A DNA stretch of 64,000 nt from the NCBI RefSeq assembly GCF_029946165.1, contig NZ_JAQSDZ010000001.1, forward strand, positions 62,001 through 126,000. The letters are read 5' to 3'. Below, one piece after another: positions 1 to 64,000 of the stretch (position 1 is the stretch's first letter; each line of letters begins with the position of its first letter). The translations under genes and the position numbers were made by a program. Below the pieces are notes generated by a model that was given only the letters and a program-made list of their open reading frames with translations, made no database searches and had not been told where the DNA came from. The stretch comes from Methylotenera sp. Lineage in GTDB: Bacteria; Pseudomonadota; Gammaproteobacteria; Burkholderiales; Methylophilaceae.

Positions 1-921
1 AAGCTCAATTACCACGCGCATACCCGATTTATCTGATTCATCGCGCAAATCAGAAATACCTTCGATTTTCTTCTCGTTAACTAATTCAGCGATTTTTTCG
101 ACAAAGGTCTTTTTATTCACTTGATACGGCAGTTCGTCGACAATCAAAGCCTGACGACCACCGCGCTCTAAATCTTCAACGTGTGTGCGACCACGCATCA
201 CCACACGACCACGGCCTGTGCGATAACCCTCTTTAACACCCACTGTGCCGTAAATAATACCTGCTGTTGGAAAATCTGGTGCTGGCACTAACTCAATCAG
301 TTCCTCTATGCCCATTTCAGGATATTTAAGCAGCGCGAAACAAGCATCTAGTACTTCATTGATATTATGTGGCGGAATATTAGTTGCCATACCTACAGCG
401 ATACCAGAACTACCGTTAATCAGTAGATTTGGAATACGTGCAGGCATGATGAGCGGCTCATGCTCGCTGCCATCATAGTTAGGGCCAAAATCAACGGTTT
501 CTTTGTCAATATCAGCTAACAATTCATGTGCGATTTTCGACATACGGATTTCGGTATATCGCATCGCCGCAGCGTTATCACCATCGACAGAACCGAAGTT
601 ACCTTGACCATCCACCAGCATATAGCGCAACGAGAAGTCCTGCGCCATACGAACGATAGTGTCGTAAACAGCCGTGTCGCCATGCGGATGGTATTTACCG
701 ATAACATCACCCACGATACGCGCAGATTTTTTGTAGGGTTTATTGTAGTCGTTTGAAAGCTCATGCATCGCGAATAAAACCCGACGGTGCACTGGCTTTA
801 AACCATCACGTACATCCGGTAAAGCGCGCCCTACGATAACACTCATTGCGTAATCGAGATACGATCTGCGCATCTCATCTTCTAGGCTGATGGGTAGGGT
901 TTCTTTAGCGAATTGATCCAT
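1..921 (-). CDS. gyrA: DNA gyrase subunit A, N-terminal part (runs off the left edge)
   Basis: The reverse strand from the ATG at 921 stays open for 307 codons to base 1. The product starts [20 protein letters not shown] and contains the type IIA topoisomerase A-subunit breakage-reunion region, including the motif [20 protein letters not shown] around residues 75-95 and the AAMRYTE segment with the catalytic tyrosine. Gyrase A with GyrB introduces negative supercoils using ATP. GyrA is preferred over ParC because of the GyrA-type N-terminus and the quinolone-region sequence [10 protein letters not shown]. The C-terminal DNA-wrapping part lies outside the window. Confidence 0.95.
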
Positions 922-1014
922 GTGCGAACTAACTTTTAATGGTTTTTATGTGCCATTATTTTAGCACAAAAAGAGTGCAAATTAGTAGCGCTAACAGTGA
1001 TTAACGATTAGCTA

Positions 1015-1053
1015 CTTACAATACGTGCTCTAGAGTTGAGCACGTATTGTAAG
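1015..1053. terminator. Perfect 16-bp hairpin between metZ and gyrA
   Basis: CTTACAATACGTGCTC (1015-1030) and its exact reverse complement (1038-1053) flank a 7-base loop TAGAGTT. It begins 3 bases past the metZ stop codon, so it will form at the 3' end of the metZ transcript. No long U run follows on either strand, so it may be a transcript-end stabiliser or a factor-dependent terminator, not a classic intrinsic one. Confidence 0.7.
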
Positions 1054-1055
1054 CA

Positions 1056-2243
1056 CTATTGTGTGAGTAAAAACAAGTCTGCTTTTAAGTCTTCCACATG
1101 CTCTAAGCCGACGGCAATTCTTACCAATCCATCTTGGATTCCTGCTGCTGCTCGCGCTTCTGCACTTACGCGGCTATGCGTAGTAGTGGCTGGATGCGTA
1201 ATGGTGCTTTTTGCATCACCAAGATTTGCTGTTATCGAAATCAGTTTGGTTGCATCAATCAACGCCCATGCGGCTTCTTGAGCTGTTTGACCAGCTTTTG
1301 GCTTAACTTCAAAACTCACTATACCGCCACCATTGCTCTGTTGTTGCATAGCGAGTGCATGTTGCGGATGAGATTTCAATCCTGGGTAAAAGACACGCGC
1401 TACCTGTGGCTGGGCTTCTAACCATGTCGCCAATACTAGTGCATTTTTAGCATGCGCTTCCATGCGAATGAATAAAGTTTCTAAACCCTTTAAAAACACC
1501 CAAGCATTAAATGCACTCATGGTCACACCTGCCGTGCGCAAGAAACCATAAACAGGCTCCATCAACTTCTTGCTGCCAAGCACTGCGCCACCCAAACATC
1601 TGCCCTGACCATCAATATACTTGGTCGCTGAGTGAATAATAACATCAGCACCCAACTCAAGTGGCCTTTGAACCGCGGGTGTACAGAAGCAATTATCCAC
1701 CACGAGATAGGCACCAGCTTGATGTGCAATATCAGCCAAGACACGAATATCGCCAACTTCAGTCATCGGGTTTGATGGCGTTTCAGCAAAAAATAGTTTA
1801 GTTTTTGGCGTAACAGCCGCTTGCCATTCAGCAGGATTCGTCAATGCAACATAAGTGACCTGCAAACCCCATCGCGCCATGATATTGCTAAACAGCTGAA
1901 CGCTAGTACCAAAAATACTACGTGAAGCCACTATATGGTCGCCAGCACTACATAAACCCATGACACAAGCTAGAATCGCCGACATACCGCTAGAGGTTGC
2001 CACGCACTGCTCCGCACCTTCTAAGGCGGCTAATTTATTTTGAAACATGGTGACAGTCGGATTGGTAAATCTTGAGTAAATATTACCTGGCTCAGTGCCA
2101 CCAAAACGTGCTGCTGCTTGAGCTGCACTGTTAAATCTAAAACTAGAATTTAAAAACAAGGCTTCAGAGTTTTCACCGAAATCTGTCATCTCGTTACCCG
2201 CGCGTACGCTTAATGTTTCAGGGTGGTATTGGTTTGTTGTCAT
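1056..2243 (-). CDS. metZ: O-succinylhomoserine sulfhydrylase
   Basis: PLP enzyme of the Cys/Met metabolism family that makes homocysteine directly from O-succinylhomoserine and sulfide in methionine synthesis. The 395-residue product shows the fold-type I landmarks: the YSRFTNPT cofactor-phosphate region near residue 56, the SSGMSAI segment near 85, and the PLP lysine in HSATKYIDGQGR near residue 210. A further in-frame ATG lies 12 bases upstream (2255). I chose 2243 because MTTNQYHPETLSVRAG matches the usual family N-terminus and a purine-rich AATGAGAA stretch precedes it. Expression appears controlled by the SAM-II riboswitch and terminator immediately upstream. A cystathionine gamma-synthase role is less likely given the MetZ-type sequence. 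Confidence 0.93.
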   Translation of the reverse strand: MTTNQYHPETLSVRAGNEMTDFGENSEALFLNSSFRFNSAAQAAARFGGTEPGNIYSRFTNPTVTMFQNKLAALEGAEQCVATSSGMSAILACVMGLCSAGDHIVASRSIFGTSVQLFSNIMARWGLQVTYVALTNPAEWQAAVTPKTKLFFAETPSNPMTEVGDIRVLADIAHQAGAYLVVDNCFCTPAVQRPLELGADVIIHSATKYIDGQGRCLGGAVLGSKKLMEPVYGFLRTAGVTMSAFNAWVFLKGLETLFIRMEAHAKNALVLATWLEAQPQVARVFYPGLKSHPQHALAMQQQSNGGGIVSFEVKPKAGQTAQEAAWALIDATKLISITANLGDAKSTITHPATTTHSRVSAEARAAAGIQDGLVRIAVGLEHVEDLKADLFLLTQ

Positions 2244-2304
2244 CGTTATTCTCATTTCACTTCAAGACCATTGAAAAAATGTTAATTTAGCAAGGATCTT
2301 GACA

Positions 2305-2348
2305 TTAAAAAACCCGTTTAAGCATTAGCCAAAACGGGTTCTTTTTTT
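2305..2348 (-). terminator. Intrinsic terminator between the riboswitch and metZ (likely attenuator)
   Basis: Arms AACCCGTTT (2311-2319) and AAACGGGTT (2332-2340) enclose a 12-base loop. Read on the minus strand the hairpin ends in a run of six T. It lies just downstream of the SAM-II aptamer and upstream of metZ, so it can act as the expression platform. The other strand also has a T run, so it may terminate in both directions. Confidence 0.8.
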
Positions 2349-2353
2349 AAACT

Positions 2354-2427
2354 CGCTTTAGCTGTATTTATTATGCGCCCGCAAGCTGAGTAAGACCTTG
2401 ATTAAGTTAAGTCACTCAAATCAGCGC
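2354..2427 (-). promoter_or_regulatory. SAM-II (SAM-alpha) riboswitch in the metZ leader
   Basis: The minus strand reads GCGCTGATTTGAGTGAC, a variable loop, ACTCAGCTTGCGGGCGC, an A-rich linker, then ACAGCTAAAGCGAG. This follows the SAM-II layout: a 5' stem strand followed by TGATTTGA, the second half CTTGC-GGGCGC that closes P1 (GCGC with GCGC), an extra TGAGT/ACTCA helix in the loop, an A-rich stretch and a 3' GCTAAAG element that forms the pseudoknot. It sits between a strong promoter and the metZ terminator, as expected for feedback of S-adenosylmethionine on methionine synthesis. A covariance-model search (Rfam SAM-II family) would confirm it. Confidence 0.85.
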
Positions 2428-2433
2428 AATTTC

Positions 2434-2462
2434 ATCTTAGACCTGTGAAGCTTTCTGGTCAA
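2434..2462 (-). promoter_or_regulatory. Sigma-70 promoter of metZ
   Basis: On the minus strand TTGACC (2462-2457) and TAAGAT (2439-2434) are separated by exactly 17 bases. A start about 7 bases downstream falls on base ~2427, the first base of the riboswitch P1 stem, which supports both calls. Confidence 0.8.
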
Positions 2463-2481
2463 GACCCATTTGCATTTAAAT

Positions 2482-4038
2482 CTAACTTACTTCTGTAGCC
2501 TCTTCAACAGACTCATTATCGAAACTATCAATCAGATTCAAATCCATTTGTGTGCTTGAATTTGCTGGCTTCTGCTTCTTATTCATGTCGCCACGGGCGG
2601 ATTCAATATTATTCAAATAAGCTTCGTTGATGTCGCCTGTAACATACTTACCGTCAAAACATGAGCAATCAAAGTTTTTAATATGCGGGTTATTTAACTT
2701 AACCCCCTCTACCAGCGCATCTAAATCTTGATAAATCAAGGCATCTGCACCAATTTCTTGACAGATTTGCTCATCAGTTCGACCTGTAGCCAACAACTCA
2801 TCTCGGCTAGGCATATCAATACCATACACATTTGGAAACCTGACTGGTGGCGCAGCTGATGCAAAATATACTTTATTTGCACCTGCATCACGCGCCATTT
2901 GCACGATTTGTTGTGAGGTAGTACCACGGACGATTGAGTCATCAACTAATAAGACGTTTTTGCCTTTAAACTCAATGCCTATTGGATTCAATTTTTGACG
3001 CACAGATTTTTTACGTAAAGCTTGACCTGGCATAATAAAAGTACGGCCAATGTAACGGTTTTTAATGAAACCTTCGCGATAGTCTAAGCCTAATGCAATC
3101 CCTACCTGCAATGCACTTGGGCGACTGGTATCTGGAATTGGAATCACTACATCAATTTTCTTATCAGACCATTCACGTTTGATTTTTTCAGCAAGACTTT
3201 TGCCCATATCTAAACGTGTTTGGTAAACCGATACGCCGTCAATCACTGAATCAGGACGCGCAAGATAGACATACTCAAAAATACAAGGATTGAGTTTGGC
3301 ATTTTCGGCACATTGACGTGAGAAGAAATTACCATCCATATCAATAAAAACTGCTTCGCCAGGTTCTACATCGCGCACCAATTTGAAGCCGAGCACATCT
3401 AGTGCAACGCTTTCTGAAGCCACAATATATTCAGCACCTTGAGCAGTTTCAAGCTTACCAATGACCAAAGGACGAATACCGTTTGGATCACGGAATGCTA
3501 ATAAACCAAAATTAGCAATCATCGCCACTACTGCATAAGCGCCTTTACAACGTTTATGTACGCCAGATACCGCGTCAAAAGCCATATCAGTATTGAGCAC
3601 CGCATTACGCGAGGTTTTTTCAATTTCATGCGCCAACACATTCAATAACACTTCAGAATCTGAATTAGTATTGATATGGCGTAAATCTTGACGGAACATT
3701 TCCGATTTTAGTTGTTGTGAATTGGTTAAATTACCATTATGCCCAAGCACAATACCGAACGGAGAATTCACATAAAACGGTTGAGCCTCTGCTGCGCTAG
3801 AAGAGCCTGCAGTTGGATAACGAACATGGGCGATACCCACATTACCAATCAAGCTGCGCATATGACGTGTTTGAAACACATCTTTTACTAAGCCATTGTT
3901 TTTATGCATGAAGAACGTATTGCCATCCGTCGTTACAATGCCTGCTGCATCCTGACCGCGATGTTGCAACACCAACAAACCATCATACAATAATTGATTA
4001 ACTGGATTTTTACCTACAATGCCTATGATTCCGCACAT
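2482..4038 (-). CDS. purF: Amidophosphoribosyltransferase
   Basis: Catalyses the first committed step of purine synthesis: PRPP plus glutamine to phosphoribosylamine. The 518-residue protein has the Ntn-type glutaminase N-terminus [11 protein letters not shown] (Cys2 becomes the nucleophile after Met removal, with no propeptide), the glutaminase signature with GHNGNLTN near residue 100, and the PRPP-binding motif [18 protein letters not shown] near residue 365. The C-terminal [16 protein letters not shown] tail is variable. It follows cvpA, an order conserved in many gamma- and betaproteobacteria. The metZ promoter region begins about 20 bases past its stop codon. Confidence 0.97.
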
Positions 4039-4173
4039 GAAGAAAGCCTTAAGTGATTAATTCTAATTAAAAAATTCATATTTGTAAGATGCAGACCTTG
4101 ATACAATTATTCAAGTCTAAGTCTTTAATTTCTAAGTCGTTAACTTCTAAGCCATTGACTAGCTTTTGCTAAT

Positions 4174-4665
4174 TTAATCGTATTTAACATGCTTAGCAAT
4201 GCTAATCGGCACCCATGGCAACATACTAATAACCAATGCTTCTAGTGGCGCACTAAACATAGCATTTCGCCAGCGTTCATCATTGGGTAACTCAGTAAGC
4301 CCCGCTAAAAATACAATAATACATACAATGACTACACCGCGTGCCAATCCAAAAAATACTCCTAATAGGCGGTTAAGCCAACCAAGCCCCATTTTTTTAA
4401 AAAGCGATGAAAGTGCAATGGCTAACAAACTAGCAACTAGCAAGGTCGCGAAAAATAATATTAAAAATGCAGCGAATATACGTATCGATTCAGTTGGTAT
4501 ACTTTCTGGCATCATCGGCAAAATCTGATTAGTATAGGTCTTGGCTGTCACAAACGCCGCTATCCAGCCTAAGAATGCTAATGCTTCTCTTATAAAACCT
4601 CGCATCACACTTAATATGATGGAAAACCCAATGATGGCAAGCGCTAAATAATCAAAGCTTGTCAT
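4174..4665 (-). CDS. cvpA: CvpA family membrane protein
   Basis: A 163-residue inner-membrane protein with about four hydrophobic segments (near residues 8-25, 30-45, 62-88 and 105-125) and the conserved start TSFDYLALAIIGFSIILSVMRGFIREA. CvpA is required for colicin V production in E. coli and for bile or envelope stress tolerance elsewhere; its molecular role is not settled. It lies between the SPOR-domain gene and purF in the conserved order. The 135-base gap to purF holds only short TCTAAGT-like repeats. Confidence 0.92.
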   Translation of the reverse strand: MTSFDYLALAIIGFSIILSVMRGFIREALAFLGWIAAFVTAKTYTNQILPMMPESIPTESIRIFAAFLILFFATLLVASLLAIALSSLFKKMGLGWLNRLLGVFFGLARGVVIVCIIVFLAGLTELPNDERWRNAMFSAPLEALVISMLPWVPISIAKHVKYD

Positions 4666-4708
4666 GTATTTTTCAAATCAATCAATCGCAATAAAAAAAT
4701 ATGTCTCA

Positions 4709-5440
4709 TTAATTATTAGTAATGACCATTCCTGTTAAATCTGCAGCTTGTAACTTCGTAAGCGCTTGAGCAGCCTCTTGACGTGAGTTAAAGCGCCCTG
4801 CTCTTAAGCGTATTTTTTCACCTTTTGGTGTCGTAATGTTCTCGGTGTGAGAATCAAGCCCAACCTGCTTTAATCTTGCTTGCAACTGTTTTACGTTGGC
4901 TAAATCTGAGTAAACACCCACTTGGATGGTAAAGCTTTCCCCATTTGTTGCGGCTGTTTTTAATTCCTGGGTCTTAACCTCAGGCTTTTTAACTTCTGTT
5001 ACTTTTGGTTCGCTTGATTTAACGTCAGGTTTTTTAGTATCTGAAATAATAATTTCAGCTTTTTTCACTGGCATTTTTTCTTCAGTTTTTTTCTCATCAA
5101 CGATAGTTATTTTTGCATCACTAATTTCTTTAGCATCCATCTCATTAGCTGCCAATGTCTCTGATTTTACTGACTCAGAAGGGGCAGATTCGTTTTCAGT
5201 TGTAATTTCAGATTGCGCATCTACAAGTGCTGTATTCGTCTCACTCTTTGCCTCTTGCTGACTAACATCGTCGGGCATTGTAATTTTAATAGTCTCTTGT
5301 GGCGTTAAAACTGCACGATCTTGCAACACCATAGGTAATACAATCACCATAAAAAGCACAAGAGCGATAGCGCCTACTAAGCGGCGGCGAGCGCGTTTCT
5401 TTAAGGCTAGTTCTAGATCAATAGGTGACTCAGTTGCCAT
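4709..5440 (-). CDS. SPOR-domain cell-division protein (DedD-like)
   Basis: 243 residues: a short cytoplasmic N-terminus rich in Lys/Arg, one transmembrane helix at about residues 21-40 (LVGAIALVLFMVIVLPMVL), a long acidic and Lys/Glu-rich periplasmic linker with repeated K-P-E/D-V-K units, and a C-terminal SPOR domain (about residues 168-240, ESFTIQVGVYSDLANVKQLQ). SPOR domains bind denuded septal peptidoglycan. The layout and the position between folC and cvpA match DedD. The linker is low-complexity and likely variable between strains. Confidence 0.88.
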   Translation of the reverse strand: MATESPIDLELALKKRARRRLVGAIALVLFMVIVLPMVLQDRAVLTPQETIKITMPDDVSQQEAKSETNTALVDAQSEITTENESAPSESVKSETLAANEMDAKEISDAKITIVDEKKTEEKMPVKKAEIIISDTKKPDVKSSEPKVTEVKKPEVKTQELKTAATNGESFTIQVGVYSDLANVKQLQARLKQVGLDSHTENITTPKGEKIRLRAGRFNSRQEAAQALTKLQAADLTGMVITNN

Positions 5441-5518
5441 TACCGCTTCCTTAAAGATTAATTCTAAAAGATTAGTTTTCCGAGGGATTAAATTTTACAG
5501 CTTCGTTTAAAGCTTGAG

Positions 5519-6832
5519 TTATAACTTTTGCATCACACTCGCAACTGTATAAAAAGAACCGAATACGACTATTTTATCATTTTCGCTGACATCAATACAG
5601 GCTTGTTCGTAAGCAATATTAGCGTTTTGAAATGTTTTAATCCTTGCATTAGGGTCAACTTCAGAAACTATTGCAAGCAACTCTTCAACTGATGCCCCTC
5701 TAACATTGTCAATTCCTGCGATATACCATAGGTCAATTTCATCTTTCACGGCGTGCACCACGCCTTGCATGTCTTTATCTGCCAGCATTGCAAATACTGC
5801 GACTGTTTGACCTTGAGACGCTCTGCTTACATTAAGATTTTCGGCCAAGGCGCGCGCCGCATGTGGATTGTGTGCCACATCTAAAATAACTTCTGGTGAG
5901 GTTGATACAGTTTGGAAACGTCCAGCTAAACTCACCTGCAGCATTGCGCTTGCTATTTGGTCGGAGCTCACAGGTAAGCTCGATTGTAGTGATTCAACAG
6001 CAGAAACAGCGCATGCCGCATTATTTAACTGATAAGCGCCTTTCAAAGCAGGTCTAGGTAATTGAAAGTCTACCTCTCCAGCGGAGTAACGCCAACTATC
6101 GACTCCGTCGACAGTAAAATTAAAATCATGTTGTACAAGCTTTAAATTGGCTTTAACTTCATGTGCAAAGGTAACTAAGCTCAATGGTGGGTTAGTGTCA
6201 CCACATATTGCTGTTACAGAAGTACGATAAATACCAGCTTTCTCAAAACCAATGCTCTCACGTGTATCGCCTAAATACTCTTGATGGTCTAAGTCAACAC
6301 TAGTCACGATAGAACAGTCAGGCTCGAAGGCATTCACGGCATCTAATCTGCCACCTAAACCTATTTCTAGAATCGCTACATCTACACCAGTCTGCATAAA
6401 ATGCCACACGGCCGCTAGCGTGCCAACTTCAAAATAGGTGAGTGCAATGGCGTCACCATTTGCATCCAAACTGGCAGTATCCGCCCTAGCAGCATCTACC
6501 GCAGCAAAAGCTGCACAAATCGCTTCATCATTTGCCTCTTGTTTGTTAATACGCACGCGTTCGTTATAACGTAGCAAATGCGGGGAGGTATAACAGCCTA
6601 CTTGATAGCCCGCATTGGTATAAATTTGCTCTAACATTGCGCATGTAGAGCCCTTGCCATTGGTACCAGCCACCGTAATAATGGTAAATTTAGGATGTAA
6701 CTTCAGACGATCAATCATCTGCTTAACCCTATCCAAACCCATTGCAATAGATTTAGGGTGCAAACTTTCAATATAACTTAGCCACTCGGCTAAGTTTCTT
6801 GTCGACTTAGAATGATGCATGTGATGAGCCAT
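5519..6832 (-). CDS. folC: Bifunctional folylpolyglutamate synthase/dihydrofolate synthase
   Basis: Mur-ligase-like ATP enzyme that joins glutamate to dihydropteroate and elongates folates. The 437-residue protein carries the P-loop TVAGTNGKGSTCAMLE near residue 54, the metal/ATP motif LEIGLGGRLDAVN near 150, and SVDLDHQEYLGDTRESIGFEKAGI near 180. The C-terminal domain with ILDVAHNPHAARAL is intact. It is cytoplasmic and part of the accD-folC-dedD-cvpA cluster. The start at MAHHMHHSKSTRNLAEWLSYIESLHP fits the family; the His-rich first residues are not conserved, so a later Met (MHHSK) is possible. Confidence 0.95.
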   Translation of the reverse strand: MAHHMHHSKSTRNLAEWLSYIESLHPKSIAMGLDRVKQMIDRLKLHPKFTIITVAGTNGKGSTCAMLEQIYTNAGYQVGCYTSPHLLRYNERVRINKQEANDEAICAAFAAVDAARADTASLDANGDAIALTYFEVGTLAAVWHFMQTGVDVAILEIGLGGRLDAVNAFEPDCSIVTSVDLDHQEYLGDTRESIGFEKAGIYRTSVTAICGDTNPPLSLVTFAHEVKANLKLVQHDFNFTVDGVDSWRYSAGEVDFQLPRPALKGAYQLNNAACAVSAVESLQSSLPVSSDQIASAMLQVSLAGRFQTVSTSPEVILDVAHNPHAARALAENLNVSRASQGQTVAVFAMLADKDMQGVVHAVKDEIDLWYIAGIDNVRGASVEELLAIVSEVDPNARIKTFQNANIAYEQACIDVSENDKIVVFGSFYTVASVMQKL

Positions 6833-6888
6833 TAGCCAAAATTAGCCATGGGCATTGAATCAATTGAGGAAAAGCTATGCGCAAATAA

Positions 6889-7752
6889 TTATGCCGCAAC
6901 AGGTAAGCGCATCAAGTTAGCCAAAATACTTGCCAATCGATTACGCATTTCACGTCTATCTATAATTAAATCAATAGCGCCATGTTCTAACAAGAACTCT
7001 GCACGCTGAAAGCCATGCGGTAAGGTTTCACGCACGGTTTGTTCAATCACGCGCGGGCCAGCAAAGCCGATCAAAGCTTGTGGTTCTGCCACAATAATAT
7101 CGCCTAACATGGCAAAACTTGCTGATACACCGCCCATGGTTGGGTCAGTTAACACAGAGATAAATGGCAAACCAGCTTTACTTAACTGCGTAAGTGCCGC
7201 GCTAGTTTTAGCCATCTGCATCAATGAGAGTAAACCCTCTTGCATACGTGCGCCGCCACTTGCAGAAATGCAAATGAATGCCATTTTATTATCAATCGCC
7301 GTCTGCACACCGCGTGCAAAACGCTCACCTACAACTGAACCCATAGAGCCGCCCATGAATTTGAATTCAAATGCAGCAACGACCACTGGCACTGTTTTGA
7401 TGCTGCCTTGCATCACAATCAAGGCATCTTTTTCACCCACAGATTTTTGTGACTCTCTGATGCGCTCAGCATAACTTTTGCTGTCTTTAAATTTTAGCGT
7501 ATCAACAGCGACAACATTCGCACCGATTTCAAATTGACCATCCGCGTCGAGCAATTGCGCCAATCTTGCGCGAGCGCCAATACGATTATGATAAGAACAT
7601 TTAGGGCAAACTTCAGCGTTATCAGCCAGATCTTTCATGTACAAAACTGTTTGGCAGGCAGGACACTTACTCCACAAACCTTCTGGAACAGTTTTTTTAT
7701 CGCCGCCAACAACACGTTTAATTTTTTGTGGTAATTGATTTAACCAACCCAT
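6889..7752 (-). CDS. accD: Acetyl-CoA carboxylase carboxyltransferase subunit beta
   Basis: Beta subunit of the carboxyltransferase that makes malonyl-CoA for fatty acid synthesis, working with AccA. The 287-residue protein has the N-terminal four-cysteine zinc ribbon CPACQ (about residues 30-34) and CPKC (about 50-53), followed by the crotonase-like core with [20 protein letters not shown] near 165. The length is normal. It is followed by folC after 56 bases and preceded by trpA, the usual order in this lineage. Confidence 0.97.
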
Positions 7753-7824
7753 AACACTATCCCCTTGGTAACTCTTTTTACGATTTTATCGTTTAGTATT
7801 TTATTGCTAATTATTAAAAACCAG

Positions 7825-8628
7825 TTACTTTGCCGCGTCTACTGCGGCTTTAAGTTCGTCCATCAACGTAGCCACGTTGCTTAACAAATTCTCATCATTT
7901 GAAGCTTCAATGGTTTGCACCATACGGCTACCAACCACAACAGCATCGGCGATTGCAGCCGTAGCTTTTGCTGTTGCCGCATCACGAATACCAAAACCCA
8001 CGCCTACTGGTAAATTAGTTTGCGTACGAATTGAAGCCACTCGTTGTGAAACTTCATTAATATCCAAATTCGCAGCGCCTGTTACGCCTTTTAATGACAC
8101 GTAGTATACAAAACCACTGGCTTGATTAACAATTAAATCCACACGCTTCTGATCAGTGGTTGGTGACAACAAGAACACTGGGTCAATATCCCTAGAACGT
8201 AATTGCTGAACAAAATCACCACATTCTTCTGGCGGATAATCTACAGTAATCACACCATCTACATCAGCTGCTTTGGCGCGGTCTGCAAAGGCTGCAGCGC
8301 CAATGGCTTCAATAGGATTTGCGTAACCCATGAGTATAATTGGCGTTGTTTGATTGGTTTCACGAAAGGTTTTGACCATAGCAAGCACAGCAGTTAAACC
8401 CACTTTATGCAGTAAAGCACGCTCGCTGGCACGTTGAATCACAGGGCCATCTGCCATTGGGTCAGAAAACGGTACGCCTAACTCAATCATATCGGCACCA
8501 TGTTTAACCAAAGTGTGCATCAAATTCACAGTATGCTTAGGATGTGGATCACCCGCTGTGATGTATGGGATTAAAGCTGTTTTGCCCTGTTGTTTAAGCG
8601 CTGTAAAAACTGTTTGAATACGTGACAT
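7825..8628 (-). CDS. trpA: Tryptophan synthase alpha subunit
   Basis: Cleaves indole-3-glycerol phosphate to indole and glyceraldehyde-3-phosphate within the alpha2-beta2 complex. The 267-residue TIM barrel shows the catalytic Glu in MIELGVPFSDPMADGPVIQ (near residue 49) and the Asp in VDGVITVDYPPEE (near residue 133). The phosphate-binding GVGFGIRD lies near residue 210. It follows trpB after 19 bases, consistent with translational and complex coupling. Confidence 0.97.
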   Translation of the reverse strand: MSRIQTVFTALKQQGKTALIPYITAGDPHPKHTVNLMHTLVKHGADMIELGVPFSDPMADGPVIQRASERALLHKVGLTAVLAMVKTFRETNQTTPIILMGYANPIEAIGAAAFADRAKAADVDGVITVDYPPEECGDFVQQLRSRDIDPVFLLSPTTDQKRVDLIVNQASGFVYYVSLKGVTGAANLDINEVSQRVASIRTQTNLPVGVGFGIRDAATAKATAAIADAVVVGSRMVQTIEASNDENLLSNVATLMDELKAAVDAAK

Positions 8629-8647
8629 GAGTTATATTTTTTATAAA

Positions 8648-9850
8648 TTAAAGAGTGATGTTAGCTAGCTTGGCAACGGTATTAATATCTTTATCGCCAC
8701 GACCTGATAAATTGACCAAAATAATTTGATCTTTACTCATAGTTTTAGCCAGCTTTTCCGCATAAGCCAACGCATGGCTAGATTCTAATGCCGGAATTAT
8801 GCCTTCGGTACGGCAAAGATTATGAAATGCAGCCATGGCTTCATCATCTGTAATCGCAACATATTCCGCACGTTTAATGTCTTTCAACCAAGCATGCTCT
8901 GGACCCACACCTGGATAATCTAAACCAGCAGATACCGAGTGCGTTTCAATGATGTTGCCATCAGCGTCTTGCATTAAATAAGTACGGTTACCATGTAGTA
9001 CGCCAACTGGGCTGTTTGCAGTTAATGGCGCCGCATGTTTGCCCGTTTCCATGCCCAAACCTGCGGCTTCTACACCGATTAAACGCACATTTGGCACATC
9101 AATATACGGGTAGAAAATACCCATCGCATTAGAACCGCCACCTACACACGCCACCACGGCATCAGGCTGACGACCAACCATTTCAATCATTTGCTCTTTA
9201 GCTTCAATACCAATCACTGCTTGAAAATCGCGCACCATCATTGGATATGGATGTGGACCAGCCACTGTGCCGATAATATAAAAAGTATTATGCACGTTAG
9301 TCACCCAGTCGCGCATCGCTTCATTAAGCGCATCTTTAAGTGTTTTAGAACCACTTTCCACTGGCACAACCGTTGCACCTAACAATTTCATTCTAAATAC
9401 GTTTGGTGCTTGACGCTTAACGTCCTCAGAACCCATGTAAACAACGCACTCAAGCCCTAAACGTGCTGCAATAGTTGCTGTCGCCACGCCATGTTGACCA
9501 GCGCCTGTCTCTGCAATCACGCGTGGCTTACCCATACGTTTAGCCAATAAAGCTTGGCCGATAGTATTGTTGATTTTGTGAGCGCCAGTATGGTTAAGAT
9601 CTTCACGTTTAAGATAAATCTGCGCACCACCGACTTTATCAGACAAACGTTTTGCGTGATAAATAGGGCTTGGGCGACCAACAAAGTGTTTTAAATCATA
9701 GGCATACTCAGCTAAAAATACTGGATCGTGCCTGTATTTTTCATACATCACACGTAATTCTTCTAGCGCTTCAACTAAAGTTTCAGCAACAAAGGTACCG
9801 CCAAATTGTCCAAAGTGCCCACGTGCATCTGGCATATCATAAAGCTGCAT
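8648..9850 (-). CDS. trpB: Tryptophan synthase beta subunit
   Basis: PLP enzyme that condenses indole with serine to tryptophan. The 400-residue product has the PLP lysine in [20 protein letters not shown] (near residue 90), the cofactor-phosphate loop [10 protein letters not shown] near residue 233, and the C-terminal [12 protein letters not shown]. This is the TrpB1 form that partners the adjacent TrpA. It is transcribed trpF-trpB-trpA with no sign of a leader peptide here, so trp regulation likely lies elsewhere or is weak. Confidence 0.98.
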
Positions 9851-9917
9851 TTCTAGTTCTCCACATTCAATTTTTGGGCAATATTTCTAAGTCAATTAAA
9901 ATTGCCAATATATGTTT

Positions 9918-10535
9918 TTATTTGCTATAAACTTGCTGCATAAATGCTACGATTTTCGCTGCATCCTTCACGCCTTTTGAGACCTCAACTCCACCACTCA
10001 CATCCACAGCATAAGGCATTACTTGCTGTATTGCTTGAGCCACATTATCTGCTTTTAAACCGCCAGCAAGTATCACTGGCTTTGCCAATTGCTTTGGAAT
10101 TAAATTCCAGTCAAATACATTGCCTGTTCCGCCAGCTACACCCTCAGCATAGGCATCTAGCAATAAGGCTTTTGCGGCTGAATATTCTTTTGCATATTGT
10201 ACCAAATTTGTGTCCGACTTAACGCGAATTGCTTTGATAAAAGGTAAGGAATAGCTGGCGCATTCTGCTGGACTTTCGTCACCATGAAACTGCAAAAGGT
10301 CTATCTTAGCCTTGGCTATGACTTCATTAATGAAGCTAGGTTCAGCATTCACAAATAAACCAACCACACTCACAAATGCGGGAATATGCTTAATAATTTC
10401 CGCCGCTTGATTGATGCTAACATTTCTCGGGCTCTTATCATAAAAGACCAAGCCAATCGCATCCGCACCCTGTTCGACGGCACTTAAGGCATCTTCAACT
10501 CGCGTGATACCACATATTTTGACTCTAACTCTCAA
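9918..10535 (-). CDS. trpF: Phosphoribosylanthranilate isomerase
   Basis: Amadori isomerase of tryptophan synthesis. The 205-residue TIM barrel begins [15 protein letters not shown], with the catalytic Cys at residue 8 (KICGI), and ends with the general-acid Asp and phosphate loop in [16 protein letters not shown]. The monofunctional form (not fused to TrpC) is usual in betaproteobacteria. The start is consistent with the short gap to truA. Confidence 0.96.
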
Positions 10536-10584
10536 GAAGATCTTTCACAGATTTAGCAAAAAGCCGAAAGCGTTATTGTAACGC

Positions 10585-11409
10585 TTAAATGAGGACTTGA
10601 ATGTGACTTTGACTATCGCTTTGTATGTCTTGCTGACTGTCAGTTAGATTAATAGGTAGCCCCCACTTTGCGTCGTATCCTACTCCAGTTAAGTATAAAC
10701 CATTGGGAGAGAAAGTAGGCGGAGAGAGGGTTCTATCACGTTTTTGCAACAACTCTTTCATATAGATTGGTGGATAAGCGCCTTTGCCTATATAAACCAA
10801 CGCACCTATCATATTGCGCACTTGGTGCTGTAAAAACGCATTAGCAGTAAATTCAAATATAAAGTACTTACCTGCTATTTTCACGTCAGACTTAATCATA
10901 TGCCTAGTTGCTGTTTTTGCTTGGCACTCCGAAGCTCTAAATCCGCTAAAATCATGTTCACCGATTAAATAGTTTGCGGCCTCTGCTATCGCCGCACCAT
11001 TAAGTGGTAAATGAAACCAACCGGCCTTAGTTGCCATTAAGGCGGGTGCCACTGGCGCGTTATAAAGCAAATATTGATAACTGCGGGAAAACGCTGAAAA
11101 GCGCGCATGAAAACCATCGTCAACTTCATGCGCCCACTCTACTCGAACAGTGTCAGGCAAAAATGCATTGACGCCACGCACCCAAGCAGTGATTGGGCGC
11201 ATACTCGTCGTATCAAAATGAACAACCTGACAACGCGCATGTACCCCTGTATCTGTGCGTCCAGCTGCATGAACTCTAATTTGATGCTGTGCGATATTTG
11301 ATATAGCCAACTCAAGCGCATCTTGAACGCCACCGCCATTAGGCTGACTTTGCCAACCACAGAAATTAGCGCCATCATAGGCTAAACCGAGCGCAACTCT
11401 CAAATCCAC
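10585..11409 (-). CDS. truA: tRNA pseudouridine(38-40) synthase
   Basis: Modifies uridines 38-40 in the anticodon stem of many tRNAs. The 274-residue protein has the catalytic aspartate in AGRTDTGVHARCQVVHF (near residue 52) and the C-terminal FLQHQVRNMIGALVYIGKG typical of TruA. The last 20 residues (DSQQDIQSDSQSHIQVLI) are a low-complexity extension beyond the usual end. It starts 7 bases after the end of the upstream membrane protein gene, so the two are probably co-transcribed. Confidence 0.96.
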   Translation of the reverse strand: MDLRVALGLAYDGANFCGWQSQPNGGGVQDALELAISNIAQHQIRVHAAGRTDTGVHARCQVVHFDTTSMRPITAWVRGVNAFLPDTVRVEWAHEVDDGFHARFSAFSRSYQYLLYNAPVAPALMATKAGWFHLPLNGAAIAEAANYLIGEHDFSGFRASECQAKTATRHMIKSDVKIAGKYFIFEFTANAFLQHQVRNMIGALVYIGKGAYPPIYMKELLQKRDRTLSPPTFSPNGLYLTGVGYDAKWGLPINLTDSQQDIQSDSQSHIQVLI

Positions 11410-11416
11410 GCCTCAA

Positions 11417-12064
11417 TCAAAATGGCACCTTAAAATAAAATAGAGCTGCTGTACTAGTAAACAGTAAGATTAGAACCCCTATATCTGTCCATTTAAAGGC
11501 TAAGTTATGTAACGTGACTACTCTACTATGATTGATTAGCTCTGTTGTTGAAAGCATATTATCTAATTGATCAAATCTAAATTTGAACTTCAAATTTGCA
11601 GCTAACTCCTCAACATAACCCAATGTGAGCAATAACCTAGCAGTAAATTTATTGGTATTCAAACCTAACAAGTTGAGTGGCAATAGCATTAGATGTAAAC
11701 CAATCATTAACTGCTCTTTTGAACTAGTAGCAAACAAAATACTAAGAGTAGCCAGTGCAATAATTAGTTTAACGATTTGAATAATCCCCAAGATGCATCC
11801 TTCGATAGTGGGCGCCACACTGGATGGTATATGCGATATATATTCACCTGGCGTTCCATATGCATAGATGATAAATATAGAAATAAATAACCATTTCATA
11901 CGCTTAACCACACGTAAAAAACCATTTCCCGCTATATAGGTCGCATACACGAACAGAATCAGGCACATGAGTGAAATATAGACATTGCTCAGATAGCTCA
12001 TGAGCATTAAAGTAAAAACGAATAATGAGATTTTAACGAATGGATGCATTGTTTTCAGTATCAA
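11417..12064 (-). CDS. Membrane protein resembling an ECF transporter T component (CbiQ-like)
   Basis: A 215-residue protein with five to six hydrophobic segments. Early HPFVKISLFVFTLMLM and the central region with IIQIVKLIIALATLSILFATSSKEQLMIGL followed by LLPL resemble the EcfT/CbiQ transmembrane family, which couples substrate-binding S components to ABC ATPases. No ATPase or S component lies nearby, and the classic Ala-Arg-Gly coupling motifs are not obvious (MKFKFRFDQ occurs instead), so the call is tentative. It sits between fimV and truA on the same strand and seems co-transcribed with truA. Confidence 0.55.
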   Translation of the reverse strand: MILKTMHPFVKISLFVFTLMLMSYLSNVYISLMCLILFVYATYIAGNGFLRVVKRMKWLFISIFIIYAYGTPGEYISHIPSSVAPTIEGCILGIIQIVKLIIALATLSILFATSSKEQLMIGLHLMLLPLNLLGLNTNKFTARLLLTLGYVEELAANLKFKFRFDQLDNMLSTTELINHSRVVTLHNLAFKWTDIGVLILLFTSTAALFYFKVPF

Positions 12065-12080
12065 TCGAGTGTTTAAATTA

Positions 12081-12107
12081 AAAAGCCGAGCAATGCGCTC
12101 GGCTTTT
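12081..12107 (-). terminator. Intrinsic terminator after fimV
   Basis: GCCGAGC (12085-12091), a 5-base loop and GCTCGGC (12097-12103), flanked by four A and five T, so it works on both strands. It lies 15 bases past the fimV stop and just before the CbiQ-like gene. Confidence 0.88.
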
Positions 12108-12121
12108 TAATCACATTCTTC

Positions 12122-15031
12122 TTATCCCAAGCTATTCAACAACTCTTGTGCACGTAATTGCTGCTGAGTACCACCTTCTTTTAGCACTTCTTCTAAAAGC
12201 TCGCGCGCACCCTCTTTATCATCCATATCAATATATGCCGCCACCAGATCTAGTTTAATATTAATATCTGGTGATTCAGGCATTTCTTCAGCCGCAAATG
12301 GAGCATTGTTAGATATTGGATTTTCAAACACTTCGGATTCAGCATCCGCTAAACTCAAATCAATTTCAGATAAATCAAACATGTTCGCTTCAAATTCATC
12401 GGACTTTGCTTCCACTTCTTCTGTAGTTGGAACCGGATCATTGATGCTGGAAAAATCAAAGGTTATTTCTGAAGCTTGTAACTCTTCTGAATCAGCATCA
12501 GCATCTGCAGAGGCAATAGAGTCAAAGTCAAAAGAAATCTCTTCGATCGAGTCTGATACCGCTGAATTCTCCTGAGGTAACTCATCTGCTTCAGAGGGAA
12601 GATTAAAGTTCATAGCAAAATCTGTTGATGAATCTTCATGGCTATCAATCAAATCGCTACTTTCAGCTAAGTTAACGCTCTCATTTAAATTTGATATTTT
12701 AGGGACATTAAACTCTAAACTATTATCAGTCATTTCAGGTACTAGAGTTTCACTCACCGACTCTTCTTCTATTGTAGGCGCTGATTCTTTGACAAAGTCT
12801 CCTAAATCAAAATCCATCAAATTTGATTCAGCGTCTTTATTAGAAGCTTCAGGGATATCTTCTTCTACAACAGAACTCATCGAACGTGTGACTTCTTCAG
12901 CACCATCTTCTGGCGTATTATCTTGTAATGAGTCATCTAAAGTACCAAGATCGAATGAAATATCGGAATCTATGTTTTGTGCTTCAGTAAAACTTTGCAT
13001 TACTGCCGAGCTTGCTTCGTCTGCGTCAACTAGATCGTTAGCAACCACATCATCGTTGAATGAGAAATCTAAGTCTGCGTCTTCTTTAATTTCAATATTT
13101 GAAAAATCAGTGGCCGCAAGATTCTCTACAACTAAAGTATTTACAGCAACGGGCTTACTAACATTATAGAGTGGATTATTTGGTTCCATCTCGATCCCAA
13201 TCGCAGCTACTTTAGCCCAAGTTGGATCATCTGCACCTAGGGTTGTATAGAGCTCGCCGGCTATTGTCTCAAATGCTGAGGTATCCTTACGTGCACCGTA
13301 CATTTCTAATAATTTAAGATGTAACTCATAGCGTTTAGGCTCTTTAGATATCGCATCCTTCAATATTTCTTCGGCCTGTGCATCACGACCATAAGCCATG
13401 TAAACTTCCGCCTCGGCAATAGGGTCAACATCATGAGTATCTATCATGCTGCCATCAGCACTTTGAGCAAAATCGGTTAAGAAAGAAGTGTCTGACATAC
13501 TTGCATTACCAGTAGTATTGCCAAATACAGTATTAGCCCGTAATCCACCAGAAGTTAAAATCCCACGTTCAAAGCTATCTAAATCTTTTCTACGCTTGTT
13601 GCGGAGAAATACCCAGCCCCCACCCAGAAGAACAGCCAACCCTCCAGCCACACCTAATAACGCCAAATCTACTGAATTAATCAGGCCAGCAAAGAAGCTT
13701 AGCTCTTCTGTTACAGGTGCGATAGCTGGTAAACTCACCACTGGTTTTTTAACCTCTGGTTTTGCATCTTCTACAATAGCAACCTCAGGTTTAGCATTTT
13801 CCGTTGACGCATCAACTGATTCTGGAGCTTTAGTTGTTGCCTCCAGACTATTTTGAATGTCTGCCATTGACTGGTTTTTCATTGCAATCAGTTTTTGTAA
13901 GTCCGCAATTTGTTTTTCCAACGCGACAGTTTTATCATTAGCTTCTTTTAAAGCGTTCTCACGGGCAGTAGTTTCCTCTTGCAACGCAATAATTTTTGCC
14001 TGAGCAGATTTAGCATCATTTTTAAAACTTTCTGCATTATTTTTATCAACAGCTGAGAGTTTAACAACATCTTTAGGCTCAGAGGATACTGGCGCAGCTT
14101 TATCTTCCGCCGTTGCAATTTTTCCAGAGACAGACTGTTTTTGTTCAGCTTCAGCAATAGCTGAAGACGCTTCTACATTACCTGCTAAGGCATTGCGATA
14201 AGTATTCCAATTAACTGAGTGTAACTTGATTATTTTTTTTGCTTGCTGACTATCTATACTGGTAAGCGCCTCTTTGGATGGCACTTTGATAATTTGACCA
14301 ACCTTAAGGCGGTTCATGTTGCCTTTAACAAACGCCTCTTTATTGTTCTCATACAAACCAACAAGCATCTGATCAAGGCTAACGCCTTCGACCTGAACTT
14401 CTTTTGCAACTGAACTAAGCGTATCACCACGTTTGATAGTTAATTCTTGCTCATTCTTAACAACTGAATCTGAAGCTGACTCTTGCTGAACAGCAGGTGG
14501 TGCTGGTCTTTTTTGTTTTTTTGATTTTTGTGTGGTAGGCTGAGTAGCTTCAGCTGAACTTGTAGATTGCGAACTTGCACCACCAGCCGATGGCAGCGTT
14601 ACTGGAGCTGACGCAGAACTTTCAGGCTTGTACCCTGGAGGATCTAATAAAACAGTATATTCACGCTGCAAACGCCCTGTAGCCCAGTCAACTTGAATCA
14701 ACATATCGAGATATGGATCACTGACTGGCTGACTTGAACGTATTTTTAGAATTGGGGAACCATCAGCACTCTTTGCAATATCCACTTTAATATTGTTATG
14801 GATACCTAGGCGAGGTAAACCTTGTTGCGCATATGCATCTTCTGAAGCAATTGAAGCCGCAAGAGTAGAAAGCTCTTCTGGTGTTACTGACAAAAGCTCA
14901 ATTTCAGCTTTAAGGGGTTCACCTATCCCAGAACTCACGTTTAGCTTACCCAGCCCTGCAGCGTAGCTAGATAACGGCAATAGTGCTAAACACACAGCCA
15001 GAGAAATTTGCTTTATTTTAGATTTACGCAC
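12122..15031 (-). CDS. fimV: FimV-like pilus assembly/polarity protein
   Basis: A 969-residue inner-membrane hub protein linked to type IV pili, twitching and polar organisation. It has a Sec signal peptide (residues 1-24, ending SSYAAG), a FimV N-terminal domain (GLGKLNVSSGIGEPLKAEIELLS), a LysM peptidoglycan-binding domain near residues 195-255 (LTIKRGDTLSSVAKEV), a coiled-coil segment near 335-395, and one membrane helix near 455-475 (LALLGVAGGLAVLLGGGWVFL). A very acidic cytoplasmic region follows, with the conserved C-terminal TPR motif (INIKLDLVAAYIDMDDKEGARELLEEVLKEG) at the end. It is transcribed alone, downstream of asd, and ends at a strong terminator. Confidence 0.93.
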   Translation of the reverse strand: MRKSKIKQISLAVCLALLPLSSYAAGLGKLNVSSGIGEPLKAEIELLSVTPEELSTLAASIASEDAYAQQGLPRLGIHNNIKVDIAKSADGSPILKIRSSQPVSDPYLDMLIQVDWATGRLQREYTVLLDPPGYKPESSASAPVTLPSAGGASSQSTSSAEATQPTTQKSKKQKRPAPPAVQQESASDSVVKNEQELTIKRGDTLSSVAKEVQVEGVSLDQMLVGLYENNKEAFVKGNMNRLKVGQIIKVPSKEALTSIDSQQAKKIIKLHSVNWNTYRNALAGNVEASSAIAEAEQKQSVSGKIATAEDKAAPVSSEPKDVVKLSAVDKNNAESFKNDAKSAQAKIIALQEETTARENALKEANDKTVALEKQIADLQKLIAMKNQSMADIQNSLEATTKAPESVDASTENAKPEVAIVEDAKPEVKKPVVSLPAIAPVTEELSFFAGLINSVDLALLGVAGGLAVLLGGGWVFLRNKRRKDLDSFERGILTSGGLRANTVFGNTTGNASMSDTSFLTDFAQSADGSMIDTHDVDPIAEAEVYMAYGRDAQAEEILKDAISKEPKRYELHLKLLEMYGARKDTSAFETIAGELYTTLGADDPTWAKVAAIGIEMEPNNPLYNVSKPVAVNTLVVENLAATDFSNIEIKEDADLDFSFNDDVVANDLVDADEASSAVMQSFTEAQNIDSDISFDLGTLDDSLQDNTPEDGAEEVTRSMSSVVEEDIPEASNKDAESNLMDFDLGDFVKESAPTIEEESVSETLVPEMTDNSLEFNVPKISNLNESVNLAESSDLIDSHEDSSTDFAMNFNLPSEADELPQENSAVSDSIEEISFDFDSIASADADADSEELQASEITFDFSSINDPVPTTEEVEAKSDEFEANMFDLSEIDLSLADAESEVFENPISNNAPFAAEEMPESPDINIKLDLVAAYIDMDDKEGARELLEEVLKEGGTQQQLRAQELLNSLG

Positions 15032-15181
15032 ATTGAGCCCTTGATCAATCTTTATACCTAAATATTAAAATAACATCAAATAGTTAGCTATGCAAGCTGA
15101 TAATGCACATTATATTCAGAGGCTATATATGCTTATAGTTAGAGCTCCCTAAGTTTCAGAACAACATTCAATTCATTCAAA

Positions 15182-16300
15182 TTATTTCTCTATTAAAATC
15201 CGCAACATACGACGCAACGGCTCAGCTGCACCCCAAAGCAATTGGTCACCTACGGTAAAAGCAGATAAATACTCATCACCCATACTTAATTTGCGTAAAC
15301 GACCCACTGGCGTGTTCAATGTGCCTGTTACTGCGGCGGGCGTAAGTTCACGCATACTCACTTCACGCTCATTCGGAATCACTTTTGCCCATTGATTAGC
15401 CTCTGCTAACATTTGGTTGATTTCATCTAAAGGCACGTTTTTTGTAAGCTTGATTGTCAGCGCTTGGCTATGGCAACGCATCGCGCCAATGCGCACACAC
15501 AGTCCATCAATAACAATAGGATTAGCTTCGCGACCTAAAATCTTATTTGTTTCAACGCCGCCTTTCCATTCCTCTTTACTTTGACCATTACCTAAGTCTT
15601 TATCGATCCAAGGTATCAAGCTACCAGCGAGTGGCACACCAAAATTTGCAGTTGGAAATTTATCATCACGCAAAGTACCAGCTACAGTGCGATCAATATC
15701 TAGAATTGCTGAGGCTGGATCAGCAAGCAACTCACTCGCCGCAAAATGCGCTTCACCCATTTGTTTGAGCAACTCACGCATATTTTGCGCGCCGGCGCCA
15801 GAAGCCGCTTGGTAAGTCATTGAAGTCGCCCATTGCACTAAATCTGCTTTAAACAATCCATTCAATGCCATCAACATCAATGACACGGTGCAATTACCGC
15901 CTACCCAGTTTTTGTTGCCTTGCGAATAAGCATCTTGAATCACATGCATATTCACTGGATCAAGGATAATTACCGCATCTTTTTCCATACGTAAAGTAGA
16001 AGCCGCATCGACCCAGTGGCCTGTCCAGCCTTCTGCACGAAGTTTAGGAAATATCTCACTGGTGTAATCACCACCTTGGCATGACACAATCGCATCCATC
16101 GCTTTTAAATCAGCAATACTCATCGCATCTTTTAATGGTGCAGAATCTTTACCGACATTCGGCGCATTTCCACCAACTTGTGACGTGGTGAAAAACTGCG
16201 GTTCGATTAACGCGAAATCATTTTCTTCCATCATGCGCTGCATGAGGACTGAACCAACCATACCGCGCCAACCTATAAATCCAACTTTAAGCATTTTCAT
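15182..16300 (-). CDS. asd: Aspartate-semialdehyde dehydrogenase
   Basis: NADPH enzyme making aspartate semialdehyde for lysine, threonine and methionine synthesis and for diaminopimelate. The 372-residue protein shows the nucleotide loop [17 protein letters not shown] at the N-terminus, the active-site cysteine in [16 protein letters not shown] (near residue 135), and the catalytic His region [16 protein letters not shown] (near 275). It is the long gammaproteobacterial-type Asd and follows leuB in the usual leu-asd-fimV order. Confidence 0.97.
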
Positions 16301-16373
16301 AACCTTATTAATTTAATGCGGCAACTATTTAACGTGTTAATTTACAGTGCAGCAACTTTTGTAGCTCAGAAAA

Positions 16374-17429
16374 TTACAGCGCAGCAACAACAGCATCGCC
16401 CATCGCATTGCAGCCCACCAATTGACAACCCTCAGTTGCGATATCAGCAGTTCTATAACCTTGCGCTAAAGCTTTTTTACATGCATTTTCAATTTTAACT
16501 GCGTTAGCTTCATCGTTAAATGTGTAACGCAACATCATGGCAGCGGAAAGAATAGTCGCCAATGGATTCGCAATATCTTTACCTGCAAGATCAGGTGCAG
16601 AACCATGGCTAGGCTCATACATACCTTTGTTATTTTCGTCCAAAGAAGCTGATGGCAACATACCAATTGAGCCTGTGAGCATTGAAGCTTCATCAGAAAG
16701 TATGTCGCCAAAAATATTACCAGTCACCATCACATCAAATTGTTTAGGTGCGCGAATCAATTGCATTGCCGCGTTATCCACATACATATGGTTTAACTCA
16801 ACTTCAGGATATTCTGCTGATAACTCAATCATGACTTGGCGCCATAATTCTGTCGACTCCAATACGTTGGCCTTATCTACAGAGCAGACCTTCTTGTTAC
16901 GCTTCATTGCAATATCAAACGCCACTCGACCAATGCGTTTAATCTCAGACTCGTTATAACGCATGGTGTTGACGCCTTCGCGCTCACCATTTTCTAGCGT
17001 ACTGATACCGCGCGGCTGACCGAAGTAGATATCGCCAGTAAGCTCTCTAATTATCATTAAGTCTAAACCAGAAACCACTTCAGGTTTTAATGTAGACGCA
17101 CCCGCTAATTCAGGATAAAGCAAAGCTGGACGTAAATTTGCAAACAAATTAAGCTCTTTACGAATGCGCAATAAACCACGCTCTGGGCGTAAATGACGCT
17201 CCAACTTGTCGTACTTCCAGTCACCCACTGCACCTAATAAAACCGCATCAGAATCTTTAGCTAATTGCAAAGTGGCATCTGGCAGCGGATCGCCCGCAGC
17301 CTCATAACCAGCACCGCCAATTGGCGCTTCTGTCATAGTGAGATTCAAATTGAGTGCTTTTAGCACTTTAACAGCTTGAGCTACGATTTCTGGTCCGATG
17401 CCATCACCTGGCAATACTGCGATTTTCAT
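16374..17429 (-). CDS. leuB: 3-isopropylmalate dehydrogenase
   Basis: NAD-dependent oxidative decarboxylation of 3-isopropylmalate in leucine synthesis. The 351-residue protein has the start [23 protein letters not shown], the substrate loop [18 protein letters not shown], and the metal/NAD signature [25 protein letters not shown] near residues 238-262. It completes the leuC-leuD-leuB set on the same strand. Confidence 0.98.
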
Positions 17430-17508
17430 GAAATTACTTTCTTAACTTAAACTTATTAGATTTACCTACTAGATTAAATAGTTGAGCAACTGTTTAATTA
17501 AAAGCCAA

Positions 17509-18147
17509 TTAATTAAACAGCCATGGTTGCGCTTGTTGATGTTTTGCTTCAAACGTTTTGATTTTGTCCTGATGTTGCATAGTTAAACCAATGTCATCTA
17601 AACCGTTTAACAGACAATGCTTACGAAAAGCATCAACTTCAAACTTAAATACTTCACCACTTGGCGTAGTCACAGTTTGAGCACTTAAATCCACATCTAG
17701 CTTGTAGCCCTCAGCTGCAAATACTTGGTTAAACAAGTTATCTACAATTTCAGCTGACAAAACAATCGGCAACATGCCATTTTTGAAACAGTTATTAAAG
17801 AAGATATCAGCATAACTTGAAGCAATAATCACTTTAAAACCAAAATCTTCAAGCGCCCACGGTGCATGTTCTCTTGATGAGCCGCAACCGAAGTTCTCGC
17901 GAGTTAGCAAAACGCGAGCACCAAGATAACGCGCTTGATTTAGCACAAAATCTGGGTTGATTTTGCGCTTGGAGTTATCCATTCCAGGTTCACCATGGTC
18001 TAGATAGCGCCACTCATCAAATGCGTTCGGGCCAAAACCTGAACGCTTAATTGACTTCAAAAACTGCTTAGGAATAATCGCGTCGGTATCGACATTCGCA
18101 CGGTCTAACGGGGCTACTAAACCTTTTAATTGAATAAATTTATCCAT
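17509..18147 (-). CDS. leuD: 3-isopropylmalate dehydratase small subunit
   Basis: The 212-residue swivel-domain subunit pairs with LeuC to isomerise 2- and 3-isopropylmalate. Visible family features are [28 protein letters not shown] near the N-terminus and the signature [19 protein letters not shown] near residue 85. It lies immediately downstream of the entericidin-like gene, with only 3 bases between that stop and this ATG. Confidence 0.97.
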
Positions 18148-18150
18148 TAC

Positions 18151-18285
18151 TTACTTATGCTCATCTGCTTTATTTTCAATTTTGTCACCAAGTTTAGATA
18201 CGTCTTTACCTAAGCCTGACATGGTATTGCATGCTGTTAAATTCAATGCAGCAAAAACAGCCAATATGCCTAAAACCTTCTTCAT
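18151..18285 (-). CDS. Entericidin-like small lipoprotein
   Basis: A 44-residue protein, MKKVLGILAVFAALNLTACN then TMSGLGKDVSKLGDKIENKADEHK. It has a charged start, a hydrophobic stretch and the lipobox LTAC with the lipidated Cys at residue 19, followed by the short Gly-Lys-Asp amphipathic segment seen in the EcnA/EcnB family. Entericidins are envelope lipoproteins linked to a lysis antidote/toxin pair in enterics; here only one is present. An entericidin gene between leuC and leuD recurs in betaproteobacteria. It ends 3 bases before leuD starts and begins 16 bases after leuC ends. Confidence 0.88.
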   Translation of the reverse strand: MKKVLGILAVFAALNLTACNTMSGLGKDVSKLGDKIENKADEHK

Positions 18286-18301
18286 TGTTATTTTCTCCAT
18301 T

Positions 18302-19711
18302 TTACAAACCTCTAACATCGACAAAATGCCCTGTAATCGCGGCTGCCGCAGCCATTTCAGGACTAACTAAATGTGTACGGCCGCCTTGACCTTGACGACC
18401 TTCAAAATTACGATTTGAGGTTGATGCACAACGCTCACCAGACTCTAGCCTGTCAGCATTCATTGCCAAACACATTGAGCAACCTGGTTCGCGCCACTCA
18501 AAGCCAGCCGCGATGAAAATCTTGTCCAAGCCCTCTTGTTCTGCTTGGGCTTTTACCAAGCCAGAGCCTGGCACCACTAGCGCCAATTTGACATTAGGCG
18601 CGATATGTTTGCCTTTAGCCACGGCAGCGGCAGCACGTAAATCCTCAATGCGCGAGTTAGTACAAGAACCAATAAAAACTTTATCAATATTGATTTCATT
18701 AATCGGCGTATTTGGCGTTAAGCCCATGTAAGCGTATGCACGCTCCCAGTCGGCACGTTGTACCTCATTCTTAGCTAAATCCAAACTAGGCACGCGCCCA
18801 TCAACACTCACAACCATTTCTGGTGAAGTTCCCCAAGTAACTTGCGGCTGAATATCTTCAGCATTTAAGGTCACAACGGTATCGAAGTCAGCACCTGAGT
18901 CTGTATGTAATGTTTGCCAATAAGCAACCGCTGCGTCCCATTGATCTGCTGTAGGTGAGAATGGACGGCCTTTAACATACTCAATGGTTTTCTCATCCAC
19001 TGCAACCAAGCCAGCGCGTGCACCCGCTTCAATCGCCATATTGCATAAAGTCATGCGACCTTCCATGCTCAAGCCACGAATCGCAGAACCCGCAAACTCA
19101 ATCGCATAACCATTACCACCAGCAGTACCTGTTTTACCGATAATAGCTAATGCCACATCTTTAGCAGTCACGCCTTTGCCTAACACGCCATTGACTAAGA
19201 CCTGCATAGTTTTAGACTTCTTTTGCACCAAGCATTGTGTCGCCATCACGTGCTCAACTTCTGAGGTGCCGATACCATGCGCCAATGCACCGAAAGCACC
19301 GTGTGTGCTGGTGTGAGAATCGCCGCAAACCACAGTCATACCCGGCAAAGTCGCACCTTGCTCAGGCCCAACCACATGCACGATACCTTGATTCTTATTC
19401 ATGAACGGGAAGTAAGCTTTTGCACCAAACTCATTAATATTGCTCGTCAACGTTTCAATCTGCAAGCGCGCCACAGGGTCAGCAATCCCTGCCAAGCCTT
19501 TATCCCAGCCATTGGTCGGCGTATTGTGATCGGCAGTTGCCACAATAGATGAAATGCGCCACGGTTTACGACCAGCCAAACGCAAACCTTCAAATGCTTG
19601 AGGGCTGGTGACTTCATGCACCAAGTGACGGTCAATGTAAATCAGCGCAGTGCCGTTTTCTTCATGCACTACGTGGGAATCAAACAATTTATCGTATAGC
19701 GTTTTTGCCAT
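18302..19711 (-). CDS. leuC: 3-isopropylmalate dehydratase large subunit
   Basis: Aconitase-family [4Fe-4S] enzyme. The 469-residue protein carries cluster ligands in [17 protein letters not shown] (near residue 345) and [15 protein letters not shown] (near residue 405), plus the N-terminal [12 protein letters not shown] and [17 protein letters not shown] motifs. It is the first gene of the leuC-ecn-leuD-leuB-asd run. Confidence 0.98.
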
Positions 19712-19739
19712 GTTTTAACCTAAGGTATTAACCTAAAAA

Positions 19740-20234
19740 CTAATCTCTAAAATTACCAAACTGCAATGGAAAATCTGTCACGGACTTTTTCACAAAAGCA
19801 ATTGCATCTTGCAATAAGTCACGCTTTGCACCATTCACGCGAACAGTGTCGCCTTGAATACTTGCCTGTACTTTTAAGCCAGAATCTTTAATCAATTTAC
19901 TGATACGTTTTGCTAAATCGCTATCAATACCATCTTTGATTTTAAGCTCCTGTTTAACTTTATTGCCGCCAACTTTTTGGACATCCTTATGCTCAAGACG
20001 TTTCGTTGAGTCAGGCTCTTTCTTCTCCATGCCCGGCAGCAAAATGTCTTTAATCTGATCGAGTTGAAAATCATTATCACCAAACAAAGTAATAATGCTG
20101 TCTTTTTCGTTTAACTCAACCTTGGCTGAAGTGCCTTTAAAATCATAACGGTTGGTGATTTGCTTACCCGCAGTATCAATCGCGTTTTTCAACGCGACCA
20201 TATCTACTTCAGATGAAATATCAAAACTTGGCAT
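19740..20234 (-). CDS. yajQ: YajQ family nucleotide-binding protein
   Basis: A 164-residue cytoplasmic protein of the UPF0234 family, with PSFDISSEVDMVALKNAIDTA at the start, the KGTSAKVELNEKDSIITL core and the C-terminal end FPLQFGNFRD typical of the family. Members bind tRNA/nucleotides, and some bind cyclic-di-GMP; the role in this organism is unknown. Confidence 0.95.
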   Translation of the reverse strand: MPSFDISSEVDMVALKNAIDTAGKQITNRYDFKGTSAKVELNEKDSIITLFGDNDFQLDQIKDILLPGMEKKEPDSTKRLEHKDVQKVGGNKVKQELKIKDGIDSDLAKRISKLIKDSGLKVQASIQGDTVRVNGAKRDLLQDAIAFVKKSVTDFPLQFGNFRD

Positions 20235-20264
20235 AATTTAATTCCCAATAGATCTATAAGCGAA

Positions 20265-20338
20265 GACTATGCAAGGCATGAGTGCGAAGGCAGTACGTTT
20301 AGTACGACGAGCGCGAAATAACGCCGCAGAGTCGAGCC
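20265..20338. repeat. Possible palindromic intergenic repeat
   Basis: Between yajQ and ppnP the sequence holds nested inverted segments: GTACGTTTAGTAC at the centre and AGGC...GCCT outside, with GCGCGAAATAACGCCGC to the right. The GC-rich, folded character differs from the AT-rich spacers around it and resembles REP-type elements, but no second copy is seen in this window. Confidence 0.35.
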
Positions 20339-20342
20339 TTCT

Positions 20343-20654
20343 TTACTCGAAGTGGCAAACGTAGTCTAGGGTTTCGACTACCTCAATATCAAAACTTGAA
20401 TTACCAGGCACAGTAAATTTCTCACCCTCACCATAAGTTTTCCATGTCTCTTCACCACTTAGGCGAACTTTGCATGAACCAGAATTGATTTCCATTAGCT
20501 CTGGCGCTGCTGTATTGAATGTAAGTGAACTTGGGAAAATAACGCCAATGGTGCTACGTGTGCCATTTGGTAGCATGACTGTATGGCTAACACATTTACC
20601 ATCGAAGTAAATATTAGCTTTCTTTTTTACGCTGACATTGTCAAATTGTGCCAT
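20343..20654 (-). CDS. ppnP: Pyrimidine/purine nucleoside phosphorylase (DUF1255)
   Basis: A 103-residue single cupin domain protein of the PpnP/YaiE family, which phosphorolyses a broad range of nucleosides. The features [37 protein letters not shown] and [10 protein letters not shown]...YVCHFE match the family from end to end. It is transcribed alone, with a 107-base gap to yajQ. Confidence 0.93.
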
Positions 20655-20806
20655 TTGTTGCTTTCATTAATAATCAAAATAGCATTATCGCAGAAAAGGC
20701 ACGCCTAACCAAGATGGTGCATAGAGATTAAAGCGCGTACAAGCTGATTTGAAGAGGGAAATTAACTCAAAACGAAGAGTTTTAATTAGAATTTCAGAAA
20801 AATAGA

Positions 20807-21349
20807 CTAGAAATACTCCGCTTCAGCAAAAGATTTACCTAACTGGTCTTTTGCAGATAATAATGCTGCGCCATTAATCGGCCACTTAATATCGATTTCA
20901 GGATCATTCCAAGCGATACAACGCTCGAATTCCGGCGCGTAATAATCGGTGGTTTTGTATAGAAACTCTGCGGTTTTAGAAAGCACGACAAAACCGTGTG
21001 CAAAGCCTTCTGGCACCCATAACTGTTTTTTATTATCGGCAGACAGAATCACACCAACCCATTGACCAAAAGTCGGCGAATTCTTGCGAATATCCACAGC
21101 AACATCAAACACTATACCCTGCACAACTCGCACCAATTTACCTTGTGGCTGTTGAATTTGATAATGCAACCCACGCAGTACATTTTCTGCCGATTTAGAG
21201 TGATTGTCTTGCACAAACTTAACTGACTTACCTATTGCAGCTTCAAATTTTGCATGATTAAAACTTTCAAAAAAGAAGCCTCTGTCGTCACCGAACACAT
21301 TTGGTTCAATCACCAGTACATCTGCAATTGCTGTTGGCGTGACTATCAA
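20807..21349 (-). CDS. rfbC: dTDP-4-dehydrorhamnose 3,5-epimerase
   Basis: RmlC cupin enzyme of dTDP-L-rhamnose synthesis. The 180-residue product has the [16 protein letters not shown] start, the catalytic His in [19 protein letters not shown] (near residue 60) and the [13 protein letters not shown] motif. Its ATG overlaps the rfbA stop by 4 bases (ATGA), so the two are translationally coupled. Rhamnose made here would feed LPS or another surface glycan. Confidence 0.96.
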
Positions 21350-22233
21350 GGCTGCACTCCATCTTTTAACATGCGAACTAGGTATTGACCGTAGCCATTT
21401 TTAGCCAGCGGTTGAGCAAGCTTTTCTACTTGCGCTGCATTAATAAACCCTTTGCGATAAGCGATTTCTTCTGGGCACGCAACCTTAAGACCTTGTCGCT
21501 GCTCTATCGTTTGAATAAAGTTGCTCGCATCAATCATGCTCTCATGTGTGCCAGTATCTAACCACGCATAGCCTCGACCCATAATTTCAACACTTAATTG
21601 ATTTCGCTCAAGATAAACACGATTCAAATCGGTTATTTCTAACTCACCCCTAGCTGAAGGTTTTAAATCTGCCGCTATGTCAGTGACTTGATTATCGTAG
21701 AAATACAAACCCGTCACTGCATAATTACTCTGAGGTTTCAATGGCTTCTCTTCTAAACTGGTTGCACGACCATCGACGTCAAAAGCCACCACACCATAAC
21801 GCTCAGGATCTTGCACATGGTAAGCAAACACCGTTGCGCCACTTTCGCGCGCAGTTGCTTGCTCAAGTTGCATATGTAGGTCATGCCCATAAAAAATATT
21901 ATCGCCAAGCACTAAGGCGCTTGGAGCATTGCCAACGAAGTCTTTGCCGATAATAAACGCTTGCGCCAAACCATCTGGTGTTGGTTGTACGGCATACTCT
22001 AAATTCAAACCCCAATCGCTGCCGTCTCCTAATAACTCCTGAAAACGCGGCGTATCTTGTGGTGTTGATATGATTAAAATATCACGTATTCCAGCCAACA
22101 TTAACGTGCTGAGCGGATAATAAATCATCGGCTTATCATGAATCGGCAATAGTTGTTTTGAAACAACTTTGGTGACAGGATAAAGCCTTGTGCCAGAACC
22201 GCCTGCTAATATAATGCCTTTACGTGTTGCCAT
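21346..22233 (-). CDS. rfbA: Glucose-1-phosphate thymidylyltransferase
   Basis: RmlA makes dTDP-glucose from glucose-1-phosphate and dTTP. The 295-residue protein shows the nucleotide-binding start [52 protein letters not shown] near residue 108 and [19 protein letters not shown] near residue 160. It is the second gene of a rfbD-rfbA-rfbC operon. Confidence 0.97.
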
Positions 22234-22280
22234 AAGCTACCTCTACTTTTCTTTTATTTTATGCTGGCTACTAATGATGT

Positions 22281-23186
22281 TTATTTGTCTAAAATTTCAG
22301 CCAACAATCGAGTGACGCCACTTTGCCAACTTGGCAAAACTAAGTCAAAACTATTTTGTAACTTTTTAGTATTTAAACGTGAATTTAACGGCCTTTGGGC
22401 TGGCGTAGGGAAAGCTGAGGTTGGTACAACCTGAATTGCATCAGCCGCAACCTTAATCTCAACCCCTGCTTGCCGCGCTTGCTCAATCACAAAACTTGCG
22501 TAACCGTGCCAAGAAGTTTCACCACTGGCAACAAGATGATATATACCGCTCACATCTGGATTTATTAACGCCTTGCGAATAGCATGCGCAGTCACGTCTG
22601 CAATTAAATCGGCTCCTGTTGGCGCACCAATTTGATCGTTGATCACCTTTAACACATCTCGCTCTTTTGCAAGTTTGAGCATGGTTTTAGCAAAATTTCC
22701 ACCGCGCGCCGCATATACCCAGCTAGTGCGAAATATTAAATGTTTACAGCCTGATGCAACAATCGCATTTTCGCCTTCAAGCTTGGTCTGACCATAAACA
22801 CTTAATGGCGCCGTGGCATCCGTTTCCAGCCTTGCCACCTCGCCACTACCATCAAATACATAATCCGTTGAATAGTGAACCAGCCATGCACCAATGCGCT
22901 TAGCCTCATTCGCCAAAACAGTCGGTGCAAGCGCATTAATGGTTCGCGCCAACTCAGGCTCACTTTCAGCTTTATCTACCGCAGTATGTGCGGCCGCATT
23001 CACAATCACATCTGGCGCAATCGCTCGAATAGTCTCGGCAAGACCATCAATATTTATAAAGTCGCCACAAAAGTCCAAGCTTCTAGCATCTAAAGCAATC
23101 ACTTCACCCAAAGGCGCTAGGCTACGCTGCAACTCCCAACCAACTTGGCCGTTTTTACCAAGCAAAAGAATTTTTATTGAACTCAT
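22281..23186 (-). CDS. rfbD: dTDP-4-dehydrorhamnose reductase
   Basis: RmlD, an extended short-chain dehydrogenase that completes dTDP-L-rhamnose. The 301-residue product has the Rossmann loop LLLGKNGQVGWELQRSL, the catalytic YSTDYVFDG region near residue 105, and Tyr/Lys in YGQTKLEGE near residue 130. It is the first gene of the operon. The dehydratase RfbB, which normally accompanies these genes, is absent from the window. Confidence 0.95.
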   Translation of the reverse strand: MSSIKILLLGKNGQVGWELQRSLAPLGEVIALDARSLDFCGDFINIDGLAETIRAIAPDVIVNAAAHTAVDKAESEPELARTINALAPTVLANEAKRIGAWLVHYSTDYVFDGSGEVARLETDATAPLSVYGQTKLEGENAIVASGCKHLIFRTSWVYAARGGNFAKTMLKLAKERDVLKVINDQIGAPTGADLIADVTAHAIRKALINPDVSGIYHLVASGETSWHGYASFVIEQARQAGVEIKVAADAIQVVPTSAFPTPAQRPLNSRLNTKKLQNSFDLVLPSWQSGVTRLLAEILDK

Positions 23187-23597
23187 ATTTCACCTAAATC
23201 AAGATTTTTATTTTAGTTAAATTTTTCAAATACAAATCAAGCAATAACACTAAGATAACCCGTCAATTATCACCATATAAATTTAAACAATCTTAAATAT
23301 TTTATTTTATTAATTAAAAAATTTGAATCTAATAATGGAATATAAGCTGCTCCATTGTGGTAGTCACTAACGATTATTTTGCACGTTTCAAATTAGTGAT
23401 TAATTAAGCTAAATAGAACTTAAAAATTACTTCGTTTAAATCAAGACAAGTATGATGACAACTAACCTATTTCGGCTATAAAAATTTAAATCAACTTCAT
23501 TATTTCAGATTAATCATTAATTTTAAATCTAATAAAAACAATGAATTCAAGTACTTAATTTCAATAGCATATGAAAATTAATAATGTTAACTTGGTC
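23187..23597. other. AT-rich upstream region with an inverted repeat, no gene
   Basis: No convincing gene on either strand. The region lies between the divergent rfbD gene and the sigma-54 promoter at 23598. It contains TCACTAA...TTAGTGA inverted half-sites (about 23365-23400, 26-base spacing) which could bind an activator. It probably includes the rfbD promoter on the minus strand. Confidence 0.4.
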
Positions 23598-23611
23598 GGC
23601 ATATTTTTTGC
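23598..23611 (+). promoter_or_regulatory. Sigma-54 promoter 1
   Basis: CGGCATATTTTTTGCT has GG at 23598-23599 and GC at 23610-23611 separated by exactly 10 bases, the invariant -24/-12 spacing of RpoN promoters, in a near-consensus GGCAT-N5-TTGCT context. The predicted start is near 23623, about 55 bases before the ATG of the downstream small gene. Confidence 0.72.
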
Positions 23612-23678
23612 TTTTAGTAATATAAAACTACCCGACTTCAAGTAAGCCATTATTTAATACACAGTGAAAGGTTATAAA

Positions 23679-23933
23679 ATGAAATCGTTTTTTAATTTTA
23701 TTTTTCCCAAAAAGACTACTTCAAATTTTAAGAATTCAAGGTTTCAAAATTCTACTAACATTAGCCAACCAAGCAAAATCAGTGAAATAGATCTGCAACC
23801 CTCCATTTTTGATACCCTCCCTGCTAATGATGACTACGAAGTAGCAGAAATTAGTTTAGAAGAATTTGAAAGCACAACAATGATAGAGCGCAGAAAATTA
23901 TCTCGTAACGCTGATGAAGCTAGAACTGCATAA
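23679..23933 (+). CDS. Small hypothetical protein behind a sigma-54 promoter
   Basis: An 84-residue protein of unknown function. I chose the ATG at 23679 (MKSFFNFIFPKK) because GAAAGG lies about 9 bases upstream; an in-frame GTG lies at 23664. The first ten residues are aromatic and hydrophobic, the middle is Asn/Ser/Gln-rich, and the C-terminal third is acidic then basic (DDYEVAEISLEEF...IERRKLSRN). No signal peptide or known domain is visible. The C-terminal part aligns by eye with the product of the next small gene, 0.5 kb downstream (DD...V..[IM]S..[ED][FY]...ER[RK]K), suggesting paralogues. Codon use is as AT-rich as the surroundings. Confidence 0.6.
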   Translation: MKSFFNFIFPKKTTSNFKNSRFQNSTNISQPSKISEIDLQPSIFDTLPANDDYEVAEISLEEFESTTMIERRKLSRNADEARTA

Positions 23934-24110
23934 ATAACAAACAATAATACGCTACATATCCAATGTAAATTAAGCCTAAGGTTAACTTAAAAAGATATTG
24001 ATTAAGAGATTAAAAAATTAATAAAAACCTAACAGTGAATAAAACTAATTCATATATAGCTTCAATCTACTAACTTTCATAAATCTTTAACTTACATATA
24101 CTTTCCTTAG

Positions 24111-24170
24111 TTCCATACTTATACCCTTCACTATCTTCCAGAGTAAGGGTGTATGTATGGAATTTTATTT
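24111..24170 (+). terminator. Strong terminator after the first small gene
   Basis: TTCCATACTTATACCCTT (24111-24128) pairs with AAGGGTGTATGTATGGAA (24145-24162) in 16 of 18 positions around a 16-base loop, and is followed by TTTTATTTTTT. It lies about 180 bases past the small gene's stop, leaving a long 3' untranslated region that could release a small RNA. Confidence 0.82.
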
Positions 24171-24252
24171 TTTAAAATCTGATTTTTCCGCTTTTACTTT
24201 AACAAAATACTCCTAATAATACTGTAAAAAAATCCACAATATTGTTCAAAAA

Positions 24253-24275
24253 TTGCCAATTACATTAATTGACAA
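24253..24275. promoter_or_regulatory. Candidate enhancer-binding site for a sigma-54 activator
   Basis: A 23-base imperfect palindrome: TTGCCAATTA, CAT, TAATTGACAA (10-base arms with one mismatch). It lies about 105-125 bases upstream of the -24 element of sigma-54 promoter 2, the usual distance for an upstream activator site. A related half-site TCAATTA occurs at about 23263. Confidence 0.45.
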
Positions 24276-24378
24276 TCATGATTTATTTAAGAAAATCAAC
24301 TTGGAGACAATTAAAAATAGAGATTAAATTCTATATATTCATATAGTTAATTAAATTTAGACTTTCTAGAAATTAAGT

Positions 24379-24392
24379 GGCATATCTTTTGC
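24379..24392 (+). promoter_or_regulatory. Sigma-54 promoter 2
   Basis: TGGCATATCTTTTGCT has GG at 24379-24380 and GC at 24391-24392, exactly 10 bases apart, and matches the RpoN consensus TGGCAY-N5-TTGCW very closely. It shares GGCATAT-N-TTTTGCT with promoter 1. The predicted start is near 24404, 35 bases before the ATG. Confidence 0.8.
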
Positions 24393-24438
24393 TGATAGCT
24401 GTTTATAGCTAAATAAAACTTAAACTAGGACAGTGAAA

Positions 24439-24636
24439 ATGAAAGACATCTTCGATTCATATTTATATAAAATATCAAACTTACTTGGAAGAAACCAACC
24501 ACTTCCTGTCGGCAAGCATGATGTAGAAACAGAAACTGATGATGACTTGGTTCACATGAGCTATAACGACTATATAAAATTCATAAATGAAGAAGAGCGA
24601 AAAAAAGCCAGCCCACTACAGCCTGATATTAATTAA
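24439..24636 (+). CDS. Second small hypothetical protein behind a sigma-54 promoter
   Basis: A 65-residue protein, unknown function. The ATG at 24439 (MKDIFDSYLYKISNLLGRNQ) is preceded by AGGA at about 24427, and CAGTGAAA precedes the start as it does for the first small gene. The N-terminus looks like an amphipathic helix; the rest is acidic (ETETDDDLVHMSYNDY) then charged (NEEERKK). No signal peptide is visible. The spacing, promoter type, leader motif and C-terminal similarity suggest duplication of the gene at 23679. Confidence 0.6.
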   Translation: MKDIFDSYLYKISNLLGRNQPLPVGKHDVETETDDDLVHMSYNDYIKFINEEERKKASPLQPDIN

Positions 24637-25147
24637 AAATTAAACTCTTTCAAACCAAAAATTACTATTGAACTTTCCGTAATATTGAAGAGTAAAATTA
24701 TTAAGCCCTTATTGTCGGGTTAGATTTACAATCAAACTTCGAAACTTTCAGATCAGGTCTGAGCTAGTACATATTAAGCGATAGCTAAGCTCTGGGCTCT
24801 CCAATCAACAGATTTCAATCCTTTTAATTTCGACTTGATTCTATCGTGATTATAGTAACGAATGTATTGATCTATATCTGTTTTTAGCAGATCAACATAA
24901 AAAAGACCTCCGACTTCAGTGTACCGAAGTTTCCCATCGCAGCCTTTCTCAAACAGTTACTTTCTGGACATGCAGAGCTAAGTTTTGTTTACTCAATTAA
25001 CTTTGGTGAGCAGGCATCGGATATTGCTACCCTTGATAAGAGTCTAGCATTGTTGACCATTTTAGTTATGGTTTTGGCATAGAGAACTTTTGTTGCGGAA
25101 TTAAGGATTCTAGCTTTTTAAGTAATCATTCTACTTCAATAATAACG
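24637..25147. other. Gene-poor stretch containing an IS remnant
   Basis: Apart from the IS3-type fragment (24774-24971) I see no intact gene. A plus-strand frame is open from 24921 to 25082 but has no start or recognisable family and overlaps the IS fragment antisense. Confidence 0.4.
24774..24971 (-). pseudogene. IS3-family transposase remnant, C-terminal end
   Basis: Reading the minus strand in two frames gives FGTLKSEVFF, then YVDLLKTDIDQYIRYYNHDR and IKSKLKGLKSVDWRAQSLAI before a stop at 24774. This is the end of an IS3/IS150-type DDE integrase core (family pattern NFFGTLKSE ... YI.YYN..RI...LKG.SP..YR). There is a frameshift at a run of six T and a stop further upstream (MSRK then stop), so it is a decayed fragment. 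No terminal repeats or other half of the element were found. Confidence 0.8.
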
Positions 25148-25372
25148 TCATTCAGTCAGCGGCTCTTCTTTGCTTATTTCATCAAGGTGTTGTGGCGGTG
25201 GCTCTAGCTTGGGTGGTTTAAGTATGGAATTATGTTGTTTGCGTTTGTCTTGGGATGAGGAGTTGATTACACCTGCATTATAAATCTGCTCCACGTCCGG
25301 ATAAATTGAAAAATGCAGATATGCTGAATATTTCCAATGCAATTGTGTTGCATTTATAATGGTTAATGCCAT
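25148..25372 (-). CDS. Doubtful small hypothetical gene
   Basis: An open frame of 74 residues (MALTIINATQLHWKYSAYLH...) with a proline- and glutamate-rich tail. No family is recognised. It starts 12 bases from a divergent frame and its 5' codons contain a palindrome that looks like an operator for the opposite gene, so it may be a chance reading frame. Confidence 0.25.
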   Translation of the reverse strand: MALTIINATQLHWKYSAYLHFSIYPDVEQIYNAGVINSSSQDKRKQHNSILKPPKLEPPPQHLDEISKEEPLTE

Positions 25373-25421
25373 ATTTTCATTGTTTTGAGCTATTGCTCTG
25401 TTACAATTGCAACTATGTTGC
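25336..25421. promoter_or_regulatory. Two palindromes upstream of the TonB-receptor operon
   Basis: AATGCAA-TTGTG-TTGCATT (25336-25354) is a perfect inverted repeat, and GCAAC-TAT-GTTGC (25409-25421) is a second one overlapping the start of the small exported protein gene. Both contain the TTGCA/TGCAA core. Metal-responsive repressors of the Fur/Zur class control such receptors, but these repeats do not match the E. coli Zur box, so the regulator is open. Confidence 0.45.
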
Positions 25422-25726
25422 GACGCTTCTTATCTAATTTTGTACTTGTATTTTTGTTTGCCATAAGCCAACTAGGCGCAGTTTCGCATGAGATATCCCA
25501 CTTACATGACATAGCACAGAGCTCTCAGTTACCGGACAAAGCACCTCATTCGTCGGTGTGCGATAAATGTATCGGGTATTCCCAACTTTCGGGCGGGATG
25601 GCTACATCGTTTTCAGTATTACCAATCATTGCATCTAGCTATGAAATCCTTTTATTTAAAAATACACCCCGCGACAATCCACATTTAACTCCCTACTCTG
25701 CCCGCGCTCCACCTTCTTTCTCTTAA
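25415..25726 (+). CDS. Small exported His/Cys protein preceding a TonB receptor
   Basis: A 103-residue protein; I chose MLRRFLSNFVLVFLFAISQLG at 25415 because it makes a normal signal peptide (basic start, hydrophobic core, cleavage near GAVSHE). The mature part has HEISHLHD, then CDKCIGYSQLSGG, a His/Cys arrangement seen in small proteins encoded in front of metal-linked TonB receptors (DUF2946-like). It may bind metal in the periplasm. It is 66 bases upstream of the receptor and probably co-transcribed. Confidence 0.65.
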   Translation: MLRRFLSNFVLVFLFAISQLGAVSHEISHLHDIAQSSQLPDKAPHSSVCDKCIGYSQLSGGMATSFSVLPIIASSYEILLFKNTPRDNPHLTPYSARAPPSFS

Positions 25727-25792
25727 ATACTTATTCTAACCATCTTCTTACAGAGGATGGTTATTTGTTATGCATAATTTAAGAGGCAGAAA

Positions 25793-27973
25793 ATGACTTA
25801 TCCCCCAGCAGACGCACGCGCTATTTTTGTAACGCAACAAAAACGTACCTTCCTTGCCATCAGTATTTTGTTGAGTTCACCAGCTCTGATTAGTCAGAGC
25901 TGGGCTGAAGACAACCTAAATAAATCCACCATAAATATCGACCTGCCAACGCTACCTGTGACTGGCAATCCATTGGGTGTCGCATCCGATGAGTTAGTGG
26001 TTCCAGTAGCCGTGTTAAATGGACGTGAGTTGTCGTTACAGCGAGAGGCAACCTTGGGTGAAACCCTGAAGTCAATACCAGGCGTTAGCTCCACGTTTTA
26101 TGGACCTGGGTCTTCTCGACCCATAATCCGTGGCCTTGATGGAGACCGTGTAAAAATCATGCAAAATGGAGTTGGCATTCTGGATGCATCTAGTTTAAGT
26201 TTTGATCATGCCGTAGCACTGGATCCTCTTGTAATTGAGCAAGTCGATGTGGTACGAGGCCCAGCTGCGCTTTTGTATGGTGGGAGTGCTGTGGGAGGTG
26301 TTGTTAACGCAATTGACCATAGAATTCCTAAAGAAAAACTAGATGGAATAACTGGACGAGGTGAAGTCAGATACGGTGGTGCTGACGATCAAAAAAGTGG
26401 CGCAGCCGTTGTGGATGGAGGTAATGGAGTATTTGCGATTCATGGCGATGCATACAAGCGAGAGAGTGATGATCTCGATATTCCTGGATACCAAGCCTCA
26501 AGGCGATTACGTCAACAGCAATCTGAAAACGGTGACCCAGTAGACTTACGCAGAGGCAAGCTTGGTAATAGCTCGATGAAAAGCGATGGTGGAGCATTAG
26601 GCGCTTCCTTAACTTTTGATAAAGGTTATGCCGGCCTTTCGTATTCAACCTTTAATAGCAATTACGGTTCGATTGCTGAGCCTAGCGTTAGAATCGACAT
26701 GGAAAGCAACCGCTTGGATTTTTCGAGTGAATTTCATGATTTAGGCTCCGTTATCAGCGGATTCAAATTTCGTATGGCTCACACTGATTACCAACATCGT
26801 GAATTAGAAGGCGGGGAAGTTGGAACTACCTTCATTAACCAAGGTATAGAAGGTACATTAGAAGCAACCCATGCAAAAATTGGCGACTTGACCGGTGTAG
26901 TAGGAGTGCAGTTTCAAAATACAGACTTTGAGGCCTTAGGTGCAGAAGCATTTATACCCAAGACCAGTACTGATAACAAAGCTTTTTATATGTATGAAGA
27001 ACTTCCAATTGATTTATTGCGAGATAAAGATTTAAAGCTGAGTTTAGGTGGACGAATCGAGCATGACAAAATTGGATCATCCGGAGGTGGTCCAAACGAC
27101 CCTAATAACCCTGGAAGCCCACGATTCGGTGCAGCACAAACAAAGACTTTTAATCCGTTCAGTGCTGCGTTTGGAGTGTTATATTCTTTAGAGCATAATT
27201 GGTCATGGACAGGTAACCTCGCTCATACGGAACGCGCACCAACTTACAATGAACTGTTCGCAAACGGTCCACACTTCGCAACAGGTCAGTATGAAGTTGG
27301 CGACTCCAATTTAGCATTGGAAAAATCTAATGGTATTGATACACAAATTCGTTGGAAGACGGAAAAACGGTCATTTAGCATTGGTGCTTTTTATACCAAG
27401 TTCAGTAATTTCCTGAGCCTTGCAAATTCAGGCAATCAACGTGGCGCTGATGGTGAAATTAATCCAATTGAAGATCCCCTCAATCCAGGTTCAACGCTTG
27501 CAGGTGAAGAGATTATTCCAGAAGCCCGCATTACTGGTGTTAAAGCAAATTTTAAAGGATTTGAGTCAGAAGCGAAATTCAGAGTTTATGAAAATCATGG
27601 CAACCTTGATTTAAAGCTCAGAGGTGATTATGTTCGCGCTACCAATAGTGACACTGGACAACCATTACCACGTATAGCTCCTTTAAAGATCGGTGTTGGA
27701 CTGGATTATCGTTTGGTTCGATTTGGAGCTAGACTTGATATTTTGCATGCTTTCGAACAAGATCGAAAAGGACCTGAGGAATTAAGCACAAGTGCATATA
27801 CATCGGTAAACACGTCATTTACTTATCAATTGCCATCCAAGTTTCATTTGGAAGCTTTTGCAAAAATTAACAATTTACTGGATGAAGAAATCCGTGAGCA
27901 CTCATCGTTCCTTAAGGATATAGCCCCAATGGGAAGACGCTCATTACTAATAGGATTGCGCGGGGAGTTCTAA
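25793..27973 (+). CDS. TonB-dependent outer-membrane receptor, ZnuD-like
   Basis: A 726-residue receptor. It has a long N-region and signal peptide (about residues 1-41, ending SQSWAED), a plug domain starting LPTLPVTGNPLGVASDELVVPV, with GVSSTFYGPGSSRPIIRGLDGDR near residue 98 and QVDVVRGPAALLYGGSAVGGVVN near residue 150, and a 22-strand-type barrel ending ...RRSLLIGLRGEF with terminal Phe. The plug motifs SFDHAVALDPL and IRGLDGDRVKIMQNG fit the ZnuD/zinc-copper receptor group. No His-rich loop is present, so the substrate metal is inferred, not seen. TonB/ExbBD are not in the window. Confidence 0.85.
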   Translation: MTYPPADARAIFVTQQKRTFLAISILLSSPALISQSWAEDNLNKSTINIDLPTLPVTGNPLGVASDELVVPVAVLNGRELSLQREATLGETLKSIPGVSSTFYGPGSSRPIIRGLDGDRVKIMQNGVGILDASSLSFDHAVALDPLVIEQVDVVRGPAALLYGGSAVGGVVNAIDHRIPKEKLDGITGRGEVRYGGADDQKSGAAVVDGGNGVFAIHGDAYKRESDDLDIPGYQASRRLRQQQSENGDPVDLRRGKLGNSSMKSDGGALGASLTFDKGYAGLSYSTFNSNYGSIAEPSVRIDMESNRLDFSSEFHDLGSVISGFKFRMAHTDYQHRELEGGEVGTTFINQGIEGTLEATHAKIGDLTGVVGVQFQNTDFEALGAEAFIPKTSTDNKAFYMYEELPIDLLRDKDLKLSLGGRIEHDKIGSSGGGPNDPNNPGSPRFGAAQTKTFNPFSAAFGVLYSLEHNWSWTGNLAHTERAPTYNELFANGPHFATGQYEVGDSNLALEKSNGIDTQIRWKTEKRSFSIGAFYTKFSNFLSLANSGNQRGADGEINPIEDPLNPGSTLAGEEIIPEARITGVKANFKGFESEAKFRVYENHGNLDLKLRGDYVRATNSDTGQPLPRIAPLKIGVGLDYRLVRFGARLDILHAFEQDRKGPEELSTSAYTSVNTSFTYQLPSKFHLEAFAKINNLLDEEIREHSSFLKDIAPMGRRSLLIGLRGEF

Positions 27974-27976
27974 ATA

Positions 27977-28010
27977 ATGACAGGGCCAGCTATTCAAGCT
28001 GGCCTGTCAT
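27977..28010 (+). terminator. Hairpin after the TonB receptor gene
   Basis: ATGACAGG-G-CCAGCT (27977-27991) pairs with AGCTGGCCTGTCAT (27997-28010) with a single bulged G and a 5-base loop. There is no clear T run after it, so it may be a weak or bidirectional transcript end. Confidence 0.6.
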
Positions 28011-28453
28011 GTCTTACGTGTATTAGTTCCGATTTACTCTAAAAATTACCCCCAAAGTTACCCCAATTAGTTTAAAACTGCCCCATATATCGCTACTAAA
28101 TTTATTAAATTAAAGTCTTTCAACATTATTAATAAAAATCAAATTTTAATAATTAAGCCAAATTGTTACGATTTATCACACTGCTTGATTGCTAATGGAT
28201 GACATATTACGAATTAACAAGGTTTGGCACCGCCCCATTATCTTTTTTGGTTAGGTTTAACCATGTCAATGATAGCGAGTGGGTTACTAAGTCATAACAT
28301 ATAAGGATTTTAAGCCCCCTATTCTTTTGAAAAGTCTCCATGTTTATCTAAATTTAACAGTTTGATAATTAATTTACAAATTGAAGATAATCCTACAAAA
28401 AAATAAGCCTTTTTCATATCCAATTTTTTTTAGTTCATCAGTATTGTCCTGTT
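28011..28453. other. Left edge of the small integrative element, no gene
   Basis: Apart from the direct repeat at 28046-28066 I see no gene. The stretch is AT-rich with many stops in all frames and probably holds the left arm of the integrative element. Confidence 0.4.
28046..28066. repeat. 21-bp direct repeat, left copy
   Basis: Two TTACCCC units separated by CAAAG, plus AA, identical to 31966-31986. It marks the left side of a 3.9-kb segment that carries an integrase. The tandem TTACCCC units suggest integrase arm-binding sites more than a crossover core. Confidence 0.7.
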
Positions 28454-28630
28454 ATGAAAAAACGTACCAATAAAATATTTGAGATTGCTGCAAAGAAAGC
28501 AATTGAAATGTCAAAAAACTCACACTTTGACTCTGCTAAAAAGATTCTGGAAAAAACTGGATTACCTGTTCCTGTTATTGAGAGGGTTCTTTACGAACCT
28601 CATAACGTAAGAAAAACAGATTTTAATTAA
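28454..28630 (+). CDS. Small hypothetical protein of the integrative element
   Basis: A 58-residue protein, MKKRTNKIFEIAAKKAIEMS... ending VIERVLYEPHNVRKTDFN. It is basic and helical, with the shape of a small DNA-associated or accessory protein; similar short proteins are common beside integrated elements, but no function is known. It is on the opposite strand to the integrase operon and lies inside the 21-bp repeats. The start follows a TCCTGTT stretch with no strong ribosome site. Confidence 0.55.
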   Translation: MKKRTNKIFEIAAKKAIEMSKNSHFDSAKKILEKTGLPVPVIERVLYEPHNVRKTDFN

Positions 28631-28726
28631 CATAGTCCAATTCTTAATGCTCTAAATTGAACTATGTTTTGATACTGCTTAGAGTTTGGTTTACTGTTTT
28701 AAAATAATAAAACTGATTTTAAAGCG

Positions 28727-29011
28727 TCAAAGCTTTGGTTTATTTATAACCCTCTTTTGATCACGCAAGATAGCGGCAATATTCTGCAATATGGTACGCA
28801 AGCCGCCTTTATAGGCATTGCGCGAAACCTTTGCTTTGCCGTCTGTCGTGCGTGCACCTGTACTATGTTTCCACGGCTGCCATTGCTTGATTAGTTCCGC
28901 TTGTCGTTGCCTTCTTTCCGTTGTCCAGCCATTCGCATGATGTTTAACCTCCAATAGTTCGTTTGGTTGATTTAGGTTTTTTCCTGCGTGAGCGGGTGCG
29001 CTAGTCGGCAA
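28727..29011 (-). CDS. Hypothetical element protein with WQPWKHSTGARTTDGK motif
   Basis: A 94-residue basic protein. The segment GWTTERRQRQAELIKQWQPW followed by KHSTGARTTDGKAKVSRNAY-KGG matches a short conserved protein often found in prophages and integrative elements of proteobacteria. Its function is unknown. The first 12 residues (MPTSAPAHAGKN) overlap the end of the upstream frame by 40 bases, and the upstream gene looks truncated, so the true start may be further in. Confidence 0.6.
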   Translation of the reverse strand: MPTSAPAHAGKNLNQPNELLEVKHHANGWTTERRQRQAELIKQWQPWKHSTGARTTDGKAKVSRNAYKGGLRTILQNIAAILRDQKRVINKPKL

Positions 29012-29238
29012 GCTGCCATTATTAATTTGCTGATTGCGGTGGTTAAATCACCCTTGTTAATAATTTCGCCATGTTTAGCTCTTAATTGTGCTGCAATGTC
29101 AAATAATAAGGCTTTAGCCGTTTGCGTTAAACTTGCATAGGCTCCCCCTTGCAACACATCTAAAGGCAACCAAATACGCGCACCAATCATACTAAATTTA
29201 GCAGGTTTACGTGCTTGTTCTATTCGGTCTATGCCCAT
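28972..29238 (-). CDS. Element protein with a replication/helix-turn-helix-like N-terminus, probably truncated
   Basis: 88 residues. The central GGAYASLTQTAKALLFDIAA and INKGDLTT resemble the conserved part of small element proteins (pattern: ...A...LS.TA.ALL.D...Q..G.NNGDL) that normally continue with a helix-turn-helix region. Here the frame ends soon after (RLAHPLTQEKT) in a sequence unlike the family, which suggests a deletion or frameshift joining it to the next gene. Confidence 0.5.
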   Translation of the reverse strand: MGIDRIEQARKPAKFSMIGARIWLPLDVLQGGAYASLTQTAKALLFDIAAQLRAKHGEIINKGDLTTAISKLIMAACRLAHPLTQEKT

Positions 29239-29241
29239 GAC

Positions 29242-29382
29242 TTAATCACCGCCTAGTCGTGAGAGGTAGCAATAAACACCGTATAGCTCAATTAAACTAA
29301 GCGAAGCTAAATCAGCATTAAGTCCAATGTTTGAATGTCGCGTTATAAGCGTTTGTAGGCATTCTAACCAGTCTATACGCAT
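29242..29382 (-). CDS. Small hypothetical element protein
   Basis: A 46-residue protein, MRIDWLECLQTLITRHSNIG...IELYGVYCYLSRLGGD. The ATG at 29382 lies 2 bases past the upstream stop codon, and the next gene starts just after this stop, so tight packing supports it as real. No known domain. Confidence 0.5.
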   Translation of the reverse strand: MRIDWLECLQTLITRHSNIGLNADLASLSLIELYGVYCYLSRLGGD

Positions 29383-29384
29383 GA

Positions 29385-29717
29385 TTAAGCCTCACAATCT
29401 AATGGATGCTTTTGCGTAAGCACATAGCGACCTATACGATGCTGAATGCCATGCTCGCTTGTCCAGCTATTCCAAATAGTTAAAATTTGATAGCCGTCAC
29501 GCTTTAGTTCAAAAGCCCTTGCAGGCGGGTAGTATATGTCTAGTTTTTCGCGCGCTTCACTTGTTGAAATGCTGCCATGTTCTAGCAAGTAATCCAGCAA
29601 CTTTAAACGTTGATTAAGTGCGCTGTTATCGGTAAATTTTGATTGAGTTGTTTTAGCTTTGGGGTTGGTCGTTAGCGTGGCTAACCCTTTTCTTTTAGCG
29701 CTATCATTGTTAGCCAT
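29385..29717 (-). CDS. Winged-helix domain protein
   Basis: A 110-residue protein starting MANNDSAKRKGLATLT. The C-terminal 75 residues form a helix-turn-helix/winged-helix region: LNQRLKLLDYLLEHGSISTS, then EAREKLDIYYPPARAFELKR and DGYQILTIW, followed by HRIGRYVL. This pattern is common in element-encoded proteins that may regulate or control integrase. I preferred this start to the longer open frame (29774) because it follows the AlpA-like stop by 2 bases. Confidence 0.7.
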   Translation of the reverse strand: MANNDSAKRKGLATLTTNPKAKTTQSKFTDNSALNQRLKLLDYLLEHGSISTSEAREKLDIYYPPARAFELKRDGYQILTIWNSWTSEHGIQHRIGRYVLTQKHPLDCEA

Positions 29718-29719
29718 GA

Positions 29720-29950
29720 TTAAGCACCTGCCTTTGCAGCAAGGGCTATTTTTAATTCGCCCACATTCCAGCAAGTCGTTCTAGGGGACAGTTTGTACGG
29801 TTTTGGTATTGTGAGGTTCTTAACACCACGCCACACACTTGCAGGACTGCAAGCGTATAGGGCTTTTACTACTGGTAAACCAACGTGCGCGCTATCGGGT
29901 AATTGGTCGAAATCGCGCAATGCTGGGTTGATACTATTCAATTGATTCAT
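29720..29950 (-). CDS. AlpA-like helix-turn-helix regulator
   Basis: A 76-residue MerR/excisionase-type protein. LPVVKALYACSPASVWRGVK then LTIPKPYKLSPRTTCWNVGE is the AlpA pattern (recognition helix followed by a wing). AlpA-type proteins activate integrase or act as directionality factors in P4-like elements. It is the first gene of the regulatory run and overlaps no neighbour. Confidence 0.75.
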   Translation of the reverse strand: MNQLNSINPALRDFDQLPDSAHVGLPVVKALYACSPASVWRGVKNLTIPKPYKLSPRTTCWNVGELKIALAAKAGA

Positions 29951-30129
29951 AATTATTCACTCCATAAAACAACGCGTTATTACGTTGCTGGATATGAATT
30001 TTATGCATCAAAAAATTAATTAATAGGTAGATATGGTTACCAATGGGTGGGTAAATTGATTAAAAATGGGTAGGTATGTTTAGCCAAAAGCTAAGCCCTG
30101 TTTAGTTCTTATGGGTAGGTAAGTTATTT

Positions 30130-30615
30130 CTAATCCATTCTGGCTGCCCCGCCAGTTTTATCCCAATTAGCCACCACACTAATGCGCTCTTTAGCCACAT
30201 TGGATAATTTATTATCCGTATATCTTTCATCTAACCACGCTCTAATTCTTGCTTTAGGCTTACCTTTACCTTGAACATTTGATACAGCCTGCCATGCCTT
30301 TATAGCGATTGCAAGCTCATTTGGATAGGGTGAAGTATCTTCAGTTTCACCTTTTGAATTTGTAGTTAAAATTGTCATAAGATAATCAATATGACTTAAA
30401 TGTTCTTTTTCTGTTTTATCAAAAAATCTAAATCCCTTAATAATACAAATCACCAGTGACGATCCCATAACTAAGCCTACAATAAATAAATGTGATGTAT
30501 TTACAGGCAAATGTTTTGATAAAAGTACGTCAAAAATCATTCCAACATAAATTCCAGATAAAATAAGATAACCAAATGTGAAGAATTTATAAAACTGTTT
30601 TTTTGAAATTGCCAT
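30130..30615 (-). CDS. Two-helix membrane protein of the integrative element
   Basis: A 161-residue protein with two transmembrane helices (about residues 11-31, FFTFGYLILSGIYVGMIFDVL, and 42-60, LFIVGLVMGSSLVICIIKG). A cytoplasmic tail follows, whose end, IRAWLDERYTD...AKERISVVANWDKTGGAAR, resembles a short C-terminal motif shared by several element proteins. Unknown function. It lies alone between the integrase and the AlpA-like operon. Confidence 0.55.
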   Translation of the reverse strand: MAISKKQFYKFFTFGYLILSGIYVGMIFDVLLSKHLPVNTSHLFIVGLVMGSSLVICIIKGFRFFDKTEKEHLSHIDYLMTILTTNSKGETEDTSPYPNELAIAIKAWQAVSNVQGKGKPKARIRAWLDERYTDNKLSNVAKERISVVANWDKTGGAARMD

Positions 30616-30719
30616 AAAACGCCCCTTACGCCCCCTAAATAAGAAACCACACCAACTAAGCTAGGGTTGCTTAGCGTTCGCAATAGTTAATTAGGCTAGT
30701 GTTAGGTGTGGCTAAACTG

Positions 30720-31934
30720 TTATGCTGTTTTAAACGGTATTACTTTAGCCCCTGCTTTAAGTTCATCTAAATAATCTGCCCATTGTTGCATCATAACTTT
30801 TCGTTGCTCAAACTTAGTGCGGTTATATGCCCCACCTAAAGCATCGGGTACAGCATGGGCTAATTGAAGTTCAATAATGGCGGGGTCAATATTTAAACGC
30901 TCATGCAAAATGGTACGCGCCATTGCTCTAAAGCCGTGTGCTGTAATGTCTTTTTGTGTATCGTAACCCATACGCTGTAATGCTGCGTTTATAGCCGCTT
31001 CACTCATAGCTTTTTTAGGGTCGCGCCCACCTTGAAAAACATATTCACCATAACCACTGACTGGGTACAATTCTTTTAAAATTTTAATAGCCTGTGTTGA
31101 TAAAGGTACGATATGTTGCGTTTTGGTTTTAGTAACTAAGTAAGCCCACTCACCCGCGTCTAGGTTTATATCTGCCCATTTAGCACGCCTTAACTCACTA
31201 GGGCGCGTAAACACTAATGGCGAAAGCCGTAATGCACACTCAACGGTAAAAGTGCCTTTAAAGGCGTCTATTGCTCTTAATAGTTCAGCTACTTGTTTAG
31301 GCTCGGTAAAGGACGCCATATGCTTAACCGAAGCTGAGGGTAAAGCGCCCCTTAAATCGACTGTAACATCACGCATGGCTTTACCAGTTTGCACGGCATA
31401 TCTAAACACCTGTGAAACCGCTTGCAATGCTCTATGGGCAGTTTCTAATTTACTTTGAACCTGTGGGCGCTTAACCACTTCTAGCACTTCAGGCGCGGTT
31501 ATTTGTGAAATAGGCTTGCTACCTATCCAAGGGAATATATAAAGCTCTAAACGCCTCACTGTGCGTTCTTTATGTGACTTTGATTTATTAGTAAAAAAAG
31601 ACTCTGCCCATTCAAGTGCTATTAACTCAAAACTATCCGCTTTGTTGGAGTAAATACTTTGTTTAGTAGATTTCTTTAATTCACTAGGATCAACTGGCGG
31701 GGTCTGTGAAAGTAACTTTCTAGCCTCATCTCGTTTTATTCTCGCCTCTGCTAGTGAAACATCGGGATAAGTACCTAAGGCAAGTAATTTTTCTTTATTC
31801 AAATAGCGATACTTAAAACGCCACCACTTACCCCCACTTGGGGTAACTTGAATAAATAACCCAGCTTCATCATATAGCTTGAAAGCCTTATCTTTAGGCT
31901 TTGCGTTCTTTATTGCAGTGACTGAAAGTGCCAT
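30720..31934 (-). CDS. Tyrosine site-specific integrase, P4/DUF4102 type
   Basis: A 404-residue integrase. The N-terminal arm-binding domain (DUF4102) is at residues 1-90 (MALSVTAIKNAKPKDKAFKL, GGKWWRFKYRY, LALGTYPDVSLAEAR). A SAM-like core-binding domain follows at about 100-200. The catalytic domain carries Arg244 in FTRPSELRRAKW, His333/Arg336 in TAHGFRAMART, His360 in QLAHAVPDALGGAYNR and the nucleophile Tyr370. All catalytic residues are present, so it should be active. It starts 32 bases from the 21-bp repeat and 166 bases from the ssrA fragment, the usual position for an integrase next to its attachment site. Confidence 0.95.
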   Translation of the reverse strand: MALSVTAIKNAKPKDKAFKLYDEAGLFIQVTPSGGKWWRFKYRYLNKEKLLALGTYPDVSLAEARIKRDEARKLLSQTPPVDPSELKKSTKQSIYSNKADSFELIALEWAESFFTNKSKSHKERTVRRLELYIFPWIGSKPISQITAPEVLEVVKRPQVQSKLETAHRALQAVSQVFRYAVQTGKAMRDVTVDLRGALPSASVKHMASFTEPKQVAELLRAIDAFKGTFTVECALRLSPLVFTRPSELRRAKWADINLDAGEWAYLVTKTKTQHIVPLSTQAIKILKELYPVSGYGEYVFQGGRDPKKAMSEAAINAALQRMGYDTQKDITAHGFRAMARTILHERLNIDPAIIELQLAHAVPDALGGAYNRTKFEQRKVMMQQWADYLDELKAGAKVIPFKTA

Positions 31935-31965
31935 ATTGGGGTAACTCTCTTTTTGGTAAGTGCTG

Positions 31966-31986
31966 TTACCCCCAAAGTTACCCCAA
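31966..31986. repeat. 21-bp direct repeat, right copy
   Basis: Identical to 28046-28066. Further GGGGTAAC and GTGGGG elements surround it (31938-31945, 31991-31996), consistent with a cluster of arm sites for the adjacent integrase. Confidence 0.7.
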
Positions 31987-32031
31987 ATAAGTGGGGTATG
32001 TCAAGCAACCTTATGCAACTACAATAGACGT

Positions 32032-32067
32032 AAAAAAAGCCTAGAAAGTTGAATTTACTAGGCTTTT
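32032..32067 (-). terminator. Intrinsic terminator downstream of the ssrA fragment
   Basis: AAAAGCCTAG and CTAGGCTTTT enclose a 13-base loop; on the minus strand it ends in seven T. It lies 33 bases past the 3' CCA of the ssrA fragment and looks like the ssrA terminator. It also has T residues on the other strand. Confidence 0.82.
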
Positions 32068-32099
32068 AATACTTTTTGATACTTCTTAAAACACTTAAT

Positions 32100-32150
32100 T
32101 GGTGGAGCTGGCGGGAATCGAACCCGCGTTCCACCCTTATAACATGCGGC
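32100..32150 (-). pseudogene. 3' fragment of ssrA (tmRNA), integration scar
   Basis: On the minus strand the sequence ends GGTTCGATTCCCGCCAGCTC then CACCA, preceded by GGAACGCG. This is the T-arm, the acceptor 3' strand CAGCTCC and the encoded CCA of tmRNA. The 5' acceptor strand, tag-coding frame and pseudoknots are absent: the relaxase gene occupies the place where they would be. Such 3' duplicates are left when an element integrates into the ssrA 3' end. Upstream, ATGTTGTCAA is repeated twice in tandem. Confidence 0.78.
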
Positions 32151-32411
32151 TCTAAGAGAGATGTTGTCAAAATGTTGTCAATCACTTTTCGACGCATTAG
32201 AAATACCAATAAATTCCCCATCAATTTCAAACAAATATTGAGTTACCACACACCAAAAACAATGACAGAATTCATCAAATAATCCACTACTAAAGGAGCC
32301 AAAATCAGTCATTTTTAACTAACATTTGAACCCCGTTTTAAGCTACTTTTAGTGGCACCATTACGCCAAAAATCAGTGGCGCTTTAATGCCGAAAAGTGA
32401 CAAAGCACTCT
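32151..32411. other. Junction between the ssrA scar and the mobilisation module, no gene
   Basis: Contains the tandem ATGTTGTCAA repeats next to the scar and two GCCAAAA-TCAGT blocks (about 32298 and 32366) separated by 68 bases. No reading frame is convincing. Confidence 0.4.
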
Positions 32412-34583
32412 CTAGAAGGGAAAGTCAGAGCCGCGTACCTTTCCAACACTAGTTCTGACTTCATCAATCTGTTGACGATTCTCATGTCTAAGAGTAATGC
32501 CTTTTACTGACTGCGCATGATCAGCAAGCTTCTCCGCATAATTCTCATGCACTTTATGGTCTTTGCTGTTGTCACTAAGCACTTTGATAGCATCGACAAT
32601 CGCAGTGCGCTTATACCCGATTTCATGCATCACATTGGCAATCATGAGATCTTTCCTGCTTTGATTGCCTGCATTGTCACCAATTTCATTACTGATATTG
32701 GCATACGCTTCGTGCGCTAGTTCCATCTTAGATTTAACATCGTCCACATCAAACACTGGCACTTCAACGTGTTTCAAATTGAGCCTAGGCTTCTCAATAG
32801 CTTTATTCCAAGACTTAGGTGAAGGCGCATCTATTTTGGCAGATGCAGAGGCTGTTACATGCCCCAGCATTGCGCCTTTGGATTTATCTTGCTGGTCGAT
32901 GATATACGCCTGTAGATCTGGGTTCGTGATTTTATTTGCCACACCCAGCTTGATCGCGACATCAACTGCCCTGCGTTTAAATTCATCGCTGCCCGTCAAT
33001 TGAAATGTCTTCCACTTTTGAGATGAAAGCTGGATCATTGCTTTTATTGATTGATCACGCTCTTTCAGCAATGATATTTTTCTACCGCTATCCACAAAAT
33101 CGATATCACCTGAATCATTATTCTTGTAGTTAACGATGGTCTCTTTTACCGAACGCACATGTCCTGTCGTAGACCTCACATTGACATCATGAGTAGTCAT
33201 TTCGGCTTCATATGCGCTAATACCATGCTTTACTGGAACAAAAAGTGCGCCTAGGTCCGATGTTTTAACGCCATTATCACCATCACCTTGTCGCAGGGCG
33301 ATGTTGTTAGGCGCAACACGCCAAGTAGTATGCAGTTGGTGCAAATCTTCAGACCTATCACGTACGTAGTCCCCAAACTTACCTGGATGTGCAGTCTGGA
33401 TGCTTAACTCCATCTTTAATAATTGACGCTCAATACTGTGCGCATGTTTCATCAATTCCTTTTGAGATGCATGCTCATGCGCCAAGACTGACCGCAAAGC
33501 ATTTAATGCAGATCCATTACCTTTCCAATCGGGTCTTGAGGCATTAAGCTTTTCGCGCGCCTGCTTATGCGTCTCCATCAATAACGAAAAGTCAGCTTGA
33601 TGCTTTGCGCGCAGCTCGTCAGTTTTATTCTTTTTATACCCCCTGTGACTTACTTTCTCAGCGTTATATTGATGCCACACTTCCTTGACGTCAGGTGCCA
33701 TTCCTTTCATGGGTTCTATCTTCCGCGCTAAAATTTCATAGGTAGATTTCTCAAAGGCACCGAAGCGTGCTTCCATCTTGCCAAGTGCAGCAGATCTATT
33801 CGCGGTAGATGCCTTAACCTTGATAATTTCATTACCCTGTCTAACATCAACAGTCGCACCAGACCCTTTCTTTTCATAGGTGACACCCTGTGATGCAAGT
33901 ACCGCATGTAGATCATCCCAACACTTAATATTCTTATCTTTCAGTACGTCGGTAATTGCATCGCGCGCAATATCTGAAGCACTTCTTTGCCCGCTAAAAA
34001 CTTCAACTTCCCTACCTTTTAACGATGGGATATTTGCATCGCCAGAACGCACACATGCGCCATCACTGTCTATGATATACCGCTGGCCAGCATCCTTTTC
34101 CCAACCTTGAATATAGTTGATTTTTGCAACGGCACGCTGTGAGGATTCTTTTTGAAATTTGAGTGGAAAGGATTTTTCTGTGATTGGATTATTCATGATG
34201 ATTGCGACATGAATATGCGTGTTATCCTGATCATAATGCATTGCACATTTAACCAGAGCACGCGCTAAACCTAACTCATCCAGCAACATTTTTACAGCTT
34301 GGTGGGCTTGCTCACGATTAGGTTCTTCACCTTCGCTGAATGAAATAACATAGTGGCGAAACGGTATGCGAGAAAGTGCATTTGATTCAGCCAACGCCAT
34401 CATTTCTATATCAGCAGTTTCATTTGAAAAGGCATTTTCATGCCATGCATCGAAGGCTTTTTCTTTCCCCGCTTCATATCCGTGCTCTTGCTTTGCCTCG
34501 GGTTTTTCAAGGTAATCCAAAAGGTTTTTTAAACCTATCCTACCAGTGTTTTTGTTTGCAATTTCTTTAATGACAGCTGACAT
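32412..34583 (-). CDS. MOBP-type relaxase/mobilisation protein
   Basis: A 723-residue protein that would nick oriT and pilot DNA transfer. Residues 1-300 form the relaxase domain: Tyr24 in LLDYLEKPEA is the probable nucleophile, RHYVISFSEGEEP near 76-88 is motif II, and AMHYDQDNTHIHVAIIM has the metal histidines His116, His123 and His125. The remaining 420 residues are charged and helical, with no clear primase domain. It lies 5 bases downstream of the MobC-like gene and near a RP4-like nick sequence. No coupling protein or mating-pair genes are seen, so the module would be mobilised in trans. Confidence 0.88.
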   Translation of the reverse strand: MSAVIKEIANKNTGRIGLKNLLDYLEKPEAKQEHGYEAGKEKAFDAWHENAFSNETADIEMMALAESNALSRIPFRHYVISFSEGEEPNREQAHQAVKMLLDELGLARALVKCAMHYDQDNTHIHVAIIMNNPITEKSFPLKFQKESSQRAVAKINYIQGWEKDAGQRYIIDSDGACVRSGDANIPSLKGREVEVFSGQRSASDIARDAITDVLKDKNIKCWDDLHAVLASQGVTYEKKGSGATVDVRQGNEIIKVKASTANRSAALGKMEARFGAFEKSTYEILARKIEPMKGMAPDVKEVWHQYNAEKVSHRGYKKNKTDELRAKHQADFSLLMETHKQAREKLNASRPDWKGNGSALNALRSVLAHEHASQKELMKHAHSIERQLLKMELSIQTAHPGKFGDYVRDRSEDLHQLHTTWRVAPNNIALRQGDGDNGVKTSDLGALFVPVKHGISAYEAEMTTHDVNVRSTTGHVRSVKETIVNYKNNDSGDIDFVDSGRKISLLKERDQSIKAMIQLSSQKWKTFQLTGSDEFKRRAVDVAIKLGVANKITNPDLQAYIIDQQDKSKGAMLGHVTASASAKIDAPSPKSWNKAIEKPRLNLKHVEVPVFDVDDVKSKMELAHEAYANISNEIGDNAGNQSRKDLMIANVMHEIGYKRTAIVDAIKVLSDNSKDHKVHENYAEKLADHAQSVKGITLRHENRQQIDEVRTSVGKVRGSDFPF

Positions 34584-34588
34584 GATCG

Positions 34589-34924
34589 TTACTCCGCAGC
34601 AATATTTAATATCGTTTTTTGTATCTGCGGAATCAACGCCTCAAGTGATTTAACTATCTCTGGTGTTAATTTATTTATAGTCGCACCATCTTTATTTAAC
34701 ACTAATATGTGTTTTAGCAATCCACCTTGACGTCGTAATTCACTGATTGCTTTTTCATCCGATCTGCTGCGAATCGTATTTCCAGTGTAGGCGGCTCTCA
34801 TGAGTTTGCTCACTGAAACGCCACCAGAGTCAGCCATTTTACTCACTCGATCAAACTCACTTTGCGTCACTCTAAAAGTAATCACTTTCGTTGCACGATC
34901 AACCTCATTTTTATTATTAGCCAT
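34589..34924 (-). CDS. MobC-like relaxosome accessory protein (ribbon-helix-helix)
   Basis: A 111-residue protein. VITFRVTQSEFDRVSKMADS with GGVSVSKLMRAAY is a ribbon-helix-helix DNA-binding region, and GGLLKHILVLNK with a helical tail follows, the layout of MobC/TraJ-type proteins that bind oriT and load the relaxase. It is encoded between oriT and the relaxase gene, the usual arrangement. Confidence 0.82.
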   Translation of the reverse strand: MANNKNEVDRATKVITFRVTQSEFDRVSKMADSGGVSVSKLMRAAYTGNTIRSRSDEKAISELRRQGGLLKHILVLNKDGATINKLTPEIVKSLEALIPQIQKTILNIAAE

Positions 34925-34984
34925 ACTGACAATCCTTTCAAATTAACCCACTGTATTGGGTAATCCGCTTCCGGCAGGACAGGT

Positions 34985-35080
34985 AAAATATGTGAGAAGA
35001 CGAAGTCGCCGAACATATCTTATGAGATTGGAATATTTTTGACGAAGTCAAAATGTATGACAATCTCCATCCTGCCCTTT
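34985..35080 (+). other. Origin of transfer (oriT) with RP4-like nick sequence
   Basis: CCATCCTGCCC at 35067-35077 matches the MOBP (RP4/R64) nick consensus YATCCTG/Y, so the nick is expected after G35074. Just upstream, GAGATTG (35024-35030) pairs with CAATCTC (35061-35067), enclosing the hairpin TTTTGAC-GAA-GTCAAAA (35037-35053). A second ATATGT...ACATAT repeat around 34988-35017 also contains GACGAAGTC. The relaxase and MobC-like genes lie directly beside it. Confidence 0.75.
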
Positions 35081-35440
35081 AGATACCATACTACATAATC
35101 GATAAAGTCATCGTAGCATGGATAGTTGATTGAACAAAGTCTTCTGAGTACAGCTACAACCCCAGTCCGTCAGATGAAATAATTAGTTAGAGATCGCCGT
35201 TCATAGGCCTAGTCTGAAAATTAGTTATAAAGCCCATTGAGGATTTTTAAGCTTGATATTAATTTGATTATAGGCAGAATCATACTATGCAAGACTCCTT
35301 ACTTAACGCCATCGCTAACAAACGACGCATATAACATCCACGAGAACTAAGTATTAATTTTACGCAAGCAATGCCATAACCCATTGCTATATAAAAGTTA
35401 CTGGCCTATAATTATCCCAAATTGGGAGAACTTATAAATT
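35081..35440. other. Spacer between oriT and HigBA
   Basis: No convincing gene. A 15-codon frame at 35287-35334 (MQDSLLNAIANKRRI) looks like the start of a lost gene. The stretch before 35441 probably carries the higBA promoter: a TTACTGG...TATAATT pair lies about 25-40 bases upstream of the ATG. Confidence 0.35.
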
Positions 35441-35749
35441 ATGCGGGTTATCGCAAAAAGCACGTTAAAAAAGTTCTGGGAACAACCTGCTTATGGCGAT
35501 GCGCAACGACCACTAGAAAGCTGGCACGAGGAAGCGGTCAATTCAACATGGGCGTCACCACAGGCGGTAAAAGATCAATACGCTAATGCGAGTGTCTGTG
35601 GTAGCAACCGCATTGTATTTAACATCGGAGGCAACAAGTACCGCTTGGTTGTTGAGTTCCAGTACAGAGCTGGTATTGCTTGGGTAAAGTTCATAGGCAC
35701 CCATGCGCAGTACGATAAAATTAATGTGGAGACAGTAAATGAATATTAA
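35441..35749 (+). CDS. HigB-type mRNA interferase toxin
   Basis: A 102-residue RelE-superfamily toxin. MRVIAKSTLKKFWEQPAYGD, the central NRIVFNIGGNKYRLVVEFQY and VKFIGTHAQYDKINV are the HigB_toxin family pattern (ribosome-dependent mRNA cleavage). The toxin gene comes first and overlaps the antitoxin gene by 11 bases, the HigBA order. Confidence 0.9.
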   Translation: MRVIAKSTLKKFWEQPAYGDAQRPLESWHEEAVNSTWASPQAVKDQYANASVCGSNRIVFNIGGNKYRLVVEFQYRAGIAWVKFIGTHAQYDKINVETVNEY

Positions 35750-36098
35750 ACCCATTCGTAATGATGATGACTTACATGCGGCATTCCTTCATCTTGAGCA
35801 CGTTTTTCAGGCGGAGGTAGGTAGTGCTGAAGCAGATGAAATGGAAGTTTTGGTGACGTTAATCGAAGCCTATGAGAATAAGCACTATCCTATCAGTCCG
35901 CCTGGTGCTATTAATGCCATTCGATTCAGAATGGATCAACAAGCACTCACACCAAGCGATCTAGAGCCTTACATAGGTTCTAGCGGACGTGTATCTGAGA
36001 TACTTAATTACAAACGTCCTTTAAGTATCAGAATGGTGAAACGCCTGCACGATGGCCTGCATATTCCGTATGAAAGCCTGTTGGCTGATGTTGCATAG
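35739..36098 (+). CDS. HigA-type antitoxin
   Basis: A 119-residue protein with an N-terminal toxin-binding part and a C-terminal helix-turn-helix at about residues 65-115 (MDQQALTPSDLEPYIGSSGR followed by VSEILNYKRPLSIRMVKRLH). It should neutralise the upstream HigB and repress the operon. The pair may stabilise the mobilisable island. Confidence 0.9.
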   Translation: MNIKPIRNDDDLHAAFLHLEHVFQAEVGSAEADEMEVLVTLIEAYENKHYPISPPGAINAIRFRMDQQALTPSDLEPYIGSSGRVSEILNYKRPLSIRMVKRLHDGLHIPYESLLADVA

Positions 36099-36177
36099 CT
36101 AGAAAAAAACAAGGCATGTGGAGGATTGCTATCGGTGTATTGTGAAATACTGCAGCCAAGTTTTCATCAATAAACAT

Positions 36178-37218
36178 TCAATAAGCTCGTTGCCTCAAAA
36201 AAAATCTAACTAATTTACGCCACAAAGTTATAGGTTTATTTACGCATCCCCGCCATTCAAGCAGCTCATCCAAAGCTTGCTCTGGGGTTATGACGGTAGC
36301 GTTTTTTAAGCTGACATAAGTTGGGTAAAGTATAAGTGTAGCCGCTACTAAGGAATCTAGACTCAATCTTTTTACCCGACGGTCAATTGGAATTTTATCT
36401 TCAGTAAGTCCCCAACCCGCATAAAAAGGCTGACCATAACATACCACCTTCTTGCCACGCAATAGTGCTTCAAAACCTGTAAGTGACGTTAGGGCATGCA
36501 CTTCGTCAACCTCTTTGAGTAAATCAGCCATTGCAAAATCAACCACTACTTGATCACACCATTTAACCGAGTCATCTTCACCAGCGCCCTGCTTACGTAA
36601 CCCTGCCACTACGTCAGGATGAGGTTTGTATAGGATAAATGCCTGGGGGTTTTCTTCACGTACTGCTTGCAGTAAGCCTAGATTGGTTCGAATGCCAGGT
36701 GCCCCAAATCGAATAGAAGCATCTGATTCCACTTGCCCTGGCACTAAAATCACTCTTTTAGTTCCAGTAGGTCTTTGCCAATAGCCTCCGCCAACGTTAT
36801 ATTTAGTGAGGCCAGCCCCAACAATGCGCTCACGCAAGTACGCTGCACGCTCTAAAATAACTTCGTCAAACTCAGATGTCGCCAATAAGTGTTCTAAATC
36901 TGACGGATGAGTAGCATCATAATAAATTCCGCGACTATCCATTACCCAAGAGATTGGATGCACGAGATCGGCCCCTAGCCCTACAGAGCGCAAAAAACCA
37001 TCTTCTAGTCGGATAATTTTCACACTGGGTGACATTGTTGTAGGTGGCTCTGCGCTACCCCAAAGCAACACTGTTGATCCTGCCGGGATTGATTTACCAA
37101 ACCAAACAAAGCATACCTTCACATCCCCCATAAAACGGCGGACAATTGCTCGCTTTCTGATAGAGAAACCATAAGCAAATACTTGGGCTGGTAACTGGTG
37201 TATCAAAGAACTACTCAC
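36178..37218 (-). CDS. KpsC-like Kdo transferase, single-domain
   Basis: A 347-residue glycosyltransferase of the KpsC/LipA capsule family, which builds the poly-Kdo linker on lysophosphatidylglycerol. Visible family motifs: [20 protein letters not shown] near residue 75, the [10 protein letters not shown] segment, [19 protein letters not shown] near 205, and [20 protein letters not shown] then PFYAGWGLT near 245. E. coli KpsC has two such catalytic halves; this has one. I start it at GTG 37218 ([10 protein letters not shown]), which overlaps the cysC stop by 8 bases, because the longer open frame reads antisense-like codons inside cysC. Confidence 0.82.
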
Positions 37219-37837
37219 CAAGGTTGGTATGCACATCAGGAATAATGCCGCGCTCACGCAACAATGACAGCACCATATCCACACATTTATCTAGCGTTAA
37301 CTTGCCTGTGTTAATTAATAGCTCTGGGTTCTCTGGCGCTTCATAAGGAGAAGAAATCCCAGTAAAATTTTTAATCAATCCTTGACGTGCTTTAGCATAA
37401 AGCCCTTTTACATCGCGTTGTTCACAGGTTTCTAACGGGCAATGGCAATATATCTCAATAAAGTCTTCTGGGGCAACCAGAGCACGCACCTTGTCTCGAT
37501 CAGCACGATAAGGCGAGATAAAGGCCGTGAGCGCAATTACGCCAGCTTCGGTAAAAAGCTTGGCCATTTCTCCGATTCTCCGAATATTCTCGGTACGATC
37601 CTCGGCAGAAAACCCCAAATCTGCGCATAGACCATGTCTTACATTATCGCCATCAAACACATAGGTACGACAACCACTTTCGTAAAGTGCACGCTCCAGA
37701 GCATGTGCCAGCGTAGATTTTCCAGCTCCAGACAAACCAGTAAACCAAAGAATAGCGCCACGATGATCGTTCATTTGTTCGCGCTGAACCTTAGTCACTA
37801 AAGATTTGTGCCAACTAATATTTTTTTCATTCGTCAT
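37211..37837 (-). CDS. cysC: Adenylylsulfate kinase
   Basis: Phosphorylates APS to PAPS, the activated sulfate. The 208-residue protein has the P-loop [18 protein letters not shown] near residues 31-48, the APS-binding [16 protein letters not shown] near 62-77, [13 protein letters not shown] and the lid region [17 protein letters not shown]. It is a stand-alone kinase inside a capsule locus, without cysDN or cysH beside it, which suggests PAPS supply for sulfation of the polysaccharide. It starts 12 bases after the glycosyltransferase gene ends. Confidence 0.92.
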
Positions 37838-37849
37838 AATTTATAAAAA

Positions 37850-39007
37850 TTAAGAAATCCCATTAATAAATTTATCGACTATCTCAAAATGCGTTGTCCA
37901 GCTCGGCGCCTCAAAAGCTTTAATACGATCAAGTTGGGCTAAACGCGGCGCACTGTCTAGCACAGAAAACTCCTGAATTTTTGCCAGCCAACCCAGTCCA
38001 TCCAAAGGATCAAGATAATCAGGGATTTCTCCTGCAATCTCGTGAAACACTTCAAGATCACTTGCAATTACTGGAGTACCCAATGCCAGCGATTCTACCA
38101 ACGGCATGCCATAACCTTCAGAAAAAGAAGGAAACAACAGTGCCTGAGCATGGCATAGGTAAGTGGCTAAATCCGCATCGGAACATGCTGGGCGTTCTAA
38201 CACAAAATCACGTAAAATTTCACAACGGTCCAGCAAATCCACTACATTTTCACAATCCCAACCCCGCTGACCAATTATCACCAATTTTGGTGCGGCCGAC
38301 CCAAGCTGTTCAATTAAGCGGCGCCAAACTTGTAATATCATCCAATGATTTTTACGTGGTTCAATAGTGCCAAGCATAACAAAGTATGGCGCATCAATCA
38401 GTGATATAACACTTGGCCCTGGAAGTACTGCTGCCGCTAATTTGGCAGCTACCATGGGCGGCATACTTTGCTTAGTATTCTTAGCATAAGTGCTAAGGTC
38501 ACTTAAGGTTGCTTGGGAATTAACCACAACCCCATGCCCAAATTGGAGCGCCGTATCCATTCTAACGCGATGTCGCTCAGCCTCGCCTTCTCGACAATAC
38601 TCTGGGTGTATTAGTGGAATTAAATCATGAATAAAAAAGATAGGGCGTAATTCAAGCTTACTTAATTGTTTCAAATAACCTGATTGCTCTAGGCCATGAT
38701 GGCCAGTTTCAAGCAAGAGTTTCTGCTGGTGACGAGCAGGTAAAAAGTTCAACCACCAGGCTTTAGTAATCAAAATACGAATGCGCAATTTGAAAGGTGG
38801 TGTTGGGCTCAAAAGTACATCAAACACTCTACGCGAATCGGTTAAAGTGAGCTCAAGCCAACGCCCTCTGTAGCGAACAATTGCTTGGGATCTACCATAA
38901 AAGTGTCGAACATATTCTAAAGAAACCCGATCAACGCCAGTAGGTAAACGTCCATCTAGCAGGCGCCCCACAAGGCGAGTAACATCAATTAGCACAACAC
39001 GTTGCAC
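37850..39007 (-). CDS. Glycosyltransferase family 4
   Basis: A 385-residue GT-B glycosyltransferase. The C-terminal nucleotide-sugar domain has YFVMLGTIEPRKNHWMILQV near residue 210, and the catalytic EX7E-like segment FPSFSEGYGMPLVESLALGT with PVIASDLEVFHEIAG near residues 295-330. It has no signal or membrane helix, so it probably acts at the cytoplasmic face of the membrane. The sugar donor cannot be read from sequence; GDP-mannose is plausible since manB/manC are in the locus. Confidence 0.85.
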   Translation of the reverse strand: MQRVVLIDVTRLVGRLLDGRLPTGVDRVSLEYVRHFYGRSQAIVRYRGRWLELTLTDSRRVFDVLLSPTPPFKLRIRILITKAWWLNFLPARHQQKLLLETGHHGLEQSGYLKQLSKLELRPIFFIHDLIPLIHPEYCREGEAERHRVRMDTALQFGHGVVVNSQATLSDLSTYAKNTKQSMPPMVAAKLAAAVLPGPSVISLIDAPYFVMLGTIEPRKNHWMILQVWRRLIEQLGSAAPKLVIIGQRGWDCENVVDLLDRCEILRDFVLERPACSDADLATYLCHAQALLFPSFSEGYGMPLVESLALGTPVIASDLEVFHEIAGEIPDYLDPLDGLGWLAKIQEFSVLDSAPRLAQLDRIKAFEAPSWTTHFEIVDKFINGIS

Positions 39008-39017
39008 CTTTCAACTT

Positions 39018-40220
39018 CTATTTTGCTGCATTGAAAATACCGATTGCTGGGTAAACTACTGTAGTGACTAAATTAAGAAACTTCTGCAACTCTGCACCTG
39101 ATGCGTTTGAAACATACATCACATCTTTGTTACGCATAGGAAAGCTTTGTGCCACAAAAAATGTTCCAGGGTCTTTCATATCCACCTGATAAACTACAGG
39201 AATCTTACCTTCAGGCGTCATTAATGTAGATCTCTCTTTATCTTTTTCACCAAGGTTTTGTGGATCTTCCAGCCTAAAAATAAATACGCCCTTTGCATCA
39301 GCTCGATTATCTTGCAGACCGCCAACGCGACCCAAAGCTTGCACTAAGGTAATCCCTGTCGCCTCAAAATTCACCTCTTCATTTTTACCAGCAGCGCCCA
39401 ATGCAGTAAAACTCAAAGGCTGAAACAAAGCGGTAATCACATCACCAGGATGCAACACCACATTTTGTTTGGGATCTTTAATAATCGATTCCAAAGGCAT
39501 TGTTTGCACCAAATCACCACGCGTAATCTGCAATGTCATTTTGTTAATAGGCTGCCGCACACCACCAGCTGCCGCTAAAGCATCTAACAGACGCTCACCC
39601 TTAGGTGTTAGCGCAACGCGTGTGCTTAAAGCAACCTCACCTACCACCGTTACATTTGAAGTCGCATTTTTAACCACACGTACCAACACCTGAGGCTTAT
39701 TAGCTTTACCCGTCAGCCGATTAACAATTTCAGATTCAATTTGATGCAGAGTTTTGCCAGCACACGGAATACTCCCAGCAAATGGAATATTAATAATGCC
39801 ATCACTATTCACCATTTGCTCTGGGAAATCTGTCGCGCGAGTGGTTGCAATACCTGCGCGAGCATCCGTCATTGCTGTACCAAAAAGTGCTGCTGGTGGA
39901 GCCTCCCATATCGACACAGTAATAACGTCACCAGGCCCGACCACATAACGCGGAATCACATCAGCCCCCAAAGCATCTGAAAACAAATCTTTATGCTGGC
40001 CAGCTAATATGCGTCGTGTTACAGCATCGGTTACATTCACCACTTGGATTGGAGACTCAACCTGAACATCACTTTTAGCCTCAATTACCTGAGCACGGCT
40101 TGCGCCTGATGAGGAGATCCAGTCGGGAAAAGTAGCGCAGCCGTTTAATGCTCCTGCAGCAAAAATAACTAGCCCAAGCTTGGTGCTATTAGCAACAAGT
40201 TGAATGGGTGAAAATTTCAT
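39018..40220 (-). CDS. Outer-membrane polysaccharide export lipoprotein (Wza/KpsD/BexD-like)
   Basis: A 400-residue protein with a lipoprotein signal peptide (lipobox LNGC, Cys28), a poly-export domain with YVVGPGDVITVSIWEAP near residue 95, and two SLBB repeats (TVVGEVALSTRVALTPKGER near 195; ATGITLVQALGRVGG near 285). It ends with a hydrophobic segment. It should form the outer-membrane exit channel for the capsule made by the KpsTME-type transporter in the same locus. The length and repeats fit KpsD/BexD more than Wza. Confidence 0.9.
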   Translation of the reverse strand: MKFSPIQLVANSTKLGLVIFAAGALNGCATFPDWISSSGASRAQVIEAKSDVQVESPIQVVNVTDAVTRRILAGQHKDLFSDALGADVIPRYVVGPGDVITVSIWEAPPAALFGTAMTDARAGIATTRATDFPEQMVNSDGIINIPFAGSIPCAGKTLHQIESEIVNRLTGKANKPQVLVRVVKNATSNVTVVGEVALSTRVALTPKGERLLDALAAAGGVRQPINKMTLQITRGDLVQTMPLESIIKDPKQNVVLHPGDVITALFQPLSFTALGAAGKNEEVNFEATGITLVQALGRVGGLQDNRADAKGVFIFRLEDPQNLGEKDKERSTLMTPEGKIPVVYQVDMKDPGTFFVAQSFPMRNKDVMYVSNASGAELQKFLNLVTTVVYPAIGIFNAAK

Positions 40221-40703
40221 ATTATTGTTTCTTCCTAAATTAATGTACTTCTAATTGCGCATGTACCATTACACTCAAACTGTTGCAAGTGCTTGCAGTC
40301 GCGAAAGCGGCGTGACAAATTTCACCGTTGCTGTTCGGGGCTACAAGCCCCTCCTACATATAACTTTTCAAGTGCTTTCACTCAGAATAATGAGATTTCA
40401 CATTCGACTTAGTGCTTTAGCACTTAGCGAGAATGGGGAAGCCAAATACTGGCTTAGCGCTTAGAAAATTGGAGTGCCATTTTGGTGCAGCCACTGACAT
40501 CAATCGCAGTGGTAATTAGCACGGAATTGAACGCTCTAATGGAAAATCTCGGTTCAACCAACCCACGTAGGCACTATAGTCTTCTGGCGCACCGAAACAA
40601 GCATGCCTATTATTACCTCGCTGAATCAGATGAACCGGTACGCCAACTGGCGATATTCTTGGAAGACGCGCCATTAACTACCGCATTTTTGGAAGGAGCT
40701 GTT
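40221..40703. other. Non-coding gap with a REP-like element and transposition debris
   Basis: Contains a REP-like hairpin (see 40331-40360), two runs of the AGTGCTTTAGCACTTAG type palindrome (about 40409-40425), and a plus-strand open frame at 40482-40751 with no recognisable family. It probably results from insertion or deletion next to the truncated transporter gene at 40704. Confidence 0.4.
40331..40360 (-). repeat. REP-like palindrome with GTAG head
   Basis: Minus strand: TGTAGGAGGGGCTTGTAGCC then CCGAACAG. The GTAGGAG head followed by a GC-rich hairpin (GGGGCT-TGT-AGCCCC) is the REP layout recognised by REP-associated tyrosine transposases; a fragment of such a transposase is present at 61272-61799. 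Confidence 0.6.
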
Positions 40704-40991
40704 TTAGTGTGTAGTAGAGCATTTAATTTTTATCTGACCCCAATTATTTAGCGCCTGCCCAGCCTGAACCAAAATTCGTGAACGGAGGATTTCCAACACA
40801 ATATAAACAATCACCGCCAGCACCATGCCAATACTCAGCATAGCAAGCGTAGATAAGCTTCTGGAAGTAAGCACCCTATCGTATATCTGCAACATATACA
40901 AAGGCGATAACAGTAGGCTAATGTTAATAAATAGACTAAAAAACCAAGCGTATCGAAAGAAAAATGCAGTGCGTTTTAAATATTGCTTCAA
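40704..40991 (-). pseudogene. Type I secretion ABC transporter (PrtD-like), N-terminal fragment
   Basis: 95 residues: LKRTAFFFRYAWFFSLFINI followed by SLLLSPLYMLQIYDRVLTSR and SLSTLAMLSIGMVLAVIVYI. This is the first membrane helix pair of PrtD/type I secretion permease-ATPases, which are normally about 560-580 residues. The similarity stops near residue 83 (QALNNW), followed by an unrelated GGGGTCAGATAAAAATT segment. The ATPase domain is missing, so this is a remnant left by a deletion or insertion. Confidence 0.75.
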
Positions 40992-41044
40992 ATGAAACCT
41001 CTAATTGTTAACTTTTTGTAGTCTTATCAAATAAATTATCTACC

Positions 41045-43363
41045 TTACCTGTCGATGGCTTCTTCATCGCATATGACGCTACTTAAGGTAGCGTTCTCTC
41101 GCATCATATCTTCATCCATTTTATTTACTGGCCTTGCTGATGAATAGTGTTTAAGGAATAAACGCATAACCTGATCGACACCTTCAGATTTAACCGAACG
41201 CAAATCTTCCTCAAAATACTCACCTTTTGTGTAGTTGCCAGTAATAATTTCGTATGATGGAAAGTATTCACACATTGAGTTAGCTTGACAAAGCTCTTCA
41301 GCCGCGGAACGCAATACTGATTTACTGTATGTTGTAGACACAAGTACATGCTTATTCTCGTATGTAGCAATAAGTGGCACAGGCGAAACTGTTAAAATTA
41401 GTCGTACTTTAGGGTTTACTTTGAGTAACTTTTCAATGAATAACTGCATGTCATTTACGACATCTGAAACTCTAAAATTAACAAACTCATGGATGTTGTG
41501 ATTTAACTCGCCAGCAACCACCCCTGGCGCTAATGGATAAACAGCGCCGTCTGCCTTATTACGCCATGACTCAGTTAAGCCTAACGTAAACACAAACACA
41601 TCCATACTTTCAAACATTTCTCTAACACAGACGAAATGCTCATCCCTAGATTTTTCTAATTCAACAATTGTATTAAAGCCATTAGGTTGTATTTGTGGTC
41701 GAAATGGATCAATAAATTTGCCTTCAGAGTTTTTCCAATACTGCTCACTAGGTTTAAATGTGCCGTATGCACGATCAAACAACTGCACCAACTGACGAGT
41801 GGTATATAGATTGCCATAACGCGCAGAAAAGACGCCATAATTTCTATTGTATAACTCCTCAGCGGAAAGTGAGCTGTCACCTTTTTCAGCAACATAATAA
41901 TTAAACCCATTTTTCTGAAGCGTGCGAGCAATATGCTGCGCAAAACAACTACCCGCCGTTGCTAATTTTTCATGTTGCTGTAAAGGTCTAGAGACCCTCA
42001 CAACAGGATCAACATCGCTCATTGCGGGACGTTCAATTGCTCGACGCCAAAACTGATAGTCTGGCAGCCCTTTATATGGATTATTGGTTTCTTTTTTTTC
42101 AGCGACTGCTAAGTTTGAAGTTGGCAATAAACTTGCAACGCCCTTAATTGCAGTATCTAAGTAACCTTGCAATTTTGTAATCATCACAGGTTTTTCTTCC
42201 ATATTTTTTAATGGCTTTCTCCCCTTTAAAAAATCAGCTAACGCTAAATATCTAGCTGTATTAAGGCGGTCACAAGTAATATCTTTTTTATCATATTTTG
42301 CAAAAGCAACAAAAGACTCGTGAATAAACCCTTTGAGGTCTAACATAAATACAGGCTGCTCATCTGAAGGCTTGGGTCTTTTGAATAAATAACTGCCATA
42401 ATTCACTCCCAAGCGAGTCGCAATCTCAGGATAAACTGGCCAACATGGTCCATTTGCAAAGTCATCATCAATAAATTGCTCTACATTTTGAATTGTCTCA
42501 ATCCCCTCTCTATTAAGAAGCAATCGAGCCAAGTCAGCTAATACTAATAATTTTGGGTGATTGATAGAGTGCATCCAGCAACCTTGACGCTCCCATTTGG
42601 AGATTAGGTCATTTAAGGGGATATTTGTAACACCTTGTGTACCTAATAAAAATTCTTTAGCGGACTCAGAGTAGTCAAAGAAGCCGAGGAATTCATATAC
42701 ATCCTCAGTAAATAGTCCTTCGGTTTCAGCAGCACTTAGTCCATTTACCCATCCGTATATTGCTAGTGATGACTGATACTCACCCAATGAACCACTTACA
42801 CGCCCTTGCTTTTCAGCATAAATATAAACCAAATCAGGGTGATACGCATTATAGGAAATAGCAGGAATAACACGTATCCTATCAGCTACATCAGGAATTT
42901 TTTGCTTAGCAATATCTACCATGGCAATCATGTCTGATGTGCCGTGTACAAAAACAAGGTCATGATCGGATATAAGCTCAACGATGTCCGCTTCACCAGA
43001 TAGAAAACCAGTTATTCTTTTTTCATTCAACTCTAGAAAACTGGAACTTACCCCTCCCGTCATCACCTTAAATAAGGTTGCCAAAACTTTAGATTGACAA
43101 TTACCAAGCACCAACACTTTGCACGAAGATGTCACTATTTTAGACAACTTAGCTGCGCTTACAAGCAAGGATGTTCTATCATTTATTTCTATAAGATGAC
43201 TGAAACGCTTACGAGCCGAAAACTCACCAGAACTAATTAAAGCTATCGCTAAAGCTGTTTCATCTTTAAAATTTATATGAGAAACAATAGCACTCTCTGA
43301 CTCAGGATCACGTCCCAGAAAAAACCTAAAACCCCATATCACTGCATCTCTTGACACTGCCAT
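41045..43363 (-). CDS. Three-part capsule modification protein: FLGRDPE module, WcbI-like and GSCFA domains
   Basis: A 772-residue protein. Residues 8-55 hold a DUF4214-like module (VIWGFRFFLGRDPESESAIV). Residues about 81-330 resemble WcbI, a polysaccharide-linked acyltransferase (CKVLVLGNCQSKVLATLFKV, FVHGTSDM, SYNAYHPDLVYIY). Residues about 455-735 are a GSCFA domain (KLATAGSCFAQHIARTLQKN, VFTLGLTESWRN, LTVSPVPLIAT), an SGNH-hydrolase relative. Both catalytic parts suggest acyl-group addition to or removal from the glycan. It ends the gene run that starts at manC, next to the truncated transporter gene, and begins right after the pyruvyltransferase stop codon. Confidence 0.8.
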   Translation of the reverse strand: MAVSRDAVIWGFRFFLGRDPESESAIVSHINFKDETALAIALISSGEFSARKRFSHLIEINDRTSLLVSAAKLSKIVTSSCKVLVLGNCQSKVLATLFKVMTGGVSSSFLELNEKRITGFLSGEADIVELISDHDLVFVHGTSDMIAMVDIAKQKIPDVADRIRVIPAISYNAYHPDLVYIYAEKQGRVSGSLGEYQSSLAIYGWVNGLSAAETEGLFTEDVYEFLGFFDYSESAKEFLLGTQGVTNIPLNDLISKWERQGCWMHSINHPKLLVLADLARLLLNREGIETIQNVEQFIDDDFANGPCWPVYPEIATRLGVNYGSYLFKRPKPSDEQPVFMLDLKGFIHESFVAFAKYDKKDITCDRLNTARYLALADFLKGRKPLKNMEEKPVMITKLQGYLDTAIKGVASLLPTSNLAVAEKKETNNPYKGLPDYQFWRRAIERPAMSDVDPVVRVSRPLQQHEKLATAGSCFAQHIARTLQKNGFNYYVAEKGDSSLSAEELYNRNYGVFSARYGNLYTTRQLVQLFDRAYGTFKPSEQYWKNSEGKFIDPFRPQIQPNGFNTIVELEKSRDEHFVCVREMFESMDVFVFTLGLTESWRNKADGAVYPLAPGVVAGELNHNIHEFVNFRVSDVVNDMQLFIEKLLKVNPKVRLILTVSPVPLIATYENKHVLVSTTYSKSVLRSAAEELCQANSMCEYFPSYEIITGNYTKGEYFEEDLRSVKSEGVDQVMRLFLKHYSSARPVNKMDEDMMRENATLSSVICDEEAIDR

Positions 43364-45103
43364 TTACAGCCCTTTCCACATGTTAAAGCGCATTAAATTT
43401 TCATTAAATTTCGTACTAATCCTTTTTAATTTACTCTCACAATCTGATTTTTTTTTCTTACCAAGTGCATAATAGGCACGGTTAATATCAATAACATTTT
43501 CTAAATAATCTCCATTTATCCCTATTTTTTCAAACAAATTCTTTATTTTCACTTGCGAAAAACCATATACGAGAGGATGGTTTTGTAATAATGAAAAAAT
43601 CACTCCGTGATAACGCATCGAAAATACCTTATCAGATTGTTGAATCAATTGATTAAGACTCAATAAAGACTCTAAGTAGATAATTTCTTGATTTGGGAAG
43701 TATGCTTGCAATGCAACATCTAACTTTGGCTCAATAGCAACAATGTGGTGCACCTTATCTTTGTCTTCGATTACTTTTTCACGAATCCAATTAAGCATTT
43801 CAATATCATTGGCACTAGATGGATATTTTAATATCCACAACACATCGCATTTTTTGGATAGATTTTCATTAAACACATCAAATGCTATTAAGTCCTCAGT
43901 ATTTTGAATACACAATATAGGGTCATGCATTAAAACAGTATCCTGCCTAATGGTTTGTAGAGCTTTTAAAGACTCATCATCTCTAGCAGAAACGTATAAA
44001 GCTCTATTTAAAAGGGCAGTATGGTGATTTATAGTTGAATTGCTTGCACCAACTCCCAATAGAATCATGGGAACACACACTTTATCTGCCCAAGCAGCAT
44101 CGTTAAGGGGTTGATGTGGGTGCGCTAATAACCCACCACCACCAATAATGATGCCATCAAATGTATTCAATAACTCAATATCATAAATTGCATTTGCTGT
44201 TAATTTTTGCTTCACAGGAAAAGGGTAATCACCTACTTCAATTAAGCTACATGCAAAAATAGACTCATCTTTAAGATTCCATGTGTGTTTTAAGTGCGAC
44301 CTTACAGCAAGCGCTTGGTAGGCATCACCCATATTGCCATTACCATAAGCGCCAAAAATGAGTACCCGTGGTGCTTTATTGCTATCTCTTGTGGTTGAAT
44401 CGATGATATTTTTAAGTATTTGGTAAAACTTAGTATCACCCTCAAGATGTTTTGCTAACTCAAGATTAGAAACATCTCGACCAAAAAACTTAAGGTACAA
44501 ATCATTAATACTTTCAACTCGTTGCACTAACTCTGGCTTGTTTTGTTTCCCTATTGTCGATTCCTGGCGACTCCGTATTTGAAACTCTTGCGACTGACCC
44601 ACTTGAGTAATGACTGAAACAAAGTCACCTGTTTGCTTTATTTTTTCACAATAAGTTAACGAGCCAGCTTCATCTGCTTCCCGACCTAACAGACCTAAAT
44701 AAATGCCATTTACAATTTTGGTTGCATTGACGCCCAGAATATACTCCCAATACTCTTGAGATTGCCCAACTTCCGATAACACTTCAGCTAAGTTTTGATG
44801 TTCAGTGAGCTTTTCGCTGTAGTTGGTTAGCGCTTCTGCTTCTGGCTCACGTGCCAGTAAGCCTTTAAATACTAGGCTAACCAAGGCTTCAGGGTACGCG
44901 TAAAAATGATTTTTCCACGCCTCTTCTGAACCCGAAATCTCATTAATTACTGACTCAATATCACCAGACTTTTTAAGACTTTCAAAATATGCTGCAAATC
45001 CGACCTCATCTGCCTGCCTGCCCAGGATGCCTTGATAGATTGCTTTAACTATATCACCTGCATACAGCTTAACAAAAAGCTTAAAAAGCTTTGAGTTTTT
45101 CAT
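43364..45103 (-). CDS. Polysaccharide pyruvyl transferase with N-terminal DUF4214-type repeats
   Basis: A 579-residue protein from MKNSKLFKLFVKLYAGD. Residues about 10-215 contain four repeats of the type IVKAIYQGILGRQADEVGFA / VSLVFKGLLAREPEAEALTN / IVNGIYLGLLGREADEAGSL / DLYLKFFGRD. From about residue 245 a PF04230 pyruvyltransferase domain follows (VLIFGAYGNGNMGDAYQALA, DGIIIGGGGLLAHP, MILLGVGASNS, FSMRYHGVIFSLLQNHPLVYG). It would add ketal-linked pyruvate to the glycan. The ATG overlaps the upstream stop by 4 bases (ATGA). A longer frame starts upstream (45145), but the coupled ATG is more likely. Confidence 0.85.
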   Translation of the reverse strand: MKNSKLFKLFVKLYAGDIVKAIYQGILGRQADEVGFAAYFESLKKSGDIESVINEISGSEEAWKNHFYAYPEALVSLVFKGLLAREPEAEALTNYSEKLTEHQNLAEVLSEVGQSQEYWEYILGVNATKIVNGIYLGLLGREADEAGSLTYCEKIKQTGDFVSVITQVGQSQEFQIRSRQESTIGKQNKPELVQRVESINDLYLKFFGRDVSNLELAKHLEGDTKFYQILKNIIDSTTRDSNKAPRVLIFGAYGNGNMGDAYQALAVRSHLKHTWNLKDESIFACSLIEVGDYPFPVKQKLTANAIYDIELLNTFDGIIIGGGGLLAHPHQPLNDAAWADKVCVPMILLGVGASNSTINHHTALLNRALYVSARDDESLKALQTIRQDTVLMHDPILCIQNTEDLIAFDVFNENLSKKCDVLWILKYPSSANDIEMLNWIREKVIEDKDKVHHIVAIEPKLDVALQAYFPNQEIIYLESLLSLNQLIQQSDKVFSMRYHGVIFSLLQNHPLVYGFSQVKIKNLFEKIGINGDYLENVIDINRAYYALGKKKKSDCESKLKRISTKFNENLMRFNMWKGL

Positions 45104-46653
45104 TTTTTCTTTTCGTTGATAGTACGTTTTAAAAATGCTTCCCACTGCGGTAATATTTTTTCAGGCAAATATCGCGATGCAACTTCCTCGCCTCGTTGGC
45201 GCATTTCTTCTTGCACCTGTGCTGCATCAGGTTCATAGAGCACTTTTTTAAGTGCTTTAACTAGACTCATTGTTGCATAAGGGTCAAAATATTCAGCGGC
45301 GTCTTCGTAGACTTCACGGTGAACTTGAATATCTGAAGCGATGGTGATTCCACCGCTCGCCATTGACTCAACACCTGAGAAATCAAAACCCTCACCTAAA
45401 CTTGGGCACACTGTTACCGCTGCATGGCGATAAAGTACACGAAGGTCGGGAGCCGGCACCGCATTGAGCATAAACAACTCACCTCGGTCAATCCATGACT
45501 CAAACGCTTTGGTAATGGAGCTATGCTCCCAGCCTAATGTTCCAACTACAACTAATTTAATATCAGGATCTACATCAGCTTTTATAACTTCCCATGCCGC
45601 AAGTAAACGCGTATGGTTTTTTCTGGGTTCAATAGTGGAAACAATTAAAAGGTACTTAAAATATTTATCACCAAGTGATCGCTTGTAGAAATTTTCCTTT
45701 TCTTTCAAACTAAAAAATTTTGGCAGTAAATCAATACCTTTTGAAGGATCTCCTTCATACAGTCTCGATCTAATAATTCCTGGCACTCGCTCAAATGGTG
45801 AAATTTCCTTAAAATAATGATGAGAAACCATGTTATGAATTGTCACGGCCCTATCGGCAGCCTCTGGAAAAAGTCTGATCAAATCTTGCCGCGTTGCCTC
45901 AGAAACGCAAGCAAAGTAAGCACCAGATTTAACATTGCTCATCAATGCATAAAAGTGGGTCGCTTGATGCAGAGATTTATCTGAGATGGTGTGTGGCATA
46001 AATACTGGTATAGCATCATGGTATCGAACGACAAAAACCGTATTGGGGTCAGTTCGCCCAGGGTATGGCGTCTGGCCGATAAAGACATCAAAACCTTGTG
46101 TATCTAACCTTGGGTAGGACGGTGTTTCAAACAGATTCAAAGAATTTAAACCCACCATGTGCATGGTGTTCCACGGTGTGGAACAAATTCGATGATTAGC
46201 TTTAGCTACCAGGTCAAAATCTGAGGCTGGAAGCGTTTTAGCAAAAAGCGTTCTCCAAGTAAAATCTTCAAAAGAATCTGATTCGAAACGTGTTAACTTG
46301 ACTTTGCCCGTGTTAAAGAGGGTTGACATCAACAGCTTTGATGATGAAAATCTTTTTTCAATGAAATCGAGCACCTCATCCAATATATTGCGGTACGGCT
46401 TTTCCGCTAATGAAATGATCACTCGTGAATAGCGATTAAGCTTTCTAGTTTGACTCATTTCTTTCCAAAAAAAGCCTCTATCTTTCGTTCCACGTGCCAA
46501 CACACGATGGGATGTTTGTATCATGCCTTCAACATCTACAGTATCAATTTTGCGTAACCCACGAAATAACAAGCGAACCTCTTGCGGGATACCCGCAAAT
46601 CCTTCAAGCGCTGGGCGCATTTCCAATAGCACTTTTATTTTCTTTTCACTCAT
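45100..46653 (-). CDS. Glycosyltransferase family 4
   Basis: A 517-residue GT-B protein with KYLLIVSTIEPRKNHTRLLA near residue 330, and the C-terminal acceptor/donor motif VTVCPSLGEGFDFSGVESMA with SGGITIASDIQVHREVYED near 410-445. The N-terminal half is long and includes a starting EMRPALEGFAGIPQEVRLLF segment, as in large mannosyltransferase-like capsule enzymes. It ends by overlapping the pyruvyltransferase ATG. Confidence 0.84.
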   Translation of the reverse strand: MSEKKIKVLLEMRPALEGFAGIPQEVRLLFRGLRKIDTVDVEGMIQTSHRVLARGTKDRGFFWKEMSQTRKLNRYSRVIISLAEKPYRNILDEVLDFIEKRFSSSKLLMSTLFNTGKVKLTRFESDSFEDFTWRTLFAKTLPASDFDLVAKANHRICSTPWNTMHMVGLNSLNLFETPSYPRLDTQGFDVFIGQTPYPGRTDPNTVFVVRYHDAIPVFMPHTISDKSLHQATHFYALMSNVKSGAYFACVSEATRQDLIRLFPEAADRAVTIHNMVSHHYFKEISPFERVPGIIRSRLYEGDPSKGIDLLPKFFSLKEKENFYKRSLGDKYFKYLLIVSTIEPRKNHTRLLAAWEVIKADVDPDIKLVVVGTLGWEHSSITKAFESWIDRGELFMLNAVPAPDLRVLYRHAAVTVCPSLGEGFDFSGVESMASGGITIASDIQVHREVYEDAAEYFDPYATMSLVKALKKVLYEPDAAQVQEEMRQRGEEVASRYLPEKILPQWEAFLKRTINEKKK

Positions 46654-46669
46654 TTTACAATCCTAAAAA

Positions 46670-47320
46670 TCAACAGTTTTCATTATAAAAATTATATGCA
46701 TCATCAACATCATCAAATGGCACGAGTTTGCCTTGATGCAGTACACAAGCGCGGTCGCAATGCTCACGAATATTGTGTGCTTCGTGGGATACCATAATCA
46801 TGGCGCGATCTTTACGTTTTTCAAAAAGCTCGTGCTGGCATTTATCGTGAAATCGCGCATCTCCAACGGCAATCACCTCATCAATCAAAAAGCAATCAAA
46901 CTCAATCGCCATTGAGATGGCAAATGCTAAACGTGCGCGCATACCAGCAGAGTAGTTTTTTATAGGCTCTCGGAAATAACGACCTAACTCAGAGAAGTCT
47001 TGCACAAAATCAATTTTCTCTTCAGTTGAAACCCCATATACCCGACAAATAAAGCGTAAATTATCGAGCCCTGTGAGTGCCCCTTGAAAAGCGCCGCCAA
47101 AAGCTAATGGCCATGAAACATTCATCTCGCGACGAATAACACCACTTGTGGGCATTTCTGCACCACTAATCAGCCTTATGAGGGTTGATTTACCAGCGCC
47201 GTTCCGACCTAAAATACCAACTTTTTCACCTTGTTTGATAGTTAAATCAACACCATTTAATATGGTTACACTACCGTCTCTAGTGGGGTAGGATTTTGTA
47301 ATGCTTTCAATGCTAATCAC
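46670..47320 (-). CDS. Capsule ABC exporter ATPase (KpsT-like)
   Basis: A 216-residue ABC ATPase with Walker [21 protein letters not shown] near residue 38, signature [20 protein letters not shown] near 141-160, Walker [18 protein letters not shown] and H-loop MVSHEAHN. It powers export of undecaprenol- or lipid-linked capsule with the KpsM-like permease. Its start overlaps the permease stop codon (ATGA), so the two are coupled. Confidence 0.93.
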
Positions 47321-48138
47321 CCAGGCATTACCTCACGGCTAATTTTACGTGTCATTGCCAAACCTAAAAGGGTAAGACATAAACACACTGTTGCCATATA
47401 AGCGATATCATAATGTGCTTTAAAGGTAGAGCCAAAATAACCTTCTCTTAGCAGTTCAACACCATGGACCATAGGAAGATAAAGAACAAACTCCTGAGCT
47501 TGTATTGGTAAACTATCCACCATAAAGGCAGCACCAGACAATGGAAAGAGTATATAAGATGTGGGATGCCAAATCTTATCAACAAGCTCGTATTTCTCTG
47601 AAAGAGAGGCTAGTAGTACAGCTAATGAAATACCAAACCATGCCAGCATAAACCATGCAAACAAAACTTTTGATATGTCCTCAGGTGGGTTAAGCCAGCC
47701 TATGTACATAAAAAATAAACCCAAAACCATAAAAGATATTGTGGCCCCACCTGCTTCCAGCAATAATCTAGCCGCATATATATCTATTACCTTGACGTTT
47801 CTATGGTACATCAGCGATGCATTTGGCTCGATTGAACCTATACAGCGACCAGCCATATTGCGCCAAAGCAATACACTTGAGTATCCAGTAATAGCAAAAG
47901 CAACAATAGGAAAATCTGACCCATGTGAAGCACCAGAAAGTGTCCATAGTGCAGTCACAGCCAATGTAAATATCATTGGCTCTACAAATAACCACATAAA
48001 ACCAATATTATGGCGGCCAAACCTAGTAAGAATTTCACGCATAAGCAATGCGCCAATTACTCGTTTCTGAATTGCCATTGATCGCATTAGTGCTGAAAAA
48101 GACTTAATCATTTGCGATGGATTAGTCTTTATGTTCAC
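47317..48138 (-). CDS. Capsule ABC exporter permease (KpsM-like)
   Basis: A 273-residue ABC-2 type permease with six hydrophobic segments and the features [20 protein letters not shown] near the N-terminus and a C-terminal [16 protein letters not shown] typical of KpsM/BexB. It overlaps the KpsE-like gene by 17 bases at its 5' end. Confidence 0.92.
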
Positions 48139-49282
48139 GAATACCAGCTAACAACATTGCCAATACACCCCAAGCAGCCAACCCTAATAGCAATGTAGAT
48201 AAAACACCATAGAATCTACGAGGTTCCATCGCCATATCAGGTTTACTTGGCAGTGATATGCGTTCTAAGTAAAGTTGTTTTCGCACAGCTTCGTTGCGCG
48301 CCTGCACCTGCGAGGCCATTGCACCCGCTAGTTGTCTATCCGCAAATTCTCGCTCTAGTTGTAAGCGTTGATATTCTGCAGCTTTGGTTGATAATGATTT
48401 TTCACCGCCTGTAACACTACTTGTAACAATTGCAATTTCATTTTGCAGTATTTCAACTTGTTTTTGTAGTGTGGGTATTTGCGGATTATCTTTAGTAAAT
48501 GTTATAAGTTGGGCAAGCTGAGATTTTGTGGTGAGTAGCTGCTCTTGTAACCTAGAAATTTGCTGCAACTGAATGGCAGATTGCTTTTCAGGGTCTATTA
48601 CCCCTTTTTGGTTGCGGAAATTAGATAACGCTAACGCTGCAGCTTTCGCTTTACTTTCAGCATCACCAACCTCAGCTACGGCAAATTTAATCATGTCACG
48701 TCGGCCATTTTCATTAAGCTGATTCACTAACACTTCACTCATTAATAGCAGCGCTTTATTAATACGGTAAGCATCCTCTTCCGTAAAAGCTCTGACGGTA
48801 AGTGTGGTAATAGATGAGCTTGAATCAAGTTGTGTAGCTATCTTTTTTTGATAGTAACGGTGCATTGCTTCAAAGCTGTTATCCCAATCCAACCCTGCAA
48901 AACGGCTAATAAAATCTACATTTTGATTAGAATAAGCTTGACGAAAACCCATATTTTCATCTAGTTTTACCAGTGCATCACGCGATAAAATAAATTCTTT
49001 TACTACATAACTATCATCTTGCGAGCGTGAAAAACCCACTCCTTTAAACAATGCGCCTAATGGTGATGAGGATGGTTTTTCTGGGCTACGCACTACAAAT
49101 TGCGATTCTGAAATAAATACGTCTGAAGCAATAAAACCATAGTAAATAATAGCAATAGTTGTGGGGAAAACAACTGTAGATACAAATAGCCATTTGATGC
49201 GTGATATAGATGCTTTAATGAAGCTACCTAAGCCAGCAGATTTAGAGTCAGCAGATTTAGTATTTTGGGGTGTTATTATCAT
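48122..49282 (-). CDS. Capsule export inner-membrane adaptor (KpsE/BexC-like)
   Basis: A 386-residue polysaccharide co-polymerase family protein. One helix near residues 33-54 (WLFVSTVVFPTTIAIIYYGF) precedes a periplasmic domain starting SDVFISESQFVVRSPEKPSS. A long coiled-coil region spans about residues 200-330 (with LAQLITFTKDNPQIPTLQKQ), then comes the C-terminal helix FYGVLSTLLLGLAAWGVLAM. It links the ABC permease to the outer-membrane exporter. Confidence 0.92.
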   Translation of the reverse strand: MIITPQNTKSADSKSAGLGSFIKASISRIKWLFVSTVVFPTTIAIIYYGFIASDVFISESQFVVRSPEKPSSSPLGALFKGVGFSRSQDDSYVVKEFILSRDALVKLDENMGFRQAYSNQNVDFISRFAGLDWDNSFEAMHRYYQKKIATQLDSSSSITTLTVRAFTEEDAYRINKALLLMSEVLVNQLNENGRRDMIKFAVAEVGDAESKAKAAALALSNFRNQKGVIDPEKQSAIQLQQISRLQEQLLTTKSQLAQLITFTKDNPQIPTLQKQVEILQNEIAIVTSSVTGGEKSLSTKAAEYQRLQLEREFADRQLAGAMASQVQARNEAVRKQLYLERISLPSKPDMAMEPRRFYGVLSTLLLGLAAWGVLAMLLAGIREHKD

Positions 49283-49305
49283 TTTTTATTCCAGACTTTC
49301 GTGCA

Positions 49306-50670
49306 TTATAGCCCAATAATACTTTCAACTTCTTTTACGCGAGCGCCCACTAGCTTGACATCGCCACGAGACTCCACATTTAACCGCAATAGTGGCTCAG
49401 TGTTGGAGGTGCGTAAATTAAAACGCCACTGTGCAAACTCTAAGCTAATGCCATCCGTTTTATCAATAAGTGGTTGGTCTTTGGCAAAGTGCGCTAGTAT
49501 GCTGTCGATCACTTTATTGGCATTTTCAACACGATAATTAATTTCACCACTACATGGGTAGGCTTGAATTTGTGCACTCACTAGCGTTGAGATTGGCTGC
49601 GCTTTTGTATTAATTAACTCAGCCACTAGTAGCCATGGAATCATGCCACTATCACAATAAGCAAAATCACGAAAATAATGATGGGCGCTCATTTCGCCGC
49701 CATAAATTGCATTTTCTAACCGCATACGTTCTTTTATAAATGCATGGCCAGTTTTACTGAGTACGGGTGTTCCACCTGATTTAGTGACTATATCTATGGT
49801 GTTCCAAGTAAGGCGAGGGTCATGAATTATTTTTTCGTGTGGGTGTTTGGCTAAAAAGGCCTGTGCCAACAAGCCGATAATATAATAGCCTTCTATAAAT
49901 TCGCCTGTTTCATCAAATAAAAAACAACGGTCAAAATCTCCATCCCACGCAATACCCATATCGGCTTGATGCAACCTAACGGCATCAGCGGTTGCTGCTC
50001 TATTTTCTGGTAGCAATGGGTTTGGTATACCATTGGGAAATTGTGCATCAGGCTCGTGATGCACTTTAATAAACGTTATAGGGATATTTGCAGCTACAAA
50101 TGCTTGCTCTATTGCATCAATCACATGCCCAGCAGCACCGTTACCTGAGTTGACTACCAGCTTGAGCGGTTTGAGTTTTGTAATATCAATATAAGTAAGG
50201 AGATGCTTTACATAAGCTTGCAGTATGGATTGCTGTGTAAGCACACCCACGTTTAAAGCTGGTTTAAAATCATTAGCTTCAGCTAATTGTTGAATAGCGC
50301 GTAAGCCAGAATCACCACTGATAGGCAACGCACCGCGGCCTACAAATTTCATGCCGTTATAGTCCATGGGGTTATGGCTTGCGGTCACTTCTATACCACC
50401 ATCTACATCAAGATAAAAAGCGGCAAAATAGATTTCTTCAGTACCCGTCATGCCAATATCAATGACATCACACCCTGAGTCCATCAAGCCTTGCGCTAAG
50501 GCCAGCTTTAAATCTTCACTGGTTTCACGCACATCGCACCCTACAACCACACGCTTAGCATTGAGGTGCTGTGCGTAAGCGCGGCCAATTTTATAGGCAA
50601 TTTCTTCATTCAACTCATCACCAAGCTGCCCGCGGACATCATAAGCTTTAAAACAGGTGAGTTGCGTCAT
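49306..50670 (-). CDS. manB: Phosphomannomutase
   Basis: A 454-residue hexose phosphomutase that converts mannose-6-phosphate to mannose-1-phosphate. Motifs: the catalytic phosphoserine in [20 protein letters not shown] (near residue 97), the metal loop [16 protein letters not shown] (near residue 240), the sugar-binding [10 protein letters not shown] (near 323) and the phosphate-binding [14 protein letters not shown] at the C-terminus. The ATG overlaps the manC stop (ATGA), giving a GDP-mannose supply pair. Confidence 0.94.
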
Positions 50671-52121
50671 ACAATGCGTCCATAAGCATCGTCAAACCTA
50701 ACGATGTCATCTTCACCTAAATAGTCGCCACTCTGAACTTCAATCATCACCAACACTTCTAAAGTTGCATTCTCTAATCGATGTTGCTGTCCAGCCTTAA
50801 TGTAAGTTGATTCATTGGTATTGATGACCAGCTGATTTTTGCCATTGATCACCTTAGCTTCACCACTCACCACCACCCAATGCTCACATCGGTGATGATG
50901 CATTTGTAAGCTTAGGCTTGCGCCAGGGTTTACCTCAATACGTTTTATTTTAAATCCAACACCTTCTTCTAATACGGTATAAGTACCCCACGGGCGGTGT
51001 ACCGTGGTGTGATGCCTGTAAGAGTCATGACCATTGTTTTTTAACTTAGCATAGATGTGTTTCACATCTTGCACGTTTGCCTTACTGGCCACCAAAACAG
51101 CATCTGGCGTATCAATAATAATTAAATCCGTTAGGCCAACTGCACCAATTAGCCTATCTTCACTATGAATAGTGCAACCGCTAGTGCCATGCAACAACAC
51201 TTCACCCTGAATGCGATTACCATCTGCATCTGCCTCTGTTAAGTCACCCAGGGCAATCCAAGAACCAATATCGCTCCAACCAATATCACAAGGTACAACA
51301 ACAACCCCACCAATTTTCTCGCTATTGGTAACTTTGGCAGCTGCTAGTTTTTCTATTACGGCATAATCAATAGAGTCTTCTGGAATTTGACCAAACAAAT
51401 CAGGATCCAAATCAACTTGTAAAAACCCGGCGCCAGTTGCATTTTGTGATTGAGCAAGGCAGTTACGTGTTGCGGCTAAAATCTCTGGGCAACAAACTTC
51501 CATGGCTTTAAGAATATTACCTGCAGTAAAGCAGAACATGCCCGAATTCCAAAGAAAGTTGCCAGCTGAAAGATATTCTTGTGCTTTTTCAAGCGAAGGT
51601 TTTTCTACAAAACGTAATACAGTATGTCCGTCCGCCTCAATGTAACCAAAGCCAGTTTCAGGGGAGTTTGGTTTAATACCAAAAGTGACTATTTTGCCAT
51701 CAAGTGCAAATTCAATAGCGATACTCACCGCATCTTCAAAGGCTTGTTGATTTGCAATAAGATGATCGGCAGCCAGTACCAGCATGACGGCGTTTTCGCC
51801 ATGACGCCGAACAACATCAAGCGCGGCAGCTGCAATTGCTGCCGCCGTGTTGCGCCCAAAGGGTTCTAATATAAAAGAAGTGGCGAGATTACTAGTATTG
51901 ACTTTGCTAAATTCATCTTTTGTTTTAAAAAATAATTCGCGATTAGTCACTGTAAGCACTTCACTGACGTTGGGTAACAGTGCACCACGTAAAAAAGCTT
52001 TTTGTAGCAAGCTTTGACCATCCGCTAGGCGGATGAACGGCTTAGGATGCATTTCGCGAGAGATTGGCCATAAGCGGGAGCCCGCTCCGCCACATAAAAT
52101 AGTTGGGATTAATTGCATCAT
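50667..52121 (-). CDS. manC: Mannose-1-phosphate guanylyltransferase/mannose-6-phosphate isomerase
   Basis: A 484-residue bifunctional enzyme making GDP-mannose. Nucleotidyltransferase domain: [20 protein letters not shown] and [20 protein letters not shown] at the N-terminus, and [20 protein letters not shown] near 175. The C-terminal type II isomerase cupin has [20 protein letters not shown] and [20 protein letters not shown] start at ATG 52121 (MMQLIPT) although the frame is open to 52154; the longer form adds MIINKNDELKL with no family support. It is the first gene of the capsule run. Confidence 0.94.
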
Positions 52122-52569
52122 TAGTTTTAATTCATCATTCTTATTTATTATCAACTAAAATATTAGTCACATCTCGCCCCAATATAACCAGCGTTTTCCG
52201 TTGGCCTTGAGGGTCTAGCAGCTTGGCATTAAGCCAAGTAAAAAGTATTTTTATAGCAAAATTTGTTCATCCACCATAATGAATGAAAGTTTGAGGTGCA
52301 TTTCACGAGAAACTGACTACAGGAAAAAGCCTGCAATAGCACATAAAATAACTGGAGTCAATTTGTTCATTTTTTTTGAATGTAACGCACTACATTTTTG
52401 ATTATACTTGATATAACCCTTTTATTACAAAGGCATTAACCACAAAACAAAAATTTACAGGTATTTTCGATTGATAAAAACAAAAAATATGAATCAAAAG
52501 TGACTCAAAATATTCTACCTAGATAAAACGGCTATTCGTAAAGTTATGTGTATTAGTGATTAATTTGTA
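52122..52569. other. Upstream region of manC with a decayed manC copy
   Basis: Holds the manC promoter region on the minus strand and a degenerate manC 5' fragment (52265-52370). No intact gene. AT-rich tracts follow to the vapBC promoter. Confidence 0.45.
52265..52370 (-). pseudogene. Decayed duplicate of the manC 5' end
   Basis: From the ATG at 52370 the minus strand reads MNKLTPVILCAIAGFFL, a stop, then SVSREMHLKL. ManC begins with [20 protein letters not shown] and MHPKPF, so the segment is a degenerate copy of the same region, with lost glycines and an internal stop. Confidence 0.72.
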
Positions 52570-52597
52570 TTGACAGCCCGCCTTATTAATCTATACT
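52570..52597 (+). promoter_or_regulatory. Promoter and probable operator of vapBC
   Basis: TTGACA (52570-52575), 16 bases, TATACT (52592-52597). The -10 region is followed by a repeat of the same sequence (TATACTTAAA then TATACTAAAT), a likely binding site for VapBC autoregulation. Confidence 0.7.
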
Positions 52598-52625
52598 TAA
52601 AATATATACTAAATGGGAGTTTGTT

Positions 52626-52859
52626 ATGAGAACAGCCAAACTATTTCAGAACGGTCAAAGTCAGGCAGTGCGGTTGCCGAAGGATTTTCGATTTGAAGGT
52701 GATGAGGTCATCATCAAGCGTTCAGGTAATGCTGTGGTATTGATTCCTGCCAATCATTCCTGGGACGTGCTTGCTGAAAGCTTAGATAAGTTCAGTGCGG
52801 ATTTTATGGCTGATCGCAATCAGCCTGAATCACAAATCCGCGAGGATTTGTTTGCATGA
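52626..52859 (+). CDS. VapB-type antitoxin (AbrB/SpoVT fold)
   Basis: A 77-residue protein: MRTAKLFQNGQSQAVRLPKD then FRFEGDEVIIKRSGNAVVLI is the swapped-hairpin DNA-binding domain, and the Trp/acidic tail binds the toxin. The stop overlaps the vapC ATG by 4 bases (ATGA). Confidence 0.92.
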   Translation: MRTAKLFQNGQSQAVRLPKDFRFEGDEVIIKRSGNAVVLIPANHSWDVLAESLDKFSADFMADRNQPESQIREDLFA

Positions 52860-53260
52860 AGTTGATGTTAGATACTAATATTTGCATCGCCATTATCAAG
52901 AAAAAGCCGAGAGACATCCTGCAAAAGTTTAGTGCTTATCAAATCGGTGATATTTGCATTTCATCCGTAACACTGGCTGAGTTAAGGTATGGCGTTGCCA
53001 AGAGTCAGTTTAAGGAAAAAAATCAGGCTGCGCTAGATGAGTTTATTCTGCCCTTAGAAGTGGTAGATTTTGATGAGCCAGCCACTGAGTACTATGGAAC
53101 ACTGCGCGCGACACTGGAAAAACAAGGCATTCCAATTGGCCCATTAGATACGATGATAGGTGCACATGCTTTAAGCCTAAATGTAACGCTGGTATCAAAC
53201 AATACCAAAGAGTTTAGTCGCATAACAGGCATTAAGCTGGTTGATTGGATTAGCTGTTAA
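52856..53260 (+). CDS. VapC-type PIN-domain toxin
   Basis: A 134-residue PIN-domain ribonuclease: MKLMLDTNICIAIIKKKP has the first catalytic Asp, SSVTLAELRYGVAKS the Glu, and IPIGPLDTMIGAHALSLNVT with NNTKEFSRI the C-terminal acidic residues. Such toxins usually cleave initiator tRNA or rRNA. It lies inside the capsule locus on the opposite strand to the capsule genes. Confidence 0.92.
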   Translation: MKLMLDTNICIAIIKKKPRDILQKFSAYQIGDICISSVTLAELRYGVAKSQFKEKNQAALDEFILPLEVVDFDEPATEYYGTLRATLEKQGIPIGPLDTMIGAHALSLNVTLVSNNTKEFSRITGIKLVDWISC

Positions 53261-53308
53261 TTTAGCTAATACACAAAACTTTACGAATACCCGATAAAAC
53301 GCTTAAAT

Positions 53309-53461
53309 TCACTCTGTCCAAATCAAACCACTATGTGAATCTGGAATATTAAGCCGCTTATAAAAATTACCATTTAACTGCGTGCTGCCAATTAAATTAA
53401 GTTGGAAATTTTCTTTTAACTTGCAGCCACTCTCAATCTTATCGGCCAGTGTGGATTTAAC
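53309..53461 (-). pseudogene. Degenerate 3' fragment of a KpsS-like gene
   Basis: The minus strand ending at 53309 reads GSTQLNGNFYKRLNIPDSHS followed by GLIWTE and a stop. The intact gene at 55023 ends RTQLNGNFYKRLDIADTHAG then ILWS. This is a clear, diverged copy of the KpsS C-terminal 35-45 residues, now separated from the intact gene by the HipBA pair. Confidence 0.8.
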
Positions 53462-54664
53462 TTACCAGACCTTTATCATGTCAGCTAAAAAACCATCGTC
53501 AATTCGACCTTTACTATCACGAATGACTGTTATTTTAGCCGCTTCAATGCGATCAATTACTTCCTGAGGTCTTGATACGCCACAGATGCTTCGACCAAAT
53601 TTACAGAGCGCATTGTTATCTGGGTAATTTTTAGACTTATTCATACCAAGCGCCATTGTGCGATCGATAATATTCATGCCAGTTCTAGGATTAGTGCTCT
53701 GATAGACTGATGTAGTGACTACGTCATAAATTGGAGAAAGCTTAACTTCTGCACTAGGATGCTCGTAAATCAACGAAAAATTCTTAAGGTGCGCATCCCC
53801 ATTTTTCACTAATACCGACAGTGCCACATATTCAAAATATCGATGCAAACTTTCAGTTGAGTTACTGCCGCATAAAGAAGCGATGATGCGCCCAACTCCC
53901 TCGTAGCTTCCATGATACTTATCGTCAGCGGAGGTATTGGTTAATGCGCACATATCTTCCATACCCAGTCGATTTCCGCTATCTGCAATATCGAATCTCT
54001 TTAAAATAAATAGACCATTATCTTCACTTAACCAAAAATCAGGCACGCTAATCCCGGCCTCTTTTGCAACTGACATGCACATAAACTCATTCTCGGCGAG
54101 ATGCGGGTAATCATCACCAGCAGATTTTACGATAAGATCTGGCGTTACCGCTGTTGCCTTATCAACAACGGGTGAAATAATGCTTTTGTCAGCCACCAAT
54201 ACTTTGGGTTGAAATCCTGAGATACCTGAATCAAAATAAGTGTCCACCAGGTAATTAAACAGCTCCTCAGAGGCTGTTGATTTTACAAGGTCGTTTAGGC
54301 TGACTGTGGATTTTTTGGATTCAACCATGTCATTGGGGTCAATATAGCTCAGCCGCCCAATTTGGTGTTTACCAGTGATCTTTAATAGCGACATATCGTC
54401 GAGCTTGGCGACCTTCCCGAATCTATTTTTTAGAGAGTCTAACAAATAGCCTTCTGGCTTATTCATAGCAAATACAGAGAACAAACCGCCTCCACTATAG
54501 CTTTCAGCACGCATCGGCATACTAAGAGATACTTCGACATGTTTTTCGCTGTTGGTGTAATTAAATGAGAATCTAGCTTCTTTGCTTAAAAATCCAGACG
54601 CGCCTTGAGGCGTTACCACTTGAAGCGATTTGATCTTATCAAGATTCATTAAGCAAATCCCCAA
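53462..54664 (-). CDS. HipA-family serine/threonine kinase toxin
   Basis: A 400-residue HipA-type kinase. The substrate/ATP region is VSVPDFWLSE-like, with NGLFILKRFDI near residue 215 as the lysine strand. The catalytic loop VLVKNGDAHLKNFSLIYEHP lies near 285-305, followed by the LSPIYDVVTTSVYQ metal motif. It phosphorylates a translation factor such as glutamyl-tRNA synthetase in known systems. It overlaps the upstream HipB-like gene by 26 bases, which indicates coupling. Confidence 0.9.
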   Translation of the reverse strand: MGICLMNLDKIKSLQVVTPQGASGFLSKEARFSFNYTNSEKHVEVSLSMPMRAESYSGGGLFSVFAMNKPEGYLLDSLKNRFGKVAKLDDMSLLKITGKHQIGRLSYIDPNDMVESKKSTVSLNDLVKSTASEELFNYLVDTYFDSGISGFQPKVLVADKSIISPVVDKATAVTPDLIVKSAGDDYPHLAENEFMCMSVAKEAGISVPDFWLSEDNGLFILKRFDIADSGNRLGMEDMCALTNTSADDKYHGSYEGVGRIIASLCGSNSTESLHRYFEYVALSVLVKNGDAHLKNFSLIYEHPSAEVKLSPIYDVVTTSVYQSTNPRTGMNIIDRTMALGMNKSKNYPDNNALCKFGRSICGVSRPQEVIDRIEAAKITVIRDSKGRIDDGFLADMIKVW

Positions 54665-54902
54665 GCTTCGTATAATCTGGCCTAATAGGCTTTAACTCCA
54701 TGCAGAAATTAAGTGCCATTAAAATTTTAAATAAGCTGGTGATGTTTGCGTCTTCGCCCTTTTCAATACTAATAATTGTTTGACGGCGCATATTGGCCTT
54801 GATCGCCAACTGATTTTGAGTAAGTTTGAGAAGCTTTCTTTCTCTTCTAATGGCTAAACCCATGTCCTGCAGATTGAGAATATGATTGTCCATGACACAC
54901 AT
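54639..54902 (-). CDS. HipB-like antitoxin/repressor
   Basis: An 87-residue protein with a Cro/C1 helix-turn-helix at about residues 14-66 (MGLAIRRERKLLKLTQNQLA, IKANMRRQTIISIEKGEDAN). It should repress its own operon and neutralise HipA. A large palindrome just upstream is a likely operator. Confidence 0.88.
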   Translation of the reverse strand: MCVMDNHILNLQDMGLAIRRERKLLKLTQNQLAIKANMRRQTIISIEKGEDANITSLFKILMALNFCMELKPIRPDYTKLGDLLNES

Positions 54903-54942
54903 TAAATGTATTATATATCGAACATTTTATGTGTATTTATAT

Positions 54943-54968
54943 TAAATGTAAACAATAATATACATTTA
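54943..54968. promoter_or_regulatory. Probable HipB operator
   Basis: TAAATGTA, a 10-base spacer and TACATTTA form a perfect 8-base inverted repeat. It lies 41-66 bases upstream of the hipB-like ATG. A related but imperfect repeat (TAAATGT...ACATTTTA) lies at about 54903-54929, closer to the gene. Confidence 0.65.
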
Positions 54969-55022
54969 TACACGACTCATACGCAAATTTTACAGTCTAC
55001 AAAAAAATAATGGTGAGTTAAA

Positions 55023-56234
55023 CTAGCTCCACAAAATCCCTGCGTGTGTATCTGCAATATCCAGTCGCTTGTAGAAGTTGCCATTTAACTGAGTGCGACT
55101 AATCAAATAGTGCTGGAAACTGCTATATAGTTTTTGATCTATGAGATGCAATGGCGCCTGTTGCCAGAATTGATTAACCGCGCCCTGAAATGTTAATCCA
55201 GATATATTGTATAGCGCTCTGCCACAAACCTTGACTGGCAGAGCGTGAGCAAGTGCAGAAAGCCCAACCGTACTGTTCACCACAACCACACCACGTGTAT
55301 GATTAAACAATGTAGGTAAATGTTGATCATGAATGTAGAACACCCTATTCTCAACGCCATTTAAACGTGCAAATTTTGTTATGCATTTTGCATAATCATG
55401 GTAGCCCCTATCTAGAGGATGATGTTTAATAACTAGCAGCGTTTCATTAGGTGCATGCATGGCAAACGAATGCATAGTGGAATTAATAAAATCTTTAACT
55501 GACGCAAAGTGTGAATGAAAGTAAATTTGTGCATCGTTATGCACCTGCAATGGCACGAGAAAATAATTACCGTCATGGTTGTTGAGTAGATCTTTCAATA
55601 CATTTCGCTCGGCATGGGCGTAGTACCTTTTTCGCCAAAATGCGCGTACCCAATATAATCCTTCAAGCAAATTAAGTGGGCGGTGATGCTGATAATGCCA
55701 GTAGATTGGCCATAACAGCGTACATGCCAGATAGTAGAGCATTGCCCAACACGCTGCATAAGAAAATGTCTGGCCAACTTCTAAGGCTTTAGGTAACTCA
55801 GTAGCTTCGTGTTCTTGATAATGCTCCATTTCTCTTGGCAACAAAGAGTTGTCGTTAGTGCCAAAGAGTTCTAATGTAATGAAATCAGGTCGAATATACC
55901 CTTCTTCGAAAACTCCAATCTCAATTCCACGTAGATGAGCCACTTCATGAGCGGCACGATGATGTAGTCTGCAATCTCCAAACAGCATTACCACATCAAT
56001 ATTTAAGCTAGTAATAAGTTGATCAAAAAAATCTGGCCAATCATCTGCTATTCCACGAAAAGAGACGGCATTAGTGGGGTAAAAAAGCCAATCCCCACCA
56101 TTGAAGTTTACTTTGTGAACGTGTGCGCCATGCGATTCTAAATCCAGAGCAAGTCGGCGAAAGAAAGGGCCGACTGGCCCCTGTAAGAGAAGTACATTTT
56201 TTCCACGAAACGCAGCGAGCCCATTTCTAATCAT
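55023..56234 (-). CDS. KpsS-like capsule Kdo transferase
   Basis: A 403-residue protein of the KpsS/LipB family that adds the first Kdo to lysophosphatidylglycerol in capsule linker assembly. Family features include VLLLQGPVGPFFRRLALDLE and AHVHKVNFNGGDWLFYPTNA at the start, EEGYIRPDFITLELFGTN near 130, LVIKHHPLDRGYHDY near 265 and VVVNSTVGLSALAHALPVKV near 310. It is the partner of the KpsC-like gene at the other end of the locus. Confidence 0.88.
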   Translation of the reverse strand: MIRNGLAAFRGKNVLLLQGPVGPFFRRLALDLESHGAHVHKVNFNGGDWLFYPTNAVSFRGIADDWPDFFDQLITSLNIDVVMLFGDCRLHHRAAHEVAHLRGIEIGVFEEGYIRPDFITLELFGTNDNSLLPREMEHYQEHEATELPKALEVGQTFSYAACWAMLYYLACTLLWPIYWHYQHHRPLNLLEGLYWVRAFWRKRYYAHAERNVLKDLLNNHDGNYFLVPLQVHNDAQIYFHSHFASVKDFINSTMHSFAMHAPNETLLVIKHHPLDRGYHDYAKCITKFARLNGVENRVFYIHDQHLPTLFNHTRGVVVVNSTVGLSALAHALPVKVCGRALYNISGLTFQGAVNQFWQQAPLHLIDQKLYSSFQHYLISRTQLNGNFYKRLDIADTHAGILWS

Positions 56235-56368
56235 TATTATCGAATCATAGTATGTGAATAAACCATTTAGAGTTTACCAGCAATAAGTAACTCCAACAAA
56301 ATATTTGTACATTTATGATTTTTATATTAATCAGCTTTATTCACGTGCATATTGAAGCTTACATTTAC

Positions 56369-57736
56369 CTAAGTTCGTTGCGTTAATCGAATTTTGACAC
56401 CGTTTTCTGGGCGTATCGTTACTCGCCCTACCGCATGCGGCACATGCTCAGTAACAGCATGTATTTTATATTGCCTTACTAAACTTGCTAAAATTAAAAT
56501 TGCTTCTTGAATTGCAAATGTCTGGCCTGTACAAACTCGCGGACCCTTGCTAAATGGAATATAGGCGCATTTTTCAGACTCTTTACCCTCAACTGTATCA
56601 AATCGCTCAGGCTCAAAATTATGCGCATTTTTCCAATAATCTTCATTACGCTGAATTAGCCACGGTGAAATGACTAAGGCTGCCCCAGCTTTTATTTCCT
56701 TATCACGCATACAATGATTTTCAGTAGCTTCTCTTGTAAAAAACCCCACAGGAGGATAAAGACGCAACGCTTCTTTAAATACATTATTGACTGTACTCAG
56801 TTTTTTTATATGCTCAAACTCTAGTGATTGCCCATTTGTCACTGCTTGAATTTCTTCGTACATTTTCATCTGTAAATCTGGGCAGTTGGAAATTAAATAC
56901 ATAGACCATGTAAGTGCGCTCGCTGAAGTCTCATGTCCAGCAAGAAACAACATGCAAATCTGATCAACCATTTCATCATAACTAAAGCTATCTTGATCTT
57001 CAGGATCAACCGCCTCCATAATGCCAGCTAAAATATCGTTATGCTGGTGTGCATTTTCATCATCCTTTTCGCGATAGCGCTTAGCTATTACATCGGCAAT
57101 CACTGGACGAATTTTATTTGCAGCTAGATTACTCGCTCTTTTAGCAAAGAATGAGGGTAACCAATATATCTTTAGCATAAAAGCTCGCTGGGCTTGTCGC
57201 TGAAATTCGTTAAAAGCTTTAAAAGTCAACTCTGCACTAGCAGCATCTAATTTTTGTGAAAGTATAGTGCGAAAAATAATGTCCGCAGTAATGTGCGTCA
57301 TTTCAGTATCAATTTCAAAAGCTTTGTCGTTTGCCTGACTATCTAGTCGATTTAGCATGTCAGCTATTGCATCTATCATCAAAGGGAATACGAGTTTGAG
57401 TCGCGCCTGACCAAATCCAGCATCCACCAAACGACGTTGTCTTTCCCATACTTTACCATTGGTTGTAAATATGCTGTTACCAAGAAGCGGCTTAAGAATT
57501 TGGTGCATGATCCAATGTTTAGGATATTTTTTTGGTTCATCAACTAGAATACGCTTAATAAGACTTGGATCATTCACCATAAACACTTCTAAACCTGGCT
57601 GCTTAATCTGCCCCATTTTCATTCTATAACTTTTTTCAAATAGCACTTCTAACCAAGAGCGACTACCACGAATGAAGCGCAAGATGAATGATGTTTTATT
57701 TTTATGCGGCTTTGGGTAGGATGGTTGAAAAGTCAT
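56369..57736 (-). CDS. Cytochrome P450
   Basis: A 455-residue P450. It has the I-helix oxygen-binding motif LFLAGHETSASALTWSMYLI, the K-helix ExxR in FKEALRLYPPVGFFTREATE, a PERF-like FEPERFD and the haem loop FSKGPRVCTGQTFAIQEA with the ligand Cys near residue 404. There is no membrane anchor, so it is likely soluble and served by a separate ferredoxin/reductase that is not in the window. Its substrate is unknown; lipid or fatty-acid hydroxylation is one possibility given the adjacent membrane hydrolase. It starts 20 bases after the hydrolase gene ends, suggesting co-transcription. Confidence 0.92.
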   Translation of the reverse strand: MTFQPSYPKPHKNKTSFILRFIRGSRSWLEVLFEKSYRMKMGQIKQPGLEVFMVNDPSLIKRILVDEPKKYPKHWIMHQILKPLLGNSIFTTNGKVWERQRRLVDAGFGQARLKLVFPLMIDAIADMLNRLDSQANDKAFEIDTEMTHITADIIFRTILSQKLDAASAELTFKAFNEFQRQAQRAFMLKIYWLPSFFAKRASNLAANKIRPVIADVIAKRYREKDDENAHQHNDILAGIMEAVDPEDQDSFSYDEMVDQICMLFLAGHETSASALTWSMYLISNCPDLQMKMYEEIQAVTNGQSLEFEHIKKLSTVNNVFKEALRLYPPVGFFTREATENHCMRDKEIKAGAALVISPWLIQRNEDYWKNAHNFEPERFDTVEGKESEKCAYIPFSKGPRVCTGQTFAIQEAILILASLVRQYKIHAVTEHVPHAVGRVTIRPENGVKIRLTQRT

Positions 57737-57755
57737 ATAGTTACTTTATTAATGG

Positions 57756-58928
57756 TTATTCTGAAAAGCACAAACGACTAGACCCTGCCGTTAACAGGAA
57801 ATAATCATAATCGGTTTGATATTCACTCGACATTAAGTACTGGAAATGCAGGCGCAACTTATTACGCTTAAGGCGTTTATATTGTTCAGGTGAAAACATC
57901 TTAAAAGGCCGCACAATCTGTTGCTTAGGCCACCTTGCCATAGAAGAATCAATACCTGAAGCCTTAATAGGGTCAACTTGAGAAAAGCAAAGTGCATCTG
58001 CACGTGCCACCATGTCTAACCAGGCAACATCAGGATGCTCAGCCAAGGTTTTTAAGTCATGCCGAAATGCCTCTGCACTTGGGATTAGGCTTAGCAATGG
58101 AATGCATTGCCCCAAAGTGACCAGCGATAAATTAAGCTTTTCAGCCGACTGTTCTAATGCTCGCGCCACTACGGATACGGCGACGATACTGCCTACACTA
58201 TGACCAATAACAATCACTTCATCACACGGTGAATTATTTTGATCTTGCACAATAATGTCTGCAAACGCTTTAATTCTTGCATTCAACTTATCAGGGGTTG
58301 ATTCACCCCAAAAATATACAAATAGGTAAGTTCTAAGTAACCACAAAACACCAAGGCGATCGGCCAACTTCAATCCCATCCAGAAGCATGCAAGCATGGC
58401 AAGCAAACTCACCATCGCTGTAACCACTGGAGGAGCGCCTACACTTGCGACTAGAATTACCGAGATTCCACCAAAGATTATAGAAAGCAGCGCGGTTATG
58501 AAAAGAAATGCTACCGGATATATTCCGCTATAGAAAGGTCCGCGGTAAAGTTTACGAATGCGCCCTAATGCGCCACAGTCTATAAATCTGGCATAGCCTT
58601 TAATGGTCAGAGCCACCAGCCTCAGGCCATTTGTTTCCCAATGCTGACGAACTATATCATCCCAGCCTAGGAATCGATAATCAGTGTTTACTGTATGCTG
58701 GTGATAGTCGGATTTAATCACCCACGAATGTTGATGAGATGAAACCTTATGACGAGGACCGACCTCAATATGATTACCAGTCTTAGTACCCTGCTTTAGC
58801 GCCTCATCCTTGTACAATCGATGATAAAACGAAGCACCCCTAGGATCGAACCCACCGATGTAATAGACCCTTCTTTTACTTACCGGCATCTTTTGTGCAT
58901 TTGCAGCATCTTTAAGAAAATTATTCAT
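57756..58928 (-). CDS. Membrane-anchored alpha/beta hydrolase-like protein
   Basis: A 390-residue protein. The N-terminal RRVYYIGGFDPRGASFYHRL resembles the start of an alpha/beta hydrolase. Two or three hydrophobic helices lie near residues 135-185 (YPVAFLFITALLSIIFGGIS, VSLLAMLACFWMGLKLAD). The nucleophile elbow GHSVGS with its strand (VIVIGHSVGSIVAVSVVARA) is near residue 245. The fold is inserted into a membrane anchor, so the substrate is probably lipidic. The ATG overlaps the stop of the upstream small gene by 4 bases (ATGA). Confidence 0.72.
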   Translation of the reverse strand: MNNFLKDAANAQKMPVSKRRVYYIGGFDPRGASFYHRLYKDEALKQGTKTGNHIEVGPRHKVSSHQHSWVIKSDYHQHTVNTDYRFLGWDDIVRQHWETNGLRLVALTIKGYARFIDCGALGRIRKLYRGPFYSGIYPVAFLFITALLSIIFGGISVILVASVGAPPVVTAMVSLLAMLACFWMGLKLADRLGVLWLLRTYLFVYFWGESTPDKLNARIKAFADIIVQDQNNSPCDEVIVIGHSVGSIVAVSVVARALEQSAEKLNLSLVTLGQCIPLLSLIPSAEAFRHDLKTLAEHPDVAWLDMVARADALCFSQVDPIKASGIDSSMARWPKQQIVRPFKMFSPEQYKRLKRNKLRLHFQYLMSSEYQTDYDYFLLTAGSSRLCFSE

Positions 58929-59281
58929 TTGATGGTTCTGTGCTGCAAGCCTTTACTTAGCACAAGATCTACAATTGGCTGCTCGCGTTTGTTAGCACGA
59001 TGACAATGGTCTTTTTGAAAATGGTCAGTAATCCAGATGACTCTTTTAGCCCATGACTGATGTCGCTCCCTCCAGGCGTGAGACGATACAGACTCCCAGG
59101 CATGGCCATTAAACAGTGTTGCATTAACAAAATGATCCAGCGCCCTCACACCAGCACGCCCTCTATCAGTTCTACCAAAAAAACCGACATATACGATAAG
59201 TACGTAACCTGATACAGCAAGCGGAACTATCGCTGTCATCAAAACAAACCCAGCCAGCCTTTCTTTTAACCCATCAAACAT
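58925..59281 (-). CDS. Small membrane protein of the P450 operon
   Basis: A 118-residue protein with one to two hydrophobic segments near residues 12-34 (FVLMTAIVPLAVSGYVLIVY) and a long cytoplasmic, His/Arg-rich tail (HAWRERHQSWAKRVIWITDH). No family recognised. Its start overlaps the stop of an upstream small frame (ATGTTTGA), and its stop overlaps the next ATG, which places it firmly in one operon with the hydrolase and P450. Confidence 0.65.
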   Translation of the reverse strand: MFDGLKERLAGFVLMTAIVPLAVSGYVLIVYVGFFGRTDRGRAGVRALDHFVNATLFNGHAWESVSSHAWRERHQSWAKRVIWITDHFQKDHCHRANKREQPIVDLVLSKGLQHRTIK

Positions 59282-59492
59282 TTATAGATTCCATCAAATT
59301 ATTTAATGAAGCAATTTTACCATTCAACATGTGTTGGCGCCGTTTTAAAACTAATGATTTCAAGACATACGTGCCGGCTGAATTTTGACCAAGTAATCCA
59401 CGTATCCTGCTTAATTTATGAGCATCAATATTTTGTATGGGCTGATCATTAGCCAGATTTACGTGACGTTTTCTATTTTTGATCGTGCTTTT
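59274..59492 (-). CDS. Small gene with unclear start, overlapping a duplicated segment
   Basis: The frame ending at 59274 reads NDQPIQNIDAHKLSRIRGLL then GQNSAGTYVLKSLVLKRRQH and ends MLNGKIASLNNLMESINV. It is open for 72 codons, but has no ATG, GTG or TTG near its 5' end, so the start is missing or non-standard. Its stop overlaps the next gene's ATG (ATGTTTGA), which supports a real coding past. A second, truncated copy of its 5' part lies at 61881-62020 immediately after the zinc-finger gene, showing that the two genes were once adjacent. Confidence 0.4.
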   Translation of the reverse strand, partial: KSTIKNRKRHVNLANDQPIQNIDAHKLSRIRGLLGQNSAGTYVLKSLVLKRRQHMLNGKIASLNNLMESINV

Positions 59493-59503
59493 TTAAGGCT
59501 TTG
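59362..59503. repeat. 140-bp direct repeat, left copy
   Basis: About 97% identical by eye to 61881-62020, in the same orientation; the differences are a 2-base indel near the left end and single changes at two positions. It contains the end of the zinc-finger gene's coding region and the 5' part of the small gene downstream of it. Confidence 0.9.
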
Positions 59504-59624
59504 TCACGCTAACACAAAAGCGAGGTAATCACATGGATAAAGTCAAGTTTTTGTTGGGCCTACTGATCGACGATGGCCTTGATGTCAAATTGAGTATGCG
59601 ATGTGTGCATGATTACACTTGGCG

Positions 59625-60119
59625 TTATGATTTTGCTTTAGTGATTTTATGAAAACGCCCTGCTTGATCATGAGCTTCGGTTAACAGTTTATTCCAATCA
59701 TCTGGCGGATGCCCGCTTTTTAGCATCTTGCTAAATAGCCGATATGCATCATTGCTGCTCTCGTAGGCTCTTTTCGTGTCCTCGTCGTTAACCCATACAT
59801 ATACAATTACTTTGCTTTGTGCATGGTAACGAAAGAACAAACGGTATTGCTGAAAGAATTTGGCGCGGAACCAATGCTTGTAATCATCGCCGATAGTATC
59901 GCCTTGTCTGCATTCAGCTCGGCTTGGTTCTTGTGGTATATCTTCGAATGCCAACTTTGCAATGGCGGCCAGTCGCTTGCTTGCGTTCTTATTTTGATAG
60001 TTGTCAGGATGCTTTTTCTTGAGAGATTCTACCTGTTGAATAAGTCCCTCAATCTGATTAATGAACAACGGATGCGCAAAGATCGTCCATCCATTAACGA
60101 CCAGCTGGGGATCGCTCAT
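59625..60119 (-). CDS. yhaV: YhaV-type toxin
   Basis: A 164-residue RelE-like ribonuclease. LVVNGWTIFAHPLFINQIEG, then KRLAAIAKLAFEDIPQEPSR and HWFRAKFFQQYRLFFRYHAQ with VIVYVWVNDEDTKRAYESSN are the YhaV family pattern along the full length. It follows the PrlF antitoxin gene by 20 bases. Confidence 0.93.
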   Translation of the reverse strand: MSDPQLVVNGWTIFAHPLFINQIEGLIQQVESLKKKHPDNYQNKNASKRLAAIAKLAFEDIPQEPSRAECRQGDTIGDDYKHWFRAKFFQQYRLFFRYHAQSKVIVYVWVNDEDTKRAYESSNDAYRLFSKMLKSGHPPDDWNKLLTEAHDQAGRFHKITKAKS

Positions 60120-60139
60120 TCGTCGTCAGCAGACAAAGG

Positions 60140-60448
60140 CTAATTAAGATTGACTTTAACATTGCCTGCTAATGATTGAATACGGCAAACCAAGCCACCG
60201 TCGATTGATTGAAGGTGCTGAGGATTGTTCGTGATGTCACGAGCAAGAAAGCCCAAGAAGTTACCAAGCACTGGGTCATCTTCCAAGGGATCAGCAGTGC
60301 GAGTTAACACAACATCACCACTAGGGCGAATCGTGAAGTGGATCTTGTCGCGCTTTTGTAATTTTAGTACTCGACGAACAGCTTCCGGCACCGTTGTTTG
60401 ATATCGGTCAGTAAGAGTGGAATCAACTTCAAGTGTGGCGGTGTTCAT
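60140..60448 (-). CDS. prlF: PrlF-type antitoxin
   Basis: A 102-residue SpoVT/AbrB-fold protein starting MNTATLEVDSTLTDRYQTTV; the following PEAVRRVLKLQKRDKIHFTI and the acidic DPLEDDPVLGNFLGFLARDI match PrlF/SohA. I chose ATG 60448 over an upstream in-frame start (60505) because the family N-terminus begins there. It neutralises YhaV and represses the operon. Confidence 0.92.
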   Translation of the reverse strand: MNTATLEVDSTLTDRYQTTVPEAVRRVLKLQKRDKIHFTIRPSGDVVLTRTADPLEDDPVLGNFLGFLARDITNNPQHLQSIDGGLVCRIQSLAGNVKVNLN

Positions 60449-60571
60449 AACATCTCCAGTTCGGTAGTTTTTTAAAATGGTAATGCATTTGCATTGCCAT
60501 ATCAATCAACGGTTAGTAACAACTCGCTCTCTAACCCTTGCCAATTTGTAATCGCTCAATTACAATAAAAC

Positions 60572-60868
60572 ATGTATATTATTAAACGCACCTTAGAATT
60601 CGATGCTTGGCTTAATAGCCTTAAAGATAACGTAACACGCATTCGGCTTGCGCGCAGACTTGATAAAGCGCAACGTGGCAACCTTGGTGACGTTAAGCCT
60701 GTAGGCGAAGGTGTTGTTGAAATGCGCGAGCATTTTGGGGCTGGCTGGCGTATGTATTTTATTCAGCATGGGGATGTGTTAATTGTCATGCTAGGTGGCG
60801 GCGATAAATCTAACCAAAGTGCTGATATTACGAAGTCAATTCAATTATCAAAAAATATTGAAGATTAA
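60572..60868 (+). CDS. RelE/ParE-superfamily toxin (addiction-module killer type)
   Basis: A 98-residue toxin: TLEFDAWLNSLKDNVTRIRL, then ARRLDKAQRGNLGDVKPVGE and GVVEMREHFGAGWRMYFIQH with VLIVMLGGGDKSNQSADI is the putative killer/Gp49 subfamily. It is divergently arranged to the PrlF/YhaV pair and 17 bases upstream of its antitoxin. Confidence 0.92.
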   Translation: MYIIKRTLEFDAWLNSLKDNVTRIRLARRLDKAQRGNLGDVKPVGEGVVEMREHFGAGWRMYFIQHGDVLIVMLGGGDKSNQSADITKSIQLSKNIED

Positions 60869-60885
60869 ACCTAGAGGATAAAACC

Positions 60886-61182
60886 ATGACCAACAAAATT
60901 AAAATTGCAGATTTACCAGAATTTGATATGGCGGAACATATTAAAACCGAAGCGGATATCGCTGCCTATCTTAATATCGTACTTGAAGAAGGCGATGCGT
61001 CAGAGCTTGCCCATGCACTTGGTATTATTGCTCGCGCAAAAGGCATGGCAGATATTGCACAAAAAAGCGGTATCACACGCGAGGCTCTATACAAAGCATT
61101 GCGTCCCAACGCACATCCCCGATTTGATACAGTGAACAAAGTAATGCATGCGATGGGGGTTAAACTGCATGCCTCAGTTTAG
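60886..61182 (+). CDS. HigA-like antitoxin (addiction-module antidote type)
   Basis: A 98-residue helix-turn-helix protein: LPEFDMAEHIKTEADIAAYL, then ALGIIARAKGMADIAQKSGI and TREALYKALRPNAHPRFDTV is the putative antidote subfamily that pairs with the toxin just upstream. Confidence 0.92.
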   Translation: MTNKIKIADLPEFDMAEHIKTEADIAAYLNIVLEEGDASELAHALGIIARAKGMADIAQKSGITREALYKALRPNAHPRFDTVNKVMHAMGVKLHASV

Positions 61183-61271
61183 AAAAACTGTCCTGAACAA
61201 CGGGGTCCACCCATCCAGAAATACGGAAAACGTGGTCAGTTCTAACGAAAAACGGGGTCAGCTCTAACATT

Positions 61272-61799
61272 TCAACATACCCTTAAGTCTCGCCTCGCAC
61301 CCCCGCACCCCCGCACTGCGCGGCTTACTGTCATGTAGTGAACCCCAAAATGCTCACCAATCTCTGCCATTGTATAAGCGCCAGTCCGGTAAGCCTGAGC
61401 CATTGCCGTATCGCGATCTGGGTGGTGTGTCAGATATTCGTCCAGTGACAAGGCAACTGATTTTTGATGCGCCTTTGATACTTCGCGTAGCGTTTCGCCT
61501 TCACGGTATTGACTATGATGATTTTTCACAAATGCGTCATCGCCAAGCAATAGTTGATGACGGGCGCTTTGCAAGGGGCTTGCCACTCCCCTACCCGACA
61601 TAACAAATTCGCGATAGCCAAGTAGTGCATTGCTCCGTTCAGTGCCGAATTGACCAAGCAACCAATCCATATCCAGCCACACGGGTGCAGCTTCATGTCC
61701 TGTGACGATGGGGTAGCTGCTCCAGAGCCAATCTTCGAGGATATTCACCATGTTGGCGCGAAGCGGGTTCAACACGATATAGCGCGACAGTTCCAGCAA
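61272..61799 (-). pseudogene. REP-associated tyrosine transposase, C-terminal fragment
   Basis: 175 residues starting MLELSRYIVLNPLRANMVNI, the conserved middle of the RAYT (Y1_Tnp/IS200-like) family, followed by WLWSSYPIVTGHEAAPVWLD and a C-terminal helix-turn-helix (TMAEIGEHFGVHYMTVSRAV). The N-terminal HUH nuclease part is missing: the frame is cut at about 61800 by an IS21-like end. It cannot be active. The tandem GGGGTCAG segments at 61230-61260 flank it. Confidence 0.85.
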
Positions 61800-61877
61800 A
61801 TATGTGGCTTTTTTACGTGATTATAGGTGGCCTTTTTGGATGATTATGGGTGGCTCTTTTGGGCGAGAATACGCAAT
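61800..61877. mobile_element. IS21-family-like terminal repeats (remnant)
   Basis: GTGGCTTTTTTACGTGATTA, then GGTGGCCTTTTTGGATGATT and GGTGGCTCTTTTGGGCGAG form three spaced GTGGC-TTTT units, the multiple-repeat end pattern of IS21-type elements. No istA/istB is present. The remnant separates the RAYT fragment from the right copy of the 140-bp repeat. Confidence 0.6.
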
Positions 61878-61880
61878 TTA

Positions 61881-62020
61881 AAGACATACTGCGGCTGAAT
61901 TTTGACCAAGTAATCCACGTATACTGCTTAATTTATGAGCATCAATATTTTGTATGGGCTGATCATTAGCCAGATTTACGTGACGTTTTCAATTTTTGAT
62001 CGTGCTTTTTTAAGGCTTTG
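61881..62020. repeat. 140-bp direct repeat, right copy
   Basis: Same orientation and nearly identical to 59362-59503. It begins 4 bases after the IS21-like end and runs into the coding end of the zinc-finger gene, so the small downstream gene is truncated here. Confidence 0.9.
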
Positions 62021-63300
62021 GCAACATTTTGTCTCGAAATTTTAGTTCCAGCAGCTGTAAGAATTTTGCTGATTTCAGCTAGATTAGTTGTTTTATCTGG
62101 ATACAGTTCAAGAATTAAATCGATTGAATTTGATTTCCGGCCATCGGGTTTGAGGTTTTCTTCAGCGAAAAACCAATCTTCCGCATCTTCTAGCATGTAA
62201 ATTATCCAGAGAGGATATGTGGATTTTTCAGATTCATCATCCAATGCACATATAATTTGATTAGCAAATTTCTCCCAACTTGGAAACTTAACTGCCTCTG
62301 CCTGAAGTTTGTTACATACAAAGGGGAAGTTGATTTGCATCATTGCCTGCCAACGCGGCGCTACTTCAGCCCATTCCAAATCAAGAGTTTCCGTGATCAA
62401 CTCCTGAATTTCTGCAGCAATCCCCAGATAGTTACCTATAACTATCTCATGGGTCTTGGCACTTGATGCTTTACTATGCAAGCCAACACATACAGCTCTT
62501 CTTCTAGCCTGCCGCTGTGCTTTTGCTTCCCATAGTTCAGGCGGCAATGACTTTTGGGTCTTAACTCCAGCATCGCGCCTATGCTGATTTGTAACGTTGG
62601 TAGACCGCGCTAGACGGTTAGAAGTATGCTTAACACAAGGATATCTCCGAAAACAAACACTACACCACTTCAATTGCTCTCTTTGAGGCAGTTGTGGTGC
62701 GACTGAAGCCAAAGCTGAGATAAAATCCGAAATTAGGCCGAGAGTGGCACAAGTCATATCGAACACTTCCCTTTCGTCACGATCAAAACAAATTTCAGCG
62801 TAGACTTCCCCTACCTTGTTAATCATATTTACCAAGCGCTGATAACTTACCTTTTCATAATTCAAATACTTAGAAAGCGGGAAAGGATATCCCAATTGAT
62901 AAAATTGCGAATCTACAAATGATCCTTTTGGAAAGATCTTTCGAATTGCTGGGTCTGCCAACTCTTCAACCAACTCTTGAGTGGGGGTAAATCCGCGTGC
63001 GCATGTTCTACCAGGTGAATATTCCGAAAAGGCAATCCCCTTGGTTCTAATCATACCAGCAACGTTATTAACCGCTGTAATCATTAGCGGATTCGCACCA
63101 TAGCAATCAGCCAAGATTGCATCGAATTGATTAAGTACGTAATCAATTCGATTTTGTTTACCTACTACTAAGGAAACATATTTGAATATCCGCCTACTGC
63201 CAGGTAATCGATAACTAGCCTCCAGTTTGGCTGCATCTCTAATCGACAATTGACGTTCTGCCTTAATTCCATTCATTTTTTGGCCTTTAGAATCTGTCAC
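61966..63300 (-). CDS. Unrecognised protein with a CX2CX5CX2H zinc-finger-like motif
   Basis: A 444-residue cytoplasmic protein; I recognise no family. Visible features: a basic N-terminus (a later start at Met9, 63276, is possible), and KWCSVCFRRYPCVKHTSN with Cys213, Cys216, Cys222 and His225 as a possible metal site. The Arg/Gln-rich segment EAKAQRQARRRAVCV lies near residues 258-272, and the helical C-terminus (ISKILTAAGTKISRQNVAKA) looks like a DNA-binding helix-turn-helix. The last 18 codons are duplicated 2.5 kb away. It is on the same strand as the P450 operon and next to an excisionase/integrase region. A transposon- or island-associated regulatory role is possible but unproven. Confidence 0.6.
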   Translation of the reverse strand: MTDSKGQKMNGIKAERQLSIRDAAKLEASYRLPGSRRIFKYVSLVVGKQNRIDYVLNQFDAILADCYGANPLMITAVNNVAGMIRTKGIAFSEYSPGRTCARGFTPTQELVEELADPAIRKIFPKGSFVDSQFYQLGYPFPLSKYLNYEKVSYQRLVNMINKVGEVYAEICFDRDEREVFDMTCATLGLISDFISALASVAPQLPQREQLKWCSVCFRRYPCVKHTSNRLARSTNVTNQHRRDAGVKTQKSLPPELWEAKAQRQARRRAVCVGLHSKASSAKTHEIVIGNYLGIAAEIQELITETLDLEWAEVAPRWQAMMQINFPFVCNKLQAEAVKFPSWEKFANQIICALDDESEKSTYPLWIIYMLEDAEDWFFAEENLKPDGRKSNSIDLILELYPDKTTNLAEISKILTAAGTKISRQNVAKALKKHDQKLKTSRKSG

Positions 63301-63406
63301 CCTATTTCCTAACTTTCTGCTTCGATTGTTATTTTTTTAACATATAGAATAAGTTCAATAAAACGCAATTTCGCTTTTATTTTAAACATTATAGAAAGAA
63401 ATACAT

Positions 63407-63559
63407 ATGAAAAAACCATTGCAAACAAATAATGAAAAGCCAATTACTGCAGCCATCCGAACGATGGGCTCCGGATCGGAGAATTTGATGGGGCATCCAG
63501 AACCATTGGATGATATTGAGGTTACACCAAAAAAATCTGCAATCATTAGCTTCTACTGA
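63407..63559 (+). CDS. Small leader gene of the right-edge integration module, probably frameshifted
   Basis: A 50-residue frame, MKKPLQTNNEKPITAAIRTM...EVTPKKSAIISFY. A run of seven A precedes its last codons. A one-base shift there opens a longer C-terminus (NLQSLASTELVDVKQLPGVDQ split by the shift) ending at 63599, where the next small ATG overlaps the stop (TAATG). I infer a frameshifted or slippage-read gene. No known family. Confidence 0.4.
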   Translation: MKKPLQTNNEKPITAAIRTMGSGSENLMGHPEPLDDIEVTPKKSAIISFY

Positions 63560-63598
63560 GTTAGTAGATGTTAAACAACTTCCTGGCGTAGACCAATA

Positions 63599-63688
63599 AT
63601 GTCCTTAAAAGAATCTGAAACTACTGTTCTAATGTCAGTCAGTCTTGGTTTTAAACCAAGCACAGAGTTCACACTAATAAATGGTTAA
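63599..63688 (+). CDS. Very small overlapping gene before the excisionase
   Basis: A 29-residue frame, MSLKESETTVLMSVSLGFKP...LING. Its ATG overlaps the stop of the shifted upstream frame (TAATG), and its own stop overlaps the excisionase ATG (ATGGTTAA). The serial overlaps suggest translational coupling. No function is known. Confidence 0.4.
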   Translation: MSLKESETTVLMSVSLGFKPSTEFTLING

Positions 63689-63959
63689 GTACGTCACTAT
63701 TAGCAAATTTCATGAGATGACGGGGTACACCGAGGATGCTATTCGGACTAAAATTCGTGATGGTGTTTGGTTCGAAAATAAAGTTTGGATCAAAGCTCTG
63801 GATGGAAGAATTTTAATTATTATTGAGGGGTATAACGAATGGGTGGAATTAGCACTGGCATCAAGGTGGCGTCCGCAACGAGCTATGAAATCGCCTTTAC
63901 CTACAAAGGTGTTAGGTGTCGAGAAAGGGTTAAACTCAAGCCCACTCCCGCTAACCTAA
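63681..63959 (+). CDS. Excisionase-like protein
   Basis: A 92-residue protein. VKYVTISKFHEMTGYTEDAI then RTKIRDGVWFENKVWIKALD and GRILIIIEGYNEWVE is the pattern of small MerR/Xis-like proteins encoded directly before integrases of the DUF3596 arm type. It overlaps the integrase reading frame by 121 bases, a known arrangement in such modules. Confidence 0.8.
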   Translation: MVKYVTISKFHEMTGYTEDAIRTKIRDGVWFENKVWIKALDGRILIIIEGYNEWVELALASRWRPQRAMKSPLPTKVLGVEKGLNSSPLPLT

Positions 63960-64000
63960 AAAGAATAAAAAATCATCTTGCTGCAATTAACGATGCAATC
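63839..64000 (+). CDS. Tyrosine integrase, N-terminal arm domain (runs off the right edge)
   Basis: From the ATG at 63839, 54 codons are open to the window end: MGGISTGIKVASATSYEIAF, then TYKGVRCRERVKLKPTPANL and KRIKNHLAAINDAI. This is the DUF3596 arm-binding domain at the start of a class of phage/island integrases (pattern F.Y.G.RCRE...L..TPANL). The catalytic domain lies outside the window. It reads towards the right, away from the island. Confidence 0.85.
   Translation, partial: MGGISTGIKVASATSYEIAFTYKGVRCRERVKLKPTPANLKRIKNHLAAINDAI

Follow-up and report, generated by a model that had tools for sequence, protein, structure and literature searches.

An undescribed small-protein family of Methylotenera with predicted enhancer-dependent sigma-54 promoters

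Genes A and B and their surroundings

Among the methylotrophs of lake sediments Methylotenera is well known. The stretch of its DNA that was analysed here (the window, 64,000 nucleotides in full) carries two short genes, A and B, with about 0.5 kb between the stop of A and the start of B, each preceded by its own predicted promoter and upstream sites (Table 1). The two are flanked by a minus-strand ORF starting at 23186, which we take to be rfbD, and by an ORF at 25385 whose match to DUF2946 stays below the threshold (E 0.005; 18 bits versus 23.7). A transposase remnant (rve_2, E 2.6e-10) lies just downstream of B (24774-24953, minus strand), and further on a tyrosine integrase and a MobA/VirD2-type relaxase are encoded (30720-34583, minus strand), which probably belong to an integrated mobilizable element; a tRNA was not found anywhere in the 64-kb window.

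Table 1. Features of the A-B locus, numbered from the first nucleotide of the window
Feature	Position	Strand	Basis
Upstream activator element (predicted), gene A (AGACAAGTATGATGACAACTAACCTA)	23444..23469	+	de novo motif; PWM 17.9, position -153
IHF-like site, gene A (AATTCAAGTACTTA)	23544..23557	+	de novo motif; position -53
Sigma-54 -24/-12 promoter (predicted), gene A (CGGCATATTTTTTGCT)	23597..23612	+	GG-N10-GC box; kept in 5/5 relatives with gene A
Gene A, small protein, 84 aa	23679..23933	+	ORF, relatives, dN/dS
Possible terminator downstream of A (long hairpin, T-rich tail)	24113..24160	+	sequence, fold
Upstream activator element (predicted), gene B (CCACAATATTGTTCAAAAATTGCCAA)	24234..24259	+	de novo motif; PWM 28.3, position -144
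23-bp palindrome	24253..24275	+	overlaps right edge of the activator element of B; conservation partial
IHF-like site, gene B (TATTCATATAGTTA)	24336..24349	+	de novo motif
Sigma-54 -24/-12 promoter (predicted), gene B (TGGCATATCTTTTGCT)	24378..24393	+	GG-N10-GC box; kept in 3/3 relatives with gene B
Gene B, small protein, 65 aa	24439..24636	+	ORF, homologues, dN/dS

The small-protein family and its distribution

That A and B are real proteins is nearly certain. Besides B itself, 22 clusters of B homologues were found with 62-86% identity, all at E 1e-16 or better, with matches also in the genomes G013 (88%), G003 (87%) and G027 (86%), and the dN/dS of B was 0.05-0.09 in six of six pairs. Relatives of A are more divergent (39-61% identity, five genomes); dN/dS was 0.07-0.11 in three pairs among its three closest relatives and 0.23-0.57 when the A of this genome was compared with those three, which points to a weaker constraint on its own copy, distant pairs being near saturation. 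Judged by these ratios, both genes are under purifying selection. Both peptides belong to a family for which 23 members were counted, spread over 19 of the 52 genomes in the genus. It includes a third subgroup, C (63-85 aa), which surfaced via weak matches, some of them from A and B queries at one and the same place.

The kinship of A and B, claimed earlier from an alignment of their C-terminal parts, is not visible in a BLASTP comparison of the two (E 0.98), but it was borne out when profiles were compared: hhalign aligned the A/C profile with the B profile at a probability of 95-96% and a score of 45.8, which none of 200 column shuffles reached (best shuffle 27.2). In a search of a large database the A/C profile matched 107 clusters, its own A included, and no B member at E 0.01; a profile built with B included did recover B members, a result that is not independent of that inclusion. 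What the members share are their two ends, i.e. an N-terminal MKxxFxxIFxK and a C-terminal DxEVxExSYxEY helix, which in A and C has ERR after it. The linker that connects these ends has about 20 to 60 residues and varies widely in A/C. On these profile alignments A and B are paralogues within one family.

The initial annotation knew of no described family for these products, and none was found here either. Among the 64 members of the family alignment (A4) none scored over a curated Pfam or NCBIfam cut-off (best E 0.011 and 0.0037, respectively), and the sub-threshold matches are scattered over one to four members each. A profile search of the PDB gave E 0.18 at best, and for B no match; of four proteins scanned against PHROGs, one C member matched a PHROG of unknown function with its N-terminus (E 7e-4). 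A PilZ-like reading of ERRKxPR was dropped, as there was no PilZ match in the 64 members. No paper on Methylotenera with rpoN or sigma-54 was found in the literature collection searched, and nothing on such a small-protein family stood in the titles and abstract openings among the matches listed. By sequence comparison, this is a real but undescribed family with well-formed enhancer-dependent sigma-54 promoters, in one genus so far.

The family is present in 18 of 34 high-quality genomes of the genus. Across 150 genomes from the Methylophilaceae, 18 same-genus genomes matched at E 5e-19 or better, and a further 25 matches in six other genera were counted as chance, having E-values of 0.007-0.04 and lying inside frames of 174-568 codons. 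Fifteen family loci carry an organism name, i.e. 13 Methylotenera, one betaproteobacterial and one uncultured proteobacterial record, and some of these have proteins identical to ones in the same-genus relatives. The family is therefore restricted to Methylotenera as seen so far, a limit that rests on these named loci and the two genome surveys, most database protein matches being without an organism name.

Within the genus two neighbourhoods are found. Gene A occurs in six genomes, four of which also carry B, and in five of the six rfbD lies beside the family (in the sixth, G003, it is not within the stretch examined). Subgroup C occurs in thirteen genomes, always (13/13) with a gene upstream that we take to be lgt, and in twelve with a presumably cstA-like frame downstream, which in G158 is replaced by a gene assumed to be mutS-like. 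The A/B type and the C type were together in none of the 52 genomes at E 0.001. The same anatomy of the promoter is seen in the rfbD and in the lgt neighbourhood. A link to surface polysaccharides, suggested earlier, finds no backing in this distribution, since rfbD adjoins the family in only 5 of the 19 genomes (with G003 as the sixth A genome, where the stretch examined does not contain it) and the other 13 adjoin lgt; nor does any of eight scanned activators of the own genome pass the cut-off for PrsR (see below).

An improbable alternative to functional peptides is that the transcripts act, as a regulatory RNA between or within A and B. A strong terminator had been described at the end of gene A; the long hairpin with its T-rich tail exists, but it lies about 180 nt past the stop of A, and it is absent from the consensus terminator scan (the loop limit of which is 8). 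Three relatives (L049, L050 and L051) have a clear terminator-like hairpin directly after A, and in these three a second conserved stretch follows, leading to another hairpin and T run before B, which makes their A-B intergenic stretch a candidate small RNA. Against an RNA-based function stand the strong protein-level constraint, a search of Rfam that gave nothing convincing (best E 0.19, 20.5 bits versus a gathering score of 51), and the absence of the second hairpin from the own genome, where 23934-24377 contains only a different long hairpin.

Promoter anatomy

Each gene had been assigned its own GG-N10-GC promoter, and such boxes recur in most of the family: 18 of the 23 members have one that matches 10 or more of the 11 consensus letters, at a distance of 59-87 nt ahead of the ATG, compared to a mean of 0.088 of 23 (maximum 1) in 500 dinucleotide shuffles of the 120-bp upstream regions. 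The relatives with gene A or gene B all have the box too (Table 1), and A and B are very probably under sigma-54 control. The five members that have no box (in G014, G025, G036, G124 and G186) are all of one protein type, and a scan of their loci found no activator element at PWM 13 near the gene, from which it follows that sigma-54 control is not essential to the use of the protein. The leader that A and B were said to share is a less general feature. It is true that CAGTGAAA precedes both ATGs, but GTGAAAGG is kept only by the relatives of A, and the three relatives of B have CAGCAAAATG or CAGTAAAATG in the same position; the shared leader is therefore mostly a local coincidence.

The site of an activator had been expected upstream of the sigma-54 promoters, and a shared element was indeed found there. 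Within the 230 bp upstream of the box, a 26-bp element was recovered de novo in ten of ten representatives, at -144 to -165 from the box, with an information content of 27.8 bits (12 shuffled sets 17.7 +/- 0.5, maximum 18.6). Its consensus, roughly CRACAAtnTTGWYGAAAAnnTYGYCAA, consists of three half-sites in alternating direction. By PWM the element is present upstream of 18 of 18 boxes with scores of 16.3-30.1, the matrix having been built from 10 of these promoters, of which the other 8 are close relatives; the element of gene A is degenerate, with the second-lowest score of the 18. Between element and box lies a second motif, AATTCAnnnnnTTA, at -53, -51 or -42 (information content 15.9; 12 shuffled sets 12.3 +/- 0.55, maximum 13.5), which is called IHF-like here for its resemblance to the IHF consensus. 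In B both the element and the IHF-like site are about one helical turn closer to the box than in A, and across the 18 promoters the positions are phased at 10.5 bp with R 0.72 and 0.93, the rows being related by descent so that a formal P is unusable. Going by these motifs, the 26-bp element is the probable site of an activator, and box, element and IHF-like site are arranged as is typical of enhancer-dependent sigma-54 promoters.

The enhancer originally proposed for B was a different sequence, namely a 23-base palindrome. The palindrome is real and has zero mismatches (0.11 palindromes with three or fewer mismatches are expected in the window), but only part of it is found in the three relatives that have B, and the element found family-wide is the neighbouring one that it overlaps (Table 1). 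The palindrome was therefore rejected as a conserved enhancer. In promoters of the A and C types (L037, L052 and L053 among them) a further palindrome, similar to TTAAC-N5-GTTAA, lies within the 0-20 bp that precede the -24 box. It is the best 20-wide motif, at -20 in six of ten representatives (information content 18.4; shuffles 14.3, maximum 15.5), and is also present in L038 and L041, two members from which the sigma-54 box has been lost; it is possibly the site of a further regulator.

In 840 kb of locus DNA (family-enriched, overlaps counted) there were 25 distinct sites with a PWM score of at least 16, of which 21 are followed by a box (18 in the family, 3 others) and 4 are not. In the own genome only A and B carry it, among 50 loci examined out of 191 sigma-54-like places, where GG-N10-GC sites were scored. 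As a marker of an own-genome regulon CGWCAANNTTGWCG alone was uninformative, with 35 places at one mismatch versus 59 for the reversed control and no perfect matches among the matches listed. The joint pattern of element core and box gave 28 matches in the 52 genomes (12 family, 16 others), compared to 2 for the reversed control. Nine of the 16 non-family matches lie inside open frames of more than 140 codons, and three of the other seven reach PWM 16, i.e. a pilin-type gene in G034 and EAL-domain genes in G001 and G009 (L163:1499-1724 and L145:114-351; PWM 16.2 and 17.2, respectively). The latter two are genomes without the small-protein family, and a search of the genus with the EAL protein found it at full length only in these two and partially in 13 more. 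A regulon wider than the small-protein family is not established.

Two other places deserve mention. Upstream of a gene that is presumably glycogen phosphorylase-like (L009, G000:C21:77576-77739), CGATAAAATTGTCG lies 148 bp from a sigma-54-like box, inside the preceding ORF. In G179 (L147, reverse strand, about 2308-2480) a gene starting with MATIIGDQDLPLADD and judged by eye to be RTX-like carries the box GGCATATATATTGC, along with an element-like site scoring 13.5.

Candidate activators and proposed function

The arrangement resembles several known systems. PEP-CTERM genes controlled by PrsK/PrsR are, according to two papers (PMC1569441; pepA, PMC9850573), likewise single genes that follow a long intergenic region, in which a sigma-54 box is combined with a shared motif further upstream, the distance from box to start codon averaging 71 nt. 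The differences are that none of the PEP-CTERM models of Pfam and NCBIfam is matched by the Methylotenera small proteins, and that the published motif 1 has TTTACA at its end and a spacer of about 63 nt (92 at most), whereas the start of the present element is 144-165 nt away from the box, on its upstream side. In addition, of the nine full bEBPs in the own genome (four further matches being weak and partial), the eight that were scanned with NCBIfam models, the ninth (L136) having been read by eye, include none that passes the PrsR model TIGR02915 (best 412.5 versus a cut-off of 502.6).

A second likeness is to the enteric QseF (GlrR)-sigma-54-glmY system, which, according to PMC8745638, also combines a sigma-54 promoter, putative upstream activator and IHF sites, and a small product; the product is an sRNA there and a protein here. 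The activator might accordingly be a GlrR/QseF-like regulator of a GlrK-QseG-GlrR-type system (envelope sensing), with the small proteins in the place of the enteric sRNA GlmY, although we consider this rather unlikely. The own genome does encode a GlrR-like protein, L131, which has GlrR as its best model (623.8, below the cut-off of 763) and adjoins, by eye, the end of a kinase gene and a small lipoprotein-like ORF. GlrR-like proteins, present in 20 of 52 genomes overall, occur in 11 of 14 genomes with boxed family genes versus 9 of 38 others (Fisher P 0.0008), or in 10 of 13 versus 7 of 21 when only high-quality genomes are counted (P 0.03), an association that could stem from shared ancestry. 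However, no GlrR-like match was found at E 1e-120 in G016, G020 and G179, each of which is 99% complete and has box and element, and the QseF site TGTCN10GACA is not above chance (5.56 versus 5.46 +/- 0.14 matches). The orphan regulator L129 was tried as the activator as well and rejected for lack of association (11/14 versus 21/38, P 0.2); neither of the two is present in all 14 genomes. Matches to the FleQ-type site, by the consensus as we take it to be, are about 2 sd up (9.39 versus 9.03 +/- 0.18).

Nitrogen control, to which the initial annotation had alluded, would require NtrC or NifA, both of which are encoded above their NCBIfam cut-offs, and with the site consensus sequences that we assumed, NifA-type sites (TGT-N10-ACA, a six-letter consensus) are slightly up (5.06 versus 4.81 +/- 0.12). 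NtrC-type sites are not enriched (5.00 versus 5.09 +/- 0.12), and the own promoter that we take to be glnK-like (L221, the single NtrC-type target tested) scores -4.3 for the element, which leaves a nitrogen link very improbable. A further candidate is PilR, which would drive the family genes within a pilus regulon. PilR-sigma-54-pilA is a sigma-54 system with a single-gene promoter in the same genomes, a protein presumed to be PilR-like (L132, which matched no PilR model) is among the own activators, and a good element (PWM 17.5) accompanies the pilin-type promoter in G034. Against this, 30 sigma-54 promoters from 29 of 30 pilin loci reach 11.5 at best and in no case the 13 used as threshold, versus 16.3-30.1 in the family; this reading is largely refuted, and we regard it as extremely improbable.

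It is quite possible, if short of probable, that the family instead answers to an unknown sigma-54 activator of Methylotenera, that it is the main and perhaps the only output of this activator here, and that the switch was duplicated together with its control region (giving A and B) and resides in two neighbourhoods. The fuller explanation, in which paralogous small proteins, enhancer-dependent sigma-54 promoters and tether or adaptor products are combined, we hold to be reasonably probable. RNA polymerase with sigma-54 would wait at the -24/-12 box of each gene, the activator (a bEBP) would bind some 150 bp further upstream, at the 26-bp element, IHF would bend the DNA in between, and on arrival of its signal the ATPase of the activator would open the promoter. 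The proteins themselves might then be cytoplasmic tethers or adaptors, whose task is to recruit a partner to the inner membrane, or to modulate it, for as long as the signal is on.

The adaptor role is the more tentative part. Two conserved ends with a variable linker fit a two-ended tether, which is a guess from anatomy. The predicted structure of B (mean pLDDT 66) has helices at 2-17, 31-38 and 42-56, the last of which holds the best-scoring block (pLDDT 88), and the hydrophobic moment of its N-terminal helix makes it marginally amphipathic (0.41, a value that 7.6% of shuffles reach); an amphipathic N-terminus is not supported in A and C by the same measure. With marginal amphipathicity in B only and a model of low confidence, support for this role is weak. 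This tight type of promoter suggests that it is only in the presence of a specific signal that the proteins matter, and the combination of an orphan small-protein family with an orphan activator site offers a clean, testable case, in which element and phasing make the regulator findable among nine candidate proteins.

Two proteins that look similar are encoded elsewhere. The product of L153 (G010), which has 482 aa and no Pfam match, begins with MLFKMFKK, and that of L027 (G000:C1:356067) with MKFFKKIF; both adjoin, by eye, a gluQ-like gene, and a sigma-54-like box is seen in both genomes.
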